From the NCBI GenBank assembly GCA_023666425.1, contig JAMPCA010000003.1, positions 1 to 64,000 of the forward strand: a stretch of DNA of 64,000 nucleotides, read 5' to 3'. Both the position numbers and the translations under genes were made by a program. Source of the DNA: Muribaculaceae bacterium. GTDB taxonomy: Bacteria > Bacillota > Clostridia > Lachnospirales > Lachnospiraceae. The notes below the pieces were generated by a model. The model saw only the letters and a program-made list of their open reading frames with translations, ran no database searches and was not told the origin of the DNA. Below, one piece after another: positions 1 through 64,000 of the stretch; position 1 is the stretch's first letter, and every line of letters starts with the position of its first letter.

Positions 1-101
1 AATTCTTTATCCAAATCCACAACGCCCTTTACGAATCCATTTATAAAAGAATTTATTTTACAAAGTTCTTTAATTGTATATTTTTTATCTAAAATAACCA
101 T
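1..101 (-). CDS. DUF5674-like protein, N-terminal fragment cut by window edge
   Basis: Only the first 33 or so codons lie in the window; the rest is off the left edge. The ATG at 101-99 has a plausible ribosome site (GGAG about nine bases upstream). The stretch FVKGVVDLDKE resembles the start of small DUF5674 proteins, where a similar VKAVVDVEKE segment is followed by an AIGGE motif; that motif would lie outside the window. Function of the family is unknown. It lies downstream of restriction-enzyme debris on the same strand. The family call is from memory and moderate at best. Confidence 0.45.
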   Translation of the reverse strand, partial: MVILDKKYTIKELCKINSFINGFVKGVVDLDKE

Positions 102-134
102 TTCACAATTCTCCAACGATTCCCATAATGTTTT

Positions 135-495
135 TTACTTTGTTTCCGCGACAAAATAAATATGCTTCACTGTCCCTTCATAAAAGGCAATCGCCCAATC
201 GGGGTTCCCTAATTGACGCTTGGAACCACAATGATGGTCAGGTATGTTTCCCTTCCAGTTTCACTGAGGGTTCAATCTGGTTTGTACGCTGGAGCTTCTG
301 GAGATGCTCCAATATGACAGCATCAGAAAGTTCTGGAACAATCCTCTGGTTGCTCTATCCGGTAAAATCCTCTTCCTCCGTCATTGTATGTTGATAATAC
401 CCGCTTCCCCGATCCATCATACAGGCCGGAGTCAGATATGGCTGTCCCGCACATACATCAACCACTGCTTTGGCGGCATCTGCCTGGATCGTCAT
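135..495 (-). pseudogene. Type III restriction endonuclease (Res) remnant, internally deleted
   Basis: Read on the minus strand, two pieces resemble the two ends of a type III restriction subunit. From 495 down to 238 the frame gives AVVDVCAGQPYLTP and, after a stop at 357-355, VPELSDAVILEHLQKLQ and KLEGKH, like the N-terminal part of Res just before its helicase motifs. After a frame change, 209 to 135 gives [11 protein letters not shown] and [11 protein letters not shown], like the C-terminal nuclease part, ending at a stop. The SF2 helicase core (hundreds of residues) is missing. With two stops, a frameshift and the deletion it cannot encode a working nuclease. No mod (methylase) gene is visible. 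Confidence 0.6.
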
Positions 496-580
496 CCGCA
501 ACTAATAATCTGGCAGATTTTATGCACCTTTCTGCCTATTCCAGACGGTAATCTGACAATTCTTTCAATCTCTTATCCAT
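496..580 (-). pseudogene. HEPN-domain gene, N-terminal fragment with nonsense codon
   Basis: An ATG at 580-578 overlaps the end of the neighbouring nucleotidyltransferase gene, the usual arrangement of MNT-HEPN pairs. It reads MDKRLKELSDYRLE, then TAG, then AERCIKSARLLVADD. Intact HEPN proteins in this kind of pair have a YR-x-EQAEEC-x-x-SARLL pattern, so the TAG sits where a glutamine codon (CAG) is expected. About 15 codons later the similarity stops and restriction-enzyme debris begins, so the gene is both nonsense-mutated and truncated. The Rx4-6H RNase motif that would lie near the C-terminus is absent. Confidence 0.6.
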
Positions 581-923
581 ACAGGGCAACCCCTTCCCTC
601 TGGATATTTTTATAAAAAGGCAATACATCTCCACTCTGTTCAAACGTATTCCTGTCACGCAAAAGCAGAGAGATCTCTATATCGTTCTCCAGACCAATCC
701 GGCTGGCAACTCTGCTGACCTGCTTCCTGTAACGGCAGACTTCTTCCTTTTGACAGTTCATAATGATCATAATGTCAATATCCGATTCATTATCAAAATC
801 CCCTCTGGCATAGGAGCCATATAACAGAATCTTATAAATATTTCCTTTCAGCAGCTTCCTTGTTTCTTCCACTATTTCCGCTGTAATAGCATTGATTTCA
901 CTCTCACATTTCTTTTCTAACAT
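573..923 (-). CDS. MNT-type nucleotidyltransferase (antitoxin of a MNT-HEPN pair)
   Basis: A 116-residue minimal nucleotidyltransferase of the DNA polymerase beta superfamily. The hallmark GSYARGDFDNESDID at about residues 36-50 supplies the G-S and the D-x-D metal ligands and looks intact. I chose the ATG at 923-921 because a GGAAAGGAAG ribosome site precedes it; an upstream in-frame ATG at 974 has none. In characterised MNT-HEPN systems this protein AMPylates and so silences the HEPN ribonuclease. Here the downstream HEPN gene is broken, so this may be an orphan antitoxin. The domain call is firm; the present-day role is inference. Confidence 0.85.
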   Translation of the reverse strand: MLEKKCESEINAITAEIVEETRKLLKGNIYKILLYGSYARGDFDNESDIDIMIIMNCQKEEVCRYRKQVSRVASRIGLENDIEISLLLRDRNTFEQSGDVLPFYKNIQREGVALYG

Positions 924-986
924 ATGCCATGCTTCCTTTCCTGAATACTGGACATGATTCTTTCTGAATCTCAAAGCACTTCTCTG

Positions 987-1150
987 TCATTTGTTTTCTT
1001 TATTATCTGTTTCCGGCTTGTCCGGCAAAATCTCTACTACATCCTCAATCCTGCACCCCAGTGCAAGACATATTTTTCTACATAAGATACAGCCATTTTA
1101 AAAACGCATCTGCCACATAAAAACAACATTCCGGGTTTGACCAGATGCTT
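987..1150 (-). pseudogene. Cro/CI-type HTH regulator, broken C-terminal remnant
   Basis: The minus-strand frame ending at the TGA at 989-987 reads KICLALGCRIEDVVEILPDK, which matches the C-terminal end of small Cro/CI-family regulators (pattern KIC-x-AL-x-C-x-x-EDV-x-E). Upstream, the frame is lost near 1105. A neighbouring frame continues with KPGMLFL-like residues that could be the recognition-helix region. No intact start-to-stop frame carries the domain. It lies just upstream of the nucleotidyltransferase gene and may once have been part of the same regulated unit. Confidence 0.4.
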
Positions 1151-1270
1151 ATATTGATGGTGCGAGCCCTCTCCAAGATTTGAGTACATTGTAATACGCA
1201 TGGCACGCATCGTCAACAATCTTATTTCTGCCAAGGCCGAACAACTTTAATTTTTAATACCCCAGCCGGT

Positions 1271-2149
1271 TCATTCATTACCATTCTCCCCTGCCTTTTT
1301 CCGGTGGCGCAGCCGCCAGACAATCAGGCTGACTGCCGCCGCTGTGGCAAGGAGCGCCGAGAGAACCCTGGAGACCGGATAGCCGATGAACGGGAGGAGA
1401 AGCTGGTCTGTGCGCAGCGACTCGATCCAGAAACGGCCGATGCCGTAGCCCAGCAGATAGAAAAGGAATACCTCTCCGTTGAAGCGCTTATGCTTTGTGT
1501 AGAAAATCAACAGAAGAAGAAGCACAAGATTCCAGAGGGATTCATACAGAAAGGTGGGGTGCACCTGAATGTACTCGACGCCGTCCACCACAAGGGCATT
1601 CGACAGCATGGCGTCTGTCACCTCCGAACCCCTGACCGCCGAGAGGGGAAGCTGCATGGCAAGAAAATTGTCCGTGTAGCCGCCAAAGGCCTCCCGGTTG
1701 AAAAAATTCCCCCAGCGGCCGATGACCTGACCCAGAATCAGGCCGAGCACCGCCGTGTCCAGGAGCAGGCCGAAGGAGAGCTTTTTCACTCTTGAGAAAA
1801 CAAATATCGTAAGCACCGCGGCGATGACGCCGCCGTAAATGGCAAGTCCCCCCTCCCGCACCTTTAAGATGCTGACAAGGTCGTTTTTGTACAAATCCCA
1901 GCGGAACGCCACATAGTACAGTCTCGCCCCCACCAGCGCAAACAAAATCGCATACACGGCCAGATCAAAGTAGACGTCGGAATTCTGCCCTGTCCGCTTC
2001 GCCATCCATGCCGCGATGGCGATTCCCGCCATCATGCCGATTGCAATGACAATCCCGTAATAGGCAATGGAAAAATCGCCGATCAGAATGTTTTTCCCCA
2101 CATGCTCCAGATAAATGTGCAGATGCGGAAAGTTGATATTGTAATCCAT
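1271..2149 (-). CDS. lgt: Prolipoprotein diacylglyceryl transferase Lgt
   Basis: Transfers diacylglyceryl from phosphatidylglycerol to the lipobox cysteine of prelipoproteins, the first step of lipoprotein maturation at the membrane. The 292-residue protein has about seven hydrophobic segments, the GGLAIYGGVIAAVLTI stretch around residue 100 and the Lgt signature GQVIGRWGNFFNREAFGG around 140-157. The cluster is the last gene of the plsX-acpP-rnc-smc-ftsY-ilvA-lgt run, 18 bases after ilvA. I see no clear terminator after it. Length and motifs are typical of the family. Confidence 0.96.
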   Translation of the reverse strand: MDYNINFPHLHIYLEHVGKNILIGDFSIAYYGIVIAIGMMAGIAIAAWMAKRTGQNSDVYFDLAVYAILFALVGARLYYVAFRWDLYKNDLVSILKVREGGLAIYGGVIAAVLTIFVFSRVKKLSFGLLLDTAVLGLILGQVIGRWGNFFNREAFGGYTDNFLAMQLPLSAVRGSEVTDAMLSNALVVDGVEYIQVHPTFLYESLWNLVLLLLLIFYTKHKRFNGEVFLFYLLGYGIGRFWIESLRTDQLLLPFIGYPVSRVLSALLATAAAVSLIVWRLRHRKKAGENGNE

Positions 2150-2167
2150 GCTCTCCCCCTCCGGCTC

Positions 2168-3379
2168 CTAGATGACCGTGCGCACCGTCTTCGGCTTGTA
2201 GCCGCTCTGCTCCAGCGCCTTTAGAATCTGCTTTTTGTGCTCCGTACCAAAACACTCTAAGGTAATCCGAAGCTCCACCGCCGCATTCCGGTTGGTGGTC
2301 ACGAACTGGTTGTGCTCCAGCTTGATGACATTGCCCTGCTTTTCCGCAAGCGTCTCAGATACCTTCGCCAGCTCACCCGGCCGGTCGGGAAGCAGCACCG
2401 ATACCGTAAAGATGCGATCCCTGAAAATGAGCCCCTGCTGCACGACAGAGGACATCGTGATCACGTCCATGTTGCCGCCGCTCAATATCGCCACCACGCG
2501 CTTGTCAGACACGTCCAGATGCTTTAATGCCGCCACCGTGAGAAGCCCGGAATTCTCCACGATCATCTTGTGATTCTCCACCATATCCAAAAAGCTCACA
2601 ATCAGCTCGTCGTCCGTGACCGTGAGAATATCGTCCAGATTCTTCTGGATATAGGGAAAAATACTGCTCCCCGGAGTCTTGACCGCGGTGCCGTCTGCAA
2701 TGGTATTCACGTTGGGGAGCGTCGTCACCTTCCCCGCCGCAAAGGACGCCTGCATACAGTTTGCACCCGCCGGTTCCACGCCGATCACCCGGATCTTTGG
2801 ATTGAGGAGTTTTGCCAGGGTGGAGACTCCGGTTGCCAGTCCGCCCCCGCCGATGGGCACTAAAATATATTCCACCAGCGGCAGCTCCTTGAAAATCTCC
2901 ATGGCGATCGTTCCCTGCCCGGTGGCCACCGCCAGATCGTCAAAGGGATGGATAAAGGTATAGCCCTCCTTCTCCGCCAGCTCCATTGCCTTTGCGCAGG
3001 CCTCGTCATACACGTCCCCGTGGAGCACCACCTCCGCGCCGTAGCTCTTCGTCCGGTTCACCTTGATCAAAGGCGTGGTGTTGGGCATCACGATCACTGC
3101 CTTGCAGCCGTAGCACTTTGCCGCATAGGCCACGCCCTGCGCGTGGTTTCCCGCAGAAGCGGTGATAAGCCCCCGCTTACGCTCCTCCTCTGTCAGTGTG
3201 CTGATCTTATAATATGCCCCCCGCACCTTGTACGCTCCGGTAAACTGCATATTCTCCGGCTTTAAGTACACCTTGTTGCCCGTCTGCGCACTCAGAAAAT
3301 CGCTGAATACCAGCTTTGTCTCCAGCGTAACTTCCCGCACCTTCTCGCTTGCTTCCTCAAATCTGTCAAGTGTCAACAT
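2168..3379 (-). CDS. ilvA: Threonine ammonia-lyase (threonine dehydratase)
   Basis: PLP enzyme converting L-threonine to 2-oxobutanoate and ammonia. The 403-residue protein has the fold-type II core, with the Schiff-base lysine in FTGAYKVRGAYYKI (about residues 47-60), the phosphate loop PIGGGGLATG and an ACT-like domain in the last 80 or so residues (VSVLLPDRPGELAKVSE). This single short ACT domain fits the catabolic or short anabolic form rather than the long two-ACT E. coli IlvA, so tdcB-like function is possible. It starts six bases after ftsY ends, with an AAGGAAGGA ribosome site inside the end of ftsY, so the two are probably co-translated. Confidence 0.93.
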   Translation of the reverse strand: MLTLDRFEEASEKVREVTLETKLVFSDFLSAQTGNKVYLKPENMQFTGAYKVRGAYYKISTLTEEERKRGLITASAGNHAQGVAYAAKCYGCKAVIVMPNTTPLIKVNRTKSYGAEVVLHGDVYDEACAKAMELAEKEGYTFIHPFDDLAVATGQGTIAMEIFKELPLVEYILVPIGGGGLATGVSTLAKLLNPKIRVIGVEPAGANCMQASFAAGKVTTLPNVNTIADGTAVKTPGSSIFPYIQKNLDDILTVTDDELIVSFLDMVENHKMIVENSGLLTVAALKHLDVSDKRVVAILSGGNMDVITMSSVVQQGLIFRDRIFTVSVLLPDRPGELAKVSETLAEKQGNVIKLEHNQFVTTNRNAAVELRITLECFGTEHKKQILKALEQSGYKPKTVRTVI

Positions 3380-3384
3380 CTTTT

Positions 3385-4326
3385 CTATCCTTCCTTACTA
3401 AACAATGCATCTACAAATTCGTCGGGGTCAAATTTCTGCAGATCGTCAATTGTCTCTCCCACGCCGATATATTTTACCGGCACGCCAAGCTCCGACTGAA
3501 TCGCTACCGCAATTCCACCCTTTGCCGTACCGTCCATCTTGGTCAGGGCGATGCCGGAAATACTGGCCACATCAGAAAATTCCTTCGCCTGCACCAGCGC
3601 ATTCTGCCCGGTGGTCGCATCCAAAACCACGAGAGTCTCCCGGTAGGCCTCCGGGTATTCCCTCTCCAGGATTCTGTTGATTTTCCCCAGCTCGTTCATC
3701 AGGTTCTTTTTATTGTGGAGCCGTCCTGCGGTGTCCACGAGAAGAACGTCGGCATTTCTCGCTTTTGCCGCCGCCACTGCATCGTACACCACAGAGCCGG
3801 GATCCGCCCCCTCGGCTCCGCCGATCATATCCACACCAGCTCTCTTCGCCCATTCCTTTAGCTGATCGCCTGCGGCCGCCCGGAAGGTATCCGCCCCCGC
3901 AATGACCACCCGTTTTCCCTGCTGGCTCAGCTTTCCTGCCAGCTTTCCGGTAGTCGTGGTCTTTCCCACGCCGTTTACGCCGATCACCAGCACGACCGCC
4001 CGCTCCTCCTCAAAGCGGTAGGCCGTCTCTCCCACCTGCATCTGCTCCTTGATGCTGTCGATCAAAAGCTGCTTACAGTCCGCGGGCTCCCTGATGTGCT
4101 GCTCCTTTACCTTCGCCTGCAGCTCCTCCAGTATATTTTCCGTGGCACGAACGCCCAGGTCTCCCATGATCAGGATTTCCTCCAGCTCCTCGTAAAATTC
4201 ATCGTCAATCTTTGAAAAGCCGGAAAATACTGCATCTATGCCGGATACGATGTTGTCCCTCGTCTTGGTCAGTCCCTCCACCAGCCGGCTGAAAAAGCCT
4301 TTTTTCTTCTTTACCTCTTCCTCCAT
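3385..4326 (-). CDS. ftsY: Signal recognition particle receptor FtsY
   Basis: GTPase docking the ribosome-SRP complex at the membrane. The 313-residue protein is an NG-domain form with only a short basic N-terminus (EEEVKKKKGFFSRLVEGL), as usual in Firmicutes, without the long acidic A domain of E. coli. Visible motifs are G1 GVNGVGKTTTTGKLA, DTFRAAA, the G3 DTAGR and the G4-type TKMDGTAKGG. It directly follows smc (14-base gap), the conserved smc-ftsY arrangement. Confidence 0.97.
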   Translation of the reverse strand: MEEEVKKKKGFFSRLVEGLTKTRDNIVSGIDAVFSGFSKIDDEFYEELEEILIMGDLGVRATENILEELQAKVKEQHIREPADCKQLLIDSIKEQMQVGETAYRFEEERAVVLVIGVNGVGKTTTTGKLAGKLSQQGKRVVIAGADTFRAAAGDQLKEWAKRAGVDMIGGAEGADPGSVVYDAVAAAKARNADVLLVDTAGRLHNKKNLMNELGKINRILEREYPEAYRETLVVLDATTGQNALVQAKEFSDVASISGIALTKMDGTAKGGIAVAIQSELGVPVKYIGVGETIDDLQKFDPDEFVDALFSKEG

Positions 4327-4339
4327 ACCATACTCCTTC

Positions 4340-7300
4340 CTACTCGTCCAGATCGTCCTCGATCAGATTCACAGACACGAGGGTCGATACCCCCTTTTCC
4401 TGCATCGTAATCCCATAGAGACGGTCCGCCGCCGTCATCGTTCCGCGGCGGTGGGTAATGACGATAAACTGGGTGTTCATTGTCAGCTTTTTGAGATAGC
4501 TGGCAAACCTCGTCACGTTCGAATCATCAAGAGCCGCCTCGATCTCGTCCAAAAGGCAAAAAGGCGACGGCTTTAGCGCCTGGATTGCAAAGAGCAGGGC
4601 AATGGCCGTCAGCGCCTTCTCTCCGCCGGACAGCTGCATCATATTCTGCAGCTTCTTTCCCGGTGGCTGCGCAATGATACGGATCCCGCACTCTAATATA
4701 TCTTCGTCCTCCACGAGCTCCAGCGTACCGTGCCCGCCGCCGAAAAGCTGCCTGAAGGAAGCGTCGAATTCCCGCTGGATATCCGCAAACTTTTCCGTAA
4801 ACTGGGTGCGCATTCCCTCGTCCAGCTCCTCAATGAGATGTATCAGGGTCTGCTCCGCCTCCACCAGATCGTCATGCTGGGACTTCATGGAACTGTATCG
4901 CTGGGAAATCTCCTTGTAATCCTCGATGGCGTTGACATTGACGTCCCCAAGCTTCCGAATCTCGTCCTTGATCTCCGCAATCATCTTCTTTAAGGCCGCA
5001 AGATCCCCGTAGGCGGCATTCTTAAGCTCCCGGGCAGCGTGGGGCGTCAGCTCGTACTCCTCCCAGAGATAGTTCGTCAGCTGCTCCGCCGACTCCTGCA
5101 GCTTTTCCCTCTGGTTATTCAGCCTGAAAAGCTCCTTGTCCAGCTCTCCCTGACGCTTCGCAATCTCCTCCTGCCGCTGGAAAAATCCCTTGTGCTCCGC
5201 AGACATGCGCTCCTTTTCTTCCTGCTTTTGCTTAAGCTCTTCCTCCAGCCGCAGACGCGAATCCGCGGATGCGAGAATCGTCTTTTTGATTTCTTCTATA
5301 TCCGCCTGCTTCCTTTGGATATCCTCCTTAGAATGCTTTGCGTTCTCCTGCACCTCTACACTCTCAGCGTCAAACTTTTCAATTTCCCCGTTGATACGGT
5401 CGATATTCTCCTGCGTAAACGCGGCGCTCTGCTTTAGGTTGGCCAGATCAATCGCCATGCGGGAAACCTTCTCGCTGACAGTTCCCGCCAGCTCAGACTG
5501 CTGCGCAATCACCTCACGGTAATGCTTCGCCTCCCCGCCGATGGCCGCCTCTCGTTCCTTCGTGTACGCAATCTCCTCCTGAATCTTCTTTTTATTGCTC
5601 CTGATCTCCTCGATCTGGCTCTCCATGCGGGCGCTCTCCTCCATGAGGCCGGAAAATACCTCCCCGCTCTCATCGTGCTGCTGCCTTGCCCTGTCCACAT
5701 TCATCTGCGCCGTATTCTGCAGGATATACTGCTGCTGCAGCTCCTCCTTCACTCCCGCAAGCTCGTCCGACGCAAGCTCAATGGCGGTGGCAATCTCCTC
5801 TTTGCGTTCCCTCCGCTCCTCAAGACCTGCCTTTAGACCCGCAAGCTTCTTTTCCAGCTCCTCAATCTGGCGGTTTCTGGCCAGAAGGTTGGCGGAATTC
5901 TTAAATGCGCCTCCGGTCATGGAACCGCCGGGACTTAAGTATTCCCCCTCCAGCGTCACGATATGCAGGCTGTAATGGTGCTTTCTCGCCAGCGCAATGG
6001 CATGATCCACCGTATCCACCAAAAGCACCCGGCCGAGAAGATAGGCCACCACCTCCTCATATCTGCTGTCGCATTTCACGAGCCTGTTCGCCATACCGAT
6101 CACGCCCACATCTCCAAGAGCCGCCTCATTTTTGGGATTTGCCCTGGCGGTAACGCTGGTGAGCGGCAAAAAGGTCGCACGCCCCAGACGGTTCTCTTTC
6201 AGGAACGCAATCATTTTCTTGGCGGTATCCTCGTCCTCAGTGACAATGTTCTGGATATTGCCGCTTAGAGCGGTCTCAATGGCCGTCTCGTACTTCTTTT
6301 CCACCTGGATTAAGTCGGAAACAACGCCCAGGATGCCCGGATACTTTGCCTTCTGCTCCATAATCCGCCGGATGCTGTTGCCATATCCGTCGTAACGCTC
6401 TGCAATGTTTTTGAGGGATTCCAGACGGGAATGCTGCTTAAGATAATCCGCCTGCTCTTCCTCCAAAAGGCGGCTGTTCTCATGCCCCTTATAACGCCAC
6501 TCCTTCTCCCTGGCCTCCAGTTCCCGCTCCACATCCTGCAGCTTTTCGATACGGCCGTTGACCTCCTCCAGTTCCTTCTCGCAGGCCTCCAGTGCGGCCA
6601 CCAGATCTGCCTCCTGCGTCTTTCTGTCCAGAAGCCGCTTGCTAAGCTCCGCCTTGCGGATATTCATCTGCTCCAGCATGGTGTCACAGCGCTGCTGGCC
6701 GGACTGGGTCTGTGCCTTATTATTCAAAAGCTCCAAAAGCTCCCTGCGCCCCTGCTCAAGCTCCTCGTTACAGTGGGCGATCTGATCCTGAATCGCTGTA
6801 AGCTCATCCCTTGCAGCGCTTTCCTTCCCTGTCAGATCCGCAAGCGCCGCGTCCTCCCTGGCCTTTTTCTCATCATAGGCGCTTCTTGCGGCAAGACGCT
6901 GCTCCTTCTCCAGGGCAATGGCGGCAAGTCTGCTCTTCATATGCTCGTCTGACATCTCCGCCGTATGTATCTGCTCTGTCAGAATCCGGATCTGGCTCTC
7001 CAGCTTCTCCCGCATCACCGAGGTGGCGCCCAGCTCCTCCCGGATATTCTCGATGCTTACATCCATTTCCGCGATTGCTTTTTCCCGCTCCCCGTACTCG
7101 GCCTTTATTTTCTCATAGGCGGCACTGGTCTCGCCAAGCTCCGCCTCCGCAAGCCGGTACTTCTCCTCCTGCTCCTTTGTGTCCTTCCCGATTCTGTCGG
7201 ACTCAAGCAGAAACATATTGACGTCGTAATCCTTTAGCTCACTCTTCTTTTTCAGGTAGGTCTTTGCCTTTTCAGACTGCTGCGCTAACGGTCCTACCTG

Positions 7301-7900
7301 CCGTTCCAGCTCCGCCAGGATATCACTCACGCGCACCAGATTCTCCCGCTCGCTGTCCAGTTTTTTCTGGGCGGTCACCTTGCGCTTTTTAAATTTTACA
7401 ATGCCCGCGGCCTCATCAAAGAGCTCCCTGCGCTCCTCCGGCTTACCGCTTAGGATCCTGTCAATCTGTCCCTGCCCGATAATGGAGTATCCCTCTTTCC
7501 CGATACCGGTGTCATAGAAAAGCTCCGCCACCTCCTTGAGGCGGCAGGGGCTCCCGTTGATCAGATACTCGCTCTCACCGGAGCGGTACAGTCGCCGCGC
7601 CACCGTGACCTCCCCGTAGTCGATATCCAGCTGGTGATCCGCATTGTCGAGCGTGATGGCCACATAGGCATAGCTTAAGGGCTTGCGGTTCTCCGTGCCC
7701 GCAAAAATGACGTCCTGCATGGAGGCTCCGCGGAGCTGCTTCACCGACTGCTCTCCCAGCACCCAGCGCACCGCATCCGCCACATTGCTCTTGCCGCTGC
7801 CGTTGGGACCCACGATGCCCGTAATTCCATTATGAAAATCAAAAACGATCTTGTTGGCAAAGGATTTGAATCCGTGTACCTCGATACTCTTTAAATACAT
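4340..7900 (-). CDS. smc: Chromosome segregation ATPase SMC
   Basis: Condensin-type protein for chromosome compaction and segregation, acting with ScpA and ScpB (not in this window). The 1186-residue protein has an N-terminal Walker A GPNGSGKSN near residue 32, two long heptad-rich coiled coils, a central hinge near 510-670 (GYGNSIRRIM, then LLVDTVDHAI and LSPGGSMTGGAF), and a C-terminal head with the ABC signature LSGGEKALTAIALLFA followed by Walker B CLLDEIEAALDDSN. Length is typical for bacterial SMC. It starts three bases after rnc ends, as in many Firmicutes. Confidence 0.98.
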   Translation of the reverse strand: MYLKSIEVHGFKSFANKIVFDFHNGITGIVGPNGSGKSNVADAVRWVLGEQSVKQLRGASMQDVIFAGTENRKPLSYAYVAITLDNADHQLDIDYGEVTVARRLYRSGESEYLINGSPCRLKEVAELFYDTGIGKEGYSIIGQGQIDRILSGKPEERRELFDEAAGIVKFKKRKVTAQKKLDSERENLVRVSDILAELERQVGPLAQQSEKAKTYLKKKSELKDYDVNMFLLESDRIGKDTKEQEEKYRLAEAELGETSAAYEKIKAEYGEREKAIAEMDVSIENIREELGATSVMREKLESQIRILTEQIHTAEMSDEHMKSRLAAIALEKEQRLAARSAYDEKKAREDAALADLTGKESAARDELTAIQDQIAHCNEELEQGRRELLELLNNKAQTQSGQQRCDTMLEQMNIRKAELSKRLLDRKTQEADLVAALEACEKELEEVNGRIEKLQDVERELEAREKEWRYKGHENSRLLEEEQADYLKQHSRLESLKNIAERYDGYGNSIRRIMEQKAKYPGILGVVSDLIQVEKKYETAIETALSGNIQNIVTEDEDTAKKMIAFLKENRLGRATFLPLTSVTARANPKNEAALGDVGVIGMANRLVKCDSRYEEVVAYLLGRVLLVDTVDHAIALARKHHYSLHIVTLEGEYLSPGGSMTGGAFKNSANLLARNRQIEELEKKLAGLKAGLEERRERKEEIATAIELASDELAGVKEELQQQYILQNTAQMNVDRARQQHDESGEVFSGLMEESARMESQIEEIRSNKKKIQEEIAYTKEREAAIGGEAKHYREVIAQQSELAGTVSEKVSRMAIDLANLKQSAAFTQENIDRINGEIEKFDAESVEVQENAKHSKEDIQRKQADIEEIKKTILASADSRLRLEEELKQKQEEKERMSAEHKGFFQRQEEIAKRQGELDKELFRLNNQREKLQESAEQLTNYLWEEYELTPHAARELKNAAYGDLAALKKMIAEIKDEIRKLGDVNVNAIEDYKEISQRYSSMKSQHDDLVEAEQTLIHLIEELDEGMRTQFTEKFADIQREFDASFRQLFGGGHGTLELVEDEDILECGIRIIAQPPGKKLQNMMQLSGGEKALTAIALLFAIQALKPSPFCLLDEIEAALDDSNVTRFASYLKKLTMNTQFIVITHRRGTMTAADRLYGITMQEKGVSTLVSVNLIEDDLDE

Positions 7901-7903
7901 ATC

Positions 7904-8599
7904 TTATTCTATGCTCCGTTTTTCTTTCTGCAGCTGCAGAAGCGCATGGTAAGCCGCCTGCTGCTCTGCTCCCTTCTTGCTGTGACCGCTTCCCTCTCCC
8001 ACACAGCGGTCGTCCACATACACTTCCACCGTAAAGCTCTTGTCATGGTCAGGACCGGATTCCCCGGTCAGCACATAACGAAGGCTTTCGTGCCCGCTCT
8101 GCACGACCTCCTGCAGAGTAGTCTTGCTATCATAAAAGAGCTGTTTGTGTTCAATGTCCGTCAGAATATATTTTAACACAAATTCTTTTGCATTAGCAAA
8201 ACCACCGTCCAGATAGATGGCGCCAATCACCGCCTCTAAGGCATCTGACAAAATAGAGTCCCGCGACCGTCCCCCGGTGTGATCCTCCCCCCTGCCGAGA
8301 AGCAGATACCGTCCCAGATCCATCTGTCTCGTACACTGCGCCAGCGTAGGCTCGCAGACAATGCTTGCCCGCAGCTTCGTCAGCTCTCCCTCGGGAAGCT
8401 GTGGATAATTACAATACAAAAAATCGCTGCATATAATCTCCAGCACCGCATCCCCCAAAAACTCCAGCCGCTCGTTGTCGGAGAGCTTTTTCATATGTCT
8501 CTCATGGGCGTAGGAGCTGTGTGTCAGCGCCTGCCGCAAAAGCCCCTCGCTCTGAAAGCGGTAGCCGATTACCTCCTGAAATTCCTTAATACTCTGCAT
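7904..8599 (-). CDS. rnc: Ribonuclease III
   Basis: Double-strand-specific endoribonuclease for rRNA processing and dsRNA turnover. It has the signature NERLEFLGDAVLE in the N-terminal endonuclease domain, the second acidic cluster SDALEAVIGAIYLD, and a C-terminal dsRNA-binding domain (TTLQEVVQ to KKGAEQQAAYHALLQL). I place the start at the ATG at 8599-8597 (231 residues) because AGAGGAG lies five bases before it; the in-frame ATG six codons upstream has no ribosome site. Preceded by acpP with a 65-base gap that contains a strong hairpin. Confidence 0.96.
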   Translation of the reverse strand: MQSIKEFQEVIGYRFQSEGLLRQALTHSSYAHERHMKKLSDNERLEFLGDAVLEIICSDFLYCNYPQLPEGELTKLRASIVCEPTLAQCTRQMDLGRYLLLGRGEDHTGGRSRDSILSDALEAVIGAIYLDGGFANAKEFVLKYILTDIEHKQLFYDSKTTLQEVVQSGHESLRYVLTGESGPDHDKSFTVEVYVDDRCVGEGSGHSKKGAEQQAAYHALLQLQKEKRSIE

Positions 8600-8627
8600 A
8601 CTGTCTCCTCTGTGCATTATCAGACGA

Positions 8628-8656
8628 AGAAGGAGCCCGTCCCCCGGACTCCTTCT
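8628..8656 (-). other. Stem-loop between acpP and rnc
   Basis: On the minus strand an eight-base perfect stem, AGAAGGAG paired with CTCCTTCT, encloses a 13-base G-rich loop whose ends (TCC/GGA) can pair further. It is not followed by a T-run, so it is not a standard terminator. It lies in the leader of rnc, about 30 bases before the start codon. It could be an mRNA processing or attenuation structure. Confidence 0.55.
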
Positions 8657-8664
8657 CCTATTTG

Positions 8665-8898
8665 TTAATTGTTGACTGCGTTCTTGATCTGCTCCACTGC
8701 GTCGGCCACAGTGACGATCTTTTCCGCCTGCTCATTCGGAATCTCGATATCAAATTCTTCCTCAAGGCCCATGATAATCTGAAATACATCCAGCGAATCC
8801 GCGCCGAGATCATCAATAAAGGTCGTCTCCATCGAGATCTCATTCTCGTCTACATTCAACACTTCAACAATAATTTTCTTTAACTTTTCAAACTCCAT
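8665..8898 (-). CDS. acpP: Acyl carrier protein
   Basis: Carries fatty-acyl chains on a 4'-phosphopantetheine arm. The 77-residue acidic helical protein has the attachment motif GADSLDVFQ, with the modified serine at about residue 37. The ATG at 8898-8896 is preceded by GGAAGAAAG, and the reading frame overlaps the end of plsX by 11 bases, so translation is probably coupled. Frames extending upstream of this ATG overlap plsX and are not ACP-like. The plsX-acpP-rnc order is common in Firmicutes, sometimes with fabD or fabG genes that are absent here. Confidence 0.96.
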
Positions 8899-9928
8899 AG
8901 CTTTCTTCCTTTCCATCCTTTTCTGTGTCGATGATTCTTTCTTTGATGATGCCGTTGATGTCCTTCTCACGAAATGCCACGCACTGGTAGATAGCATTCG
9001 TGATCTCCTTCGCCTTCGAGCTGCCGTGAGCCTTGACCACCAGACCGTTTAAGCCGAGCAGCGGCGCGCCCCCGTACTCCGAGGAGTCAAATGCTTTCAG
9101 GGTCTTCTTGAGAGCCGGAAGTGCAAGCGCCGCTCCAACCTTGCTCTTTAAGGTGCTCATAAGCCCCTGTTTGATCACCCCGACCAGCGTCGCGCTGAGT
9201 CCCTCATAGAGCTTTAGGATCACGTTGCCGACAAATGCCTCACAGACAATCACGTCCGCGCCCCCGCGGGGAATCTCACGGGCCTCAATGCTGCCGACAA
9301 AGTTAATACCGGTGCACTCTGCAAGGAGCGGGAACGTCTCCCTGACCAGCGCGTTGCCCTTCTCTTCCTCTGCGCCGATATTGACGATTGCAACTCTCGG
9401 ATTCTTCACGTCCATGACCTGCTCCATATAGATGGAGCCCATCTTCGCAAACTGTAAAAGGTGCTCCGCTCTCGCATCCACATTGGCGCCACAGTCGATC
9501 AACAGGGACACTCCGCTCTCTGTCGGAATGAGGGGAGCCAGCGGCGGCCGCTTAATGCCCCGGATTCTTCCCACGATAGTCTGTCCGCCCACCAGCACCG
9601 CGCCGGAGCTGCCGGCAGAGACGAAGGCGTCCGCCTCCCTGTCCTTAACCAGATTCATGCCAACGACCAGTGAAGAATTCTTTTTCCTGCGGATTGCCTG
9701 CACGGGCGGCTCCGCCATCTCGATGATCTCCGGGGCATCCACCACCACGATCTGTCCCCCGGGGTGGGAATACTTTGAGAGCTCCTCTCTCACTACGTCC
9801 TCCTGCCCCACAAGAAAGACTTTAATATCCTCCCTGGCACAGACAGCGTCCACAGCTCCCTTCACGATCTCCGACGGCGCATGGTCGCCGCCCATCGCAT
9901 CCAGGGCGACCTTTGTTATTGCTTGCAT
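8888..9928 (-). CDS. plsX: Phosphate acyltransferase PlsX
   Basis: Makes acyl-phosphate from acyl-ACP, feeding PlsY in phospholipid synthesis; a peripheral membrane enzyme. The 346-residue protein starts with [19 protein letters not shown], the family's N-terminal signature, and contains [14 protein letters not shown] and the C-terminal [19 protein letters not shown] region. The ATG at 9928 follows a strong GAGGAGG ribosome site, and a sigma-A-like promoter lies 36 bases upstream. First gene of the run that continues to lgt. Confidence 0.96.
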
Positions 9929-9963
9929 AATATTCCCTTCCTCCTCTTATGCATCTAATAGTG

Positions 9964-9992
9964 AATATACTATATCTCTATCCATAAATCAA
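9964..9992 (-). promoter_or_regulatory. Probable sigma-A promoter for plsX
   Basis: Minus-strand TTGATT (9992-9987), a 17-base spacer and TATATT (9969-9964), ending 36 bases before the plsX start codon. Spacing is ideal and both boxes are close to consensus. Confidence 0.6.
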
Positions 9993-10011
9993 TCCAAAAT
10001 TTTCAAAAAAT

Positions 10012-10596
10012 TCAGGATTTGCAAAACACATTCATTTTGTGAATGTCCCCGCTCCGGTCACAAAAGGCGGGGAAAAGGAAACCCGACGCCGGTTTTCCCG
10101 GCTCGTAATCCCCGCTCACGGGGCACAGCGCGCAGACCATGAAGGAGTAGACCTCCTCAGACTCCCACTGTTCCTCCCCGTCGCTTCCCTTTAAGGGCAC
10201 ATCATAGCTGCCGTAAAAGACATAGATGGCATAAGGCTCCCTCATCTGCGCCTGCCCGCCGATATATTCATAAAACACCTCCAGCAGCGCGTCGTTTTTC
10301 AGCCCGCATTCCAGCAGAGCCATGAGCATCTGCCAGAAACTCCCCGGCTTTGTCTGTGCTCCGTCAAATACATACTCTTTCAGTTCCACATTTGTCTCCG
10401 CAAAAGGAATCGCTTTTGCCAGCTCCAGATTTTTCTGCTGTTCCTTCACCGACAGCTTCCCAAAATGCTTGTTGAAAGTTCCGTCGATATATCCCTCTTC
10501 ATCCAGATAAGCCCCGGCAATCCGGCTAAAGCAGCTTCTCTGCACCGTCATGCGCCTTGTCAGCTCCAGCATATCCTCCCGGTTGATTTTTCCCAT
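10012..10596 (-). CDS. DUF4317 family protein, short form
   Basis: A 194-residue protein with the features I associate with DUF4317, a Clostridia-enriched family of unknown function: an N-terminal CFSRIAGAYLDEEG stretch, a middle YAIYVFYGSYDVPLK and ESEEVYSFMVCALCPVS, and FLFPAFCDRSGDIHK near the end. In the longer members I remember, the protein continues well past the SDIH motif; here it ends 10 residues later. The start at 10596 is backed by GGGGAG; longer frames upstream run back through the rpmF terminator and are unlikely. A small hairpin (ACATTCA/TGAATGT then GTTTT) lies over the last codons. Function unknown. Confidence 0.7.
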   Translation of the reverse strand: MGKINREDMLELTRRMTVQRSCFSRIAGAYLDEEGYIDGTFNKHFGKLSVKEQQKNLELAKAIPFAETNVELKEYVFDGAQTKPGSFWQMLMALLECGLKNDALLEVFYEYIGGQAQMREPYAIYVFYGSYDVPLKGSDGEEQWESEEVYSFMVCALCPVSGDYEPGKPASGFLFPAFCDRSGDIHKMNVFCKS

Positions 10597-10632
10597 GCGA
10601 TCGTCTCCCCTGTATTCTTTCCAGTGATATAT

Positions 10633-10672
10633 AAAAAATCCGATTGTACAAGTAAGTCTGTACAACCGGATT
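10633..10672 (-). terminator. Rho-independent terminator after rpmF
   Basis: Minus-strand stem AATCCGGTTGTACA paired with TGTACAATCGGATT (one G-T pair), eight-base loop, followed by TTTTTT. It lies about 30 bases after the rpmF stop codon and separates rpmF from the DUF4317 gene. Confidence 0.88.
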
Positions 10673-10699
10673 CCTGCCAATGAACGAAAGGATCTCTCC

Positions 10700-10879
10700 T
10701 TAATCCTGCGGAATAATTTCCTTCTTATTGTAAGAGCCACAATTCTTGCATACGCGGTGCGGCATCATCAGCTCGCCACACTTGCTGCACTTTACTAAAG
10801 TTGGAGCAGACATCTTCCAGTTCGCTCTTCTGCGGTCTCTTCTTCCCTTAGAAGATTTGTTCTTGGGACAAATGGACAT
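10700..10879 (-). CDS. rpmF: 50S ribosomal protein L32
   Basis: A 59-residue basic ribosomal protein. The N-terminus reads MSICPKNKSSKGRRDRRRAN, and the zinc-ribbon cysteine pairs appear as CSKCGE and CKNCG. The first pair is followed by LMMPHRVC, typical of L32. A perfect AAGGAGGTG ribosome site precedes the ATG. It follows the YceD/DUF177 gene after a four-base gap, the conserved yceD-rpmF pair, and is followed by a strong terminator. Confidence 0.97.
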   Translation of the reverse strand: MSICPKNKSSKGRRDRRRANWKMSAPTLVKCSKCGELMMPHRVCKNCGSYNKKEIIPQD

Positions 10880-10883
10880 TTGC

Positions 10884-11408
10884 TTACACCTCCTTAAACT
10901 TATCGTATATATCTTGGATTGCCGCCATTCTTGGATCAGGCTCTGTCTTCTGGCAACTGCAGGCTCCCTCGTTCAAGTTCATCCCGCAGACCCTGCAAAC
11001 ACCCTTGCAATCGTCCCTGCACAGAACTTTCATCGGCCAGTTCACCAAAATCTCGGCGTAGACAAGCTTTTCTACGTCCAGATCAAATCCATTCAGGTAA
11101 TCCGGTTCCTCCATCTCGTCATCAACCAGCGTATCCCCCTCGATGCGGAGTCTCTTGTCGATGTCAAAATGAATCGGCGTCCTCACCTCCGTAAGGCACC
11201 GGCTGCACGGAATCACAGTCTCAAGCTCCACCCTTCCCCGTATGCACAAAACGGCATTCTCATGGTTTGTAATATGAAGCGTGGCCGGCTTCCGGCTTAT
11301 GATAGGAAAATCGCCCAGTCTGGAAACGAAAGAGGTAAGGGAAATCTCTGCTTCCTCAACCTGCTCCCTGCCTATGGACTTTGCAATCATTGAAAGATCA
11401 ATATTCAC
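10884..11408 (-). CDS. yceD: YceD/DUF177 family protein
   Basis: A 174-residue member of the DUF177 family, whose genes almost always sit directly before rpmF and which has been linked to 23S rRNA accumulation in plants and bacteria. It shows the family's cysteine pattern: CSRCL near residue 70, then CRDDCKGVCRVCGMNLNEG and CSC toward the C-terminus. The start is a GTG at 11408-11406, chosen because AGGAG lies six bases upstream; the next ATG is seven codons inside and has no ribosome site. A near-perfect promoter lies just upstream. Confidence 0.92.
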   Translation of the reverse strand: MNIDLSMIAKSIGREQVEEAEISLTSFVSRLGDFPIISRKPATLHITNHENAVLCIRGRVELETVIPCSRCLTEVRTPIHFDIDKRLRIEGDTLVDDEMEEPDYLNGFDLDVEKLVYAEILVNWPMKVLCRDDCKGVCRVCGMNLNEGACSCQKTEPDPRMAAIQDIYDKFKEV

Positions 11409-11434
11409 AGTCTTCTCCTACTCACACCTAAACA

Positions 11435-11463
11435 ATTATACATAGGCGGATATGGTTTGTCAA
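11435..11463 (-). promoter_or_regulatory. Consensus sigma-A promoter for yceD-rpmF
   Basis: Minus-strand TTGACA (11463-11458), exactly 17 bases, then TATAAT (11440-11435). Both boxes are perfect consensus. It separates yceD-rpmF transcription from ackA and likely drives very strong expression. Confidence 0.92.
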
Positions 11464-11491
11464 CCAAAAAATGTTTTTTCGCCCACGAATT

Positions 11492-12679
11492 TTACAGAAG
11501 CGCTACCGTCTCCCGGCAGATCGCCAGCTCCTCGTTGGTAGGGATAATGCATACAGTCACCCCTGAGTCCGCGGTGGAGATTACCTTCTCCTCCCCCCTC
11601 GTCTCATTGGCCTTTTTATCCATCGTAATCCCAAGATAACCGAGATAGGAAAGGATCTTCTCACGGATAAAGGAAGTATTTTCCCCGATTCCTGCGGTAA
11701 ATGCGATCGCATCCACCCCGTTCATGGCCGCCACATAGGAGCCGATATACTTTGCAACCCGGTAGGCAAATACCTCGCAGGCGTCGATCGCCCGCTCATT
11801 TCCCCCGTTGTAGGCCGCTTCCAGATCCCGGAAATCACTGGACACGCCGGAGAGTCCCTCCACGCCGGACTTCTTGTTGAGCACATTGATCACGCCTGCA
11901 ATGTCGAGATTTTCCTTCTTTGCGATATACTCCATAATCGCGGGATCAATGTCGCCGGAGCGGGTTCCCATGACCAGTCCCTCTAAGGGGGTCAGACCCA
12001 TGGAAGTATCCACGCACTCCCCGTTCAGCACCGCGCTGATGGAAGCGCCGTTTCCCAGATGCGCCACGATAATTTTGGAGCTGGCGATATCCAGCTTTAA
12101 GAATTCAGCGCAGCGCTTTGAGACAAAACTGTGGCTTGTCCCGTGAAAGCCGTAGCGGCGCACCTTGTACTTCTCATAGTACTCGTAGGGCAGGCCGTAG
12201 AGATATGCCTTTTTCGGCATGGTCTGATGGAAGGCCGTATCAAAGACGCCCACCATCGGCACGCCCGGCATCAGCTCCTGGCACGCCCTTATCCCGATCA
12301 GATTTGCAGGGTTGTGCAGGGGCGCAAGCTCATTGCACTCCTCCACCTGCTTAAGCACCTCCTCCGTGAGCACTACAGACGCCGCAAACTTCTCACCGCC
12401 GTGCACCACCCGGTGTCCCACCGCATCGATTTCAGACAGCGCGGACACCGCGCCGCTTTTGGGGTTCACCAGCGCATCCAGTACCATCTGGATTGCCTCC
12501 TTATGGGTGGGCATGGGGGACTCGGTGATTTCCTTATCCAGCCCGGCCTTCTGGTACACCAGCCGCCCGTCGATGCCGATCCGCTCACACAGTCCCTTCG
12601 CCAGAACCGCCTCGGTACCGGAATTGATCAGCTGGTACTTTAAGGACGAACTTCCACAGTTAATAACTAATACATTCAT
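11492..12679 (-). CDS. ackA: Acetate kinase
   Basis: Converts acetyl-phosphate and ADP to acetate and ATP, the main substrate-level ATP step of fermentative anaerobes. The 395-residue protein opens with NVLVINCGSSSLKYQL (ASKHA ATPase phosphate-1 motif) and contains RVVHGG, FDTAFHQTMP, the RYGFHGTSH motif and AFTAGIGENTSFIRE near the C-terminus. I start it at the ATG at 12679, behind GAGGGAAAAG. The usual partner pta (phosphotransacetylase) is not adjacent; the upstream neighbour is a J-domain gene. Confidence 0.97.
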   Translation of the reverse strand: MNVLVINCGSSSLKYQLINSGTEAVLAKGLCERIGIDGRLVYQKAGLDKEITESPMPTHKEAIQMVLDALVNPKSGAVSALSEIDAVGHRVVHGGEKFAASVVLTEEVLKQVEECNELAPLHNPANLIGIRACQELMPGVPMVGVFDTAFHQTMPKKAYLYGLPYEYYEKYKVRRYGFHGTSHSFVSKRCAEFLKLDIASSKIIVAHLGNGASISAVLNGECVDTSMGLTPLEGLVMGTRSGDIDPAIMEYIAKKENLDIAGVINVLNKKSGVEGLSGVSSDFRDLEAAYNGGNERAIDACEVFAYRVAKYIGSYVAAMNGVDAIAFTAGIGENTSFIREKILSYLGYLGITMDKKANETRGEEKVISTADSGVTVCIIPTNEELAICRETVALL

Positions 12680-12713
12680 TTCTTTTCCCTCGCTTTTCGT
12701 AAACTCTTTTACT

Positions 12714-12742
12714 ATTATATACACATTTTGCTGTCTATACAA
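12714..12742 (-). promoter_or_regulatory. Probable promoter for ackA
   Basis: Minus-strand TTGTAT (12742-12737), 17 bases, TATAAT (12719-12714). The -10 is perfect, the -35 only half-consensus. It lies 34 bases upstream of the ackA start and directly after the terminator of the preceding gene. Confidence 0.6.
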
Positions 12743-12747
12743 GCAAA

Positions 12748-12777
12748 ATTCGCCCTAAGCCAATGCTTAAGGCGAAT
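12748..12777 (-). terminator. Terminator after the J-domain gene
   Basis: Minus-strand ATTCGCCTTAAGC pairs with GCTTAGGGCGAAT around a four-base loop with one internal mismatch, followed by TTTT. It begins a few bases after the stop codon of the J-domain gene. Confidence 0.75.
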
Positions 12778-12783
12778 CGAAAG

Positions 12784-13218
12784 TTACTTATACATGGCGC
12801 ACAGCTTATTGTACTCGCTGTTGATCTCCTGAATCGTGGCCTTGTCGCCATCCAGATTGTCCGGATGATAAATCTTAATGAGATCCTTGTAGCGCTTTTT
12901 CAGGGACTGCTTGCTCCCCACACCGGAAAAGAACAGTTCTCCCTTGACGATGTTGCTCTCCCGGACGGGCGTACCGGCACTGCGGGACTCGTATTCGTTC
13001 ACACGGCGGTAAAACGCCTTCTGCCGCTCTATATGCTCCTTCTCGGTGGCAAGCTTCACCAGCTCCGCCTCGAGAATCTTCACCTTCATATCAAAAAGCT
13101 GTTGCTGCTGCTCCAACCGTCGGTCTTCAATCTCCACCCTGCGCGTAAATTCACGGCGTTCTCGTTCCAGCAATCGTCGCTGTTCATCTAAGGCTCTGCG
13201 TTCTTCGTCCAGCGTCAT
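12784..13218 (-). CDS. J-domain protein with N-terminal coiled coil
   Basis: A 144-residue protein. Residues 1-75 are highly charged and heptad-like (Arg/Glu/Gln rich), predicting a coiled coil. The C-terminal 50 residues are a J domain: SKQSLKKRYKDLIKIYHPDNLDG, with the HPD tripeptide needed to stimulate an Hsp70 ATPase. There is no G/F region, zinc finger or substrate-binding domain, and the J domain is at the wrong end for a classical DnaJ. It probably recruits DnaK to a partner bound by the coiled coil. AAAGGAG precedes the ATG. It has its own terminator and lies 160 bases after dnaJ. Confidence 0.8.
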   Translation of the reverse strand: MTLDEERRALDEQRRLLERERREFTRRVEIEDRRLEQQQQLFDMKVKILEAELVKLATEKEHIERQKAFYRRVNEYESRSAGTPVRESNIVKGELFFSGVGSKQSLKKRYKDLIKIYHPDNLDGDKATIQEINSEYNKLCAMYK

Positions 13219-13378
13219 CGCGTAACTCCTTTGTCAAAAACCAAGATACAGGTTACTTTTTCACGTTTCACCTTCTCATAATACAACATTTTGTAGCACA
13301 ATTCCATAGTCGTTTTGCACTAAAGTGAGAATTGGAATTACGTTTTTTTCATCACAGCCGAACAAATACATATTAAAA

Positions 13379-14545
13379 TCATAAATCGTCCAGGGATTCC
13401 TTTAATTTATCCATGAATCCCTTCTTTTTTTCCCGGCGTTCGCCGCCTCCCTCCTTCTCCTTTGTGAGGGAGCCTCCGGTCAGCTCATCGAAATGTTTTA
13501 ACGCCTCCTTTGCCTCTTTACCTAATCCCGTAGGCGTCTGCACCACCAGCGTGACATAGTGGTCGCCCCGCACCTCCTTATTGCGCAGCGAGGGCACGCC
13601 CTTTCCCTTTAAGCGGATTCTCGTCCCGGTCTGGGTTCCCGCCGTCACGGTATAGATGATATCGCCGTGCACGGTCTTGATCCGGATATCGCCGCCCAGA
13701 GCCGCAACTGCGAAGGATATAGATGTACTGGAATAGATATTCATATCCTGGCGCTCGAAGGCGCTGCTTCTTCCCACAATCACCTCGACCAGCAGATCGC
13801 CCCTCGGCCCACCGTTTCTGCCGGGCTCGCCGTAGTCCGGGACGCGCAGGCTCTGTCCGTTGTCGATGCCCGCCGGGATATCTACCTTCTTTTTGATACG
13901 CTTTGCCACATAACCGTCGCCCCGGCAGGCCGGACATTTATCCTTCACGACTTTGCCGGTGCCCTGACAAACCGGGCAGGTCTGTACCCTTTGCATCGTG
14001 CCAAAAAGGGAGGGCTCGGAATAGACAAATTTGCCCTTGCCGCCGCACTTGCTGCAGGTCTCGGGCGATGAGCCCGGCTTCGCCCCGCTTCCGTGGCAGG
14101 TGGAACACTCCTCCTTATAGGAAAATTCCACCTCCTTCTCACAGCCAAAGACAGCCTCCTCGAAGCTGATGCGGATGCTCATGCGGATATTGGCGCCCTT
14201 TGCAGGGCCGTTGCTGTTTGACCGCCTGCCCCCGCCGAAAAAGTCTCCAAAAATATCTCCGAAGATATCGCTCATGTCCATGCCGGAGAAATCAAAGCCT
14301 CCCATTCCCCCGGAGCCGTCAAAGGCCGCATGGCCAAACTGGTCATACTGCCTGCGCTTGTCAGCATCCGAGAGAACTGCATAAGCCTCCTGCGCTTCCT
14401 TAAACTTCTCTTCACATTCTTTATCACCCGGATGCATATCCGGGTGATATTTTTTGGCTGTCTGGCGGAAGGCCTTTTTAATTTCGTCCTCCGTTGCGGT
14501 CTTAGAAACGCCTAAGACCTCGTAGTAATCTCTTTTATCTGCCAT
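13379..14545 (-). CDS. dnaJ: Chaperone protein DnaJ
   Basis: Hsp40 co-chaperone delivering clients to DnaK. The 388-residue type I protein has an N-terminal J domain ([14 protein letters not shown] at about residues 34-36), a Gly/Phe-rich linker ([27 protein letters not shown]), four CxxCxGxG zinc motifs ([32 protein letters not shown]) and a C-terminal substrate-binding domain. Last gene of the hrcA-grpE-dnaK-dnaJ operon, 18 bases after dnaK. Confidence 0.98.
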
Positions 14546-14563
14546 ATTCTTTCATTCTTTCTG

Positions 14564-16599
<2,036 letters not shown>

Positions 16600-16610
<11 letters not shown>

Positions 16611-17244
16611 CTGAGACCATACTGTGTCTTACGACGGTATCTTTGTAGGTGTATCCCTTCTGGAGCTCCTGCGCAATCATTCCTGACTCCAGCTCCCCGC
16701 TCTCCACCTGCATCACTGCGTTGTGCAGCTCCGGGTCAAATTCCTTCCCCTCTGTCTCTATCGGAAGCACTCCGACGGCCTCAAGCTCCGTCAGCATCTG
16801 CTTATACACCTTATCCATTCCGGTGACAAAAGCGTCCTCCTTCTGCTCTTCCGGCACAGCCGCAAGGCCGCGCTCGAAGTTGTCAATGACCGGAAGGAAT
16901 TTCTCGATAATGGTTTTCGCTCCCATGTCAAACATCTGGGACTTCTCCTTTTCCGACCGTTTGCGGAAGTTCTCAAACTCTGCCATCTGCCGTTTCAGGC
17001 GATCCTGCAGCTCTTCAATCTGTTCGTCCCGCTTATCCTTTTTCTTTTTTTTGAAAAAGCCGTCCTTCTTCTCTGCGCTTTCCGCCTCCCCTGCGTCCCC
17101 GTCTGCCTCCTCCTGTGCCGCAGAACCTTCCGCTTCTTCGCAGGTCTGTGTATTTTCGTCCCCGCTCTCCGGCACTGCGCTTTCCTTTCCGGCCTCCGTT
17201 TCCTGCTCTGCCGCTTCCATATCCTTTTGGAATTCCTCTGCCAT
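16600..17244 (-). CDS. grpE: Nucleotide exchange factor GrpE
   Basis: Releases ADP from DnaK. The 214-residue protein has an acidic, low-complexity N-terminal tail (residues 1-60), a lysine patch FFKKKKKDK, a long coiled coil (EEQIEELQDRLKRQMAEFENFRKRSEKE) and the C-terminal beta domain with the signature region QELQKGYTYKDTVVRHSMVSV. Its final codons are encoded by the palindromic repeat described separately, so the very C-terminus may vary between strains. Fifteen bases after hrcA. Confidence 0.96.
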
Positions 17245-17258
17245 CTTTAACCGCCTTT

Positions 17259-18302
17259 CTATCCGTTATCTCCTGCTTTTTTGAATATCCCGTCGAGCTG
17301 GGATTTGAGGTTTCTCAAATTGTCCACCACATTTTCATAGTCCATGCGCTTCGGGCCTACTATGCCGATGGTGCCCTTCACACCCTCTCCCAGATCGTAG
17401 GTGGCTGTCACCACACTACAGTCCTTCATGGTCTGTATCGGCGACTCATTTCCGATATAAACCTGAATCCCCGTCTCACTGTTCTCATCAGATAAGGATT
17501 CTGTTACAAGACTGGCAAGCTCCTCCTTTTCCTCAAATGCCGCCAGAAGGTTCGTGGCGTTCTCTGCGCTCGAGAGCTCGGGATACTTTAAAATGTTCGT
17601 GGCTCCGCTGGTATAGATCTGCAGATCCTCATTCTCACTGAGCGTCCGCGCCAGCGCATCCAATACCTCGCCGACCACAGCGCCGTGGTCGCCCGCCTGC
17701 TCCTTGAGTCTTGCAATTGTTTCGAGGTTGATCTCCTGCATCGAGAGGCCGTTTAGCATCGTGTTCAGCAAAAGATTCAGCTTTAAGAGCGTCTCATTAT
17801 CCAGCGGCGTCTCCACATCGACCATCTCATTCTTGACGATGTTGCTGTTCATCACGATAACCGCTAAAATGTGCCCTTCGTCCACTGCCGACAACTGAAT
17901 GAATTTAATCTTGTTCTTCTGGTAGGTGGGAGCCGATACCAGCGTCGCATAGTTCGTGTTGCTGGCCAGAAGCTTCGCCACCTGCTTGAGCACCCTCTCC
18001 ATCTTCTCCGTCTTCTCAATGACGAACTCCTTCATCTCAGTGACTTCCCGGTCCTTCTCCCGCATCAGATGATCCACATAGAAGCGGTAGCCCTTATCCG
18101 AAGGAATCCTGCCCGCAGAGGTATGGGGCTGTAAAATATACCCCAGCTCCTCCAGATCAGACATCTCATTGCGGATCGTCGCAGAGCTCAGATTCAGATC
18201 TGTGTACTTCGAGATGGTTCTGGAGCCTACCGGCTCCCCTGTCTCCAGATAATTGCGGATGATCGCATCCAGTATTTTAATTTTTCGCTCATCCAGCTCC
18301 AT
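17259..18302 (-). CDS. hrcA: Heat-inducible transcription repressor HrcA
   Basis: Represses class I heat-shock genes by binding CIRCE; its folding depends on GroEL. The 347-residue protein has an N-terminal winged helix (LDAIIRNYLETGEPVGSRTISKY, then LSSATIRNEMSDLEELGYI, HTSAGRIPSDKGYRFYVD) followed by the GAF-like domain. First gene of the operon. A CIRCE operator 28 bases upstream implies autoregulation, and a second CIRCE before groES places groESL in the same regulon. Confidence 0.98.
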   Translation of the reverse strand: MELDERKIKILDAIIRNYLETGEPVGSRTISKYTDLNLSSATIRNEMSDLEELGYILQPHTSAGRIPSDKGYRFYVDHLMREKDREVTEMKEFVIEKTEKMERVLKQVAKLLASNTNYATLVSAPTYQKNKIKFIQLSAVDEGHILAVIVMNSNIVKNEMVDVETPLDNETLLKLNLLLNTMLNGLSMQEINLETIARLKEQAGDHGAVVGEVLDALARTLSENEDLQIYTSGATNILKYPELSSAENATNLLAAFEEKEELASLVTESLSDENSETGIQVYIGNESPIQTMKDCSVVTATYDLGEGVKGTIGIVGPKRMDYENVVDNLRNLKSQLDGIFKKAGDNG

Positions 18303-18329
18303 ATCTGACCGCCCTCTCTTTAGAAGTTG

Positions 18330-18356
18330 TTAGCACTCATTTAATTGGAGTGCTAA
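18330..18356 (-). promoter_or_regulatory. CIRCE operator of the hrcA operon
   Basis: Perfect inverted repeat TTAGCACTC, nine bases, GAGTGCTAA. It lies between the promoter and the hrcA start, the classical HrcA binding site. Confidence 0.97.
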
Positions 18357-18371
18357 TATCTTTCTGTTAAT

Positions 18372-18400
18372 AAAATAGCACCAAGGCCATTTCTTGTCAA
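18372..18400 (-). promoter_or_regulatory. Sigma-A promoter of the hrcA operon
   Basis: Minus-strand TTGACA (18400-18395), 17 bases, TATTTT (18377-18372). The CIRCE element sits just downstream, at or after the expected transcription start. The groES promoter is built the same way. Confidence 0.85.
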
Positions 18401-18441
18401 CACCTTCGTGCTATTTTTATTTTTATTTTATATTTATCTTT

Positions 18442-19626
18442 TTATTCACCGGTGATAAAAAACCTCGCCATACAGTAATTTGCCAGATCCATGCCCTTGT
18501 CTGTCAGAAAGATCCTCCCCTCGGCCGCGGCGAGAAGCCCCTGCGCTTTCAGATCGTCCAGCACTGCCCGGTACATGACCTCGATTGGCACGCCGAAGTT
18601 CGCCTCAAACGCGGCTCTTGTAATTCCTCCCGTCATGCGAAGCCCCAAAAACATGAATTCCCCCATCTGCTCCTTCCGGCCGAGATCCGTCACCTCCAGA
18701 TAATCCTCCTCCGTAAGCGTCTCCGGATGCCTGCAATTTTCTATATAGGTATAAAGTTCCCTCGTATTCGAAAAGCGCACGTTCTCAATCATAGATGCTG
18801 CGCCCAGCCCCAGTCCCAGATAATTCTCTCTTGTCCAGTAGCCGATATTGTGGCGGCAGGCAAATCCCGGCTTCGCATAATTGGAAACCTCGTAGCGTTC
18901 ATAGCCCGCCTTACACAGCACCCGCTGGGTGAGCTTATACATCCGGTAGGATTCATCCTCGTCCGGCAGGGTCTGCGTCTTAAGCCCCGCCTGCTGCCGC
19001 ACCGCATCAAACTTATACTTATCATAGTAGGGCGTCCCCTTCTCGATCGTCAGCGTGTAGGCCGACAGATGCTCGGGCTTTAAGCGGATCACCTGCTGCA
19101 GCGTCTCCGCAAAGCTCTCCGCCCTCTGGTAGGGAATACCGCTCATCAGATCCACATTGATATTGTAAAAGCCCGCATTCCTCGCCAGCCCGTAGGTTTT
19201 CAGAAACTGCTCGTAGGTATGGATCCTGCCGAGCGTTTTTAATTCCTCATTGTCCGCGGACTGCAGGCCGATCGAAAGCCGGTTGATCCCCGCGTTCACA
19301 TAGGCCTTAAGCTTTGCCTCTGTGACCGTGCCGGGATTGCACTCGACCGTGACCTCCGCATCCTCTGCGACCGGAAAGCTCTCATATACCTGATGCATCA
19401 TGGCGGAGAAAAGTCCCTCCTCCAGCCAGCTCGGCGTGCCCCCGCCCACATAGATGGTGGATACCCTGTAATCCCGCAGCTTTTCGCCAAAATGCCGGAT
19501 TTCGCCAAGCAGAGCGTGTACATACTCCGCCTGCGTCCGGGCGTCTGCGGAAAACGAGAGGAAATCACAGTAATCGCATTTTTTCACGCAAAAGGGAATG
19601 TGTATATATAGTTCTAAATTCTTCAT
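18442..19626 (-). CDS. hemW: Radical SAM protein HemW (heme chaperone-like)
   Basis: Radical SAM protein of the HemN/HemW group. The 394-residue protein has the cluster-binding CVKKCDYC motif (Cys 13, 17 and 20), followed by IYVGGGTPSWL, VTVECNPGT and a C-terminal HemN domain. HemW lacks the extra cysteine of true coproporphyrinogen dehydrogenase and is thought to insert heme; older annotations call it oxygen-independent coproporphyrinogen III oxidase. The ATG at 19626 overlaps the lepA stop (TGATG). The lepA-hemW-hrcA order is typical of Firmicutes. Confidence 0.93.
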   Translation of the reverse strand: MKNLELYIHIPFCVKKCDYCDFLSFSADARTQAEYVHALLGEIRHFGEKLRDYRVSTIYVGGGTPSWLEEGLFSAMMHQVYESFPVAEDAEVTVECNPGTVTEAKLKAYVNAGINRLSIGLQSADNEELKTLGRIHTYEQFLKTYGLARNAGFYNINVDLMSGIPYQRAESFAETLQQVIRLKPEHLSAYTLTIEKGTPYYDKYKFDAVRQQAGLKTQTLPDEDESYRMYKLTQRVLCKAGYERYEVSNYAKPGFACRHNIGYWTRENYLGLGLGAASMIENVRFSNTRELYTYIENCRHPETLTEEDYLEVTDLGRKEQMGEFMFLGLRMTGGITRAAFEANFGVPIEVMYRAVLDDLKAQGLLAAAEGRIFLTDKGMDLANYCMARFFITGE

Positions 19627-21437
19627 CAATCCTCATCCAGCTTCAGCACACTCATAAATGCTTCCTGCGGCACCTCCACCGTACCAATCTGGCGCATCCG
19701 CTTTTTGCCTTCCTTCTGCTTTTCCAAAAGCTTCTTTTTCCGGGAGATATCGCCGCCGTAGCACTTCGCCAGCACGTCCTTTCTTAATGCTTTTACCGTC
19801 TCTCTGGCAATCACCTTTCCCCCCACGGCCGCCTGTATCGGAATCTCAAACAGATGCCTCGGGATTTCTTCCTTTAAGCGTTCACACATGCGCCTGCCCC
19901 GGTCGTAGGCGCTGTCTTTAAAGACGATAAAGGAGAGGGCGTCCACCAGCTCCTTATTGATCAGAATATCCAGCTTCACCAGCTCCGAACGCACATAGCC
20001 CTTCATCTCATAATCGAAGGATGCATAGCCCCGCGAGCGGGACTTTAGCGCGTCGAAAAAGTCGTAGATAATCTCGTTCAGGGGCAGGTCGTACTTGAGC
20101 ACCGCCCGCGTCTCCTCAATATAATCCATGCTGACGTACACGCCCCGCCGTTCCTGACAGAGCTTCATTATGGCGCCCACATACTCGCTGGTCACCATGA
20201 TCTCCGCAGATACCACCGGCTCCTCCATATAGTCGATCTCCGTCGGGTCGGGCAGATTCGAGGGGTTGGTCAGCTCCACGACCTCCCCGTCCACCCGATG
20301 CACCTTGTAGATTACAGAGGGAGCCGTCGTCACAAGATCCAGGTTGAATTCCCGCTCCAGCCTCTCCTGAATAATCTCCAGATGCAAAAGACCCAAAAAT
20401 CCGCACCGGAAGCCAAAGCCCAGCGCCAGAGAAGTCTCCGGTTCATAGTGGAGGGACGCGTCGTTGATCTGGAGCTTTTCTAAAGCGTCGCGAAGCTCCG
20501 GATACCTTGCGCTGTCCGCCGGATACATACCGCAATATACCATCGGATTGACCTTCTTATAGCCCGGCAGCGCCTGCGCGCAGGGCTTGTCCACGGAGGT
20601 CACGGTATCGCCGACCCTCGTGTCCCGCACGTTTTTGATGCTGGCCGTAATATAGCCGACCATACCCGCCGACAGCTCCTCGCAGGGAATGAACTGCCCC
20701 GCGCCAAAATACCCCACCTCTGTCACCAGATCCTCCGCCTGCGTGGCCATCATGCGAATCCGCGTCCCGGTTTTCACCGTGCCCTGCATCACCCGGCAGA
20801 ACACGATCACGCCCTTATAGGAGTCGTACAGTGCGTCAAAAATCAATGCCTGCAGGGGCGCGTCCGCATCCCCCTCCGGCGCCGGAATCTTTGTGACGAT
20901 CTGCTCTAAGACCTCGTCGATGTTCAGTCCCGTCTTGGCGGAGATCCTCGGTGCATCCTCCGCCTCGATGCCAATCACATCCTCAATCTCCTGAATGACC
21001 TCCTCCGGCCTTGCGCTGGGAAGGTCGATCTTGTTGATCACCGGCATCACATCCAGATCGTGGTCAAGCGCCAGATAGACATTCGCCAGCGTCTGGGCTT
21101 CCACCCCCTGCGCCGCATCCACCACGAGTATCGCCCCGTCGCAGGCGGCAAGACTCCTGGATACCTCGTAGTTAAAGTCCACATGTCCCGGGGTGTCGAT
21201 GAGATTAAAGATATACTCCTGCCCGTCCTTTGCGCTGTAGATGATGCGGACGGCCTGCGACTTGATGGTAATCCCCCGCTCCCGCTCTAAATCCATATTG
21301 TCCAGCACCTGCGCCTGCATCTCCCGGCTGGTCAGCGTTCCGGTCTTCTCGATGATCCGGTCCGCCAGCGTGGATTTGCCATGGTCAATATGGGCTATAA
21401 TACAAAAATTTCGAATTCTACTCTGGTCAATCGCCAT
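19626..21437 (-). CDS. lepA: Elongation factor 4 (LepA)
   Basis: Translational GTPase that back-translocates or remodels stalled ribosomes. The 603-residue protein has G1 [10 protein letters not shown], the switch motif [11 protein letters not shown]3 DTPGHVDF, G4 NKIDL, and the LepA-specific C-terminal domain ([48 protein letters not shown]). I use the ATG at 21437; the in-frame GTG two codons upstream overlaps the GAGGTG ribosome site. It follows add by 16 bases and is translationally coupled to hemW. Confidence 0.97.
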
Positions 21438-21453
21438 TTTCACACCTCGTAAA

Positions 21454-22446
21454 CTAATACAAATATGTGAGCAGCCTCTGCTTCACCGCCTCCGGCGCAA
21501 AGCTCACCTCTACCGAGTCCCTGTAGATTTGCCCGCTCACGCGTTCATTCATCATGCCTGCCCCGGACAAAAGCAGATACTCATCCGTGCAGGTGGTTCC
21601 GCTGACCGTCCGGTTGTCCGTATTCACCGACACGGGCACCCCCGCCTCTAAAAATTCCGGGAGCGGATAGTCCGAAAGCTCCTTAAGCGCCTTCGTCTGT
21701 AAATTGCTGGTGGGACACAGCTCCACGCCGATACGCCTGCCAGCACACAGCCGGATAAGCTCTTTATCACCCTTCATGGCAATGCCGTGGCCGATACGCT
21801 TCGCTCCCAGCGCAATGGCCGCCTTTATATTCTCTCTGCTGCCGCACTCGCCGGAGTGGATGGTATAAGGCAGGCCATATTCCTTCGCCTTCATAAAAAA
21901 ATCGGCGTAATCCGCCGTCGGATACGCTTTCTCATCTCCCGCCAGATCGCAGGCCACCACGCCGCAGCCAAAAAACTCTCTCGCATTTTTCAGCATGGAA
22001 AGATTCTCCTCCATGTCGAGACCGCGCATCCCGCAGACAAGGATTCCCGTGGAGATCCCGGCCTTTTCCTCCGCCTCTGCAAGTCCCTCCTGCACAGCTT
22101 CGAGTACCTGCCCCACAGAGAGTCCCCGTGCCAAAGAAAAGGAGGGCGCAAAACGCACCTCCAGATATTTCACATTTTCCGCCGCCGCCGAAAGCGCAAG
22201 ATCCAGCGCCGCCGCATGTAAGCCCTCCTTCGTCTGCAGACAGCGGATCGGCAGATCAAAGCGTTCCAGATACATGGCAAGGCTCTCACAGTCCTTCGGC
22301 GCATGCAGCAGCTCCTCCAGCTCCTCCTTTTCGTACTCCTCCCCCAGCCTGCGCAAAAGCTCCCCCGTCACCTCCGGGCTCATGGAACCGTCCAGATGAC
22401 AGTGAAGCTCGATTTTGGGCATATTGTAAGCTACGAAATGATTCAT
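21454..22446 (-). CDS. add: Adenosine deaminase
   Basis: Deaminates (deoxy)adenosine to (deoxy)inosine. The 330-residue TIM-barrel metalloenzyme shows the zinc ligands in [10 protein letters not shown] near the N-terminus, the HSGECG segment, the GHGIAM histidine and [13 protein letters not shown], with the metal-binding aspartate followed by Asn as in many Gram-positive members. The ATG overlaps the deoB stop by one base (TGATG), so it is translationally coupled in the nucleoside-salvage run. Confidence 0.93.
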
Positions 22447-23639
22447 CAGACTAACCTCCCAAGTATGGACTCCCCGATGGCGCCCTCCGGCATGGCAGTG
22501 CCAAAATTCTCTGCCACCGTCGCACCGATCACCGCGAAGGTGTCCGACACCGGAAGCTCTCCCTGCCCCTGAAAGCCGGGCGAATACGCGAGAAAAGGCA
22601 CCTGCTCCCTCGTGTGATCCGTCCCCCGGTAAGTGGGGTCATTGCCGTGATCCGCCGTGAGAATCAAAAGATCCTCCCCGGTAAGTCTGGGCAGAAGCTC
22701 TCCCAGCTTCTCATCGAAGCGCTCAATTTCTGCCGCATAGCCCGCCGGATCCCTGCGGTGCCCCCACAGCGCGTCAAAATCCACCAGATTTGTAAAGCAC
22801 AGCCCTGTAAAATCCTTGTCTGTAAGGGCGATGGTCTGCTCCATGCCATGGACGCTGCTGTCAGAATGCAGGCTCTCTGTAATCCCCCGCCCCACAAAAA
22901 TATCGTTGATCTTACCCACGGAAATCACTGCCAGCCCTGCATCCTTTAAGGCATCCAGCACCGTAAGCCCCGTCGGCTCCAACGCATAGTCCCGCCGGTT
23001 GCTGGTGCGTTTAAATTCGCCGCGCCTTTTTCCCACATAGGGGCGCGCGATCACCCGGCCTACCCGCCATTCCCCGCGCAGGGTCAGCTCTCTGGCAGCC
23101 TCACAGTACTGATAGAGTGTATCCAGTCCCATCGTCTCCTCATTTCCGCAGATCTGCAGCACAGAATCCGCAGAAGTGTAGACAATGAGCTTTCCCTCAT
23201 AGATTTCCTGCTCACCGAGCTCCTCTAAGATCACCGTGCCGCTGGCGGCTTTATTTCCGATAATCTCCCGCCCGGTAAGTCTGGAAAGTTCTGCGACCAG
23301 CTCCCTGGGAAAACCCGTATCCGTAAAGGTGATAAAGGGCTTTGTCGTGTGAATCCCCATCATCTCCCAGTGTCCGGTCATCGTATCCTTGCCATTACTC
23401 CTCTCATGCATCGCCATGTAGTAAGCGGACGGCTTTCTGACCGGAGGCACAGACTCCATGGGTTTTAAGTTTGCAAGTCCCAGCCTCTGCAGATTCGGTA
23501 TATGAAGCCCTCCGGCATACTCCGCAATATGTCCCAGCGTGTCCGCCCCTTCGTCCCCGAAATCTTCGGCGTCCGGCATCGCACCGATTCCCAGTGAATC
23601 CAGCACAATGACAAACACCCGTCGAAATTGTCTTCCCAT
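22446..23639 (-). CDS. deoB: Phosphopentomutase
   Basis: Interconverts (deoxy)ribose-1-phosphate and -5-phosphate, linking nucleoside phosphorolysis to the pentose phosphate pathway. The 397-residue alkaline-phosphatase-superfamily protein starts [31 protein letters not shown], carries the conserved [13 protein letters not shown] with the phosphorylated threonine, and ends with metal ligands in [21 protein letters not shown]. Nine bases after cdd, coupled to add. Confidence 0.97.
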
Positions 23640-23648
23640 AGAACGTCC

Positions 23649-24074
23649 TCATTTCCCATCAAATATTTCCCGCAGATTGCCGGGGCCGAAGCCCTCCGGC
23701 ACAAGCTCGCCAAGCCGCAGCGCCTGCAAGGCATTCCCCGATCTGAAAATTACGAAAAAGGATGCGGGATCGCAGAATTCCATCATTACCTGACGGCAGA
23801 CGCCGCAGGGCGCGCAGCTCTCCGGCTCCCTGCCCTGCCAGCCTCCGGCGACCGCGATCGCCGAAAAGCGCCTCTCCCCCTCGCTCACTGCCTTGAAAAA
23901 GGCCGTGCGCTCGGCGCAGCTCGTGGGGGTGTAGGCCGCATTCTCGATATTACAGCCCTGATAGACCTTCCCCTCCGCCGTCAGAAGAGCCGCTCCCACC
24001 GTCCAGTGGGAATAGGGGGTATAGGCATGTTTTCTGGCCTCCTGCGCCAGCTGAAACAGTTCCTGATCCTCCAT
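23649..24074 (-). CDS. cdd: Cytidine deaminase
   Basis: Zinc enzyme converting (deoxy)cytidine to (deoxy)uridine. The 141-residue protein has the catalytic motif CAERTAFFKA (zinc Cys and proton-shuttling Glu) and the second pair PCGVCRQV, with GCNIENAAYTPTSC before it, all typical of the short homotetrameric form. Its ribosome site lies in the end of the chemoreceptor gene, and the two are three bases apart, so they are almost certainly co-translated. Confidence 0.97.
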   Translation of the reverse strand: MEDQELFQLAQEARKHAYTPYSHWTVGAALLTAEGKVYQGCNIENAAYTPTSCAERTAFFKAVSEGERRFSAIAVAGGWQGREPESCAPCGVCRQVMMEFCDPASFFVIFRSGNALQALRLGELVPEGFGPGNLREIFDGK

Positions 24075-24077
24075 CTC

Positions 24078-25550
24078 CTATCTCTCCACCAGTTTCTTTA
24101 ACGTCTCTGAAATAGTAAAGATCTCATCTAAAATCTGGTTCAGCTCGATCATGGCGCGCATACTCTCCTCGCTGATCGACGTGCCGTTCTCCGAGGACGC
24201 TGCGACCTCCTCGCTGGTAGCCGAAAGGTTCGTAATGCTGTCATTGATCTGATTGTTCGCCTCCACAATCTCCGTAATCTCATTGGAGAGCGTCTCGATG
24301 GTATCAAACAGTACCTCCGTCTTTTCAATGACCGTGTCAAACTTCTCCTTCGTGTCGTCGATCATCTGTCCCTGCTCCTCCACAAAGCGGGCAGACTTTT
24401 CCATATTGCCCGAAGCCTCGGTCACGCTCTCGGTCAGCTTCTCAATAATCTTCTTGATCTGCTCCGTGGACGCCTTTGTCTCGTCGGAGAGATTGCGGAT
24501 CTCATCCGCCACCACCGCAAAGCCTTTGCCGGCCTCCCCGGCTCTCGCCGCCTCAATCGAGGCATTTAAGGACAGAAGGTTGGTCTGCTGGGAGATGCCA
24601 AGAATCGTGGCGGTGATGGACTCCACCTCCTTGATGCTGTTGTCCAGCTCCACGGTATTCTCCTTCGTCTTGCGGGTGATCTCCGAGGTCTGGATTGCCT
24701 TCTCCCGCAGGGCGAGAATCAGCTCCACACCCTCCTGCACAGAATTCTGCGACTCCCTTGCATTGTCCCTCATCGCCAGCGTCTGCTTGTCCGCATTCTC
24801 AATGTTGGACTGGATATCGCTGGTCCGCATGGTCTGCGTCTCAATCGCCTCGGCGGTGAACTTGACGCTCTCTGCAATCTCCGCGATGGAAGCGTTGGTC
24901 GTCTCCATGCTCTGTGTCAGGGACTCGGCCTTTTCCTTTGCAAAATCCAGATTGTGCACCAGCTTCTCCGAATTTCCGATGATTTCTTTGGAAAGCAGCT
25001 CCGCCGTGTCCATCTGCCTTAATATCTCGTCTGTATTCTCCTTCGCCTGCCGCTCTAAAATTCCCTCCACGATAAAGACGATCACGCAGAATATCGCCAC
25101 ATAAAACATCTGCATAAAACTCTGGGTCGCCGTATCCTTGTAAGTGTTAAAGTTTTTGACGCCCGCGATTATATTGATCACGATACAAAATGTCATCACA
25201 ATCGCGGCAAAGCGGCGGTTCAGATACAGCACCGCAACAATCATAATCGGATATACCAGCGCGTACATGTATACATTCCGCTGTGTCAGCACCGTGACCC
25301 CGTAGGTCAGAAACATGCAGATAAAGCTCATAAGTACATACTGGGGCTTACTCCGGAGCAGAAAATGGCAGACCAGATAAACCACAAAGATCATCACACA
25401 GACGATCACCCTCGGAACCACGACTCCCATATTCGCTGTCTTGTCAAGTAAGCCCAGCAATGCCATGACTGTAGAATACAGCATAATAATCAATGCCACA
25501 ATAAACGTAATCTTATTTCTTTCCTGTCTGTGTCTCTCATTCAGATTCAT
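24078..25550 (-). CDS. Methyl-accepting chemotaxis protein with multi-pass membrane sensor
   Basis: Chemoreceptor of 490 residues. The N-terminal ~185 residues contain about six hydrophobic segments with almost no extracellular loop, so the sensor is the membrane domain itself. The rest is a long coiled-coil signalling domain with the MCP hairpin [41 protein letters not shown]. No HAMP domain is obvious. Its gene lies between udp and cdd with very short gaps (31 and 3 bases), which suggests its ligand or physiology is tied to nucleosides. A GGAGGAG ribosome site precedes the ATG. Confidence 0.93.
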
Positions 25551-25581
25551 TTTTCTCCTCCTAACTGCATCCCCTTATGCA

Positions 25582-26355
25582 TCACCCGTTCTTTTGAATC
25601 AAAATCCGAAGCGCCTCCAGCGCGCACAGAACCGCCGGCTCCGTGTCGTGCACCTGCGCGTTGGGCAGGCCTTTCTTCTCCCTCTCCTGATTTGCAATTA
25701 CCAGATAGCAGGCGCCTACCCGCACCTGCAGAAAGCTTCCGGCAATAAACAGCGCCGCCGTCTCCATTTCCGAGGCCAGACAGCCCATCCGAAGCCATGC
25801 CTCCCACTTGTCCGTAAGCTCATAGCCCACCGGCATGATCTGCGGCTCATGCTGGCCGAAAAAGGAATCCTTGCTCTGCACGACCCCGACATGGTAACGG
25901 ACGCCCTGCTGCCTGGCCGCACACGTCAGCGCGTGCATCACCTCCGGGTCTGAAACTGCCGGGTACTCGATGGGCGCAAACTCACGGCTTGTCCCCTCCA
26001 TGCGTACCGCACCGTTTGCAATGACCAGATCTCCCCCCTGCACATCTGTCTGCATCCCTCCGCAGGTGCCAATGCGGATAAAGGTGCCTGCACCGCATTT
26101 CGCCAGCTCATTGATGGCGATCGCGGCGGACGGCCCTCCAATCCCGGTGGAGGTAACGCTCACCTTTACCCCGGAAAACATCCCGGTATAGGTGATAAAC
26201 TCCCGGCTGTCCGCAACGAGGGACGGATTCTCGAAATGCTCCGCGATTTTTGCGCAGCGCTTCGGATCTCCCGGCAAAAGCACATACTCCCCCACGTCAC
26301 CCGGACCGACCCCGGTATGATACTGCCTGCCGGAGCCCTCCGCATAATCAACCAT
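25582..26355 (-). CDS. udp: Nucleoside phosphorylase, uridine phosphorylase-like
   Basis: Phosphorolytic cleavage of nucleosides to base and ribose-1-phosphate. The 257-residue NP-1 fold protein shows [40 protein letters not shown] and [15 protein letters not shown], the last placing the ribose-binding MET/E. The Udp-type C-terminus favours uridine, but related enzymes act on purine nucleosides. The ATG at 26355 fits the GGGGGAG ribosome site better than the GTG two codons earlier. First gene of the udp-mcp-cdd-deoB-add run. I found no convincing sigma-A promoter in the 108 bases upstream. Confidence 0.87.
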
Positions 26356-26463
26356 ATACACTCCCCCATTCTGAATACTTTCTTATATATAAGGATATCA
26401 CATTCTTCCCTTTTTGTCTGCTTTTTTTACCAACTTTTTTCGTAAGTATTCGTATTTTTCAGC

Positions 26464-27741
26464 TTAGTCCTCTGTATATTCCCCGGAAAGCACCTTGTCA
26501 AGAACATCTGCCAGCGGATCCATGGCGTTCATCGCCTCCTCCACTGTGTTTGTCTGCGCCCCGACCTCCACCAAAAGCGACTTCGGCACAAAATGCATAT
26601 TGTAGCGGTAGCCCTTCAGATAAATGCAGCGGGAATAATCCGGATAATACTCGGCCGCCGCAAGCTGCATCTGCAGGGAAAAGGCCAGGTTATCTTTTAT
26701 ATAAGGGTTTTTCAGGTATGCGATGTCCCCCACCGCCGTGGTGTGGCTTAAGCCGTTAAAAAACATAATCTGAGCCGTCTTTTTCCCATTCTGCTCCGTC
26801 ACGAGATGCACCTTCTCGCCGACCCCGTCGCGGTGCAGGTCAATGACGACTTCGATGCCCGGATTGTCCTCCAAAATCTGTTCTATGTAAGGAGCCGCGG
26901 CAGAGTATGCCCGGTCCCTTTTGGGAAGATCGTAGGTTCCCTTGTCATGGAGTACGCGGTAGCCCTTTGCGGTGAGAAGCTCCGTCAGTCTGTCCCCAAG
27001 CCCCACCACCGTCGTGGAGGAATCCCCCGCCACGGAATCCTTATAGCCTTCCTGCGAATGGGTGTGATAGATGAGAATCTGCGGTCCTTCGGCCTCTTCG
27101 TCCAGCGTGAGGTCGTAGGCGAGCAGCTTTTTGGCATTCAGCAGGCGGCTTCCGATGGTAGTCGTTTTGTCCACCTGATAAAAATTCTGCAGAAGATAGT
27201 CGAAATCCTCCAGCTTTTTGCGGTTGACTGTTACCTTTTTCCCGTCTGCGGAGGCGGTCTGCACCTCCTGCACCTCCTCAGATTCTGTCTCCTGCGCCTC
27301 CCCTTCCTCTGTTTCCGCGCGCGCCTCTGCGGCGGATATTTCTGTCCCACTGCTTTCGGCATCGGTATCCGCGCTCTGGTTTTCCGCGATCATTCTCTGT
27401 ACACTGGCATTTTCCTGCGCTGCCAGATTCTCATAGTCCATAAGCTCCTCCGCCCGGGACTCGTACCAGAGCATCTCTTCGTTTGCCGCCAGCGCCGGAT
27501 ACATGGCGGCCGTCATATCCCGGTAGATACCGTTTTCTCCCTCCTGCCGGGTGCTGACGAGCCCCGGCACATAGATATTCAGCACGCCGTTATAGACCTG
27601 AATGGACAAATTTTTCCCGATGCCGCTCCACAGGACTCCGCCCCAGTGATACAGACATGCACACGCCGCCGTCAGCTGGAGGATTACAAAGAAAAGAAGC
27701 AGCCCCCTGCTTCTTCCCGCTCTTTTACTCCGCACAAACAT
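26464..27741 (-). CDS. spoIIP: Stage II sporulation protein P
   Basis: Membrane-anchored peptidoglycan amidase and endopeptidase needed, with SpoIID and SpoIIM, for septal wall thinning and engulfment. About 425 residues: an N-terminal signal anchor (LLLFFVILQLTAACACLYHWG), a Glu/Ser-rich low-complexity spacer (residues ~130-185), and the catalytic domain with ILIYHTHSQEGYKDS, VVIDLHRDGVG and SLLVEVGAQTNTVEEAMNA, which carry the zinc-binding His and Glu residues. The ATG at 27741 sits behind GAGGTGGTG. Follows gpr by 15 bases, the conserved gpr-spoIIP pair. Confidence 0.95.
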   Translation of the reverse strand: MFVRSKRAGRSRGLLLFFVILQLTAACACLYHWGGVLWSGIGKNLSIQVYNGVLNIYVPGLVSTRQEGENGIYRDMTAAMYPALAANEEMLWYESRAEELMDYENLAAQENASVQRMIAENQSADTDAESSGTEISAAEARAETEEGEAQETESEEVQEVQTASADGKKVTVNRKKLEDFDYLLQNFYQVDKTTTIGSRLLNAKKLLAYDLTLDEEAEGPQILIYHTHSQEGYKDSVAGDSSTTVVGLGDRLTELLTAKGYRVLHDKGTYDLPKRDRAYSAAAPYIEQILEDNPGIEVVIDLHRDGVGEKVHLVTEQNGKKTAQIMFFNGLSHTTAVGDIAYLKNPYIKDNLAFSLQMQLAAAEYYPDYSRCIYLKGYRYNMHFVPKSLLVEVGAQTNTVEEAMNAMDPLADVLDKVLSGEYTED

Positions 27742-27756
27742 CACCACCTCAAGGCA

Positions 27757-28743
27757 TTATATGCCTGAGCTTTCCCCCTTATTCCCCAGCAGAGCCACGT
27801 TGAGCCCCTCTGAGATCAGAAAGCTGAGCTGTTTGATCGAATCATCTATATTTTTGGGTGTGACAAAAAGTCCGTTCAACTGGGGGGACAAAAGCTCCCT
27901 CGCCAGCTCCTGCCTCTCCCTTTCGTCCAACTCCTGCAGATCTGACAGAGACATGGCGTGAATCAGGGCGGTCATGGCGTCAGCCACAATGGTTGCCGCA
28001 TCCACGACCGTGGGGACTCCGAGGGAGATCACAGGCACCCCGATGCTCTCCTGATTGATGGCATTGCGGTGGTTGCCGATGCCGCTGCCCGGCGTAATTC
28101 CTGTGTCCGTGAGCTGAATTGTCCGCCCGAGTCTTTTGACATTGCGGGCGGCCAGTGCGTCCACGGTGATGACAAAATCCGGGTTCGTCTCCTTCACCAC
28201 GCCCCGCAGAATCTCCACACACTCCATGCCGGTCTGTGCCATGACCCCGGGCACAATGCCGCTGATTTTGCTGACGTCCTCGTCGGAAAAAGCGTAGCGT
28301 CCGAACTCGTTCATAATATGCCTTGTGATAAACAGATTATCCACCACCCGCGGCCCCAGCGCATCCGGCGTTACATCGCGGTTTCCCAGCCCCACTACAA
28401 GCACGGAAACCTCCAGACCGTGCGTGAGCTTCTCCAGGTTCTCCTCGACCAGCGCATCGGGTAACATCTGGCGGATGGTTCTGGCCAGTTCCAGCGAGAT
28501 ATCCCTGTGCCCGCCCTCGTCCTCCTCCGCCATCTGCGGAGCCTCGATCGTAACGTATCTGCCTCTCGGCCGCCCCATGGCGTGGGCAGCATTCTCGGTC
28601 TGGATGATAACGGTGCTCACTACCACCCCGTTTTCCCTCTCCTCCTCGTGAAAATCAACGCCTCTGACCTCTCCACGGTTTTTCAGCCGCTCCTGCGATT
28701 CCAGCGCCAGATCTGTCCGTATCGGATATGTCTCTTCCAGCAA
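27757..28743 (-). CDS. gpr: Germination protease GPR
   Basis: Aspartic-like protease that degrades small acid-soluble spore proteins during germination; made as a zymogen in the forespore. The 328-residue protein begins with a propeptide-like segment (YPIRTDLALESQERL), then VLVVGLGNRDVTPDALGPRVV, DFVITVDALAAR and LTDTGITPGSGIGNHRNAI, all family signatures. The start is TTG at 28743-28741, eight bases after a run of seven purines rich in G (AGGGGGG). Expression is expected from a forespore sigma factor (known biology); I could not assign its promoter by eye. Confidence 0.95.
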   Translation of the reverse strand: MLEETYPIRTDLALESQERLKNRGEVRGVDFHEEERENGVVVSTVIIQTENAAHAMGRPRGRYVTIEAPQMAEEDEGGHRDISLELARTIRQMLPDALVEENLEKLTHGLEVSVLVVGLGNRDVTPDALGPRVVDNLFITRHIMNEFGRYAFSDEDVSKISGIVPGVMAQTGMECVEILRGVVKETNPDFVITVDALAARNVKRLGRTIQLTDTGITPGSGIGNHRNAINQESIGVPVISLGVPTVVDAATIVADAMTALIHAMSLSDLQELDERERQELARELLSPQLNGLFVTPKNIDDSIKQLSFLISEGLNVALLGNKGESSGI

Positions 28744-28837
28744 AATTCTGTCCCCCCTACTGCGTATCTCTCATATTTATAATAAGCCGTAAATGTTCTC
28801 TTGCTAACAATTTCCCCAAAATTTTTTAAATTATGTA

Positions 28838-28866
28838 TTGACAGCAGGCTTTGATTGGCCTATTAT
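28838..28866 (+). promoter_or_regulatory. Sigma-A promoter of rpsT
   Basis: TTGACA (28838-28843), 17 bases, TATTAT (28861-28866). Near-consensus. The start codon lies about 80 bases further on, leaving a leader of roughly 75 bases. The rest of the 200-base gpr-rpsT gap is AT-rich with no other gene visible. Confidence 0.85.
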
Positions 28867-28947
28867 ATTCTAGTATGTTTGCGATGAAGCGTCCGTGTCT
28901 GTTTCACCGCAGAAGATAAAGAATCCATGAACAGGGAGGTGGACAGA

Positions 28948-29211
28948 TTGGCAAATATCAAATCCGCAAAGAAAAGGATTTTAGTGACAGAGAGGAAGAC
29001 TGCGAGAAATAAGTCGATTCGTTCTGAGGTCAGGACTTCTATCAAGAAGGTCGAGGCTGCTGTAGCTTCCGGCGACAAGGCCGCTGCAGACGCAGAGCTC
29101 CGGAATGCGACTTCTGTGATCGAGGCTGCCTGCTCAAAGGGCGTTTACCACAAGAACAACGCTGCAAGAAAGGTTTCCCGCTTAGCGAAGCTCGTGAACA
29201 GCGTTGCTTAA
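28948..29211 (+). CDS. rpsT: 30S ribosomal protein S20
   Basis: Primary 16S-rRNA-binding ribosomal protein. From the TTG at 28948 it reads (M)ANIKSAKKRILVTERKTARNKSIRSEVRT, the standard S20 start, and it totals 87 residues. The TTG is favoured over the upstream ATG at 28927 because GGGAGGTG lies directly before it and because S20 normally begins MANIKSA. A rare start codon is a known control feature of rpsT in other bacteria. It is divergent from gpr and convergent with holA. Confidence 0.96.
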   Translation: MANIKSAKKRILVTERKTARNKSIRSEVRTSIKKVEAAVASGDKAAADAELRNATSVIEAACSKGVYHKNNAARKVSRLAKLVNSVA

Positions 29212-29233
29212 TCCTTTATCATAATTATAATCA

Positions 29234-29265
29234 ACCGCCTGGCGCCGTCATGCCAGGCGGTTTTT
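29234..29265 (+). terminator. Terminator after rpsT
   Basis: Ten-base perfect stem ACCGCCTGGC/GCCAGGCGGT, eight-base loop, then five T. It touches the stop codon of the convergent holA gene. Confidence 0.93.
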
Positions 29266-30260
29266 CATGTCTGCGTCCCGGATTTTCCGGAAACACTCAT
29301 AAGGAAAAGCTCTACCGCGAGCTGATCCTGCATATGTCCCGTCTTGACGGATTCCTCGTAGGAAACTCCGTCGCGCACTGCACTCTTTAACTGCTCCACC
29401 GAAAAAGCCCTGCACTGGGACTGGTATTTGCGCACCGCCCACTCCGGGCAACCCGCCTTCGCCGCGATATCCCGGTTCGAAAAACCCTGATTCATCATCG
29501 CCTTCACCACGAGAAGCCGCTGGAGCTGGTGGCTGATCAGGTACAGAATGCGCATGGCGGGCTCCTTTAGGGACAGCAGGTCATAATAGAGATCCAGCGC
29601 CTTTTTCTGCTGATGCGCCGCCACCGCATCCACCATCTCAAAAATCTTATTCTCTGTCTGCTCGGTGGTGACAGCCATCACATCGGAGGCCTCGATCGCC
29701 TCTTTCTCAAGCGTATAGCAGAGAAGTTTCTCCAGCTCCCGGTCAATATTCTCCATGTCCGGCCCGGTCTTTTCGATAAAAAGGGCGTAAGCCTCCCGTG
29801 TGATGTTCTTGCCGTTTTTCCGGATGCGCCCCTCAATCCAGCGGGCTAAGATTTCATCGGTCTGCCGGGAAAACTCTACGACTCTCCCCAGCTTTTTGAC
29901 CTCCTTATACATCTTTGTCCTGCTGTCCGCCTCCTGCTCCACAAAGAGAAAAAAAGTGCTCTCCGGCACGGATGCCATGTAATCCGCAAGTTCCTCTGCC
30001 CCCCGCTTAAAAAGACCGCTGTCCTCAAGCAGAATGACTCTCCTCTCTGCAAAAAACGGCAGCGTCTCCGCCAGATCAATAATCTCCTTCTGGTTGATAT
30101 CGCTCCCTTCAAACCGGGAAAAATTCATCGTATCTCCCTCCGCAACAAGCGCGTGCACCAGCTTGTCCCGGTACTGCCGGATTAAATAAGTCTCTTCGCC
30201 AAAGAGAAGGTACATTCTTTTCAATTGTCCCGCTTTTATATCATTGTCAATGCTTTTCAT
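29265..30260 (-). CDS. holA: DNA polymerase III subunit delta
   Basis: Clamp-loader subunit that opens the beta sliding clamp. About 331 residues: the N-terminal AAA-like fold (KRMYLLFGEETYLIRQYRDKL; ETLPFFAERRVILLEDSGLFKRG), a middle lid domain and a helical collar (LLSLKEPAMRILYLISHQLQRLLVVKAM). It lacks a functional Walker A, as the family does. I favour the ATG at 30260 because homologues begin close to a KSIDNDIKAG-like segment, but the GGGAGG upstream is about 14 bases away, so a slightly different start is possible. Adjacent to rpsT as in many Firmicutes. Confidence 0.92.
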   Translation of the reverse strand: MKSIDNDIKAGQLKRMYLLFGEETYLIRQYRDKLVHALVAEGDTMNFSRFEGSDINQKEIIDLAETLPFFAERRVILLEDSGLFKRGAEELADYMASVPESTFFLFVEQEADSRTKMYKEVKKLGRVVEFSRQTDEILARWIEGRIRKNGKNITREAYALFIEKTGPDMENIDRELEKLLCYTLEKEAIEASDVMAVTTEQTENKIFEMVDAVAAHQQKKALDLYYDLLSLKEPAMRILYLISHQLQRLLVVKAMMNQGFSNRDIAAKAGCPEWAVRKYQSQCRAFSVEQLKSAVRDGVSYEESVKTGHMQDQLAVELFLMSVSGKSGTQT

Positions 30261-30377
30261 GCCAGTATGTTTATCCTCCCGAAATAAGAAGTCCATCTTA
30301 TAAATTCTTAAATTATCAGAAATTATTGTCACATTTTTGCCAAAATACTATAAGTTTTGCCACACCCTCTATTTTTG

Positions 30378-30407
30378 TTGCAATTTTTCCGAATAATCTA
30401 ATATAAT
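30378..30407 (+). promoter_or_regulatory. Probable promoter of the HTH/S24-like regulator
   Basis: TTGCAA (30378-30383), 18 bases, TATAAT (30402-30407), about 50 bases before the start codon. The region is an AT-rich tract. Confidence 0.6.
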
Positions 30408-30456
30408 ATAATAAAGAAAAAGCTCCACCCCGAAACAGAAAGAAAAGAGTACTTTA

Positions 30457-31197
30457 ATGACCAGAAACGAACTTATCGAAAGCTTTGCAATCAATATGGA
30501 AAAGGAACGCATGGATTTGGACTATTCCCAGGTGCAGATGGCAAAAGCCCTCGACGTATCCCTCTCGACCTATAAGCGCATCTTAAACGGAGAAAGCGCA
30601 AAGATTGACCTGTACATGATGTACCGCATGTACAGGCTTACCAATAAGCTTGGATATGAGCTTGGCTCTGTCAACGATCCCTATCTGGATATCTTTGACA
30701 AGCTAAGACACCTGTCAGAGCAACAGCTCCGCTTCATTCGCTCGATCGTCAATTTTGAGCTGGATTTTACGAAAGACTTACACGACAACGAGCTTGCGGA
30801 GGATTATATCACAGTTCTTGTCCCCACCGGCAACATGCAGGACGGCATGGTCTATGACTCCTGCAACATTGAAAAACTAAATATTGCGCCCTACCGGAAG
30901 CGCTATGGAAATACCATCGACTGCGGCCTCCGGATCACGAACAACTCTCTTCACCCGGTATACCAGATGGACGACACGCTCCTGATCAGCTGCCAGCCCA
31001 TCCGGGACGGCGATACCGGCATTTTCATCGACACGCTCACCGGACTCGTCTATGTGAGAAAGCTGTATCAGGCCACGCCCTGCCGGCTGGAACCACTCAA
31101 CCACTACGGCCGCACTTTCTACATCGACCGCAACAGCGAAGAGGATATCAACCGCTGGATCTACTTCGGCTATGTCGTGACCAGAATGCACGACTGA
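30457..31197 (+). CDS. HTH regulator with degenerate S24/LexA-like domain
   Basis: A 246-residue cytoplasmic regulator. Residues 20-65 form an XRE-type helix-turn-helix (YSQVQMAKALDVSLSTYKRILNG). The C-terminal half resembles the S24 peptidase fold of LexA and CI-type repressors: LRITNNSLHPVYQMDDTLLIS and GLVYVRKLY. Ser164 and Lys202 sit about as far apart as the catalytic Ser-Lys pair of LexA. No Ala-Gly cleavage site is obvious in the linker, so it may sense or dimerise rather than cleave itself. It is convergent with the Lon-like ATPase, nine bases apart. Target genes unknown. Confidence 0.72.
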   Translation: MTRNELIESFAINMEKERMDLDYSQVQMAKALDVSLSTYKRILNGESAKIDLYMMYRMYRLTNKLGYELGSVNDPYLDIFDKLRHLSEQQLRFIRSIVNFELDFTKDLHDNELAEDYITVLVPTGNMQDGMVYDSCNIEKLNIAPYRKRYGNTIDCGLRITNNSLHPVYQMDDTLLISCQPIRDGDTGIFIDTLTGLVYVRKLYQATPCRLEPLNHYGRTFYIDRNSEEDINRWIYFGYVVTRMHD

Positions 31198-31206
31198 CCG
31201 GACGCA

Positions 31207-32685
31207 TCAGCCCAGCAGCTTCTGCAGCGCCTGCACGTCGTACAGCACCGAAGGCGTATTCTCCACCTCGATCTGGTAAAGCGCATGGGCGGCTATATGC
31301 TCCGCCGCCTGCTCCAGATCCCGGATTCCGCTGGTATTTTCACAGCGTTCCACCAGCGCCTGCAGAGCCTCTTCGTCCAGCCTGCACTCCTCTTCGTTCA
31401 GCCCCATGCGCTTAAGAACCTTCGGCAGCGCGAATTTTGAGAAGATAATCCGTTTCTCCTCCTTCGTATAGTCCGGGATATCAATCACTGCAAAGCGCGA
31501 CATAAGCGGTGCACTGATTTTGTCCTTCTCATTGGCCGTCGCGATCGGATAGACTCCCAGGGTCGGAACCATGCACTCCATATAATTGTCTGTAAATCCC
31601 AGATTGTCCAAAAGCGTCAGCAGGACGTCTGCCGGATTGCCGTTGCCCTTCCCGGAACCGGCCTTGTCCAGCTCATTGATAATAAACACCAGATTCGATT
31701 CCCCCGCCATGGAAAATGCTTCCATGACAATTCCCGGTTTCGCGTTGGCATAAACCCGCGAACTACCGGTGAGCTGTTCCGGGTCGTGGATAGAACTCAT
31801 ATCCAGCGTAGTCCACGGCAGCTTTAATATCCTTGCCACAGCGTAGGCGATCTGTGACTTTCCGGTTCCAGCGGGTCCCACCAGAAGCAGACCGTAAGCC
31901 GGGAGCGTGTGGGTGCGGTTGATCTGGATGATCGTCTCGATGATTCTCTGCTTCACCCGCTCCATGCCATACAGCTCCTCGTCCAGAATACGTCTGGCTT
32001 CCACCGGATCGATAGACTCGAAATAATTGCTTTTCCACTGGATATTCATCATCATGGAGAGCGCCCGCTGGGCATGCCGCCTCTCCTCCGGGGATACCTC
32101 CGATGAATGTGCCACCGCAAGATTGCGCCGCGCCCAGAGCCGGATATTGTCCGGCAGCGTCCTCCCGGCACAGGTCATAAAATCGGTGATGCTCTGGAGG
32201 CTGGTGAGCTTCATGCTGTCCCCCTCCTCCTTATCCTCATCCTCCGCTTCCTCCACCGGCGCGCTGCTGGCAAACAGCCGCTCGATCATAAACTGTAAAA
32301 ACCCGTCCTCGGCAGAGAGCTTTTTACCTCCCCCGAAAGCAATCTCCCGAATCTTTAAAACCGCATAGCCGTCCTCTCTGCACTCCCCCGTCAGGCGGAC
32401 ATTGATGTGATTGTCCCCCAGCCAGCGGAGAAGGCTGACAAAACGGGCGTCCACCTGTAAAATGTCTGCGGCGCAGCTTCTCCCGTCCTCCTTAAATTCA
32501 AAAGCCGTCCCCCGGATCCGGCTGGTAAACACACCGGACGTGTGGCGCTTCCACTCTCTCGTCCCGCTCTCCAGCAGCAAAATCGGCTTCTCTAAGCTGG
32601 CGGCTTTTTCACCTGACAAAAAAGTGGTATAGGTACACGGGGCCTCCTTTTTTTCGGAGGCCCCGCTGAAATCAAATACTGGCAT
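31207..32685 (-). CDS. Lon-like AAA+ ATPase without protease domain
   Basis: A 492-residue protein. Residues 1-150 are an unrecognised N-terminal region ending in an acidic linker. Residues ~225-490 form an AAA+ module closest to Lon: LLVGPAGTGKSQIAYAVAR (Walker A), FIINELDKAGSGKGNGNPADVLLTLLD, sensor-1-like ATANEKD, and SRFAVIDIPDYTKEEK. There is no C-terminal Lon Ser-Lys protease domain. The Walker B aspartate is Asn337 (NELDK instead of DEIDK), although Glu338 is kept. It is therefore probably a remodelling ATPase with altered nucleotide handling. Neighbours are a soluble chemoreceptor and a HTH regulator. Function unknown. Confidence 0.75.
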   Translation of the reverse strand: MPVFDFSGASEKKEAPCTYTTFLSGEKAASLEKPILLLESGTREWKRHTSGVFTSRIRGTAFEFKEDGRSCAADILQVDARFVSLLRWLGDNHINVRLTGECREDGYAVLKIREIAFGGGKKLSAEDGFLQFMIERLFASSAPVEEAEDEDKEEGDSMKLTSLQSITDFMTCAGRTLPDNIRLWARRNLAVAHSSEVSPEERRHAQRALSMMMNIQWKSNYFESIDPVEARRILDEELYGMERVKQRIIETIIQINRTHTLPAYGLLLVGPAGTGKSQIAYAVARILKLPWTTLDMSSIHDPEQLTGSSRVYANAKPGIVMEAFSMAGESNLVFIINELDKAGSGKGNGNPADVLLTLLDNLGFTDNYMECMVPTLGVYPIATANEKDKISAPLMSRFAVIDIPDYTKEEKRIIFSKFALPKVLKRMGLNEEECRLDEEALQALVERCENTSGIRDLEQAAEHIAAHALYQIEVENTPSVLYDVQALQKLLG

Positions 32686-32729
32686 ATACTTACTCTCTTT
32701 CTATCTGTCTGGCTGCTTTTAGAAGACTG

Positions 32730-33548
32730 CTAGATATTTACATTCTTCTCCAGCTGCTCAGCCAGCTGAATCGTCTCGTTCAAAGTATTCTTGATCATCT
32801 CCATATTGTCCATATGCTCCTGCGCCGCGTCGGTCGCATCTTTTATGGAGTCAACGATAGAGCCAAGATGAACGGCAATATCGCTCAGGGTCGCCTTGAT
32901 CTCCGTGGCAGAGCTGCCGCTGTCATTGGCCAGCTTTCCCATCTGGTCGGCAACCACGGCAAATCCGCGGCCGTACTCGCCGCTGCGCGCAGCCTCAATC
33001 GAAGCATTCAGCGCCAGAATATTGGAACGCGAGGCATTGCCGCTGATTTTCCCGACCACCTCCGTCGCCGCATTGACGTCACTCTCCACGCTGCTCGTCA
33101 CCTCATTCACCTCTGTCAGCATCCGGGACAGCCCCTCAATGCCGGAAACAATCGTCTCGACCGAGCCCCTGACGTTATGTACAGACTCCTGAAATCTGGA
33201 AGCGATCTCCCTGTTCTGCTCGCGCACATCCGCAGAATATGAACAGGTAATACAGCCAACCACCTCTGTGCCATCCTTTATTGGTACAACCATCCCCTCG
33301 AACGGCTCTCCCATCACTTCCTTGGGAAGCTGGTTCTTTCTGGCTCTGCCGGAATCAATCACCTTCTGAAACGCACCGCTGGGATCCACGAAACGCTCCC
33401 CCACCTTCAGCTGGGGGCTTACTCCCTCCGGCACGACAAAACCCGAAACAATCCCCTCCCGGTCAATCACGGTTATGTATACTTCCTGCTCAAACAATTG
33501 CTGTATCAGCGGCAGCTCGCTGACAAGCTTCTCCAGCCGTTCATTCAA
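32730..33548 (-). CDS. Soluble methyl-accepting chemotaxis-type protein
   Basis: A 272-residue receptor without membrane segments. The N-terminal ~115 residues form a PAS/GAF-like ligand domain ([42 protein letters not shown]) like that of cytosolic single-domain MCP sensors. The C-terminal signalling domain has [34 protein letters not shown] but is very short, with little adaptation region. I place the start at the TTG at 33548, since AGGAGG lies nine bases upstream; the in-frame ATG at 33587 would encode that ribosome site as protein. It may report a small cytosolic ligand to CheA. Confidence 0.85.
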
Positions 33549-33650
33549 TTTAAGATACCTCCTCCAAAATAAATAGTACTCGTCCAAATAGATTCTGCCA
33601 ATATTTTATCAAAATTCTCCGGTTTTGTATAGCATTTTGATGTTTTTGTA

Positions 33651-33684
33651 AAAGAAAATTCCTGCACCCGGACAGTGCAGGAAT
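33651..33684 (-). terminator. Terminator after purA
   Basis: Minus-strand stem ATTCCTGCAC/GTGCAGGAAT with seven-base loop, followed by TTTCTTT. It lies a few bases after the purA stop. Confidence 0.88.
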
Positions 33685-33692
33685 GAAAATAA

Positions 33693-34985
33693 CTATTTGC
33701 TGAGCGCAGATGTGCGGTATATAATATCCTCCCGCCCCGGGCCGTTGGATATCATGGTGACCGGATAGCCGATCTCCTTCTCGATGAACTCTATATATCC
33801 GCGACAGTTCTCCGGCAGCTCCTCATAGCGCGAAATCCCCCGGATATCACACTTCCAGCCCGGCAGATTCTTATATACCGGCTTTGCCTTTTCCAGCCTG
33901 CCGGTCACCGGGAAATCTGTCGTGACCTCCCCGTCGATCTCGTAGCCCACGCAGACCGGAATCTCCTCCAGATAACCGAGCACGTCCAGCACGGTAAAGG
34001 CCACATCTGTCGCGCCCTGCAGACGACAGCCGTATTTGCTTGCCACACAGTCAAACCAGCCCACGCGTCTCGGCCTTCCGGTGGTCGCGCCGAACTCGCC
34101 GCCGTCGCCGCCTCTTCGCCTGAGCTCGTCCGCCTCCCCGCCAAAAAGCTCGCTGACAAAGGCTCCCGCCCCCACTGCGGAGGAGTATGCCTTGCAGACA
34201 GTGACAATCTGCCGGATCTCATAGGGCGGAATGCCTGCGCCGATCGCGCCGTAGGCGGCCAAAGTGGAGGAGGAGGTCACCATCGGGTAGATTCCATGAT
34301 CCGGATCCTTTAAGGTGCCAAGCTGTCCCTCCAGAAGAATTGTTTTTCCGTCCCGCAGAGCCTGATGCAAAAACAACGAAACATCTCCCACATAGGGAGC
34401 CACCATATCCCGGTATTCGTGCAGCGTGCCAAGAAGCTCCTGCGGATCTATGAGAGGCTTGTGATACAGATGCTCTAAGAGTACATTTTTCTGCTGTGCA
34501 ACTCTCAGCACTTTTTCCTCCAGGAGTGCATCGTCAAAGAGCTCGCTGACCTGAAAGCCGATCTTGGCGTACTTGTCTGAATAAAAGGGGGCGATACCCG
34601 ATTTGGTGGAGCCGAAGGATTTTCCTCCCAGACGCTCCTCCTCGTACTCATCGAAGAGAATATGATAGGGCATCACGATCTGCGCCCTGTCCGACACCAG
34701 AAGCTTAGGCGCTGGTACATCCCGGTCTGTAATGGATTTCACTTCCCTGAAAAGCGCCGGGATATTGAGCGCCACTCCGTTGCCGATCACGTTTGTAATG
34801 TGGCTGTAAAATACACCGGAGGGCAGCGTGTGCAGCGCAAATTTACCGTAATTATTGACAATGGTATGCCCGGCGTTCGCCCCGCCCTGAAAGCGCACGA
34901 CAATGTCCGCAGACTCCGCCAGCATATCCGTTATTTTTCCCTTTCCCTCATCGCCCCAGTTGGAGCCAACTATCGCCTTAACCAT
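33693..34985 (-). CDS. purA: Adenylosuccinate synthetase
   Basis: GTP-dependent ligation of aspartate to IMP, the first committed step to AMP. The 430-residue protein has the P-loop variant GSNWGDEGKGKITD at its N-terminus, GGANAGHTIVN, LEGQLGTLKDPDHGIYPMVTSSS, and the base-binding TGRPRRVGWFD. Note Q-L-G-T-L-K-D in place of the more common Q-G-x-x-L-D-x-D in the IMP/Asp loop. The ATG at 34985 follows AGGAGG by seven bases. It starts 17 bases after degV ends. Confidence 0.96.
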   Translation of the reverse strand: MVKAIVGSNWGDEGKGKITDMLAESADIVVRFQGGANAGHTIVNNYGKFALHTLPSGVFYSHITNVIGNGVALNIPALFREVKSITDRDVPAPKLLVSDRAQIVMPYHILFDEYEEERLGGKSFGSTKSGIAPFYSDKYAKIGFQVSELFDDALLEEKVLRVAQQKNVLLEHLYHKPLIDPQELLGTLHEYRDMVAPYVGDVSLFLHQALRDGKTILLEGQLGTLKDPDHGIYPMVTSSSTLAAYGAIGAGIPPYEIRQIVTVCKAYSSAVGAGAFVSELFGGEADELRRRGGDGGEFGATTGRPRRVGWFDCVASKYGCRLQGATDVAFTVLDVLGYLEEIPVCVGYEIDGEVTTDFPVTGRLEKAKPVYKNLPGWKCDIRGISRYEELPENCRGYIEFIEKEIGYPVTMISNGPGREDIIYRTSALSK

Positions 34986-35002
34986 TTTATTTCCTCCTAA
35001 GC

Positions 35003-35872
35003 TTAGCAAAATTCGATTTTCTTAGAGCATGCAACCGCCAGCGATCCCGGCCCGATATGGCAGGAAATCGACAGCGAGAGCGGATGGAGCACGATTTCAT
35101 TATTGGGGAACACCTCCTGCACCTCTTCCTTAAACGCCTCCGCCTCCGCGAGATTGTAGGTATATGCCATCTCTAAATTCATCTTCGCACCGTCCGGGCT
35201 GCCAAAGCGCTTGTCAAAATCGTTCTTCATGGATTCGATCATAATGCTTTTCGCCTGCCGGACTGTCCTTGCCTTGGCAAAGGCGTCCAGCTTTTCCCCC
35301 TGAATCTGCAGCACGGGCTTTAGCTTTAACAGTGTCCCAAGCGCCGCGGCGGCCGGCGTGATGCGCCCGCCCTTTTTCAGGTATTCCAGTGTGTCCACCA
35401 TAATATAAATGGAGGATTCAAACTTGCAGGCCTCCAGACTCTCCCGTATCTCCACCGCGTTCTTTCCCTCTGCCGCAAGCTGTAGCGCATCGAGCACCGA
35501 CTGGCGCATCGTAACGGAAATACGCTGGTTGTTCACCACCTGCACCTTCCCGTCATAATCCTGCGCCAGCATATGTGCTGTCTCGCAGGAGCTGCTCAGC
35601 CCGGAGGACATGGGAATATGCACGATCTCGTCATACTCCTCCAGAAGCTTGTCCCACATGTCCGTCACATCGCCGACTACCGGCATCGAGGTCTTAATCT
35701 CGCCTCCCTGCGCCAGCCTTTCGTAGAACTGCTCCTGCGTCAGGTCGATATCTTCATAGTACATTTTCCCATCAATATAAAAAGGCATGGGGAGCACTAC
35801 AACCCCCAGCTTCTTTGCTTCCGCCTGTGTGATTCCACTGTTACTGTCCGTAACTACAACCAGTTTGCCCAT
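35003..35872 (-). CDS. DegV family fatty-acid-binding protein
   Basis: A 289-residue DegV/FakB-type protein. FakB proteins present fatty acids to the kinase FakA for incorporation into phospholipid. Visible features are VVTDSNSGITQAEAKKLGVVVLPMPFYIDG at the N-terminus, the TSMPVVGDV lipid-site loop, IPMSSGLSSSCETA, and the C-terminal HIGPGSLAVACSKK. The ATG at 35872 has GAGGAT upstream; the longer frame to 36037 adds a hydrophobic stretch that overlaps the promoter and is rejected. No fakA (DAK-like) gene is in the window. Confidence 0.93.
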   Translation of the reverse strand: MGKLVVVTDSNSGITQAEAKKLGVVVLPMPFYIDGKMYYEDIDLTQEQFYERLAQGGEIKTSMPVVGDVTDMWDKLLEEYDEIVHIPMSSGLSSSCETAHMLAQDYDGKVQVVNNQRISVTMRQSVLDALQLAAEGKNAVEIRESLEACKFESSIYIMVDTLEYLKKGGRITPAAAALGTLLKLKPVLQIQGEKLDAFAKARTVRQAKSIMIESMKNDFDKRFGSPDGAKMNLEMAYTYNLAEAEAFKEEVQEVFPNNEIVLHPLSLSISCHIGPGSLAVACSKKIEFC

Positions 35873-35919
35873 CGCTAATCCTCTTAAATTTATAATTGCG
35901 TTGAATTTCCAACTTGTAT

Positions 35920-35928
35920 AGTATAACA
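35920..35928 (-). promoter_or_regulatory. Extended -10 promoter of degV-purA
   Basis: Minus-strand TGTTATACT, an extended -10 (TGnTATACT), 48 bases before the degV start. No good -35 is seen, as is usual for extended -10 promoters. Confidence 0.5.
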
Positions 35929-35982
35929 TGAGGAGAAAAAAAAGGAAAGAGTTTACCACAAAAAAGAGAGATACATTCGTCA

Positions 35983-36030
35983 AATAAAAAACAGGAGGCC
36001 TATGCAAGCATAGCCTCCTGTTTTTTATTT
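35983..36030 (-). terminator. Strong, probably bidirectional terminator after groEL
   Basis: A long stem, AAAAAACAGGAGGC with its complement GCCTCCTGTTTTTT, with a small bulge and a partly paired loop, flanked by A- and T-runs. It lies 15 bases after the groEL stop and before the degV promoter. Confidence 0.93.
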
Positions 36031-36044
36031 TCCTCATTGTTTCG

Positions 36045-37691
<1,647 letters not shown>

Positions 37692-37707
37692 CTAAATCTC
37701 CGAAAAA

Positions 37708-37992
37708 TTATTCTACAACCGCCAGAATATCATTCTGCCTTACAATGATGTACTCCTCGCCCTCAAGCTTTACCTCTGTGCCTGAATACTTGGAATAGAT
37801 GACCTTCTGGCCTTCCTTCACCTGCATCACGACCTCCTTGCCATCTACCATGCCTCCCGGGCCTACGGCAATGACCAAAGCCTCCTGCGGCTTCTCCTGT
37901 GCGGTTCCGGTCAGAATAATCCCGGATGCTGTCGTCTCTTCCGCTTCCAACTGTTTCAACACTACTCTGTCTGTCAATGGTACTAATTTCAT
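37708..37992 (-). CDS. groES: Co-chaperonin GroES
   Basis: Heptameric lid for GroEL. The 94-residue protein shows LVPLTDRVVLKQLEAEETTASGIILTGTAQEKP, the mobile-loop region, and YSKYSGTEVKLEGEEYIIVRQNDILAVVE at the C-terminus. The ATG is preceded by AAAGGAGGCTTTAGGAC. CIRCE and a sigma-A promoter lie immediately upstream. Confidence 0.98.
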   Translation of the reverse strand: MKLVPLTDRVVLKQLEAEETTASGIILTGTAQEKPQEALVIAVGPGGMVDGKEVVMQVKEGQKVIYSKYSGTEVKLEGEEYIIVRQNDILAVVE

Positions 37993-38017
37993 GTCCTAAA
38001 GCCTCCTTTTTATTTTA

Positions 38018-38044
38018 TTAGCACTCATTCAAATCGAGTGCTAA
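38018..38044 (-). promoter_or_regulatory. CIRCE operator of groES-groEL
   Basis: Perfect TTAGCACTC, nine bases, GAGTGCTAA, 26 bases before the groES start. Same half-sites as at hrcA, so both operons form one HrcA regulon. Confidence 0.97.
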
Positions 38045-38058
38045 TTGATTCTTTTAAT

Positions 38059-38087
38059 AAAATAACACTGTTGCTTTTTCTTGTCAA
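38059..38087 (-). promoter_or_regulatory. Sigma-A promoter of groES-groEL
   Basis: Minus-strand TTGACA (38087-38082), 17 bases, TATTTT (38064-38059). The boxes match those of the hrcA promoter exactly, including the AAGAAA-type start of the spacer. Confidence 0.87.
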
Positions 38088-38153
38088 CAGTGTTATGTAA
38101 AGTTTATTTTATTTTTATATTTTTATGCATGGGACTGTAAGCAAACTCCCGCC

Positions 38154-38714
38154 TCAGTCCAGAAATTCCACCTCCCCGGTGGCAAGGTGGTAAACCGCGC
38201 CGCTGACGATCATGCTCTTAAGCTGCTCGGGGGACTCCTTTTCGAGCGCCTCCTTGATCTGTTTTACGGAATGCATCACATTCAGGCAGCAGGCGTGCTC
38301 CGGGTTCGTCTCGTTCCCGATTGCCTGCCGGATCACATCCGTAATCGTCCTGATGTGTCCCTCCGCATGGCCGTCGAGGGCGGCCCCCACTGCGCCGCAA
38401 TTGTCATGTCCGAGAACCACCACCAGCCGGCTCCCCAGATGGTTCACCGCATACTCGATGCTCCCAAGCTGGTGGGAGTCGATCACATTTCCCGCTACCC
38501 GGATAACAAAAAGCTCCCCGAGTCCGACGGAGAAAATGCTCTCCGGGATGACTCTGGAATCCGCGCAGCTGACAATCACTGCATAGGGCTGCTGCCCATT
38601 CTCACAAAGGCTCTTTCGCCGTTTCGGGGAAATATCGCCCACGGGCGTCTCCGACTGCATGTACTGCAGATTTCCTTCCTTTAAGGTTTCCAATGCTCTC
38701 TGTGCCGTTTTCAT
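38154..38714 (-). CDS. Beta-class carbonic anhydrase
   Basis: Zinc enzyme interconverting CO2 and bicarbonate, here probably supplying bicarbonate for carboxylations. The 186-residue protein has CADSR (Cys50, Asp52, Arg54) and LGHDNCGAV (His103, Cys106), the complete beta-class zinc set. It starts with a GAAAGGAG ribosome site. It sits between the groES promoter and the HAD gene on the same strand, with a 114-base leader gap from the latter that includes a palindrome (GTCTCCAC/GTGGAGAC) lacking a T-run. Confidence 0.94.
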   Translation of the reverse strand: MKTAQRALETLKEGNLQYMQSETPVGDISPKRRKSLCENGQQPYAVIVSCADSRVIPESIFSVGLGELFVIRVAGNVIDSHQLGSIEYAVNHLGSRLVVVLGHDNCGAVGAALDGHAEGHIRTITDVIRQAIGNETNPEHACCLNVMHSVKQIKEALEKESPEQLKSMIVSGAVYHLATGEVEFLD

Positions 38715-38828
38715 GTTACCATTTCTCCTTTCATTTTTCTATACTCATGGAGCCGGTCTCCACAATGCCTGATTCGTGGAGACGCGATCCATAGCAGCTG
38801 GTTTCACCGGCCTGCGGCCCATCGTCTC

Positions 38829-39620
38829 TTACGGATCCAGCAGCCCATAGTGCTGCATCGCCCGGAGTATGCCGTCGGCATGGATATCCGTGGTGACATA
38901 CTCTGCCGCCGCCTTTGCCGCCTCCGAGGCATTGCCCATCGCAATGCTGTGCCCCACGAAGCGCAACATATCCAGATCGTTGACGCTGTCCCCCACCGCG
39001 TAGGTGTCCTCCCGGTCTACACCAAGATACTTACAGAGCCAGTCGATGCCCGATGCTTTGGAGGTTCCCCTTGGCACCACCTCGATGACGCTTCCGTCAT
39101 GCTCCAGAAAGTCAAAGACATCGGACAGCTTTTCCTTCACAGTCGCATAATCTGTGTGGGGACGCACGTCTGCAGAAAACTTGTTGATGCGGATATCCGG
39201 CGTATACGCCTTAAGCGGAATCGCCGTGTTCCCCATTTCCTGAAACAGATAGGCTACATAGGGATCTTCCTCAAAGCCCACCTCGTCGATCCAGTGACGC
39301 TCCGGTCCTTCCAGCACCACCGGCATACGGCATTCTCTTGTAATCTGAAACACCCGCCTGACCTGCTCCGGCGGAAGAATATACTCATAGAGAATCTTCC
39401 CGTCCATCTCGATGTGATTGCCGCAGGCCGCCACAATTCCGTCAAAGCCGATGCCCAAAAGCTTATCCGAGCGAATATTTCCCCGTGCCCTGCCGCTGCA
39501 GAGAAAAATCTTATGTCCGCGCTCCCGCAGGCCATGTAACGCCGTGACCGTGCTCTCTGCAATCTCCATCTGTGCATCCCAAAGCGTTCCGTCTATATCA
39601 AAAAATATCAGCTTTGACAT
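38829..39620 (-). CDS. Cof-type HAD phosphatase
   Basis: A 263-residue haloacid-dehalogenase hydrolase of the Cof/YbjI type, likely acting on sugar phosphates, FMN or similar small phosphate esters. It has the nucleophile motif FFDIDGTLWD at the N-terminus, FLCSGRARGNI (motif II), the type IIB cap in the middle, and AVGDSVNDLDMLRFVGHSIAMGNA (motif IV). It starts 15 bases after the amidohydrolase gene with AAGGGGAGAGG before the ATG, so it probably belongs to that transcription unit. Substrate cannot be told from sequence. Confidence 0.92.
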   Translation of the reverse strand: MSKLIFFDIDGTLWDAQMEIAESTVTALHGLRERGHKIFLCSGRARGNIRSDKLLGIGFDGIVAACGNHIEMDGKILYEYILPPEQVRRVFQITRECRMPVVLEGPERHWIDEVGFEEDPYVAYLFQEMGNTAIPLKAYTPDIRINKFSADVRPHTDYATVKEKLSDVFDFLEHDGSVIEVVPRGTSKASGIDWLCKYLGVDREDTYAVGDSVNDLDMLRFVGHSIAMGNASEAAKAAAEYVTTDIHADGILRAMQHYGLLDP

Positions 39621-39635
39621 TCCTCTCCCCTTTTT

Positions 39636-40811
39636 TCATTTGTGATTTTTCAGCCACTCCGTCGCACAGTGCGCCAGACATGCCGCACCGATGGGACAGA
39701 CCTCCTCATTAAACCGTACCTTCGGATGGTGGGCGCTGTAAGCTCCCCGCTCATCCAAAAAGCCCGCGGACAGATACATAAAAGAAGCCGGTACCCGCTC
39801 CGCGATAATCGCAAAGTCCTCCGAAGCGCTGGCGCTGACTCCCGGATATTCGGCAAAGCCCGGAATCGCCAGCTCCCGCATATAGCCCAGCATCTCCGTC
39901 GTCAGCGCACTGTCGCACACCAGGGGCGGGACAGCGGACATTTCCTCAAACGTCACAGAGCCGCCGTATACGGCAGCTACCGCGTCCGCCACCTCGCGGA
40001 TGCGCTTCCGCAGCTTTTCCCTCTCCCCTGCGTCGTTGGTGCGCAACGTCCCCTCTAAAACAGCGGTGTCCGGGATGATATTCGACGCTGAACCGCCGGC
40101 GAATTTTCCGATGGTGAGCACGCAGGCCATATTGGGATCTGCCTCCCTCGCAATCAGCTCCTGCAGCGCCAGATGAATGTGAACGCCGATATTGATCGGA
40201 TCGATGGCATTGTGGGGATAGGCGCCGTGTCCCCCCTTCCCCTGCACGGTCATCCGAAAACCGTCCACCGAAAACATCATGGTACCCTGACTGTTATACA
40301 TGACAAGCCCCACGGGCATCTGGCCGGGGGACACATGGTAGGCGAGTGCCGCATCCACCGGGGGATTTTCCAGAATTCCCGCCGCGATCATATCCCGGCT
40401 TCCCTCGAAGATCTCCTCCGCAGGCTGAAACATGAACTTCACCGTCCCGACGAGCTCTCCCTCCCGCTCCTTCAACAGCTTTGCCGCCGCCAGCAGCATC
40501 GCGGCATGGAAGTCGTGGCCGCAGGCATGTGCCTCTGTTCCGGTGGGGCATGCGAACGCCTCCCCGCTCTCCTCCGGCATGGGCAGGGCGTCCATATCCG
40601 CCCGAAGCAGGAGACATTTGCCCCCGCTCCCCAGCGTCGCCGTCACGCCGTGTCCACAGCGCCGGGGATTCAGTCCGTACTCCGCCAGCTTTTCCATCAC
40701 ATAGCCCTGCGCGACTGGCATGTCAAGCCCCGTCTCCGCATTGGTGTGAAAAAACCTCCGGTTGGCGATGATTTCATCTTTCATCTCCAGCGCGCGTTCA
40801 TAATCATTCAT
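39636..40811 (-). CDS. M20 family amidohydrolase (N-acyl amino acid hydrolase-like)
   Basis: A 391-residue dinuclear metallohydrolase of the M20D group, which removes acyl or aryl groups from N-acyl amino acids or splits similar amides. Visible: LLLRADMDALPMPEESG, HACGHDFHAAMLLAAAKLL (metal ligands), MFQPAEEIFEGSRDMIAAG, and the dimerisation domain GKGGHGAYPHNAIDPI, ending in GVSASASEDFAIIAE. No signal peptide, so the substrate must be imported. It lies 25 bases after the membrane-protein pair, which suggests those import its substrate. Confidence 0.93.
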   Translation of the reverse strand: MNDYERALEMKDEIIANRRFFHTNAETGLDMPVAQGYVMEKLAEYGLNPRRCGHGVTATLGSGGKCLLLRADMDALPMPEESGEAFACPTGTEAHACGHDFHAAMLLAAAKLLKEREGELVGTVKFMFQPAEEIFEGSRDMIAAGILENPPVDAALAYHVSPGQMPVGLVMYNSQGTMMFSVDGFRMTVQGKGGHGAYPHNAIDPINIGVHIHLALQELIAREADPNMACVLTIGKFAGGSASNIIPDTAVLEGTLRTNDAGEREKLRKRIREVADAVAAVYGGSVTFEEMSAVPPLVCDSALTTEMLGYMRELAIPGFAEYPGVSASASEDFAIIAERVPASFMYLSAGFLDERGAYSAHHPKVRFNEEVCPIGAACLAHCATEWLKNHK

Positions 40812-40836
40812 AAAAATCCCCCCTCTTCGTTCCTTT

Positions 40837-41595
40837 TTATTCTTTCCCGGCAGGTTTTACGTCCTCCACCCGGATCATGCCCTTTTTCCACATAAGATAC
40901 GAGCTTAAAATGCCGACGGGCAGCATACATACAATCAGAATGCCGACCATTCCCAGCAGGCTGCTGCCCGCACCGGCGATTCTGGCCGCAAGAGACACCA
41001 GTGAGACGATGACCAGCACCGGAATCACACCCTTGATGGCGCCTTTCACCACCTTGCCGTTCCCTCCGTTGTTTGCAAAAAGCCCAAGAGCCATGGAACC
41101 AAAGAGCGCCGGAATCACATAATCCTTCGCCGTGTTCATGGCATCTGTCTCAAAGATGGGACGGATAAAGCTCGACAGAAGCGCCGCAAGCGCCAGCACA
41201 ATGATCGCCACAATCGAGGAGACTGCAATGGAAACCGAGGAAATGGCGTCTCCCTCCGGTGTATTCTGCTCCACCTTCGCCACCTTCATGCCGTTGACCG
41301 CGCAGGGAAATTTCAGGTTCATAATATTTCCCGTGATAAACCCGAGATAGCTGGAAGAACCCATGACCGGAATGTAGCTCAATGCCTCGGAAAAGCCCAC
41401 CGGTATGTATATTAGAAGAATTCCGATGGTGCTCGGATTGACCACATCGGAAATTTTCGGCATACAGTCAAACACGCCGCAAACGACAAAGGGCAGCGCG
41501 ATCATGTAGACCAGCGCGATCACTGTCCCCAGTCTTCCCCACGAATGCGCCCACTTCTGAAACGGATCCATAACCGTCGTATTTTTCTTACTCAT
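40837..41595 (-). CDS. Multi-pass membrane protein, partner of the DUF5058 protein
   Basis: A 252-residue integral membrane protein with about six hydrophobic segments (for example TVIALVYMIALPFVVCGVF, SIAVSSIVAIIVLALAALL, VIPVLVIVSLVSLAARIAG, LLGMVGILIVCMLPVGILS). Conserved-looking polar turns include GFSEALSYIPVMGSSSYLGFITGNIMNLKFP, which resembles a substrate-binding re-entrant loop of a transporter; that is inference. Its gene is wedged between the DUF5058 gene (18 bases) and the amidohydrolase (25 bases). I do not recognise a named family. Most likely one half of a two-subunit transporter. Confidence 0.65.
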   Translation of the reverse strand: MSKKNTTVMDPFQKWAHSWGRLGTVIALVYMIALPFVVCGVFDCMPKISDVVNPSTIGILLIYIPVGFSEALSYIPVMGSSSYLGFITGNIMNLKFPCAVNGMKVAKVEQNTPEGDAISSVSIAVSSIVAIIVLALAALLSSFIRPIFETDAMNTAKDYVIPALFGSMALGLFANNGGNGKVVKGAIKGVIPVLVIVSLVSLAARIAGAGSSLLGMVGILIVCMLPVGILSSYLMWKKGMIRVEDVKPAGKE

Positions 41596-41613
41596 CGCTT
41601 TTCTCCCTTCTCA

Positions 41614-42312
41614 TCATTTGAACAGCTTCACCCACAGCAGGGACGAAGCCATACCGGCCACCAGCGTAAACGCCATGATAAAATTGTTGAGCCAGCCAAG
41701 CTTCGGACGCTTTGCCAGAATCCCAAGCACGACCGCCACTACAAGTCCCGTCAGCATGACGCAGGCCTGCACCGTATCACCAATCAAAATAACCGGAATA
41801 TAAACCGCAAACAATGTCATCATAAATACGCCGCTGAATACATATTTCCATGTGCTGGCATTTTTGTCCTTTGTCACAGACATGCACAGTTTTTTCCCGA
41901 AGGGAATCAGGATCAGAAAGCCGCTGAGCATACCGACGCTCATAAGAATCAGCACTGCGCCAAACTGCGTCGGGGAGAGCTGGTCCATGGTCTGGCCAAA
42001 GCTGCTGGCCAAAAGTCCCGAAATCTGCGTCTCATAGGAGAGGGAGCCGATGACCGACAGCCTCCACCACGGCCAGATGATGCTCTGGAACACCGCGACC
42101 AGTGCAAAAAAGCCGACGACGATGGACACCGCCGGAACGATTGAGAAAACCGCGCTGGAACGGATTACGTTTTTGATGGTTTCCTTACTGATCCCCAGCT
42201 CGATACATCTCGTATACGCCTTTTTTAAAAATGCGAGGGAAAGTCCCACGATATACACAAGACCGACAATGATCAGAACCAGTAAAAGTGTCGAATTTGC
42301 TATCTCTTTCAT
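41614..42312 (-). CDS. DUF5058 family membrane protein
   Basis: A 232-residue membrane protein with about six hydrophobic segments and an N-terminus (LLLVLIIVGLVYIVGLSLAFLKKAYTRCIELGISKETI) that I associate with DUF5058, a family of unknown function seen next to M20 peptidases and a second membrane protein in Clostridia. Polar motifs between segments include SYETQISGLLASSFGQTMDQLSPTQFG. It starts 22 bases after gltD with an AGAGGAT ribosome site, so it is read from the gltBD transcript or a nearby promoter. The transporter role is inferred from context only. Confidence 0.7.
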   Translation of the reverse strand: MKEIANSTLLLVLIIVGLVYIVGLSLAFLKKAYTRCIELGISKETIKNVIRSSAVFSIVPAVSIVVGFFALVAVFQSIIWPWWRLSVIGSLSYETQISGLLASSFGQTMDQLSPTQFGAVLILMSVGMLSGFLILIPFGKKLCMSVTKDKNASTWKYVFSGVFMMTLFAVYIPVILIGDTVQACVMLTGLVVAVVLGILAKRPKLGWLNNFIMAFTLVAGMASSLLWVKLFK

Positions 42313-42334
42313 ATGTGTATCCTCTTTCCATGTA

Positions 42335-43828
42335 TTATTGAATGGAGAGATAGGAGTAACCCATCAGACTCTCATCCACCTCTCTTGCAACCTCACGCCC
42401 CTCGCGGATGGCCCATACCACCAGTGACTGACCCCTGTGCATATCTCCCGCCGTAAAAACGTTCTTCACGCTGGAGGCATAACTATCCGGCTTTGTCGCC
42501 ACATTCGTGCGGGCGTCAAGCTCCACGCCAAAGGCCTTGGCGATATAGCTCTCTGTCCCCAGAAAGCCAGCCGCGATCAGCACCAGATCCGCCGGAATCT
42601 TTTTCCCGGATCCTTCCACCTCCACCATGACCATGCGGCCGCTGCTCTCATCTTTTTTGCTCTCAAGGCTTACGATGGTAACTGCATTCAGCCGGCCGCT
42701 CTTATCCTTATGGAATTCCTTCACCGTGGTCTGGTAGATACGGGGATCCTGCCCGAAGCAGGCGATGGCCTCCTCCTGGCCGTAATCGGTCTTTAGAACC
42801 TTCGGCCACTCCGGCCACGGATTATCCGGCCTGCGCTCCGCGGGCGGGCAGGGCATCATCTCCAGCTGTGTCACCGATTTCGCTCCCTGCCGTATCGCCG
42901 TTCCCACACAGTCATTTCCGGTATCGCCGCCGCCGACGATGACGACATGCTTTCCTTTCGCCGACACCTCCCCCATATTTTTGAAATCCGAATCTAAAAG
43001 GCTCTTCGTCGTACCGGCGAGATAGTCCACCGCAAAGTAAATGCCTTTCGCATCCCTGCCGGGCGCTTTTAAATCCCTCGGATTTTTGGCGCCGCAGCAG
43101 AGAATCACTCTGTCATACTGTGCGATAAGCTCAGAGGCCTTTATGTCCACGCCCACATTGCAGCCGGTGATAAAGCGCACGCCCTCCTCCTTCATAATAT
43201 GGATTTTCCGGTCAATGACCTGCTTTTCCAGCTTCATGTTCGGAATCCCGTACATCAAAAGTCCGCCGACTCTGTCGTCGCGCTCGTAGACCGTGACCTC
43301 ATGGCCTCTCTGGTTGAGCTGGTCTGCCGCCGCAAGGCCGCTCGGCCCGCTCCCCACAACAGCCACCTTTTTTCCGGTGCGCTGCTTGGGTATATGGGGC
43401 GCCGCATAGCCCTTTTCGTAGGCCTTCTCAATGATCCCATGCTCGTTGTCCCGGACGGAGACCGCCTCCCCCCAGTGGCCGCAGGTACACGCCTTTTCAC
43501 AGAGCGCCGGGCACACCCGTGAGGTGAACTCTGGAAAATTGTTGGTCTTGTGCAGCCTATTGTAGGCCTGCTGCCAGTTGCCGGTATAGAGCAAATCGTT
43601 CCACTCCGGCACCAGATTGTGCAGCGGACAGCCGCTGGTCATTCCGGCGATTGTCATGCCCGACTGGCAGAAGGGCACGCCGCAGTCCATACAGCGGGCC
43701 GCCTGTTTTTTCTGATTTTCCTCCGAGAGATATATGTGGAACTCCTGGAATCCCTTTATGCGCTCCTTCGGCTCCGTCTGGCGCGCCTCACATCTGTCGT
43801 AATCTATAAATCCGGTTGGTTTTCCCAC
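42335..43828 (-). CDS. gltD: Glutamate synthase small subunit (NADPH)
   Basis: Electron-input subunit of GOGAT: oxidises NAD(P)H and passes electrons to GltB. The 497-residue protein has the N-terminal iron-sulphur cysteines (RCMDCGVPFC, SGCPLHNLVPEW, CPALCEKACTC), the FAD-binding VVGSGPSGLAAADQL and the pyridine-nucleotide site VIVGGGDTGNDCVG, ending in GDMHRGQSLVVWAIREGR. It follows gltB after 13 bases. Confidence 0.97.
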   Translation of the reverse strand: MGKPTGFIDYDRCEARQTEPKERIKGFQEFHIYLSEENQKKQAARCMDCGVPFCQSGMTIAGMTSGCPLHNLVPEWNDLLYTGNWQQAYNRLHKTNNFPEFTSRVCPALCEKACTCGHWGEAVSVRDNEHGIIEKAYEKGYAAPHIPKQRTGKKVAVVGSGPSGLAAADQLNQRGHEVTVYERDDRVGGLLMYGIPNMKLEKQVIDRKIHIMKEEGVRFITGCNVGVDIKASELIAQYDRVILCCGAKNPRDLKAPGRDAKGIYFAVDYLAGTTKSLLDSDFKNMGEVSAKGKHVVIVGGGDTGNDCVGTAIRQGAKSVTQLEMMPCPPAERRPDNPWPEWPKVLKTDYGQEEAIACFGQDPRIYQTTVKEFHKDKSGRLNAVTIVSLESKKDESSGRMVMVEVEGSGKKIPADLVLIAAGFLGTESYIAKAFGVELDARTNVATKPDSYASSVKNVFTAGDMHRGQSLVVWAIREGREVAREVDESLMGYSYLSIQ

Positions 43829-43841
43829 TTTCTATCCCTCC

Positions 43842-46800
43842 TTAAGCCTTGGTGCTTGCATAAAATGCCTCAATCTGCGCCTGTTCTGCGTTGAGTCCCT
43901 TTTCTTCCATCTGCACGATGGCCAGCTGCATCCGGTTGTAGTCGTAGGGGATGACCTTCTTAAATTTTGGCAGATATTCACTGAAATTGTCAAGTACCTG
44001 CTTGCCCTTCTCCGAATTCGTGAGGGTCACATGCTCCCCGATCATCTCCTTGAGCTCCAGCACGTCGTACTTGTTGGTCACTTCCTCCGTAAATACCATC
44101 GACTTATTCGTCCGCATATACAGGTCGTTATCCTCGTCCAGCACATAGGCGATACCGCCGCTCATGCCCGCCGCAAAATTCTTTCCGGTCTTTCCAAGCA
44201 CGACCACCCGGCCGCCGGTCATGTACTCACAGCCGTGATCCCCCACGCCCTCGACCACCGCCGTCGCGCCGGAATTGCGCACACAGAAGCGCTCTCCGGC
44301 CACGCCGTTGATAAAGGCCTTGCCGCTGGTGGCTCCATACAACGCCACATTGCCGATAATGATATTTTCATCCTTTTTGTATTTCACGCCCGTCGGCGGA
44401 TAGACGATCAGCTTGCCGCCGGAGAGTCCCTTGCCAAAATAATCGTTGGAATCTCCCACCAGCTCAAGCGTGAGCCCCTTCGGGATAAACGCTCCAAAGC
44501 TCTGGCCGCCCGCGCCGTTGCATTTTACAATGAAGGTATCCTCCTCCAGCGTGTCGTCGTAGGCTCTGGTAATCTCTGAACCAAAGATTGTACCCATGGA
44601 GCGGTTGACATTCGTCACCTCCGTGTCGATCACGCGCTTCTGCTTTTTCTCGAGGGCAGGCTTTAGCTGCTTTAAGAGCACATTGATATCTTTGCTCTTC
44701 TCCAGCTCAAAATCATAGACCTGCTTCGGATCGAAAATCACCTTCTCCTTTGTTCCCGCAAAGGGATTGTTTAAAATATTGCTCAGATCCAGCTTCGCCT
44801 CGGACTCGGAGAGGTCATTTCTGACCCTGAGGAGATCGCTCCTTCCCACCAGCTCATCGACCGTCCGGCAGCCGAGCTTTGCCATGTACTCCCGCAGCTC
44901 CTGCGCGATAAAGCGCATGAAGTTCTCCACATACTCCGGTTTTCCGGCAAAACGTTTTCTGAGCTCCGGGTTCTGGGTGGCGATTCCCGCCGGGCAGGTG
45001 TCCAGATTACATACGCGCATCATCACACAGCCCATGACCACTAAGGGCGCGGTGGCAAAACCGTACTCCTCGGCTCCCAGACAGGCGGCGATGGCTACAT
45101 CTCTTCCGCTCATCAGCTTACCGTCCGTCTCGATGCGCACTTTATTTCTAAGGCCGTTCATAATGAGCGTCTGGTGCGTCTCTGCAAGGCCGAGCTCCCA
45201 CGGAAGCCCCGCGTTGTGGATTGAGCTGGAGGGAGCCGCGCCGGTTCCCCCGTCATAGCCGGAGATCAGCACGACCTGCGCCCCCGCCTTCGCCACACCC
45301 GCGGCGACGGTGCCCACGCCCGCCTCCGATACCAGCTTCACAGAGATTCTGGCATCCCGGTTGGCATTTTTCAAATCAAAGATCAACTGCTCCAGATCCT
45401 CGATCGAGTAGATATCGTGGTGGGGCGGCGGGGAGATCAGCGACACGCCCGGGGTGGAAAGTCTGGTCTTTGCAATCCACGGATAGACCTTCTTGCCCGG
45501 CAGATGTCCGCCCTCGCCCGGCTTTGCGCCCTGCGCCATCTTAATCTGGATTTCCTGCGCGCTGGTTAAATAACGGCTGGTCACACCAAAACGCCCGCTG
45601 GCAACCTGCTTGATTGCCGAACAGCGGTTCAGCCCGTCCTTTCCCACCGTCAGACGATCCTTGTCCTCACCGCCCTCGCCGGTGTTGGACTTGCCGTGCA
45701 GATGGTTCATGGCAATGGCCAGCGTCTCGTGCGCCTCTTTGGAGATTGAGCCGTAGGACATGGCTCCCGTCTTAAAGCGGGTCACGATGGAATCCACACT
45801 CTCCACTTCCTCCAGCTTTACACCCTTCTTCGGATACTGGAAATCCATAAGCCCGCGCAGATTCGTGTGCCTCTGCTCCTCGTCCACAAGAGCCGTATAC
45901 TGCCTGAACAGCTCATAGTCCCCCCGCATAGCGGACTGCTGCAGCAGATGAATGGTGGCCGGATTGTAGAGATGGCGGTCTGCGCCGCTTCGCATCTTAT
46001 GGCGTCCCTTGCTGTCCAATGTCACGTCCGTCTCCAGCCCCAGCGGATCGTAGGCCGCAGAATGCAGGGTGTCTACATCGTTCTCGATATCCTTTAAGCT
46101 GATGCCGCCGATCCGGCTCACGGTGTTGGTAAAATATTTGTCGATCACGTCCTTATTGATGCCGATCGCCTCAAAAATCTTGGAACCCTGATAGGACTGG
46201 ATCGTGGAAATTCCCATTTTGGCCGCAATCTTTACAATGCCGCTGATAACCGCATGGTTATAATCGTCAATCGCCGCATAGTAATCCTTATCCAGCAAAT
46301 GCTCGTCGATGAGCTGCTCCACAGTATCCAGCGCCAGATAGGGATTGATGGCCGTCGCGCCAAAGCCCAGAAGGGTCGCAAAGTGATGCACCTCTCTCGG
46401 CTCGCCGGACTCCAGAATCAGGGACAGCGAGGTGCGCTTTTTGGTCTTGACCAGATACTGCTGCAGCGCAGAAACCGCAAGAAGCGAGGGAATCGCCACA
46501 TGGTTGTCGTCCACTCCCCGGTCAGAGAGGATCAGTATGTTCGCCCCGTCGCGGAACGCCCGGTCTGCCTCGATGTACATGCGGTCAATGGCTTTTTCCA
46601 GACTCGTGTTCTTATAATATACGATGGAGATCGTCTCGACCTTGAAGCCCTCCACCTTCATACTGCGGATCTTCATCAAATCTGTGTTCGTCAGGATGGG
46701 ATTGTTGATGCGCAGCACCTTACAGTTGTCCGGTTTTTCCTCCAGAAGATTCCCGGCGCTTCCAATATAAACGGTGGTGCTCGTGACCACCTCCTCCCGG

Positions 46801-48395
46801 ATGCTGTCGATCGGCGGATTCGTCACCTGCGCAAACAGCTGCTTGAAGTAGTTGAACAGCGGCTCCCGGTTTCCGGAGAGCGCCGCCAGCGGCGTGTCCG
46901 TGCCCATGGCCGCCGTAGCCTCGATGCCGTTCTTCGCCATCGGCAGAATGGAGTCCTTTAAGGACTCGTAGGTGTAGCCAAAGGCTCTCTGCATCCGCTG
47001 CCGCTCCTCGTCGGTGTACTCCGGCACCCGCTCGTTTGGAATCTTTAAATCCTGCAGCATAACGATATTGCTGTCCAGCCATTCGCCATAAGGACGTTTG
47101 CCCGCATATTTCTCCTTCAGCTCATCATCGTCGATCACGCGACCCTGCACTGTGTCCACCAGAAGCATTTTGCCGGGACGCAGGCGGTCCTTCGTCACAA
47201 TCCGGGTCGGGTCAATATCCAGTACCCCCACCTCGGAGGAGAGAATCAGATAGTCGTCGTCTGTAATATAGTAGCGGGAGGGACGCAGGCCATTGCGGTC
47301 GAGAACCGCCCCCATCATATCCCCGTCGGAAAAGAGAATGGAGGCCGGGCCGTCCCACGGCTCCATCATCGTTGCGTAATACTGATAAAAGTCTTTCTTC
47401 TTCTGGGACATGATCGCATTGTTTGCCCACGGCTCCGGAATCATAATCATCACCGCCAGCGGCAGCTCCATACCGGACATTACCAAAAACTCCAGCGTAT
47501 TGTCGAGCATCGCAGAATCCGAGCCCTCCGTGTTGATCACCGGCAGCACCTTCTGGAACTCGCCCCGGAGCATACTGGACTCCATCGTCTCTTCCCTCGC
47601 CAGCATCTTGTCGGCGTTGCCCCGTATGGTATTGATCTCGCCGTTATGTACAATGAAGCGGTTCGGATGCGCTCTCTCCCAGCTCGGGTTCGTGTTGGTC
47701 GAAAAGCGGGAGTGCACGGTGGCAATCGCCGACTCGTAATCACTGTCCTGCAGATCCGGGAAGAACTGCCTTAACTGCTCCACTAAAAACATGCCTTTAT
47801 ATACGATGGTTCTGCTCGATAAGGACGCTACATAGCTGTCGTCGTTGGACTGCTCGAACACCCGGCGAACCACATAGAGCCTGCGGTCAAAATCCAGCCC
47901 GCGCGCTGCCTCCTCCGGCCGCCGGATAAACGCCTGCATGATGCAGGGCATACAGTCCCTCGCCTTCTCCGAGAGCTTTCCCGGCACCGTCGGCACCTCC
48001 CGCCAGCCCAGAAATTCCATGCCCTCCTTCTCCACAATGACCTCGAACATCTTCTTGGCCTGATTCTTTTTTAACTCCTCCTGCGGAAAGAAGAACATGC
48101 CAATCCCGTAGTCTCTCTCCTCCCCAAGCACAATGTCCGGCACTGCCTTCTTAAAAAAGCGGTGGGAAATCTGTAAAAGTATGCCGACGCCGTCCCCGGT
48201 CTTCCCGTCCGCGTCCTTTCCCGCCCTGTGCTTTAGGTTCTCCACAATCTTTAGGGCGGACTCCACTGTCCTGTGTGTCTTGATCCCCCTGATATTGACC
48301 ACAGCGCCGATTCCGCAATTGTCGTGCTCAAATCTGGGATCGTACAACCCAGCTGCCACCGCCGTGCTCTCATTCCACTGTCTCTTCATAATCAT
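43842..48395 (-). CDS. gltB: Glutamate synthase large subunit
   Basis: Transfers the amide of glutamine to 2-oxoglutarate, giving two glutamates. The 1517-residue protein contains the class II glutaminase domain with its catalytic cysteine in DNCGIGAVVNI (Cys27; an N-terminal propeptide is expected to be removed), the central domain, the FMN-binding synthase domain (KPGEGGHLPGKKV; LISGYDGGTGAAPSSS), the 3Fe-4S cysteines in GCVMMRVCNLDTCPAGIATQ and the C-terminal GXGXG-repeat domain. Start at 48395 is supported by AAAGGAACAG. Full length and apparently intact. Confidence 0.98.
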   Translation of the reverse strand: MIMKRQWNESTAVAAGLYDPRFEHDNCGIGAVVNIRGIKTHRTVESALKIVENLKHRAGKDADGKTGDGVGILLQISHRFFKKAVPDIVLGEERDYGIGMFFFPQEELKKNQAKKMFEVIVEKEGMEFLGWREVPTVPGKLSEKARDCMPCIMQAFIRRPEEAARGLDFDRRLYVVRRVFEQSNDDSYVASLSSRTIVYKGMFLVEQLRQFFPDLQDSDYESAIATVHSRFSTNTNPSWERAHPNRFIVHNGEINTIRGNADKMLAREETMESSMLRGEFQKVLPVINTEGSDSAMLDNTLEFLVMSGMELPLAVMIMIPEPWANNAIMSQKKKDFYQYYATMMEPWDGPASILFSDGDMMGAVLDRNGLRPSRYYITDDDYLILSSEVGVLDIDPTRIVTKDRLRPGKMLLVDTVQGRVIDDDELKEKYAGKRPYGEWLDSNIVMLQDLKIPNERVPEYTDEERQRMQRAFGYTYESLKDSILPMAKNGIEATAAMGTDTPLAALSGNREPLFNYFKQLFAQVTNPPIDSIREEVVTSTTVYIGSAGNLLEEKPDNCKVLRINNPILTNTDLMKIRSMKVEGFKVETISIVYYKNTSLEKAIDRMYIEADRAFRDGANILILSDRGVDDNHVAIPSLLAVSALQQYLVKTKKRTSLSLILESGEPREVHHFATLLGFGATAINPYLALDTVEQLIDEHLLDKDYYAAIDDYNHAVISGIVKIAAKMGISTIQSYQGSKIFEAIGINKDVIDKYFTNTVSRIGGISLKDIENDVDTLHSAAYDPLGLETDVTLDSKGRHKMRSGADRHLYNPATIHLLQQSAMRGDYELFRQYTALVDEEQRHTNLRGLMDFQYPKKGVKLEEVESVDSIVTRFKTGAMSYGSISKEAHETLAIAMNHLHGKSNTGEGGEDKDRLTVGKDGLNRCSAIKQVASGRFGVTSRYLTSAQEIQIKMAQGAKPGEGGHLPGKKVYPWIAKTRLSTPGVSLISPPPHHDIYSIEDLEQLIFDLKNANRDARISVKLVSEAGVGTVAAGVAKAGAQVVLISGYDGGTGAAPSSSIHNAGLPWELGLAETHQTLIMNGLRNKVRIETDGKLMSGRDVAIAACLGAEEYGFATAPLVVMGCVMMRVCNLDTCPAGIATQNPELRKRFAGKPEYVENFMRFIAQELREYMAKLGCRTVDELVGRSDLLRVRNDLSESEAKLDLSNILNNPFAGTKEKVIFDPKQVYDFELEKSKDINVLLKQLKPALEKKQKRVIDTEVTNVNRSMGTIFGSEITRAYDDTLEEDTFIVKCNGAGGQSFGAFIPKGLTLELVGDSNDYFGKGLSGGKLIVYPPTGVKYKKDENIIIGNVALYGATSGKAFINGVAGERFCVRNSGATAVVEGVGDHGCEYMTGGRVVVLGKTGKNFAAGMSGGIAYVLDEDNDLYMRTNKSMVFTEEVTNKYDVLELKEMIGEHVTLTNSEKGKQVLDNFSEYLPKFKKVIPYDYNRMQLAIVQMEEKGLNAEQAQIEAFYASTKA

Positions 48396-48468
48396 CTGTT
48401 CCTTTCCCAGCGTCTGCTGCGCTGCGCAGCGCCCGTTACTGTTTTGGCATCCGCCATCACTGTATATG

Positions 48469-48545
48469 ATTTTACACCAAGGCCGGCCTGTCTGTAAACC
48501 ATTTTTTCTTCTAAGTTGTCAGACTATCAGACAATTTTACAGACA
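48469..48545 (-). promoter_or_regulatory. gltB promoter with overlapping inverted repeats (operator)
   Basis: On the minus strand TTTACA (48498-48493), 18 bases and TAAAAT (48474-48469) form a plausible promoter 74 bases before gltB. A perfect ten-base inverted repeat, TGTCTGTAAA at 48489-48498 and TTTACAGACA at 48536-48545, covers the -35. Between its arms lies a second, imperfect palindrome (48516-48534, TTGTC...GACAA). This looks like a site for a nitrogen- or glutamate-responsive regulator, not identifiable from the sequence. The remaining AT-rich gap up to 48724 shows no gene. Confidence 0.55.
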
Positions 48546-48724
48546 GACCGCAAATTTCTCCATCATTTTTTTAATTGTCTCTGTTTATCCGCTGTATCGC
48601 AAACAATTCGTCCGGAAGTTATGCAAAATTTTTTTCAGACACAATCTACAGATACGCGTGCATCTTCCAATTATATCTGAATTGTGTAAGAATTATTTCT
48701 TTCACATGTATCTCTCCCTCTGTA

Positions 48725-48753
48725 TTGACAATGCCTGCATCCAATGATACTAT
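48725..48753 (+). promoter_or_regulatory. Sigma-A promoter of the aldose epimerase gene
   Basis: TTGACA (48725-48730), 17 bases, TACTAT (48748-48753), 27 bases before the start codon; the ribosome site GGAGGG follows. Confidence 0.8.
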
Positions 48754-48780
48754 GAAAAAAACGATGTATGGAGGGAAGCT

Positions 48781-49659
48781 ATGAGATATGAACTGGAAAA
48801 CGGGACACTCCGCGCAGAGATTGACGACCACGGCGCAGAGATAAAATCTATCCGCAGACTGGATACCATGCAGGAATACATGTGGCACGGCGATCCGGCA
48901 TACTGGGGACGCACATCGCCAGTCCTCTTTCCGTTTGTGGGAAGCCTAAGAAATAAGGAATTCCTCTATAAAGGAAAGCACTATCCCATGGGACAGCACG
49001 GCTTTGCGAGGGACATGGATTTTGAACTGGAGACAAGGGAGGATTCCCAGATCTGGTTCGTGCTCCGCTCCAATGCAAAGACGCTGGAAAAATATCCGTT
49101 CCCGTTTGTACTGCATATCGGTTATGAGCTAAAGGACACTTGTGTTAAAGTTCTCTGGCGGGTGGAGAATCCTGCGGATACGCCCATGCACTTCTCCATC
49201 GGCGCACACCCTGCCTTTCTCTGCCCGATCCATGGAGAGCCGGACAAATCCGGTTATCAGCTCTATTTCGGGGAAAACATAAACGAGCTTCACCACCACG
49301 GAAATGACACGGCCTCCGGCCTAGCTCTTAAGGAGGATCTCGTACTCCCCCTGCACAACCACTGTGCCGCCATTACGCCGGAATTCTTTGACCGGTGTAC
49401 CTACATGGTGGAGAACAGCCAGACTGGTATCGTCGGCTTGAACGACCCGGACGGAAAACGCATTGTTACCATGGAGTTTGACGCACCGCTCTTTGCGCTC
49501 TGGTCACCGGAGGGCAAAAACGCCCCCTTCCTATGCATCGAGCCCTGGTATGGCCGCTGCGACGCGGAGGACTTTAGCGGAAGCCTTAAGGAGCGCGAGT
49601 ACAATAACTGCCTGCAGGGCGGCGGCTGCTTTGAAGCCGAATACAAAATGATTTTCTAA
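48781..49659 (+). CDS. Aldose 1-epimerase family protein
   Basis: A 292-residue galactose-mutarotase-fold protein, probably interconverting anomers of a hexose or hexose-6-phosphate. It has the early HGAEIKSI strand, YMWHGDPAYWGRTSPVLFPFVG, an MGQHGFARDM segment, and HFSIGAHPAFLCPI carrying the catalytic-type histidine, with the late acidic residue in LCIEPWYGRCD. This subfamily (close to the LacX type) often acts on unknown sugars. GGAGGG precedes the ATG. It is a single-gene unit, divergent from gltB, ending in a terminator shared with araD. Confidence 0.88.
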   Translation: MRYELENGTLRAEIDDHGAEIKSIRRLDTMQEYMWHGDPAYWGRTSPVLFPFVGSLRNKEFLYKGKHYPMGQHGFARDMDFELETREDSQIWFVLRSNAKTLEKYPFPFVLHIGYELKDTCVKVLWRVENPADTPMHFSIGAHPAFLCPIHGEPDKSGYQLYFGENINELHHHGNDTASGLALKEDLVLPLHNHCAAITPEFFDRCTYMVENSQTGIVGLNDPDGKRIVTMEFDAPLFALWSPEGKNAPFLCIEPWYGRCDAEDFSGSLKEREYNNCLQGGGCFEAEYKMIF

Positions 49660-49665
49660 CCGGCA

Positions 49666-49693
49666 AAGGCAGGGGATCCCCCTGCCTTCTTTT
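49666..49693 (+). terminator. Terminator after the aldose epimerase gene
   Basis: Stem AAGGCAGGGG/CCCCTGCCTT with a three-base loop and a following TCTTTT. It reaches the stop codon of the convergent araD gene. Confidence 0.85.
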
Positions 49694-50387
49694 ATCCCTG
49701 CCCGTAATACGCATTCTCCCCGTGCTTCCGGTAAAAATGCTTGTCCCGGATGCAATCCGGCGCGGGCTGTACCCGCGGATCAAGCTGCTCTGTATAGCGC
49801 GCCATTCTCGCAACCTCTTCTAATACGACCGCGTTGTACACGGCCTGCGCGGCATCTTTTCCCCATGTAAAAGGACCATGGTTTTTACAGAGCATCGCGG
49901 GCGTATGCATGGGGTTTATGCCCCTGCCTTCAAGCTCCTCTATCATCACCAGCCCCGTATTTTTCTCATAGGCCTCCGCGATCTCCTGCGGCGTCAGGCT
50001 TCTCGCGCAGGGAACCGGGCCAAAAAAATAGTCTGCGTGCGTCGTTCCGTAAAGGGGAATATCCCGCCCCGCCTGCGCCCACGCAACCGCCTCCGGCGAA
50101 TGTGTGTGCACGATCCCGCCGATTTCTTCATACCTTTTGTACAGCTCCAGATGGGTCGCCGTGTCGGAGGAGGGCCTGTAGTTTCCCTCCACGACATTCC
50201 CCTCCATGTCTATGACAACCATATCCCCGGGACTGAGCGCATCGTAATCCACACCGCTTGGCTTAATGACAAAACAGCCGCTTTGGGCATCCCTTCCACT
50301 CACATTCCCCCATGTATATGTGACCAGCCCTCTGCGGGGCAGCTCCATGTTCGCTTCATATACCTCTCTTTTCAGCTCCTGCAGCAT
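49692..50387 (-). CDS. araD: L-ribulose-5-phosphate 4-epimerase
   Basis: Converts L-ribulose-5-phosphate to D-xylulose-5-phosphate. The 231-residue class II aldolase-fold zinc enzyme has [15 protein letters not shown], the zinc histidines in [15 protein letters not shown], the [13 protein letters not shown] motif, and [13 protein letters not shown] with the third histidine. Closely related UlaF or SgbE enzymes of ascorbate/xylulose routes cannot be excluded. Its ATG overlaps the kinase stop by one base (TAATG). Confidence 0.92.
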
Positions 50388-51997
50388 TATTCTTTTCCTC
50401 CCCCTCCCATGCTCGCAATCGCGGCCGCTTCTACCGGAAGCGCCGCCTGGTACTGCTTCATAAACGCCTCAAATCCCGCGACCTCCTCCGGATCCGGAGC
50501 CATGACACAGCCCTTCTCCCCGGCAAAAATTTTATTGTCCAGATACTGCGCCAGCGTCTCGTTTTCTTCCCTGCAGACCATGTAAGCCGCCAGCAATGCA
50601 ATGCCCCAGGCGCCGCCCTCCCCCGCGGTCTCCATAACCGTCACGGGCGTATTCAGTGCCGCCGCCAGAATGCCCTGCCCGACGCCCGGCGTCTTGAACA
50701 GGCCTCCATGACCGCAGATGCCCTCCAGCTTCACGCCCTCTTCCTTTAAAAGAATGTCCATTCCCGCCTTTAGTGCGCCGAGAGCCGCATACAGCTGCAG
50801 CCGCGCAAAATTTGCCAGATGAAAATGACTGTCCGGCATCCGCACGAACAAGGGGCGCCCTTCATCAAATCCCATAACCGGTTCCCCCGAGACGTAATTG
50901 TAGGCCAGAAGCCCTCCACAGTCCTTATCTCCCTCCAGCGCCTTGCGGCACAAGATCCCATAGAGCATTCCCATATCCACCTGCACGCCAAGTTCCCCGG
51001 CAAACTCCTGAAAAAGCTTCACCCACGCATTGAACTCGGAAGTGCAATTGTTACAATGCACCATGGCGACCGCCTCGCCGGAGGGCGTCGTCACCATATC
51101 AAGCTCCTCATGGCTTTTTTTCAGCTCCTGCCCCAGCACTACCATCGCAAACACCGAGGTTCCTGCCGATACATTGCCCGTATGCACGGCCACAGAATTC
51201 GTGGCTGCCATTCCGGTTCCTGCATCCCCCTCCGGCGGACACAGCCATATGCCCGGCTGCAGCTCCCCTGAGGGATCGAGCATTTTTGCTCCCCCGGCCG
51301 TGAGGCGTCCTGCGCGCTCCCCTGCGGCAAGCACCCTTGGGAAAACGTCCCGCAGCCGGTAAGGCACACCCTTTTCCCTGAGCTTTGCGTCAAAACGCTC
51401 CACCATTTCCTGCCTGTAATCGCAGGCCGCAGAGTCGATGGGAAACATGCCGGAAGCCTCGCCGACTCCCACCACTTTCTCCCCCGTAAGCTGCCAGTGG
51501 ACATACCCCGCGAGGGTTGTCACAAAATCCACCTGCCCCACATGGCTTTCGCCGTTTAAAACGGCCTGATAAAGATGCGCCACGCTCCACCGCTGGGGGA
51601 TATGGAATTCCAGCAGGGGCGACAGCTCCGCGCAGGCCTGTCCGGTCATTGTATTGCGCCATGTCCGAAAAGGCGTCAGAAGCTCTCCCTTTTTGTCAAA
51701 GGGCATATAACCGTGCATCATACCCGAAATTCCCAGAGCCGCAAGGCTTCGTATGGACACGCCACAGCAGCTCCTCACTTCCTCTGAAAGGCTCTGATAG
51801 CAGGCTCTAAGCCCCGTCCAGATGTCCTCAAGGCTGTAAGTCCAGATTCCATCTGCAAGCCGGTTCTCCCAGCTGTAACTGCCGGATGCCAGCGGTCTGC
51901 CCGCGCAATCGGTCAGAACCGCCTTGATCCGGGTGGAGCCAAACTCAATGCCAAGCACCGCCCTGCCCGTTTCTATAATCTGCTTTTTGTCACTCAT
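50387..51997 (-). CDS. FGGY carbohydrate kinase, probable L-ribulokinase
   Basis: A 536-residue ASKHA-fold sugar kinase: phosphate-1 motif [32 protein letters not shown], a [28 protein letters not shown] core, and the adenosine motif [13 protein letters not shown] with [18 protein letters not shown] recall this subtype next to araD and araA in Lachnospiraceae, hence ribulokinase; it is not of the classical E. coli AraB type. It is translationally coupled to araD. No araA (arabinose isomerase), transporter or regulator lies nearby, so the pair may serve imported L-ribulose or L-xylulose or rely on a distant araA. AAGGGGGGA precedes the ATG. Confidence 0.82.
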
Positions 51998-52097
51998 ACA
52001 ATCCCCCCTTTTTCACTCCTATAATCAATCCCCGCTCTTTTACTATGTGGTTCGCTCTATGCTCTATGCCTGCGGTCTGCCGCGGCAATTATAATAA

Positions 52098-52127
52098 GCC
52101 GGTAAACCTGACCTTAGGTTTACCGGC
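52098..52127 (-). terminator. Terminator after the secreted-repeat gene
   Basis: Minus-strand perfect 12-base stem GCCGGTAAACCT/AGGTTTACCGGC with a six-base loop, then TTATTAT. It lies ten bases after the stop codon. Confidence 0.82.
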
Positions 52128-52136
52128 CCTGCAATC

Positions 52137-52841
52137 TTACCTTGCTATGAAATCCCCTTTTAATGTGGAATATTTTTCTTCACCTTTTGCCCGGACATTG
52201 ACAATCTCATAGGTGTAAGTCTCTCCGTACTCCAGCCCCTTCGACAAATACAGCTCGCATTCATCATCATCCCAGTCTACATAACTGTCCTTCGTGGAAT
52301 AGCTCCTGCCGCTTTTGTCCTTAATGAGTACATAGCTGCTTGATTTGTGCTGTACGTTTTTGTTAAACTCGATATCTACGGAATACTCCATCCTGCCGTC
52401 GTCATAATCCTCGTCGTACTCAATCTTCTTTACCTTTAAGGCGCTGGATTTCTTTGGCACTTTGGCCTTTACAGTGACAGAACCGTATGACGACGCGCCC
52501 TTTACCTTAATGCCGGAGATCTTGATCGTATAGGTACGTCCGTACTTAATGTCCTTAATGTAAATCTCACAGTCATCATCGTCCATATCGGTCAGGTATC
52601 CCTTATAGGTCTCGCCCTTGTTATCCTTTACCGAAGAAATCTTTGCATTCTGCCTCCACTGAACCCTTGAGGTAAATTCCACCTCAATCTCAGTCTTATA
52701 GTCATCATAGTCGTCGTTGTCCGTGTCCACCGTAACCTTCTGCACTTTTACCGCAGACTTGGCTTCCGCCGTAATGGGAAGCACCGCTGCCGCCACACAC
52801 AAAGCAAGCAGAGCCGCCAGAAGCTTCCTGTTGGTTTTCAT
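52137..52841 (-). CDS. Secreted protein with two Asp-rich repeat domains
   Basis: A 234-residue exported protein of unknown function. Residues 1-27 are a signal peptide (KTNRKLLAALLALCVAAAV, cleavage likely after AEA). The mature part is two homologous ~97-residue units (about 31-128 and 136-232). Each has an early acidic run (DTDNDDYDD; DYDD), a later D-(M/W)-DDD-(D/E)-CE-(I/L)-Y stretch and a YG-x-TYT-x-x-I strand. The pattern suggests two beta-sandwich domains with acidic, possibly calcium-binding loops; each unit has one cysteine. No LPXTG or lipobox. AAAGGAGGT precedes the ATG. Confidence 0.8.
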   Translation of the reverse strand: MKTNRKLLAALLALCVAAAVLPITAEAKSAVKVQKVTVDTDNDDYDDYKTEIEVEFTSRVQWRQNAKISSVKDNKGETYKGYLTDMDDDDCEIYIKDIKYGRTYTIKISGIKVKGASSYGSVTVKAKVPKKSSALKVKKIEYDEDYDDGRMEYSVDIEFNKNVQHKSSSYVLIKDKSGRSYSTKDSYVDWDDDECELYLSKGLEYGETYTYEIVNVRAKGEEKYSTLKGDFIAR

Positions 52842-52889
52842 CGCGTATACCTCCTTTTCTCATTGATAGAAGAAAATAGTATTTTTTAC

Positions 52890-52918
52890 ATTTTATCAAA
52901 GAAAAAAAGAAAAAACAA
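52890..52918 (-). promoter_or_regulatory. Probable promoter of the secreted-repeat gene
   Basis: Minus-strand TTGTTT (52918-52913), 17 bases, TAAAAT (52895-52890), about 50 bases before the start codon, in an AT-rich gap. Confidence 0.6.
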
Positions 52919-52929
52919 GTACCTTTTAC

Positions 52930-54108
52930 CTAAATCTTTCGCCAGACCATCCGATCCACGACGCCGGTGTAGGACTGGATCAGCTTCACCACCTTCGTGC
53001 TCACATTTTCCTCCACATAATCCGGCACCGGAATCCCGTAATCCCCTGCCTCATGCATGGCGACCGCAAGCGTCACCCCGCGGAGCAGGGAGTTTTCCTC
53101 TATCCCGGCCAGAACAAAACAGCCCTTGTCCAGCGCCTCCGGCCTCTCCGTAGAGGTGCGGATGCACACCGCGGGAAACGGCCGTCCTATGGAAGTAAAG
53201 AAACTGCTCTCCTCCGGGAGCGTGCCGGAATCCGACACCACCGCAAAGGCCTCCATCTGCAGCTTGTTGTAATCGAAAAAGCCCATGGGTTCATGCCGGA
53301 TCACCCTCGCATCCAGCACAAAGCCGGATTCTTCCAGCCGCTTTTTTGACCGGGGATGGCAGGAATAGAGAACCGGCATGTCGTAGTGCTCCGCCAGACG
53401 GTTCACCGCCGTAAAAAGCGATACAAAGTTTTTCTCCGTATCAATATTCTCCTCCCGGTGCGCAGAAAGCAGGATATACCGCTTCGGCGTAAGCCCCAGT
53501 TTTTCCAAAATATCCGAGCCTTCCGTCTCCTGCAGATTCGAGCGCAGCACCTCCGCCATCGGGGAGCCGGTCACAAAAGTACGCTCCTTGGGCAGGCCGC
53601 ACTCCATCAGATATCTCCTCGCATGCTCCGAATAGGCAAGATTCACATCCGAGATAATGTCCACAATCCTGCGGTTTGTCTCCTCCGGCAGGCACTCGTC
53701 CTTACAGCGGTTTCCCGCCTCCATGTGAAAAATCGGAATGTGCAGCCGCTTCGCCACAATCGCGGACAGGCAGGAATTCGTGTCCCCCAGAATCAGAAGC
53801 GCCTCCGGCCGCAGGGCGCACATCAGCTTGTAGGAACAGTTTATGATGTTCCCCACTGTATCTCCGAGATCCTCCCCCGCCGCATCCATATACACCTCTG
53901 GCTCCCCGAGCCTTAAATCCCGGAAAAATATCCCGTTCAGGTTATAGTCATAATTCTGCCCGGTATGGGCAAGGATACAGTCAAAATAAATCCGGCACTT
54001 TTTAATCACAGCGGACAGCCGGATAATCTCCGGCCTTGTCCCCACGATAACCAAAAGCCTGAGCCTTCCGTCTTCCTTAAATCTGATATCACTGTAATCG
54101 GTTTTCAT
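52930..54108 (-). CDS. capG: UDP-GlcNAc 2-epimerase, CapG/FnlC type
   Basis: A 392-residue non-hydrolysing UDP-sugar 2-epimerase of the WecB fold. It shows VIVGTRPEIIRLSAVI, LAHTGQNYDYNLNG, the catalytic-region HMEAGNRCKD and EETNRRIVD, LLSAHREENID and SDSGTLPEESSFF. With capF and capE directly upstream, the reaction is most likely UDP-N-acetyl-L-pneumosamine to UDP-N-acetyl-L-fucosamine, the last step of UDP-L-FucNAc synthesis, rather than UDP-ManNAc formation. AAGGAGGG precedes the ATG. Confidence 0.9.
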   Translation of the reverse strand: MKTDYSDIRFKEDGRLRLLVIVGTRPEIIRLSAVIKKCRIYFDCILAHTGQNYDYNLNGIFFRDLRLGEPEVYMDAAGEDLGDTVGNIINCSYKLMCALRPEALLILGDTNSCLSAIVAKRLHIPIFHMEAGNRCKDECLPEETNRRIVDIISDVNLAYSEHARRYLMECGLPKERTFVTGSPMAEVLRSNLQETEGSDILEKLGLTPKRYILLSAHREENIDTEKNFVSLFTAVNRLAEHYDMPVLYSCHPRSKKRLEESGFVLDARVIRHEPMGFFDYNKLQMEAFAVVSDSGTLPEESSFFTSIGRPFPAVCIRTSTERPEALDKGCFVLAGIEENSLLRGVTLAVAMHEAGDYGIPVPDYVEENVSTKVVKLIQSYTGVVDRMVWRKI

Positions 54109-54138
54109 ATACCCTCCTTACGCACTTTCTGCTTGCTG

Positions 54139-55371
54139 CTAAACCGGCTCCCGGTAGGTATCGGGACGCGCCTCCTCAAATGGCTCGCTGGCCCACATCA
54201 GCGTCACCAGATCCCTCGTGTCCGACAGGTTCTGGATATTATGCGCATATCCCGGCAGCATGTAGACCGCCTCGAGTTTTTCCCCGCTCACCTCAAAGGT
54301 CATCACCGGATAGGGCTGTCCGTGTTCGTCCACGCCCAGCTTCCGCTCCTGAATCCGCGCGTGTCCTGACACCACAACAAAAAATTCCCACTTGGAATGA
54401 TGCCAGTGCTGACCCTTCGTAACTCCCGGCTTACTGATATTTACGCTGAACTGGCCGCAGCTTTTTGTCTTTAACAGCTCTGTGAAGCTTCCCCTTCCAT
54501 CCGCCTTCATCTCCAGCGGAAACAATGCCTTTTCCTCCGGGAGATAGGACAGATAGGTTGAAAACAGCTTTTTTTCAAACGAACCTTCCGGTATCTCCGG
54601 GAGCATAAGGCTGCCGGGCTGTGCGCGGAAGCTTTCCAGCAGGGCGGCAATCCTGCCGGGGGAAGCCTTATGGACAGTCGGGACAAAACAGTAGCGCCCG
54701 TCTTTTCGCGCCACCTCCTGCAGCCCCGCATACCCGCAGCGGTGCTCCCCGCCGTTTAGCGCCAGAAGCATCTCCTCTGTCAGGTCATCAATGTATAAAA
54801 GCGTAAGCTCTGTATCCGGGTCGCTGATCCGGATCGGCAGATCGTTGGCAATCTGGTGGCAGAAGGTCGCTACCACGGAATTGTAATTCGGCCGACACCA
54901 TTTCCCGAACAGATTAGGAAAACGGTAGACCAGCACACGCGCGCCCGTCTCCCTTTCATGCCGAAACACCAGCTCCTCCCCGGCAAGCTTGGAGCTGCCA
55001 TAAGGCGACCCTTCATAGCGGCCGACGCCGCTCGCCTGAATCGACGAGGCATACATCACGGGGCAGGCATTCCTATGCTTTTTCAGCATATCCAGAAGCT
55101 CTGAGGTAAATCCGCAGTTACCGGCCATAAATTCCCCCGGCTCCTTCGGACGGTTCACCCCTGCCAGATGGAAGACAAAATCGGCTTTCTGGCAGTACGC
55201 ATCCAGCTCCTCTTTCGTGGACGTTCTGTCGTATGCCAGTATCTCCATTCCGCCCGGCTCCATGCCTGCAAGCTTATGTACACGATCCTTACCGTCGCGG
55301 ATGCACTCCAGTGCAGCAATAAGATTTTTTCCCACAAAACCGCCAGCTCCGGTCACTAATATCCGATACAT
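54139..55371 (-). CDS. capF: Capsular reductase/epimerase CapF
   Basis: A 410-residue two-domain protein. The N-terminal SDR domain starts MYRILVTGAGGFVGKNLIAAL and has the YGSSKLAGEELVF Tyr-Lys pair. The C-terminal domain (about 290-400) is a cupin with GVTKGQHWHHSKWEFFVVVSGHARI, whose histidines bind zinc. This fusion is diagnostic of CapF/FnlB/WbjC, which epimerises C3 and then reduces C4 of the 4-keto sugar made by CapE. It overlaps nothing and lies three bases after capE. Confidence 0.95.
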   Translation of the reverse strand: MYRILVTGAGGFVGKNLIAALECIRDGKDRVHKLAGMEPGGMEILAYDRTSTKEELDAYCQKADFVFHLAGVNRPKEPGEFMAGNCGFTSELLDMLKKHRNACPVMYASSIQASGVGRYEGSPYGSSKLAGEELVFRHERETGARVLVYRFPNLFGKWCRPNYNSVVATFCHQIANDLPIRISDPDTELTLLYIDDLTEEMLLALNGGEHRCGYAGLQEVARKDGRYCFVPTVHKASPGRIAALLESFRAQPGSLMLPEIPEGSFEKKLFSTYLSYLPEEKALFPLEMKADGRGSFTELLKTKSCGQFSVNISKPGVTKGQHWHHSKWEFFVVVSGHARIQERKLGVDEHGQPYPVMTFEVSGEKLEAVYMLPGYAHNIQNLSDTRDLVTLMWASEPFEEARPDTYREPV

Positions 55372-55374
55372 CCC

Positions 55375-56418
55375 TTACCGCCCTTTCTGCGCGCCGGAAA
55401 CGGCAAGCGCTTCCCTCACATAATCCGTGGTCAGGATTTTCTCCATGGTTTCTTCGATATCCAGCCGCCTGGTATTGTGGGAGGTATAAGCGTCGCCTGC
55501 CATGGTCTGCACCTGTCCCTGCACAAAAAATTTGTCATAGTTTAAGTCCCTGCCGTCCGGCAGCACCCGGAAATAGTCCCCCATGTCCACACACCTCATG
55601 CACTCCTCGTTCGTCATCAGCGTCTCAAAGAGCTTCTCCCCGTGCCTTGTCCCAATCACACGCGTGCCGGTATCGCCAAACAGCTTCTGCACCGCTTTGG
55701 CCAGATCGCCGATCGTGGATGCAGGCGACTTCTGCACAAACAGATCCCCGGGCTCTCCATGTTCAAATGCAAACATTACCAGATCCACCGCCTCGTCCAG
55801 ATTCATTAAAAACCGCGTCATATTCGGATCTGTGATGGTAAGCGGATTTCCCTCCCGGATCTGGTCGATAAAAAGCGGTATGACAGACCCCCTGCTGCAC
55901 ATCACATTTCCGTAGCGGGTGCAGCAGATCGTCGTCTTTCCCGCCGCTCCCCGGGCGTTCGCCGCGATCACCTTCTCCATCATCGCCTTGCTGATTCCCA
56001 TGGCATTGATCGGGTAGGCCGCCTTGTCCGTGGACAGGCAGACCACCTTCTTCACCCCGGCCTCCTCCGCCGCATGGAGCACGTTGTCCGTCCCCTGCAC
56101 ATTTGTCTTTACGGCCTCCATTGGGAAAAATTCACAGGAAGGCACCTGCTTTAATGCCGCCGCGTGAAAAATGTAATCCACGCCCGCCACTGCATCCCGC
56201 ACAGACTGGATATTGCGCACGTCCCCAATGTAGAACCTCACCTTTGAGGCAAGGCGCGGGTGCTTCGCCTGCAGCTCATGGCGCATGTCATCCTGCTTTT
56301 TCTCGTCCCTTGAAAAAATGCGGATCTCCGCCAGATCGGAGTCCAGAAAATGCTTGAGCACAGTGGAGCCAAAGGAACCGGTGCCACCGGTGATCATCAG
56401 TGTTTTGTCTTTAAACAT
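55375..56418 (-). CDS. capE: UDP-GlcNAc 4,6-dehydratase/5-epimerase CapE
   Basis: First enzyme of UDP-L-FucNAc synthesis, an SDR of the polysaccharide-biosynthesis CapD/E group. The ~347-residue protein has TGGTGSFGSTVLKHFL (Rossmann), IFSRDEKKQDDMRHEL, DYIFHAAALKQVPSCEFFP, and AYPINAMGISKAMMEKV, where Met replaces the usual SDR tyrosine as in known CapE/FlaA1 enzymes. Start set at the ATG at 56418 behind GGAGGTAAGT; an upstream TTG is part of the ribosome site. Heads the GC-rich capE-F-G run. Confidence 0.95.
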   Translation of the reverse strand: MFKDKTLMITGGTGSFGSTVLKHFLDSDLAEIRIFSRDEKKQDDMRHELQAKHPRLASKVRFYIGDVRNIQSVRDAVAGVDYIFHAAALKQVPSCEFFPMEAVKTNVQGTDNVLHAAEEAGVKKVVCLSTDKAAYPINAMGISKAMMEKVIAANARGAAGKTTICCTRYGNVMCSRGSVIPLFIDQIREGNPLTITDPNMTRFLMNLDEAVDLVMFAFEHGEPGDLFVQKSPASTIGDLAKAVQKLFGDTGTRVIGTRHGEKLFETLMTNEECMRCVDMGDYFRVLPDGRDLNYDKFFVQGQVQTMAGDAYTSHNTRRLDIEETMEKILTTDYVREALAVSGAQKGR

Positions 56419-56568
56419 ACTTACCTCCAAATTTATAAAAAATTTACAATTTTTCTGTTGCAGGCCTCAGCCATACATGCTATACTTTTTCGCATATCTA
56501 CCCATAAATCCCAAACAATTTACAACTTCATAATCTACATTTCATTACAGAAGCAGAAAGGACAGTCT

Positions 56569-57244
56569 ATGACAGAACACAAGCATGTCAACTGGCATAG
56601 CGCCACCGTAGATGCAATCAAAATCGATCTGCGGGACTATGCCGATATCCTGGAATACCAGGACGAATATACACTCAGCAACGGAGCCCACCGCATTGAC
56701 CTTCTTCTAATCAGGAAAAAGCCTGGAATTTCTCAGCTTTGTTACCCGGCATTTCCCCCGAAATGTATTCCGGCATCTTCAAAAAGAATGCGGAAAAATA
56801 GTTGAAAAAATGGCTCCGGGGATATATTATGTACATAGGGATATGTATGTCACCCAGTTTCTCGTCACCAGTGAGCTGAACGAAAAGGAATACCTCTATC
56901 TCAAATGCCTGACCAACAGCTTCTCCGACACAGAGCTGGTCAACCGGCTGGTCGCGGACTGCAGGCTTCATATCGCGGAAGCCAGTTACAGCAACTACAT
57001 GCACCAGTTATCCCGTGCAAGTGCAAAGAAAGGAGCGCCCCCTATGATATGTGAAGGACTTTTGGAATTATTCGGCACCAGTTCCGAAGAAATCATCGCC
57101 AATACAAAAAAGCAGGATGAAGAATTCTACAACGCCAAGCTTAAGGCCAAGGATGATTATTACCAGTCGCAGATCCAAAGCCTGCAGGAGCAGGTTGCGC
57201 AATTGCAGGCTGAAAGCGAACGCCTAAAGCAACAGCAGAATTAA
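56569..57244 (+). pseudogene. Lachnospiraceae-type repeat-family protein (possible PD-(D/E)XK nuclease-like), internally deleted
   Basis: The N-terminal piece (ATG 56569) reads HVNWHSATVDAIKIDLRDYAD and HRIDLLLIRKK, then shifts frame near 56725. The other frame carries on FLSFVTRHFPRNVFRHL, QKECGKIVEKMAPGIYYV and to the end at 57244, including PPMICEGLLELFGTSSEEII and a C-terminal coiled coil. From memory, intact members of this abundant Clostridia family have about 70 more residues between the two parts, containing a VFEIKG-like stretch. So a deletion with frameshift has inactivated it. A fragment from the ATG at 56810 could still be translated. Family role unknown; mobile-element-like distribution is inference. 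Confidence 0.7.
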
Positions 57245-57254
57245 CCCTCTTTAT

Positions 57255-57283
57255 GGAGCCGCCGCTAAGGCGGCCTCCTTTTT
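57255..57283 (+). terminator. Terminator after the deleted gene
   Basis: Nine-pair stem with one bulge, GGAGCCGCC opposite GGCGGCCTCC, five-base loop GCTAA, then TTTTT. It begins ten bases after the stop of the pseudogene and touches the end of the ABC-transporter remnant on the other strand. Confidence 0.85.
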
Positions 57284-57437
57284 ACCTCTCCCTGCATATC
57301 TTCCCGTCCTCCACCCGGTACACCATGTCACACTCCTCGATCGTGGTCAGCCGGTGCGCAATAATGATCATGGTCTTCTTTCCATGGAGCGCATTGATGG
57401 ACTCCATGATTGCCGCCTCCGTCTCATTATCCAGCGC
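57282..57437 (-). pseudogene. ABC transporter ATP-binding domain, 3' remnant
   Basis: The last ~52 codons of an exporter-type ABC ATPase: ALDNETEAAIMESINALHGKK, then TMIIIAHRLTTIEECDMVYRV (H-loop) and EDGKICRER to the stop. Canonical upstream sequence (Walker A, signature, DEATS before ALDN) is absent; the frame instead continues into unrelated residues. Similar ABC proteins are common in polysaccharide loci, so this may be the scar of a gene lost when the locus was remodelled. Confidence 0.75.
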
Positions 57438-57494
57438 AGGAATCAGTTCCTCAATCTTCTGCCCGCATACAATCATAACGCCTATTACATCCAG

Positions 57495-57561
57495 TATGGA
57501 GCAGACACTAAACATCTCAACGATCAGTCTCGGCGTACTCTGTATATGGAGCAGACACTAA
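57495..57561. repeat. Pair of 17-base direct repeats at the recombination scar
   Basis: TATGGAGCAGACACTAA occurs at 57495-57511 and again at 57545-57561, 50 bases apart, immediately beside the ABC-gene remnant. No gene is seen here. Such a short tandem unit fits slippage or a recombination junction. Confidence 0.8.
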
Positions 57562-57773
57562 GTATCGTATTATACCGCTCTGCACGAATCATAATTTCTC
57601 TTAAAAAGATTCCTTATGAGCGACCTTAATCTCCTTCATTCCGTTGATTTCCTATATCTGCCACTTGTTAAAGCGTCTAAAAATCCATTATGCCCCAGGC
57701 ATGAAGGCAGGCTTGACATAAATGAAATTGAACTTAATGCAATGACACACTAATGCCTCAAATACCTTTAATA
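57562..57773. other. Non-coding stretch at the composition boundary
   Basis: AT-rich sequence between the ABC remnant and the distal polysaccharide genes. A plus-strand frame of 45 codons from an ATG at 57616 has no clear ribosome site and no recognisable domain. I see no intact gene, terminator or promoter here. Confidence 0.5.
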
Positions 57774-58811
57774 CTATTTTTCAAACATATTTAAAAACTG
57801 CTCCAAACAATATATCTGCCATTTTTGATTTCCAGTAAATTTTTCCATGTCGATATCCTTCCTAAATTCATAACGCCTTGGTCCCTTCCAGTCTTTAAAG
57901 TAAAAATCAACCGGTCTTGGCATTGGAATTTTTTCCGGTATTTCGATGTCAGGATATTTTTCCTTATAAAGATGTCTGATTAAATATTTCGATTCCCCTT
58001 TTCGTATCCTTTCTAAGTCAAGCGGTTCAGCCAGTACCATCTTTGCATAAGGATCTATGTATGGCATACCAGCCACTGCAAAAGCATTCCTATACGAACT
58101 CAATAATTCTATAAGGGACACCTCTTTCATAAACTTTAAAAAATCTATTTTGTTTCCATTACGATATCGCCTAAACACATACGACATGTCAGCCGGATCA
58201 GCCAAAACATCTTCTGGTTGCGTAAAAGTGTACCGCTTCATAAAATCTTCCCACAGCCAATCCTGCGCAAGCAGTTTGTCCATTCCCCCAAATATAAGAT
58301 CCGCAGAAGCTCCTGTAACCAACCTTTCCACCCCATTGCATTTTGCCTGAACCGCCGCCTGGTATAATTGCGGTTCAATCGAATGAACTGGTTCTGCCTT
58401 TCCTTTCATTAAAAGTGGGAGCGGTTCTGTCGCTACTTTCCAGTTAATATCCACATAATGCAGTCTTAATCCCCCCACTTTTGCATAATACTCTGCTCTC
58501 TCTAACTCTTCCCGCTGGTAGCTCCCTCCAAGAAATCGGAATGTATATGCGTCACACCCCCTCATATAAGAAGCTAAAATCCCGCTGTCCATTCCTCCCG
58601 ACAAAAGAATTCCCAACTTCTCGTCTTTTAAAGAATCAAATGTCTTCTGAAGTTCAATATCTATATTTTCTTCTTTCTTGATTTGTATCTGTTCTCCTCT
58701 GCGTATTGCTTTTGCATCTTCATGTTGCATTCCCTCATAAAAATCCATATCGTTTCTTTCAATATAGCGCAATGCTAAGTAAGAACTCATACAATATTTT
58801 TTATCAATCAT
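57774..58811 (-). CDS. Asparagine-synthase-like ATP-pyrophosphatase
   Basis: A 345-residue protein with the synthetase half of asparagine synthase: the PP-loop GILLSGGMDSGILASY at about residues 88-103 and a downstream LVTGASADLIFGGMDK like the GxGxDExFGGY motif. The N-terminal class II glutaminase domain is absent, so ammonia must come from elsewhere or another nucleophile is used. In a polysaccharide locus it may amidate a uronic-acid carboxylate or adenylate another group; lasso-peptide-type cyclases share the fold but no precursor is seen. GGGAGGAAG precedes the ATG. Base composition is clearly AT-rich. Confidence 0.72.
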   Translation of the reverse strand: MIDKKYCMSSYLALRYIERNDMDFYEGMQHEDAKAIRRGEQIQIKKEENIDIELQKTFDSLKDEKLGILLSGGMDSGILASYMRGCDAYTFRFLGGSYQREELERAEYYAKVGGLRLHYVDINWKVATEPLPLLMKGKAEPVHSIEPQLYQAAVQAKCNGVERLVTGASADLIFGGMDKLLAQDWLWEDFMKRYTFTQPEDVLADPADMSYVFRRYRNGNKIDFLKFMKEVSLIELLSSYRNAFAVAGMPYIDPYAKMVLAEPLDLERIRKGESKYLIRHLYKEKYPDIEIPEKIPMPRPVDFYFKDWKGPRRYEFRKDIDMEKFTGNQKWQIYCLEQFLNMFEK

Positions 58812-58870
58812 TACAGCTTCCTCCCAATGTTTTTTCTACACATACTAATTTTTCCTAGTGTTTTATATAA

Positions 58871-59725
58871 TCACTTCACTAATTTTAACTGTTCCCCCGC
58901 AATCACTTGTATGCCCGTATTTGTTCCGTAACAGTATCTGCAACATTCCATATACTTAGCTTTTTTTACATAATTTTTCAAGTTACGCCTTAATTTAGGG
59001 TCATTCCGAACATCTATATAATCCCCTTTAATTGGAGTGAATCCCTGAATACCAGGTGCAACAATACTCCTTGAGCAATGACCTATCCAACCATTTTCCA
59101 AAGTCAAACACGTTTTAAATGCACACTCCTTAAATCTATTGGCAACTACTAAATCTCTATCTTCTCTTTTTACATCTTTCCCTAAACAATCCCATGTCCC
59201 ATTCCCTTTTTCAAAATTATATACATCAAAAGATATATTATTTGCAGTACACCATAAACTCAATTCTTTAACATGATTCCCCTGAAACGCGGCTTCATAA
59301 TTACTGATCCTCATTGTTATCTTTTTACTCTGCAAAAGTGGAATCAACTTGTCTCCTGGTATTATAGTTCCGTTTGTTGCGATATGAATATGATTAATTC
59401 TTTTTTCATTTACACAAAAATCTAAAATTTTATCCAATTCAGGATAAACAAATGGTTCTCCCCCCTGGATTTGCAAAAGATGTATTTTCTTCACTGAACA
59501 TAACACCTTACATAAATCAGATATTATATCATCTACGTTGTATTTTAAGTTTTCAGGTAATGCATAGGGGGAAAAATTTGCACACTCTTTGCATTTTAAT
59601 GAACATGCCTGACCAGTAATAAGAACCAAATACCCTCCTGCGCCTACTATTTTGTCATAAATATTTTTAAAATTCTTTCTTCCTATAATCAATATCAATA
59701 ACTTTTGAATAATTTGCTTAAACAT
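58871..59725 (-). CDS. Radical SAM protein of the surface-polysaccharide locus
   Basis: A 284-residue radical SAM enzyme. The 4Fe-4S motif is CSLKCKEC near residue 42, followed by LLQIQGGEPFVYPELDKIL (GGEP motif) and an HIHIATNGT strand. Cysteines near the end (CAFKTCLTLENGWIGHCSRS and CCRYCYG) suggest an auxiliary cluster like SPASM/twitch proteins. The N-terminus is hydrophobic-basic. AAAGGGGAAAAAG precedes the ATG. Substrate unknown; the neighbours (sulfotransferase, cytidylyltransferase, glycosyltransferase) suggest modification of a glycan or an attached small group. Confidence 0.85.
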   Translation of the reverse strand: MFKQIIQKLLILIIGRKNFKNIYDKIVGAGGYLVLITGQACSLKCKECANFSPYALPENLKYNVDDIISDLCKVLCSVKKIHLLQIQGGEPFVYPELDKILDFCVNEKRINHIHIATNGTIIPGDKLIPLLQSKKITMRISNYEAAFQGNHVKELSLWCTANNISFDVYNFEKGNGTWDCLGKDVKREDRDLVVANRFKECAFKTCLTLENGWIGHCSRSIVAPGIQGFTPIKGDYIDVRNDPKLRRNLKNYVKKAKYMECCRYCYGTNTGIQVIAGEQLKLVK

Positions 59726-59745
59726 CTTTTTCCCCTTTCAGCATT

Positions 59746-60180
59746 TTACTTCACATCTTCTAAATTGTAGCCTCGTAATTGACTAAGCGCTCCAGCTATT
59801 TTTGTGGACGATATTCCCTGAGTATACGGAAAATATACAATTTTAATATCCGCTTGTTGAAATTCTTTTTCATACGAATTCCACTTTTTTGTACCGTACC
59901 AGTCATCTCCCACAAATAGTATTGATGCTCCTATTTTTTTACATGCAGCAAGCTTATCCATATCATATTGAGGAACCGCAGCATCCACAAACTTACACGC
60001 TCTAATGATTTCAATTCTGTCTTCAAATGGTATAAAAGAGTTCTTACCCTTATAGGATACCAATTCATCCGTAGTGACTCCCACTACCAATTTATCACAC
60101 ATTCCTTTAGCATTTTTTAATAGATTTAAATGTCCAATATGAAACAAATCATATACACCCGTTGTATATCCTATGACCAT
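59746..60180 (-). CDS. Cytidylyltransferase, TagD-like
   Basis: A 144-residue nucleotidyltransferase of the HxGH superfamily. GYTTGVYDLFHIGHLNLLKNA has the HIGH motif, RIEIIRACKFVD follows, and TQGISSTKI near the end matches the RTxGISTT signature of glycerol-3-phosphate cytidylyltransferase. It would make CDP-glycerol or another CDP-polyol for decorating a wall or capsule polymer. The ATG at 60180 sits behind GAGGAGGG; an upstream in-frame ATG is in front of that site. Twenty-five bases after the sulfotransferase gene. No CDP-glycerol glycerophosphotransferase is visible in the window. Confidence 0.88.
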   Translation of the reverse strand: MVIGYTTGVYDLFHIGHLNLLKNAKGMCDKLVVGVTTDELVSYKGKNSFIPFEDRIEIIRACKFVDAAVPQYDMDKLAACKKIGASILFVGDDWYGTKKWNSYEKEFQQADIKIVYFPYTQGISSTKIAGALSQLRGYNLEDVK

Positions 60181-60205
60181 TTTTCCCTCCTCTTTTCTAC
60201 TCATC

Positions 60206-61246
60206 TTAAAATGATTCTTCTAATGTTGATCTTTCCTTCCTATAATCAGAAAAATCATACAAATAATCTGAAAGCATTTTCTCTATATAGGCAATATCTT
60301 TTTTCGCATCATCTATTCCAACATACAACTGTGTATTTCTAATAGAAATTTCAGGCTTAAATATTTCTTTTATTCTCGAATGTTCTTTTATTCCCAAAAA
60401 ACTTTCTATAATTTTTACCGTTTCATCATACTTATAGACCATATCCTCAAACTGTACCCTTAAAATCCGTTTATCATTTACTATTTTCTTTCGGCAATAT
60501 CTATAATAACTCACAAACTCATCTATATTCTGTGTCGGGCACCAATGGCAGATCACACACCATTTCTTATGATGAAACATATACAAATCTCTTGGATCAC
60601 GATCTACTACTATACATTTTGCGTCATCAAAATATTGCATCCCTGCACATGGATCATTTCCGGCAAACAACTGGTTTACAAAAATTGGACGCTTTAAATC
60701 ATAACCCATTTCTGCAAATAACTGTTCTAAGTACAATTTTGTTTCCTGAATAAAATTATCCGGCTCTATACTTAAATACATTGTCCGATCTAAAAATGTA
60801 TGTATTCTTTTTTTCTTTTTAATTTGAACAGGATTTATAATTCGTTTTTCAAACAGTCTGTATTTAAGAGTCCTCCAGAAATTATTTGTCAAATACTCAT
60901 CCATTCCCCAATAGCCTGTCCATTTTAACTGTACTATTTTTTCAACATACTCCATAGATATGTCATAGAATTTATGATTTGTCCATCTGTTATAATAACC
61001 ATGGGGCTCCCTATCTACCATTTTTAAAAAATGTATAAATCTATTTATCGCTATATCAGAACTGAAAAAACGTTCTGGTGCCTGACACAAATGATATTCC
61101 AAATCTAAAATGCCATCAGGAAGATATAACAAATTAAATTCATCCTGCATCCCGCCTTGTATATCGTCATATTCTTGCAACAATGCTTCAACTGCTCCCG
61201 AACCAGTTGAACCCAACCCACTAATACTTATAACTTCCATTTTCAC
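60206..61246 (-). CDS. Sulfotransferase-family protein
   Basis: A 346-residue P-loop protein resembling PAPS-dependent sulfotransferases: the N-terminal ISISGLGSTGSGAV corresponds to the 5'-phosphosulfate loop, and CIVVDRDPRDLYMFH with the later VQFEDMVYKYDETVKIIESFLGI are the 3'-phosphate-binding and KxxxGxx-type regions. It would sulfate a sugar of the surface polymer, a modification seldom reported in Clostridia. Start uncertain: GTG at 61246 or ATG at 61240, with AAAGGA just upstream. AT-rich. Confidence 0.78.
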   Translation of the reverse strand: MKMEVISISGLGSTGSGAVEALLQEYDDIQGGMQDEFNLLYLPDGILDLEYHLCQAPERFFSSDIAINRFIHFLKMVDREPHGYYNRWTNHKFYDISMEYVEKIVQLKWTGYWGMDEYLTNNFWRTLKYRLFEKRIINPVQIKKKKRIHTFLDRTMYLSIEPDNFIQETKLYLEQLFAEMGYDLKRPIFVNQLFAGNDPCAGMQYFDDAKCIVVDRDPRDLYMFHHKKWCVICHWCPTQNIDEFVSYYRYCRKKIVNDKRILRVQFEDMVYKYDETVKIIESFLGIKEHSRIKEIFKPEISIRNTQLYVGIDDAKKDIAYIEKMLSDYLYDFSDYRKERSTLEESF

Positions 61247-61290
61247 TCAATCCTTTCGATACCCATATTCGATAAAAACTGTGAACCAGC

Positions 61291-62520
61291 TTACATTTCC
61301 ATCTTAAAAAAATCTACAATTATATCTACCGTATATGCAGGTGTATTCATTGGATATAATTTGTTTAAATCAACATAGTCAAAACTTTTTTGTTTAACAT
61401 TTCGTACAAATTCTTCAAATTTTTTAACATTTTCTCCCATATTCTCACTTGTATACAGTATCAATGCATACGGATACCTTTCTAAATATTTTATACACAC
61501 ATCATTTTTTTTAGGCGCAATATGAATTATAGGTTTTGCAAAAGACATATAATAAAATAATTTTGAAGGAACAGCTCCTACATCTTCACTAAAATTATTT
61601 CCTATGCAAAGGCAAATATCCATCTTGAGCATTTCTTTATCTAAGAGTTCCTTTTCAATAGTATTATTCAAAAACACTCTATTCGGCATCTCTTCTTGGG
61701 CTTTTTTTACTTGTTCAACTGATTCTGCATCATATCCGCTATAAAATAGTACTCTAACTCCTATTTCATGCGAACAATTTCTTAATAAATCTAAAAAATA
61801 TTGTGGTGTACGATAATATTTATTTAATGCTCCTGTATAAACACATGTTATATCTTTCTCTTCTCTATTTTCTGTTTTCTTTTGTTGCAAAAACCGATTA
61901 TCCAACAAAGGAATATCTACATATCTACTTTTAAAATCATATTTCATATATCTTTTTTTACTATAAAAATTAGCATGATTAATCATTCGCAAAATCAAAT
62001 CTGCACTATTATAATTTTTTCTCTCAATGATTTTGTTTCTCCTTGAGAAATACTTAGACCACCCAGTATTATTAAAAACGTTGTCAGTTATGGAATCTAA
62101 TTCATATAAAATCAATCGTATTTCTGAATGTTCACCTTTTATTTCCCTCCCTATAACATTTGTAAATGTTGGTTTTTGTGTACAAAGAACAAACTCAAAA
62201 TCATTTTCCTCAATTAACTTATTTGCTAATTTCTTATACTCTTTCATAAAGCCTTTATTTTCTAATGGATAATATCTCAGCACCCTATATAAGGTTCGTA
62301 ACTTCTGAAATAATCGAATCTTAAGTCTTTTTGATTCATATGGAGGAATATTATATATATGATTTGTCCCTATTTTTTCATACCCTTTTCCCTCAGAACA
62401 TTTCAAAATATATGCTTCATATCCCCTATTAGAAAACTCATGTAATATAGTTTCTAAACATACGCCTATTGCATTTGGCTTTGGCATAAATGAATTGGTT
62501 AATACTAAAATTTTTTTCAT
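61291..62520 (-). CDS. Glycosyltransferase, GT-B (family 4-like)
   Basis: A 409-residue GT-B protein. The N-terminus KKILVLTNSFMPKPNAIGVCLETILHEFSNRGYE is the usual acceptor domain of family 4 enzymes, and the C-terminal half has CVYTGALNKYYRTPQYFLDLL and DICLCIGNNFSEDVGAVPSKLFYYMSFAKPIIHI, the donor-binding region with the E-x7-E-like pattern partly degraded (no clear EGF motif). Transfers a sugar during repeat-unit assembly; donor and acceptor cannot be read from sequence. GTAGGAGAG precedes the ATG. Confidence 0.85.
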   Translation of the reverse strand: MKKILVLTNSFMPKPNAIGVCLETILHEFSNRGYEAYILKCSEGKGYEKIGTNHIYNIPPYESKRLKIRLFQKLRTLYRVLRYYPLENKGFMKEYKKLANKLIEENDFEFVLCTQKPTFTNVIGREIKGEHSEIRLILYELDSITDNVFNNTGWSKYFSRRNKIIERKNYNSADLILRMINHANFYSKKRYMKYDFKSRYVDIPLLDNRFLQQKKTENREEKDITCVYTGALNKYYRTPQYFLDLLRNCSHEIGVRVLFYSGYDAESVEQVKKAQEEMPNRVFLNNTIEKELLDKEMLKMDICLCIGNNFSEDVGAVPSKLFYYMSFAKPIIHIAPKKNDVCIKYLERYPYALILYTSENMGENVKKFEEFVRNVKQKSFDYVDLNKLYPMNTPAYTVDIIVDFFKMEM

Positions 62521-62532
62521 ACTCTCCTACCT

Positions 62533-64000
62533 TTATTTAAAATTATGAAAGATATCAATTAAGTGCAAAAATTTTTTGTGAAACATGATAATACAATCAA
62601 ATATCACAATTACTACTCCCACTATTCCCTTTAATGCCATAGACAATAGCGGAATATCCATATTTATAAATTCTATTATTCTATATGCCAAAAATAATGA
62701 CAAAAGATAAATACAGCAATATTTTGCAATTAAAATTATATACTGCCAAGTCTTTTCACTTAAATTTTTGTAACATCCGAATGTTCTCTGAATAAAACGC
62801 AACGATAATCCTATGATTGTACCCATAAGAACACCCCCGATTCCATATGAACGCACAAAAATAATTGACAAAAACAAATTAATTAATGCGGAAGATATAT
62901 TTGCTCTCATATCTTTATCAAACATCCCTCGTATTTGCAGATATGCCGGCACAGCATTGTACATAATTTGAAAGAAAATATAGCTTCCAAATAAAATCTC
63001 TATACTTGTTGGTTGCACATATTCTTCACCTAACCATAAGGTTATAAAGGGCGTAATCAAAACAATATACTCAACAGCACATATACTTCCAATCACAAAG
63101 TATACAAACGTAACTGTTTCAAGAAATTCATTTTTTGCCACCTCCAAATTTTCAGACATCATTTTATTGCCAAAATAATTTCTAACCGCTGTATCTATTG
63201 GTGTATATATAGCTAATATTGCTGTTGCAATTGCCATATAATTTCCATATGAATTAACATATACCAACCCCATATTTCTCGATATCACAATACTATCTGT
63301 TGAGTTAAAAATGAAATTAGCAAACTGCATTACAATAGTATTTTTCAAATCGCGAAAAAGTCCTGCTACTTTTTCAATTCTTCCTAACACTGAAGAAAAA
63401 GCCCATGGATAAAGCTTTCTTGCTGTTACATCAAGTACGATGACATAAATGGCATTTCCTACAAGTCCAATTAGCAAATAGTAAAAATAGTTACGAAAAT
63501 TTAAAACAATTATCATTTGCGATATATAAATAAATATATTAATTATCAGATCACACCATATACCATAATATCCTTGTTCCCTCGCGCTTAAAAGCGCGAC
63601 ATTAGGAGCAGAAATCATTCGTATACTTTGTGTGATAACTTGTAATAAAAAAACTACCCTTAAAAAAGATGTTGTATATTGATTATCATAAATCAACTGC
63701 TCAAGGAAAAATGAACATCCAATCCCAAACACAACAATAAACAAAGCAATTAAATAGTAAAACTGCCTTGATAAACGCACAATTCTTTGTATAGCACTGT
63801 AATTATTATCTGCATTATATTGATACAATCTCGGATATATTGCTGTTATAAACCCAGCGGTTGCTAAATTAAGAAATTCTATTATATTTTGATATAAATT
63901 ACTCAATCCTGACAGCTCTGCGCCCATATATTTCATAAATATTCTTCGCAAGAACATTCCAAGTACACAGATTAAAAATTTATTAGCTATACCCAAACAA
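62533..64000 (-). CDS. Wzx-type oligosaccharide flippase, cut by window edge
   Basis: At least 487 residues of a multi-pass membrane protein of the polysaccharide-flippase (MOP) superfamily, with about 12-14 hydrophobic segments. Its N-terminal visible part, LRRIFMKYMGAELSGLSNLYQNIIEFLNLATAGFITAIYPRLYQY, is the typical substrate-chamber opening (FxxxxGxExxGLxxLxxNI). It would flip lipid-linked repeat units across the membrane for a Wzy-type polymer. The reading frame is open to the right edge, so the true start lies outside; the TTG at 63996 is not a convincing start. Strongly AT-rich. Confidence 0.9.
   Translation of the reverse strand, partial: CLGIANKFLICVLGMFLRRIFMKYMGAELSGLSNLYQNIIEFLNLATAGFITAIYPRLYQYNADNNYSAIQRIVRLSRQFYYLIALFIVVFGIGCSFFLEQLIYDNQYTTSFLRVVFLLQVITQSIRMISAPNVALLSAREQGYYGIWCDLIINIFIYISQMIIVLNFRNYFYYLLIGLVGNAIYVIVLDVTARKLYPWAFSSVLGRIEKVAGLFRDLKNTIVMQFANFIFNSTDSIVISRNMGLVYVNSYGNYMAIATAILAIYTPIDTAVRNYFGNKMMSENLEVAKNEFLETVTFVYFVIGSICAVEYIVLITPFITLWLGEEYVQPTSIEILFGSYIFFQIMYNAVPAYLQIRGMFDKDMRANISSALINLFLSIIFVRSYGIGGVLMGTIIGLSLRFIQRTFGCYKNLSEKTWQYIILIAKYCCIYLLSLFLAYRIIEFINMDIPLLSMALKGIVGVVIVIFDCIIMFHKKFLHLIDIFHNFK

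Follow-up and report, generated by a model that had tools for sequence, protein, structure and literature searches.

Transferases of the LicD and TagF types move phospho-groups from CDP carriers, and AsnB-like enzymes are believed to amidate uronic acids in some O-antigen clusters. The D-glyceramide 2-phosphate found in the Providencia alcalifaciens O22 O-antigen demonstrates that amide-bearing phosphodiester groups exist (PMC6222762). Here, we analyzed a stretch of 64,000 nucleotides (the window) in which an AsnB-type PP-loop synthetase and a TagD-like cytidylyltransferase lie in one run with a radical SAM protein and a sulfotransferase-fold protein. On balance, we favor the reading that the PP-loop/TagD pair is a two-enzyme module that makes a CDP-activated, amide-bearing small head group for a surface glycan. 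More tentatively, the pair may constitute an undescribed pathway of gut Bacillota and Bacteroidota to CDP-activated amide head groups, bifunctional in the Bacteroidales and accompanied by sulfation and radical chemistry in this Blautia. No description of the pair was found in the literature covered, which consisted of open-licence papers, and looking there for the polysaccharide of an L. plantarum strain that carries the pair yielded nothing of use.

The window covers the first 64 kb of a 162-kb contig from a genome of 2.7 Mb in 28 contigs. All four enzymes named in the original prediction are present as intact minus-strand ORFs with family or fold matches (positions 57774 to 61246), separated by intergenic gaps of 1 to 59 bp. 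The genes from position 57774 rightward all lie on the minus strand and are thus listed in Table 1 in reverse order of transcription. The predicted AT richness was also borne out, with a GC content of 32% at positions 57774 to 64000 against 54% at positions 1 to 52000. Over the whole AT-rich cluster, the GC content is approximately 29 to 44%, compared with 54% over the first 52 kb, which suggests that the cluster was acquired horizontally. Reading to the right of position 64000 on the same contig, as had been proposed, revealed that the polysaccharide cluster continues to approximately 79 kb, with the four-enzyme run at the distal end of this probably Wzy-type cluster. Beyond the window follow, in order, a GT2 glycosyltransferase, a DegT aminotransferase, a hexapeptide acyltransferase, a Gfo/Idh oxidoreductase, more glycosyltransferases, a GNAT protein, a DUF2334 protein, a polymerase-like membrane protein, and a second hexapeptide protein, and the far end carries a sugar-phosphate transferase (PF02397) and a second DegT enzyme, with a tyrosine recombinase (L004:3711-4604) beyond the cluster.

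Table 1. Features at the right-hand end of the window
Feature	Positions	Strand	Basis
FnlA/FnlB/FnlC-like genes, not AT-rich	52930..56430	-	FnlA 490, WbjC-type reductase 326, WecB-type epimerase 198 bits
PP-loop AsnB-type synthetase without glutaminase domain, 345 aa	57774..58811	-	PF00733, motifs, AlphaFold model
Radical SAM protein, 284 aa, accessory	58871..59725	-	PF04055, conserved Cys
TagD-like cytidylyltransferase, 152 aa	59746..60204	-	PF01467, TagD tree
Sulfotransferase-fold protein, 346 aa, accessory, locus-specific	60206..61246	-	Motifs, model
Putative glycosyltransferase, 409 aa	61291..62520	-	No meaningful Pfam or NCBIfam match; family not confirmed
Flippase-like membrane protein	62533..64000, on to contig position 64041	-	Similarity to flippase-like ORFs

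Of the components expected in a Wzy-dependent cluster, the initiating sugar-phosphate transferase is represented by the PF02397 protein (202 bits) and the glycosyltransferases by several GT2/GT4 matches, and the flippase and polymerase candidates have no Pfam match. The glycosyltransferase and Wzx-type flippase are the weaker parts of the original prediction. The putative glycosyltransferase gave no meaningful match in Pfam or NCBIfam, leaving this assignment without a family behind it, and its sole relative among the fetched ORFs is the Blautia one. The window ends inside the flippase gene, and the full protein (502 aa in L003, with 8 hydrophobic segments counted) gave no match in the Pfam search; its assignment comes from sequence similarity to ORFs of the flippase-like type in other polysaccharide loci (E values of 2e-29 and 4e-27). 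The matches of the FnlA/FnlB/FnlC-like genes all fall under the equivalog cut-offs; these genes probably supply UDP-L-FucNAc for the glycan, and the same three Fnl-like ORF clusters follow the PP-loop gene in a Blautia locus (L036). Promoter- and terminator-like sites in the region were no more frequent than in shuffled sequence, and carriage by a phage was rejected because the locus had no match in phage records and viral contigs.

The PP-loop protein matches PF00733 over residues 62 to 203 with 48 bits (cut-off, 21); no glutaminase domain was found in it, and TIGR01536 gave 35 bits against an equivalog cut-off of 267. In the alignment, the SGGxDS motif is intact in 33/33 relatives whose sequence reaches the PP-loop, and the invariant residues include S71-G-G-x-D-S, D171, G175-G176, K275, R279, K294, and R299. 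The AlphaFold model (mean pLDDT of 93) matches amide-forming AsnB-type synthetases along its entire length: TsnB9, human asparagine synthetase, carbapenam synthetase, AsnB, and beta-lactam synthetase were matched at VIA Z scores of 15 to 20 (16.7 for AsnB), and the next group, LarE, at approximately 12. By sequence, the single PP-loop protein has no close relative among solved structures. The catalytic-residue check attached to the original prediction came out in its favor, since the motifs are conserved across each family when aligned, with a single position in the window PP-loop protein to be set beside this. Glu348 is catalytically important in AsnB, and the aligned position carries Ala in the proteins of the window and L036 but Glu, Asp, Asn, or Thr in the other members, so the activity of the window protein is not assured.

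The TagD-like protein meets the superfamily level (PF01467, 70.7 bits) and reaches 90.3 bits for TIGR01518, the glycerol-3-phosphate cytidylyltransferase family, under its equivalog cut-off of 165.4. Its nearest solved relatives are an ethanolamine-phosphate cytidylyltransferase by total score and a glycerol-3-phosphate cytidylyltransferase by best single domain match, and the position of TagD R113 is occupied by Tyr. In a tree of 56 TagD sequences, 19 TagDs paired with a PP-loop protein form one clade (support, 100/99) that contains no unpaired TagD, another four paired TagDs group with unpaired ones, and the fused TagDs make up a third, weakly supported group; the pairing is therefore real, although it may have been gained or lost several times. 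Among 295 genomes of the order searched for TagD, 20 gave a match at an E value of at most 1e-30, and TagDs of at least 66% identity occurred only in genomes with an adjoining PP-loop gene. In a phylum-wide search, no PP-loop gene was seen in the stretches read for the next best TagDs (57 to 60%). A substrate switch in the paired clade was considered and rejected: paired and unpaired TagDs differ consistently at just four positions, none clearly in the pocket, and hence give no sign of a different substrate.

The genomic context of the pair supports the module. PP-loop relatives were sought in the genomes of the order, in genome contigs, and in plasmids, with ORFs called and compared with profiles built here. 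Of 392 genomes of the order, 13 encode a relative; relatives are likewise encoded at 23 genome-contig loci (including those of Paludibacteraceae, other Bacteroidales, Oscillospiraceae-type bacteria, Erysipelotrichaceae, and Enterococcus canis) and on six Lactiplantibacillus plantarum plasmids. Among them is a near-identical locus in a Blautia sp. MAG (L036), with a PP-loop protein 96% identical to that of the window. The pair is not confined to the Clostridia named in the original prediction: Bacteroidales, Erysipelotrichaceae, Enterococcus, and plasmids of Lactiplantibacillus carry it as well. Counting over 37 loci with a strong PP-loop match, which are not all independent and include some near-duplicates, a TagD-like gene is present in 34, within two genes in 23 and fused in 11. 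The fusions are single proteins of approximately 484 aa, all from Bacteroidales, with the PP-loop domain N-terminal and the TagD domain C-terminal, and Pfam confirmed both domains in a fused protein. In 32/37 loci, same-strand genes of the LicD or TagF type (CDP-glycerol glycerophosphotransferase, Glyphos_transf) are located no more than 8 kb away, often adjoining (Pfam scores on cluster representatives of 146 bits for LicD and 169 bits for Glyphos_transf). On the L. plantarum plasmids, a compact Wzy-type cluster runs from glycosyltransferases through CDP-glycerol glycerophosphotransferase, TagD, and PP-loop genes to a flippase, and these three are the sole annotated decoration genes between the glycosyltransferases and the flippase. 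Fusion, adjacency, and the association with CDP-dependent transferases together point to a head-group module.

We infer the following order of reactions from these associations. From CTP and a small phosphorylated molecule, the TagD-like enzyme would form CDP-X by coupling the two. The AsnB-type synthetase would use ATP to adenylate a carboxylate and would link this with ammonia or an amine, acting on X itself or attaching an acid to X. A LicD- or TagF-type enzyme would then move phospho-X, as a phosphodiester, onto the repeat unit, which the flippase would subsequently export. In the Blautia locus, the sulfotransferase and the radical SAM enzyme might further modify the glycan or the head group. 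Pfam and profile searches of the window cluster revealed no LicD or TagF-type gene, so the CDP-X transferase would have to act from another locus in the genome; three strong LicD matches and one TagF-type match were found elsewhere, in teichoic-acid-like and other clusters. The missing transferase counts against the module, as do the lack of a substrate shift in TagD, the Ala at the Glu348-equivalent position, and a sampling biased to PP-loop loci, most of which were gathered with the PP-loop sequence as the query.

The sulfotransferase and the radical SAM protein are accessory, local additions. The sulfotransferase-fold protein scores 25.0 bits for PF13469, just under the cut-off of 27. Its TGS P-loop (5'-PSB) and RDPRD motif (3'-PB) are invariant in 7 sequences, and all of the 46 best PDB matches of its model (pTM of 0.75) in Foldseek belong to the sulfotransferase superfamily, with PAP-bound tyrosylprotein sulfotransferases at the top. 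No solved structure is close to it by sequence or by its profile. The genome should be able to make PAPS, as judged from its genes: it encodes two CysNC-type APS kinases of 603 to 628 aa with GTPase-like N-termini, the first adjoining a CysD-like gene and both adjoining sulfonate-type ABC transporter genes. The radical SAM protein is exactly at the PF04055 cut-off (29.5 bits), and its CX3CX2C motif (Cys41/45/48) and Cys 201, 206, 217, 262, and 265 are invariant in 5 sequences. Homologues of the sulfotransferase (31 to 35% identity) occur in polysaccharide-type loci of four other genomes of the order, sometimes near other TagD-type proteins.

The original prediction saw the four enzymes as a single dedicated pathway to a sulfated, polyol- or amide-decorated glycan. 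Their position in one run with short gaps is what such a pathway would look like, and a radical SAM relative is found by a TagD relative in two further loci, near it in L029 and adjoining it in L106. However, among the 37 PP-loop loci, the radical SAM relative occurs in 3 (the window, its Blautia relative, and L029) and the sulfotransferase in 2, namely, the window and the near-identical Blautia locus, and the sulfotransferase homologues of the four other genomes have no PP-loop gene beside them. On these co-occurrence counts we rejected the quartet as a co-conserved unit, and we consider a pathway shared by all four enzymes highly improbable; what survives is the co-occurrence of the PP-loop/TagD pair and a polysaccharide cluster whose chemistry involves CDP groups, amides, and sulfate. 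Another reading concerns the window copy itself, in which the pair could be a remnant in a strain whose glycan is no longer decorated. The Ala at the Glu348 position, confined to this lineage, and the cluster without a LicD or TagF-type gene would fit such decay, which we nevertheless regard as very unlikely given that none of the ORFs is disrupted, the remaining catalytic residues are conserved, and a copy 96% identical is found in another Blautia.

The two remaining alternatives concern the chemistry of the pair. The PP-loop protein could amidate a uronic-acid carboxyl of the repeat unit while TagD separately makes CDP-glycerol. This agrees with a fold that is that of an amidating synthetase and with the Gfo/Idh, LbH acetyltransferase, and DegT genes of the window cluster, which resemble those that serve to make 2,3-diamino sugars, often uronic acids. 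It is nonetheless unlikely, since it leaves the association with CDP-group transferases unexplained, the two domains are fused in 11 loci, and the L. plantarum plasmid clusters carry the PP-loop and TagD genes with no sugar-modifying gene annotated nearby. Alternatively, the TagD product could itself be an amine, e.g., CDP-ethanolamine, to which the PP-loop enzyme attaches an acid such as an amino acid without using ammonia. An amine supplied in this way would explain the absent glutaminase domain; in the related beta-lactam and carbapenam synthetases, the amine used belongs to the substrate, the solved TagD relative that ranks first by total score acts on ethanolamine-phosphate, and the TagD substrate positions look alike with and without a PP-loop partner. 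Against this, NH3-dependent synthetases likewise have no glutaminase domain, a glycerol-3-phosphate enzyme ranks first among the single-domain matches of TagD in the PDB, and no acid-donor or amine-forming gene is conserved beside the pair, so we consider this version fairly unlikely. We keep to the amide-bearing head group as the preferred reading.

If this reading is true, a head group made by a cytidylyltransferase and an amide-forming synthetase would bring a further chemistry to the phosphodiester groups that decorate the surface glycans of gut bacteria. It would also give a testable function to genes whose sole annotation is "asparagine synthase C-terminal domain-containing protein" and "adenylyltransferase/cytidyltransferase family protein." The product is open to direct chemistry and enzymology, since L. 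plantarum, whose plasmids carry the pair, is a food bacterium that is easy to work with and the Bacteroidales fusions combine both enzymes in one protein.

In comparison with known systems, the PP-loop protein shares with AsnB, the beta-lactam and carbapenam synthetases, and TsnB9 the synthetase domain with its SGGxDS motif and a fold matched at Z scores of 15 to 20, but it differs from them in having no glutaminase domain, an identity of 11 to 19%, and a cytidylyltransferase partner. The sulfotransferase-fold protein has the P-loop, RDPRD motif, fold, and genomic PAPS supply genes of the PAPS-dependent sulfotransferases, although it falls slightly under the Pfam cut-off. The P. alcalifaciens O22 antigen, compared here by glycan structure, bears an amide-bearing small acid on the glycan via phosphate, which is the product type predicted here (PMC6222762). 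As in the TagD and TagF/LicD systems for CDP-alcohol decoration of the teichoic-acid type and of capsules, most relatives combine a TagD-like enzyme and a CDP-dependent phosphotransferase in one cluster; the differences are a TagD under the equivalog cut-off, a window cluster without the transferase, and the addition of an AsnB-type synthetase that in some relatives is fused to TagD.

The FnlA-, FnlB- and FnlC-like genes next to the AT-rich polysaccharide cluster have a GC content of 55%, unlike the neighbouring cluster, and in a near-identical Blautia locus the PP-loop gene is followed by the same genes. L-FucNAc is likely a sugar of the glycan.

The two ORFs at this boundary gave no matches in a Pfam search and are possibly fragments of a single broken gene. 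The tyrosine recombinase outside the far end is a possible agent of the cluster's acquisition.

Features of the cluster, its edges and related loci (L, stretches read for comparison)
Feature	Position	Strand	Remark
FnlA/FnlB/FnlC-like genes	52930-56430	-	adjoin AT-rich cluster
Two ORFs	56350-57244	+	separate Fnl genes from cluster
DegT, hexapeptide acyltransferase, Gfo/Idh	L003:9127-11754 (contig C22 65127-67754)		consecutive
Tyrosine recombinase	L004:3711-4604 (contig C22 79711-80604)		outside far end
CysNC-type gene	L034:9268-11992		apart from the other
CysNC-type gene	L035:5690-7501		
711-aa ORF	L035:3540-5672	-	C-terminus SsuA-like
PP-loop tandem pair	L022:8458-10541		
PP-loop tandem pair	L047:2869-4971		joined

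Both CysNC-type sulfate-activation genes adjoin sulfonate-type ABC transporter genes, and that of L034 also adjoins a second polysaccharide cluster, which contains a Glyphos-like ORF. The N-terminus of the 711-aa ORF resembles a sulfotransferase by eye (GTPKTATSS) and had no match in Pfam.

The more distant PP-loop group includes four loci (L029, L030, L032 and L033) in which a DUF362 gene comes after the PP-loop gene, either immediately or with a radical SAM gene between them. Seven Bacteroidales loci (L037, L038, L041, L043, L050, L051 and L055) have a gene for an IspD-type cytidylyltransferase upstream of their PP-loop/TagD fusion, and most of these loci also carry a HAD phosphatase gene. 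The PP-loop gene itself is doubled in two loci, in one of which (L047) the copies are joined head-to-tail as one 700-aa protein; might such pairs form a heterodimer, or perform two ligations in succession?

Genes for DegT, a hexapeptide acyltransferase and Gfo/Idh, as found consecutively on contig C22, are the customary set for a 3-acetamido sugar.
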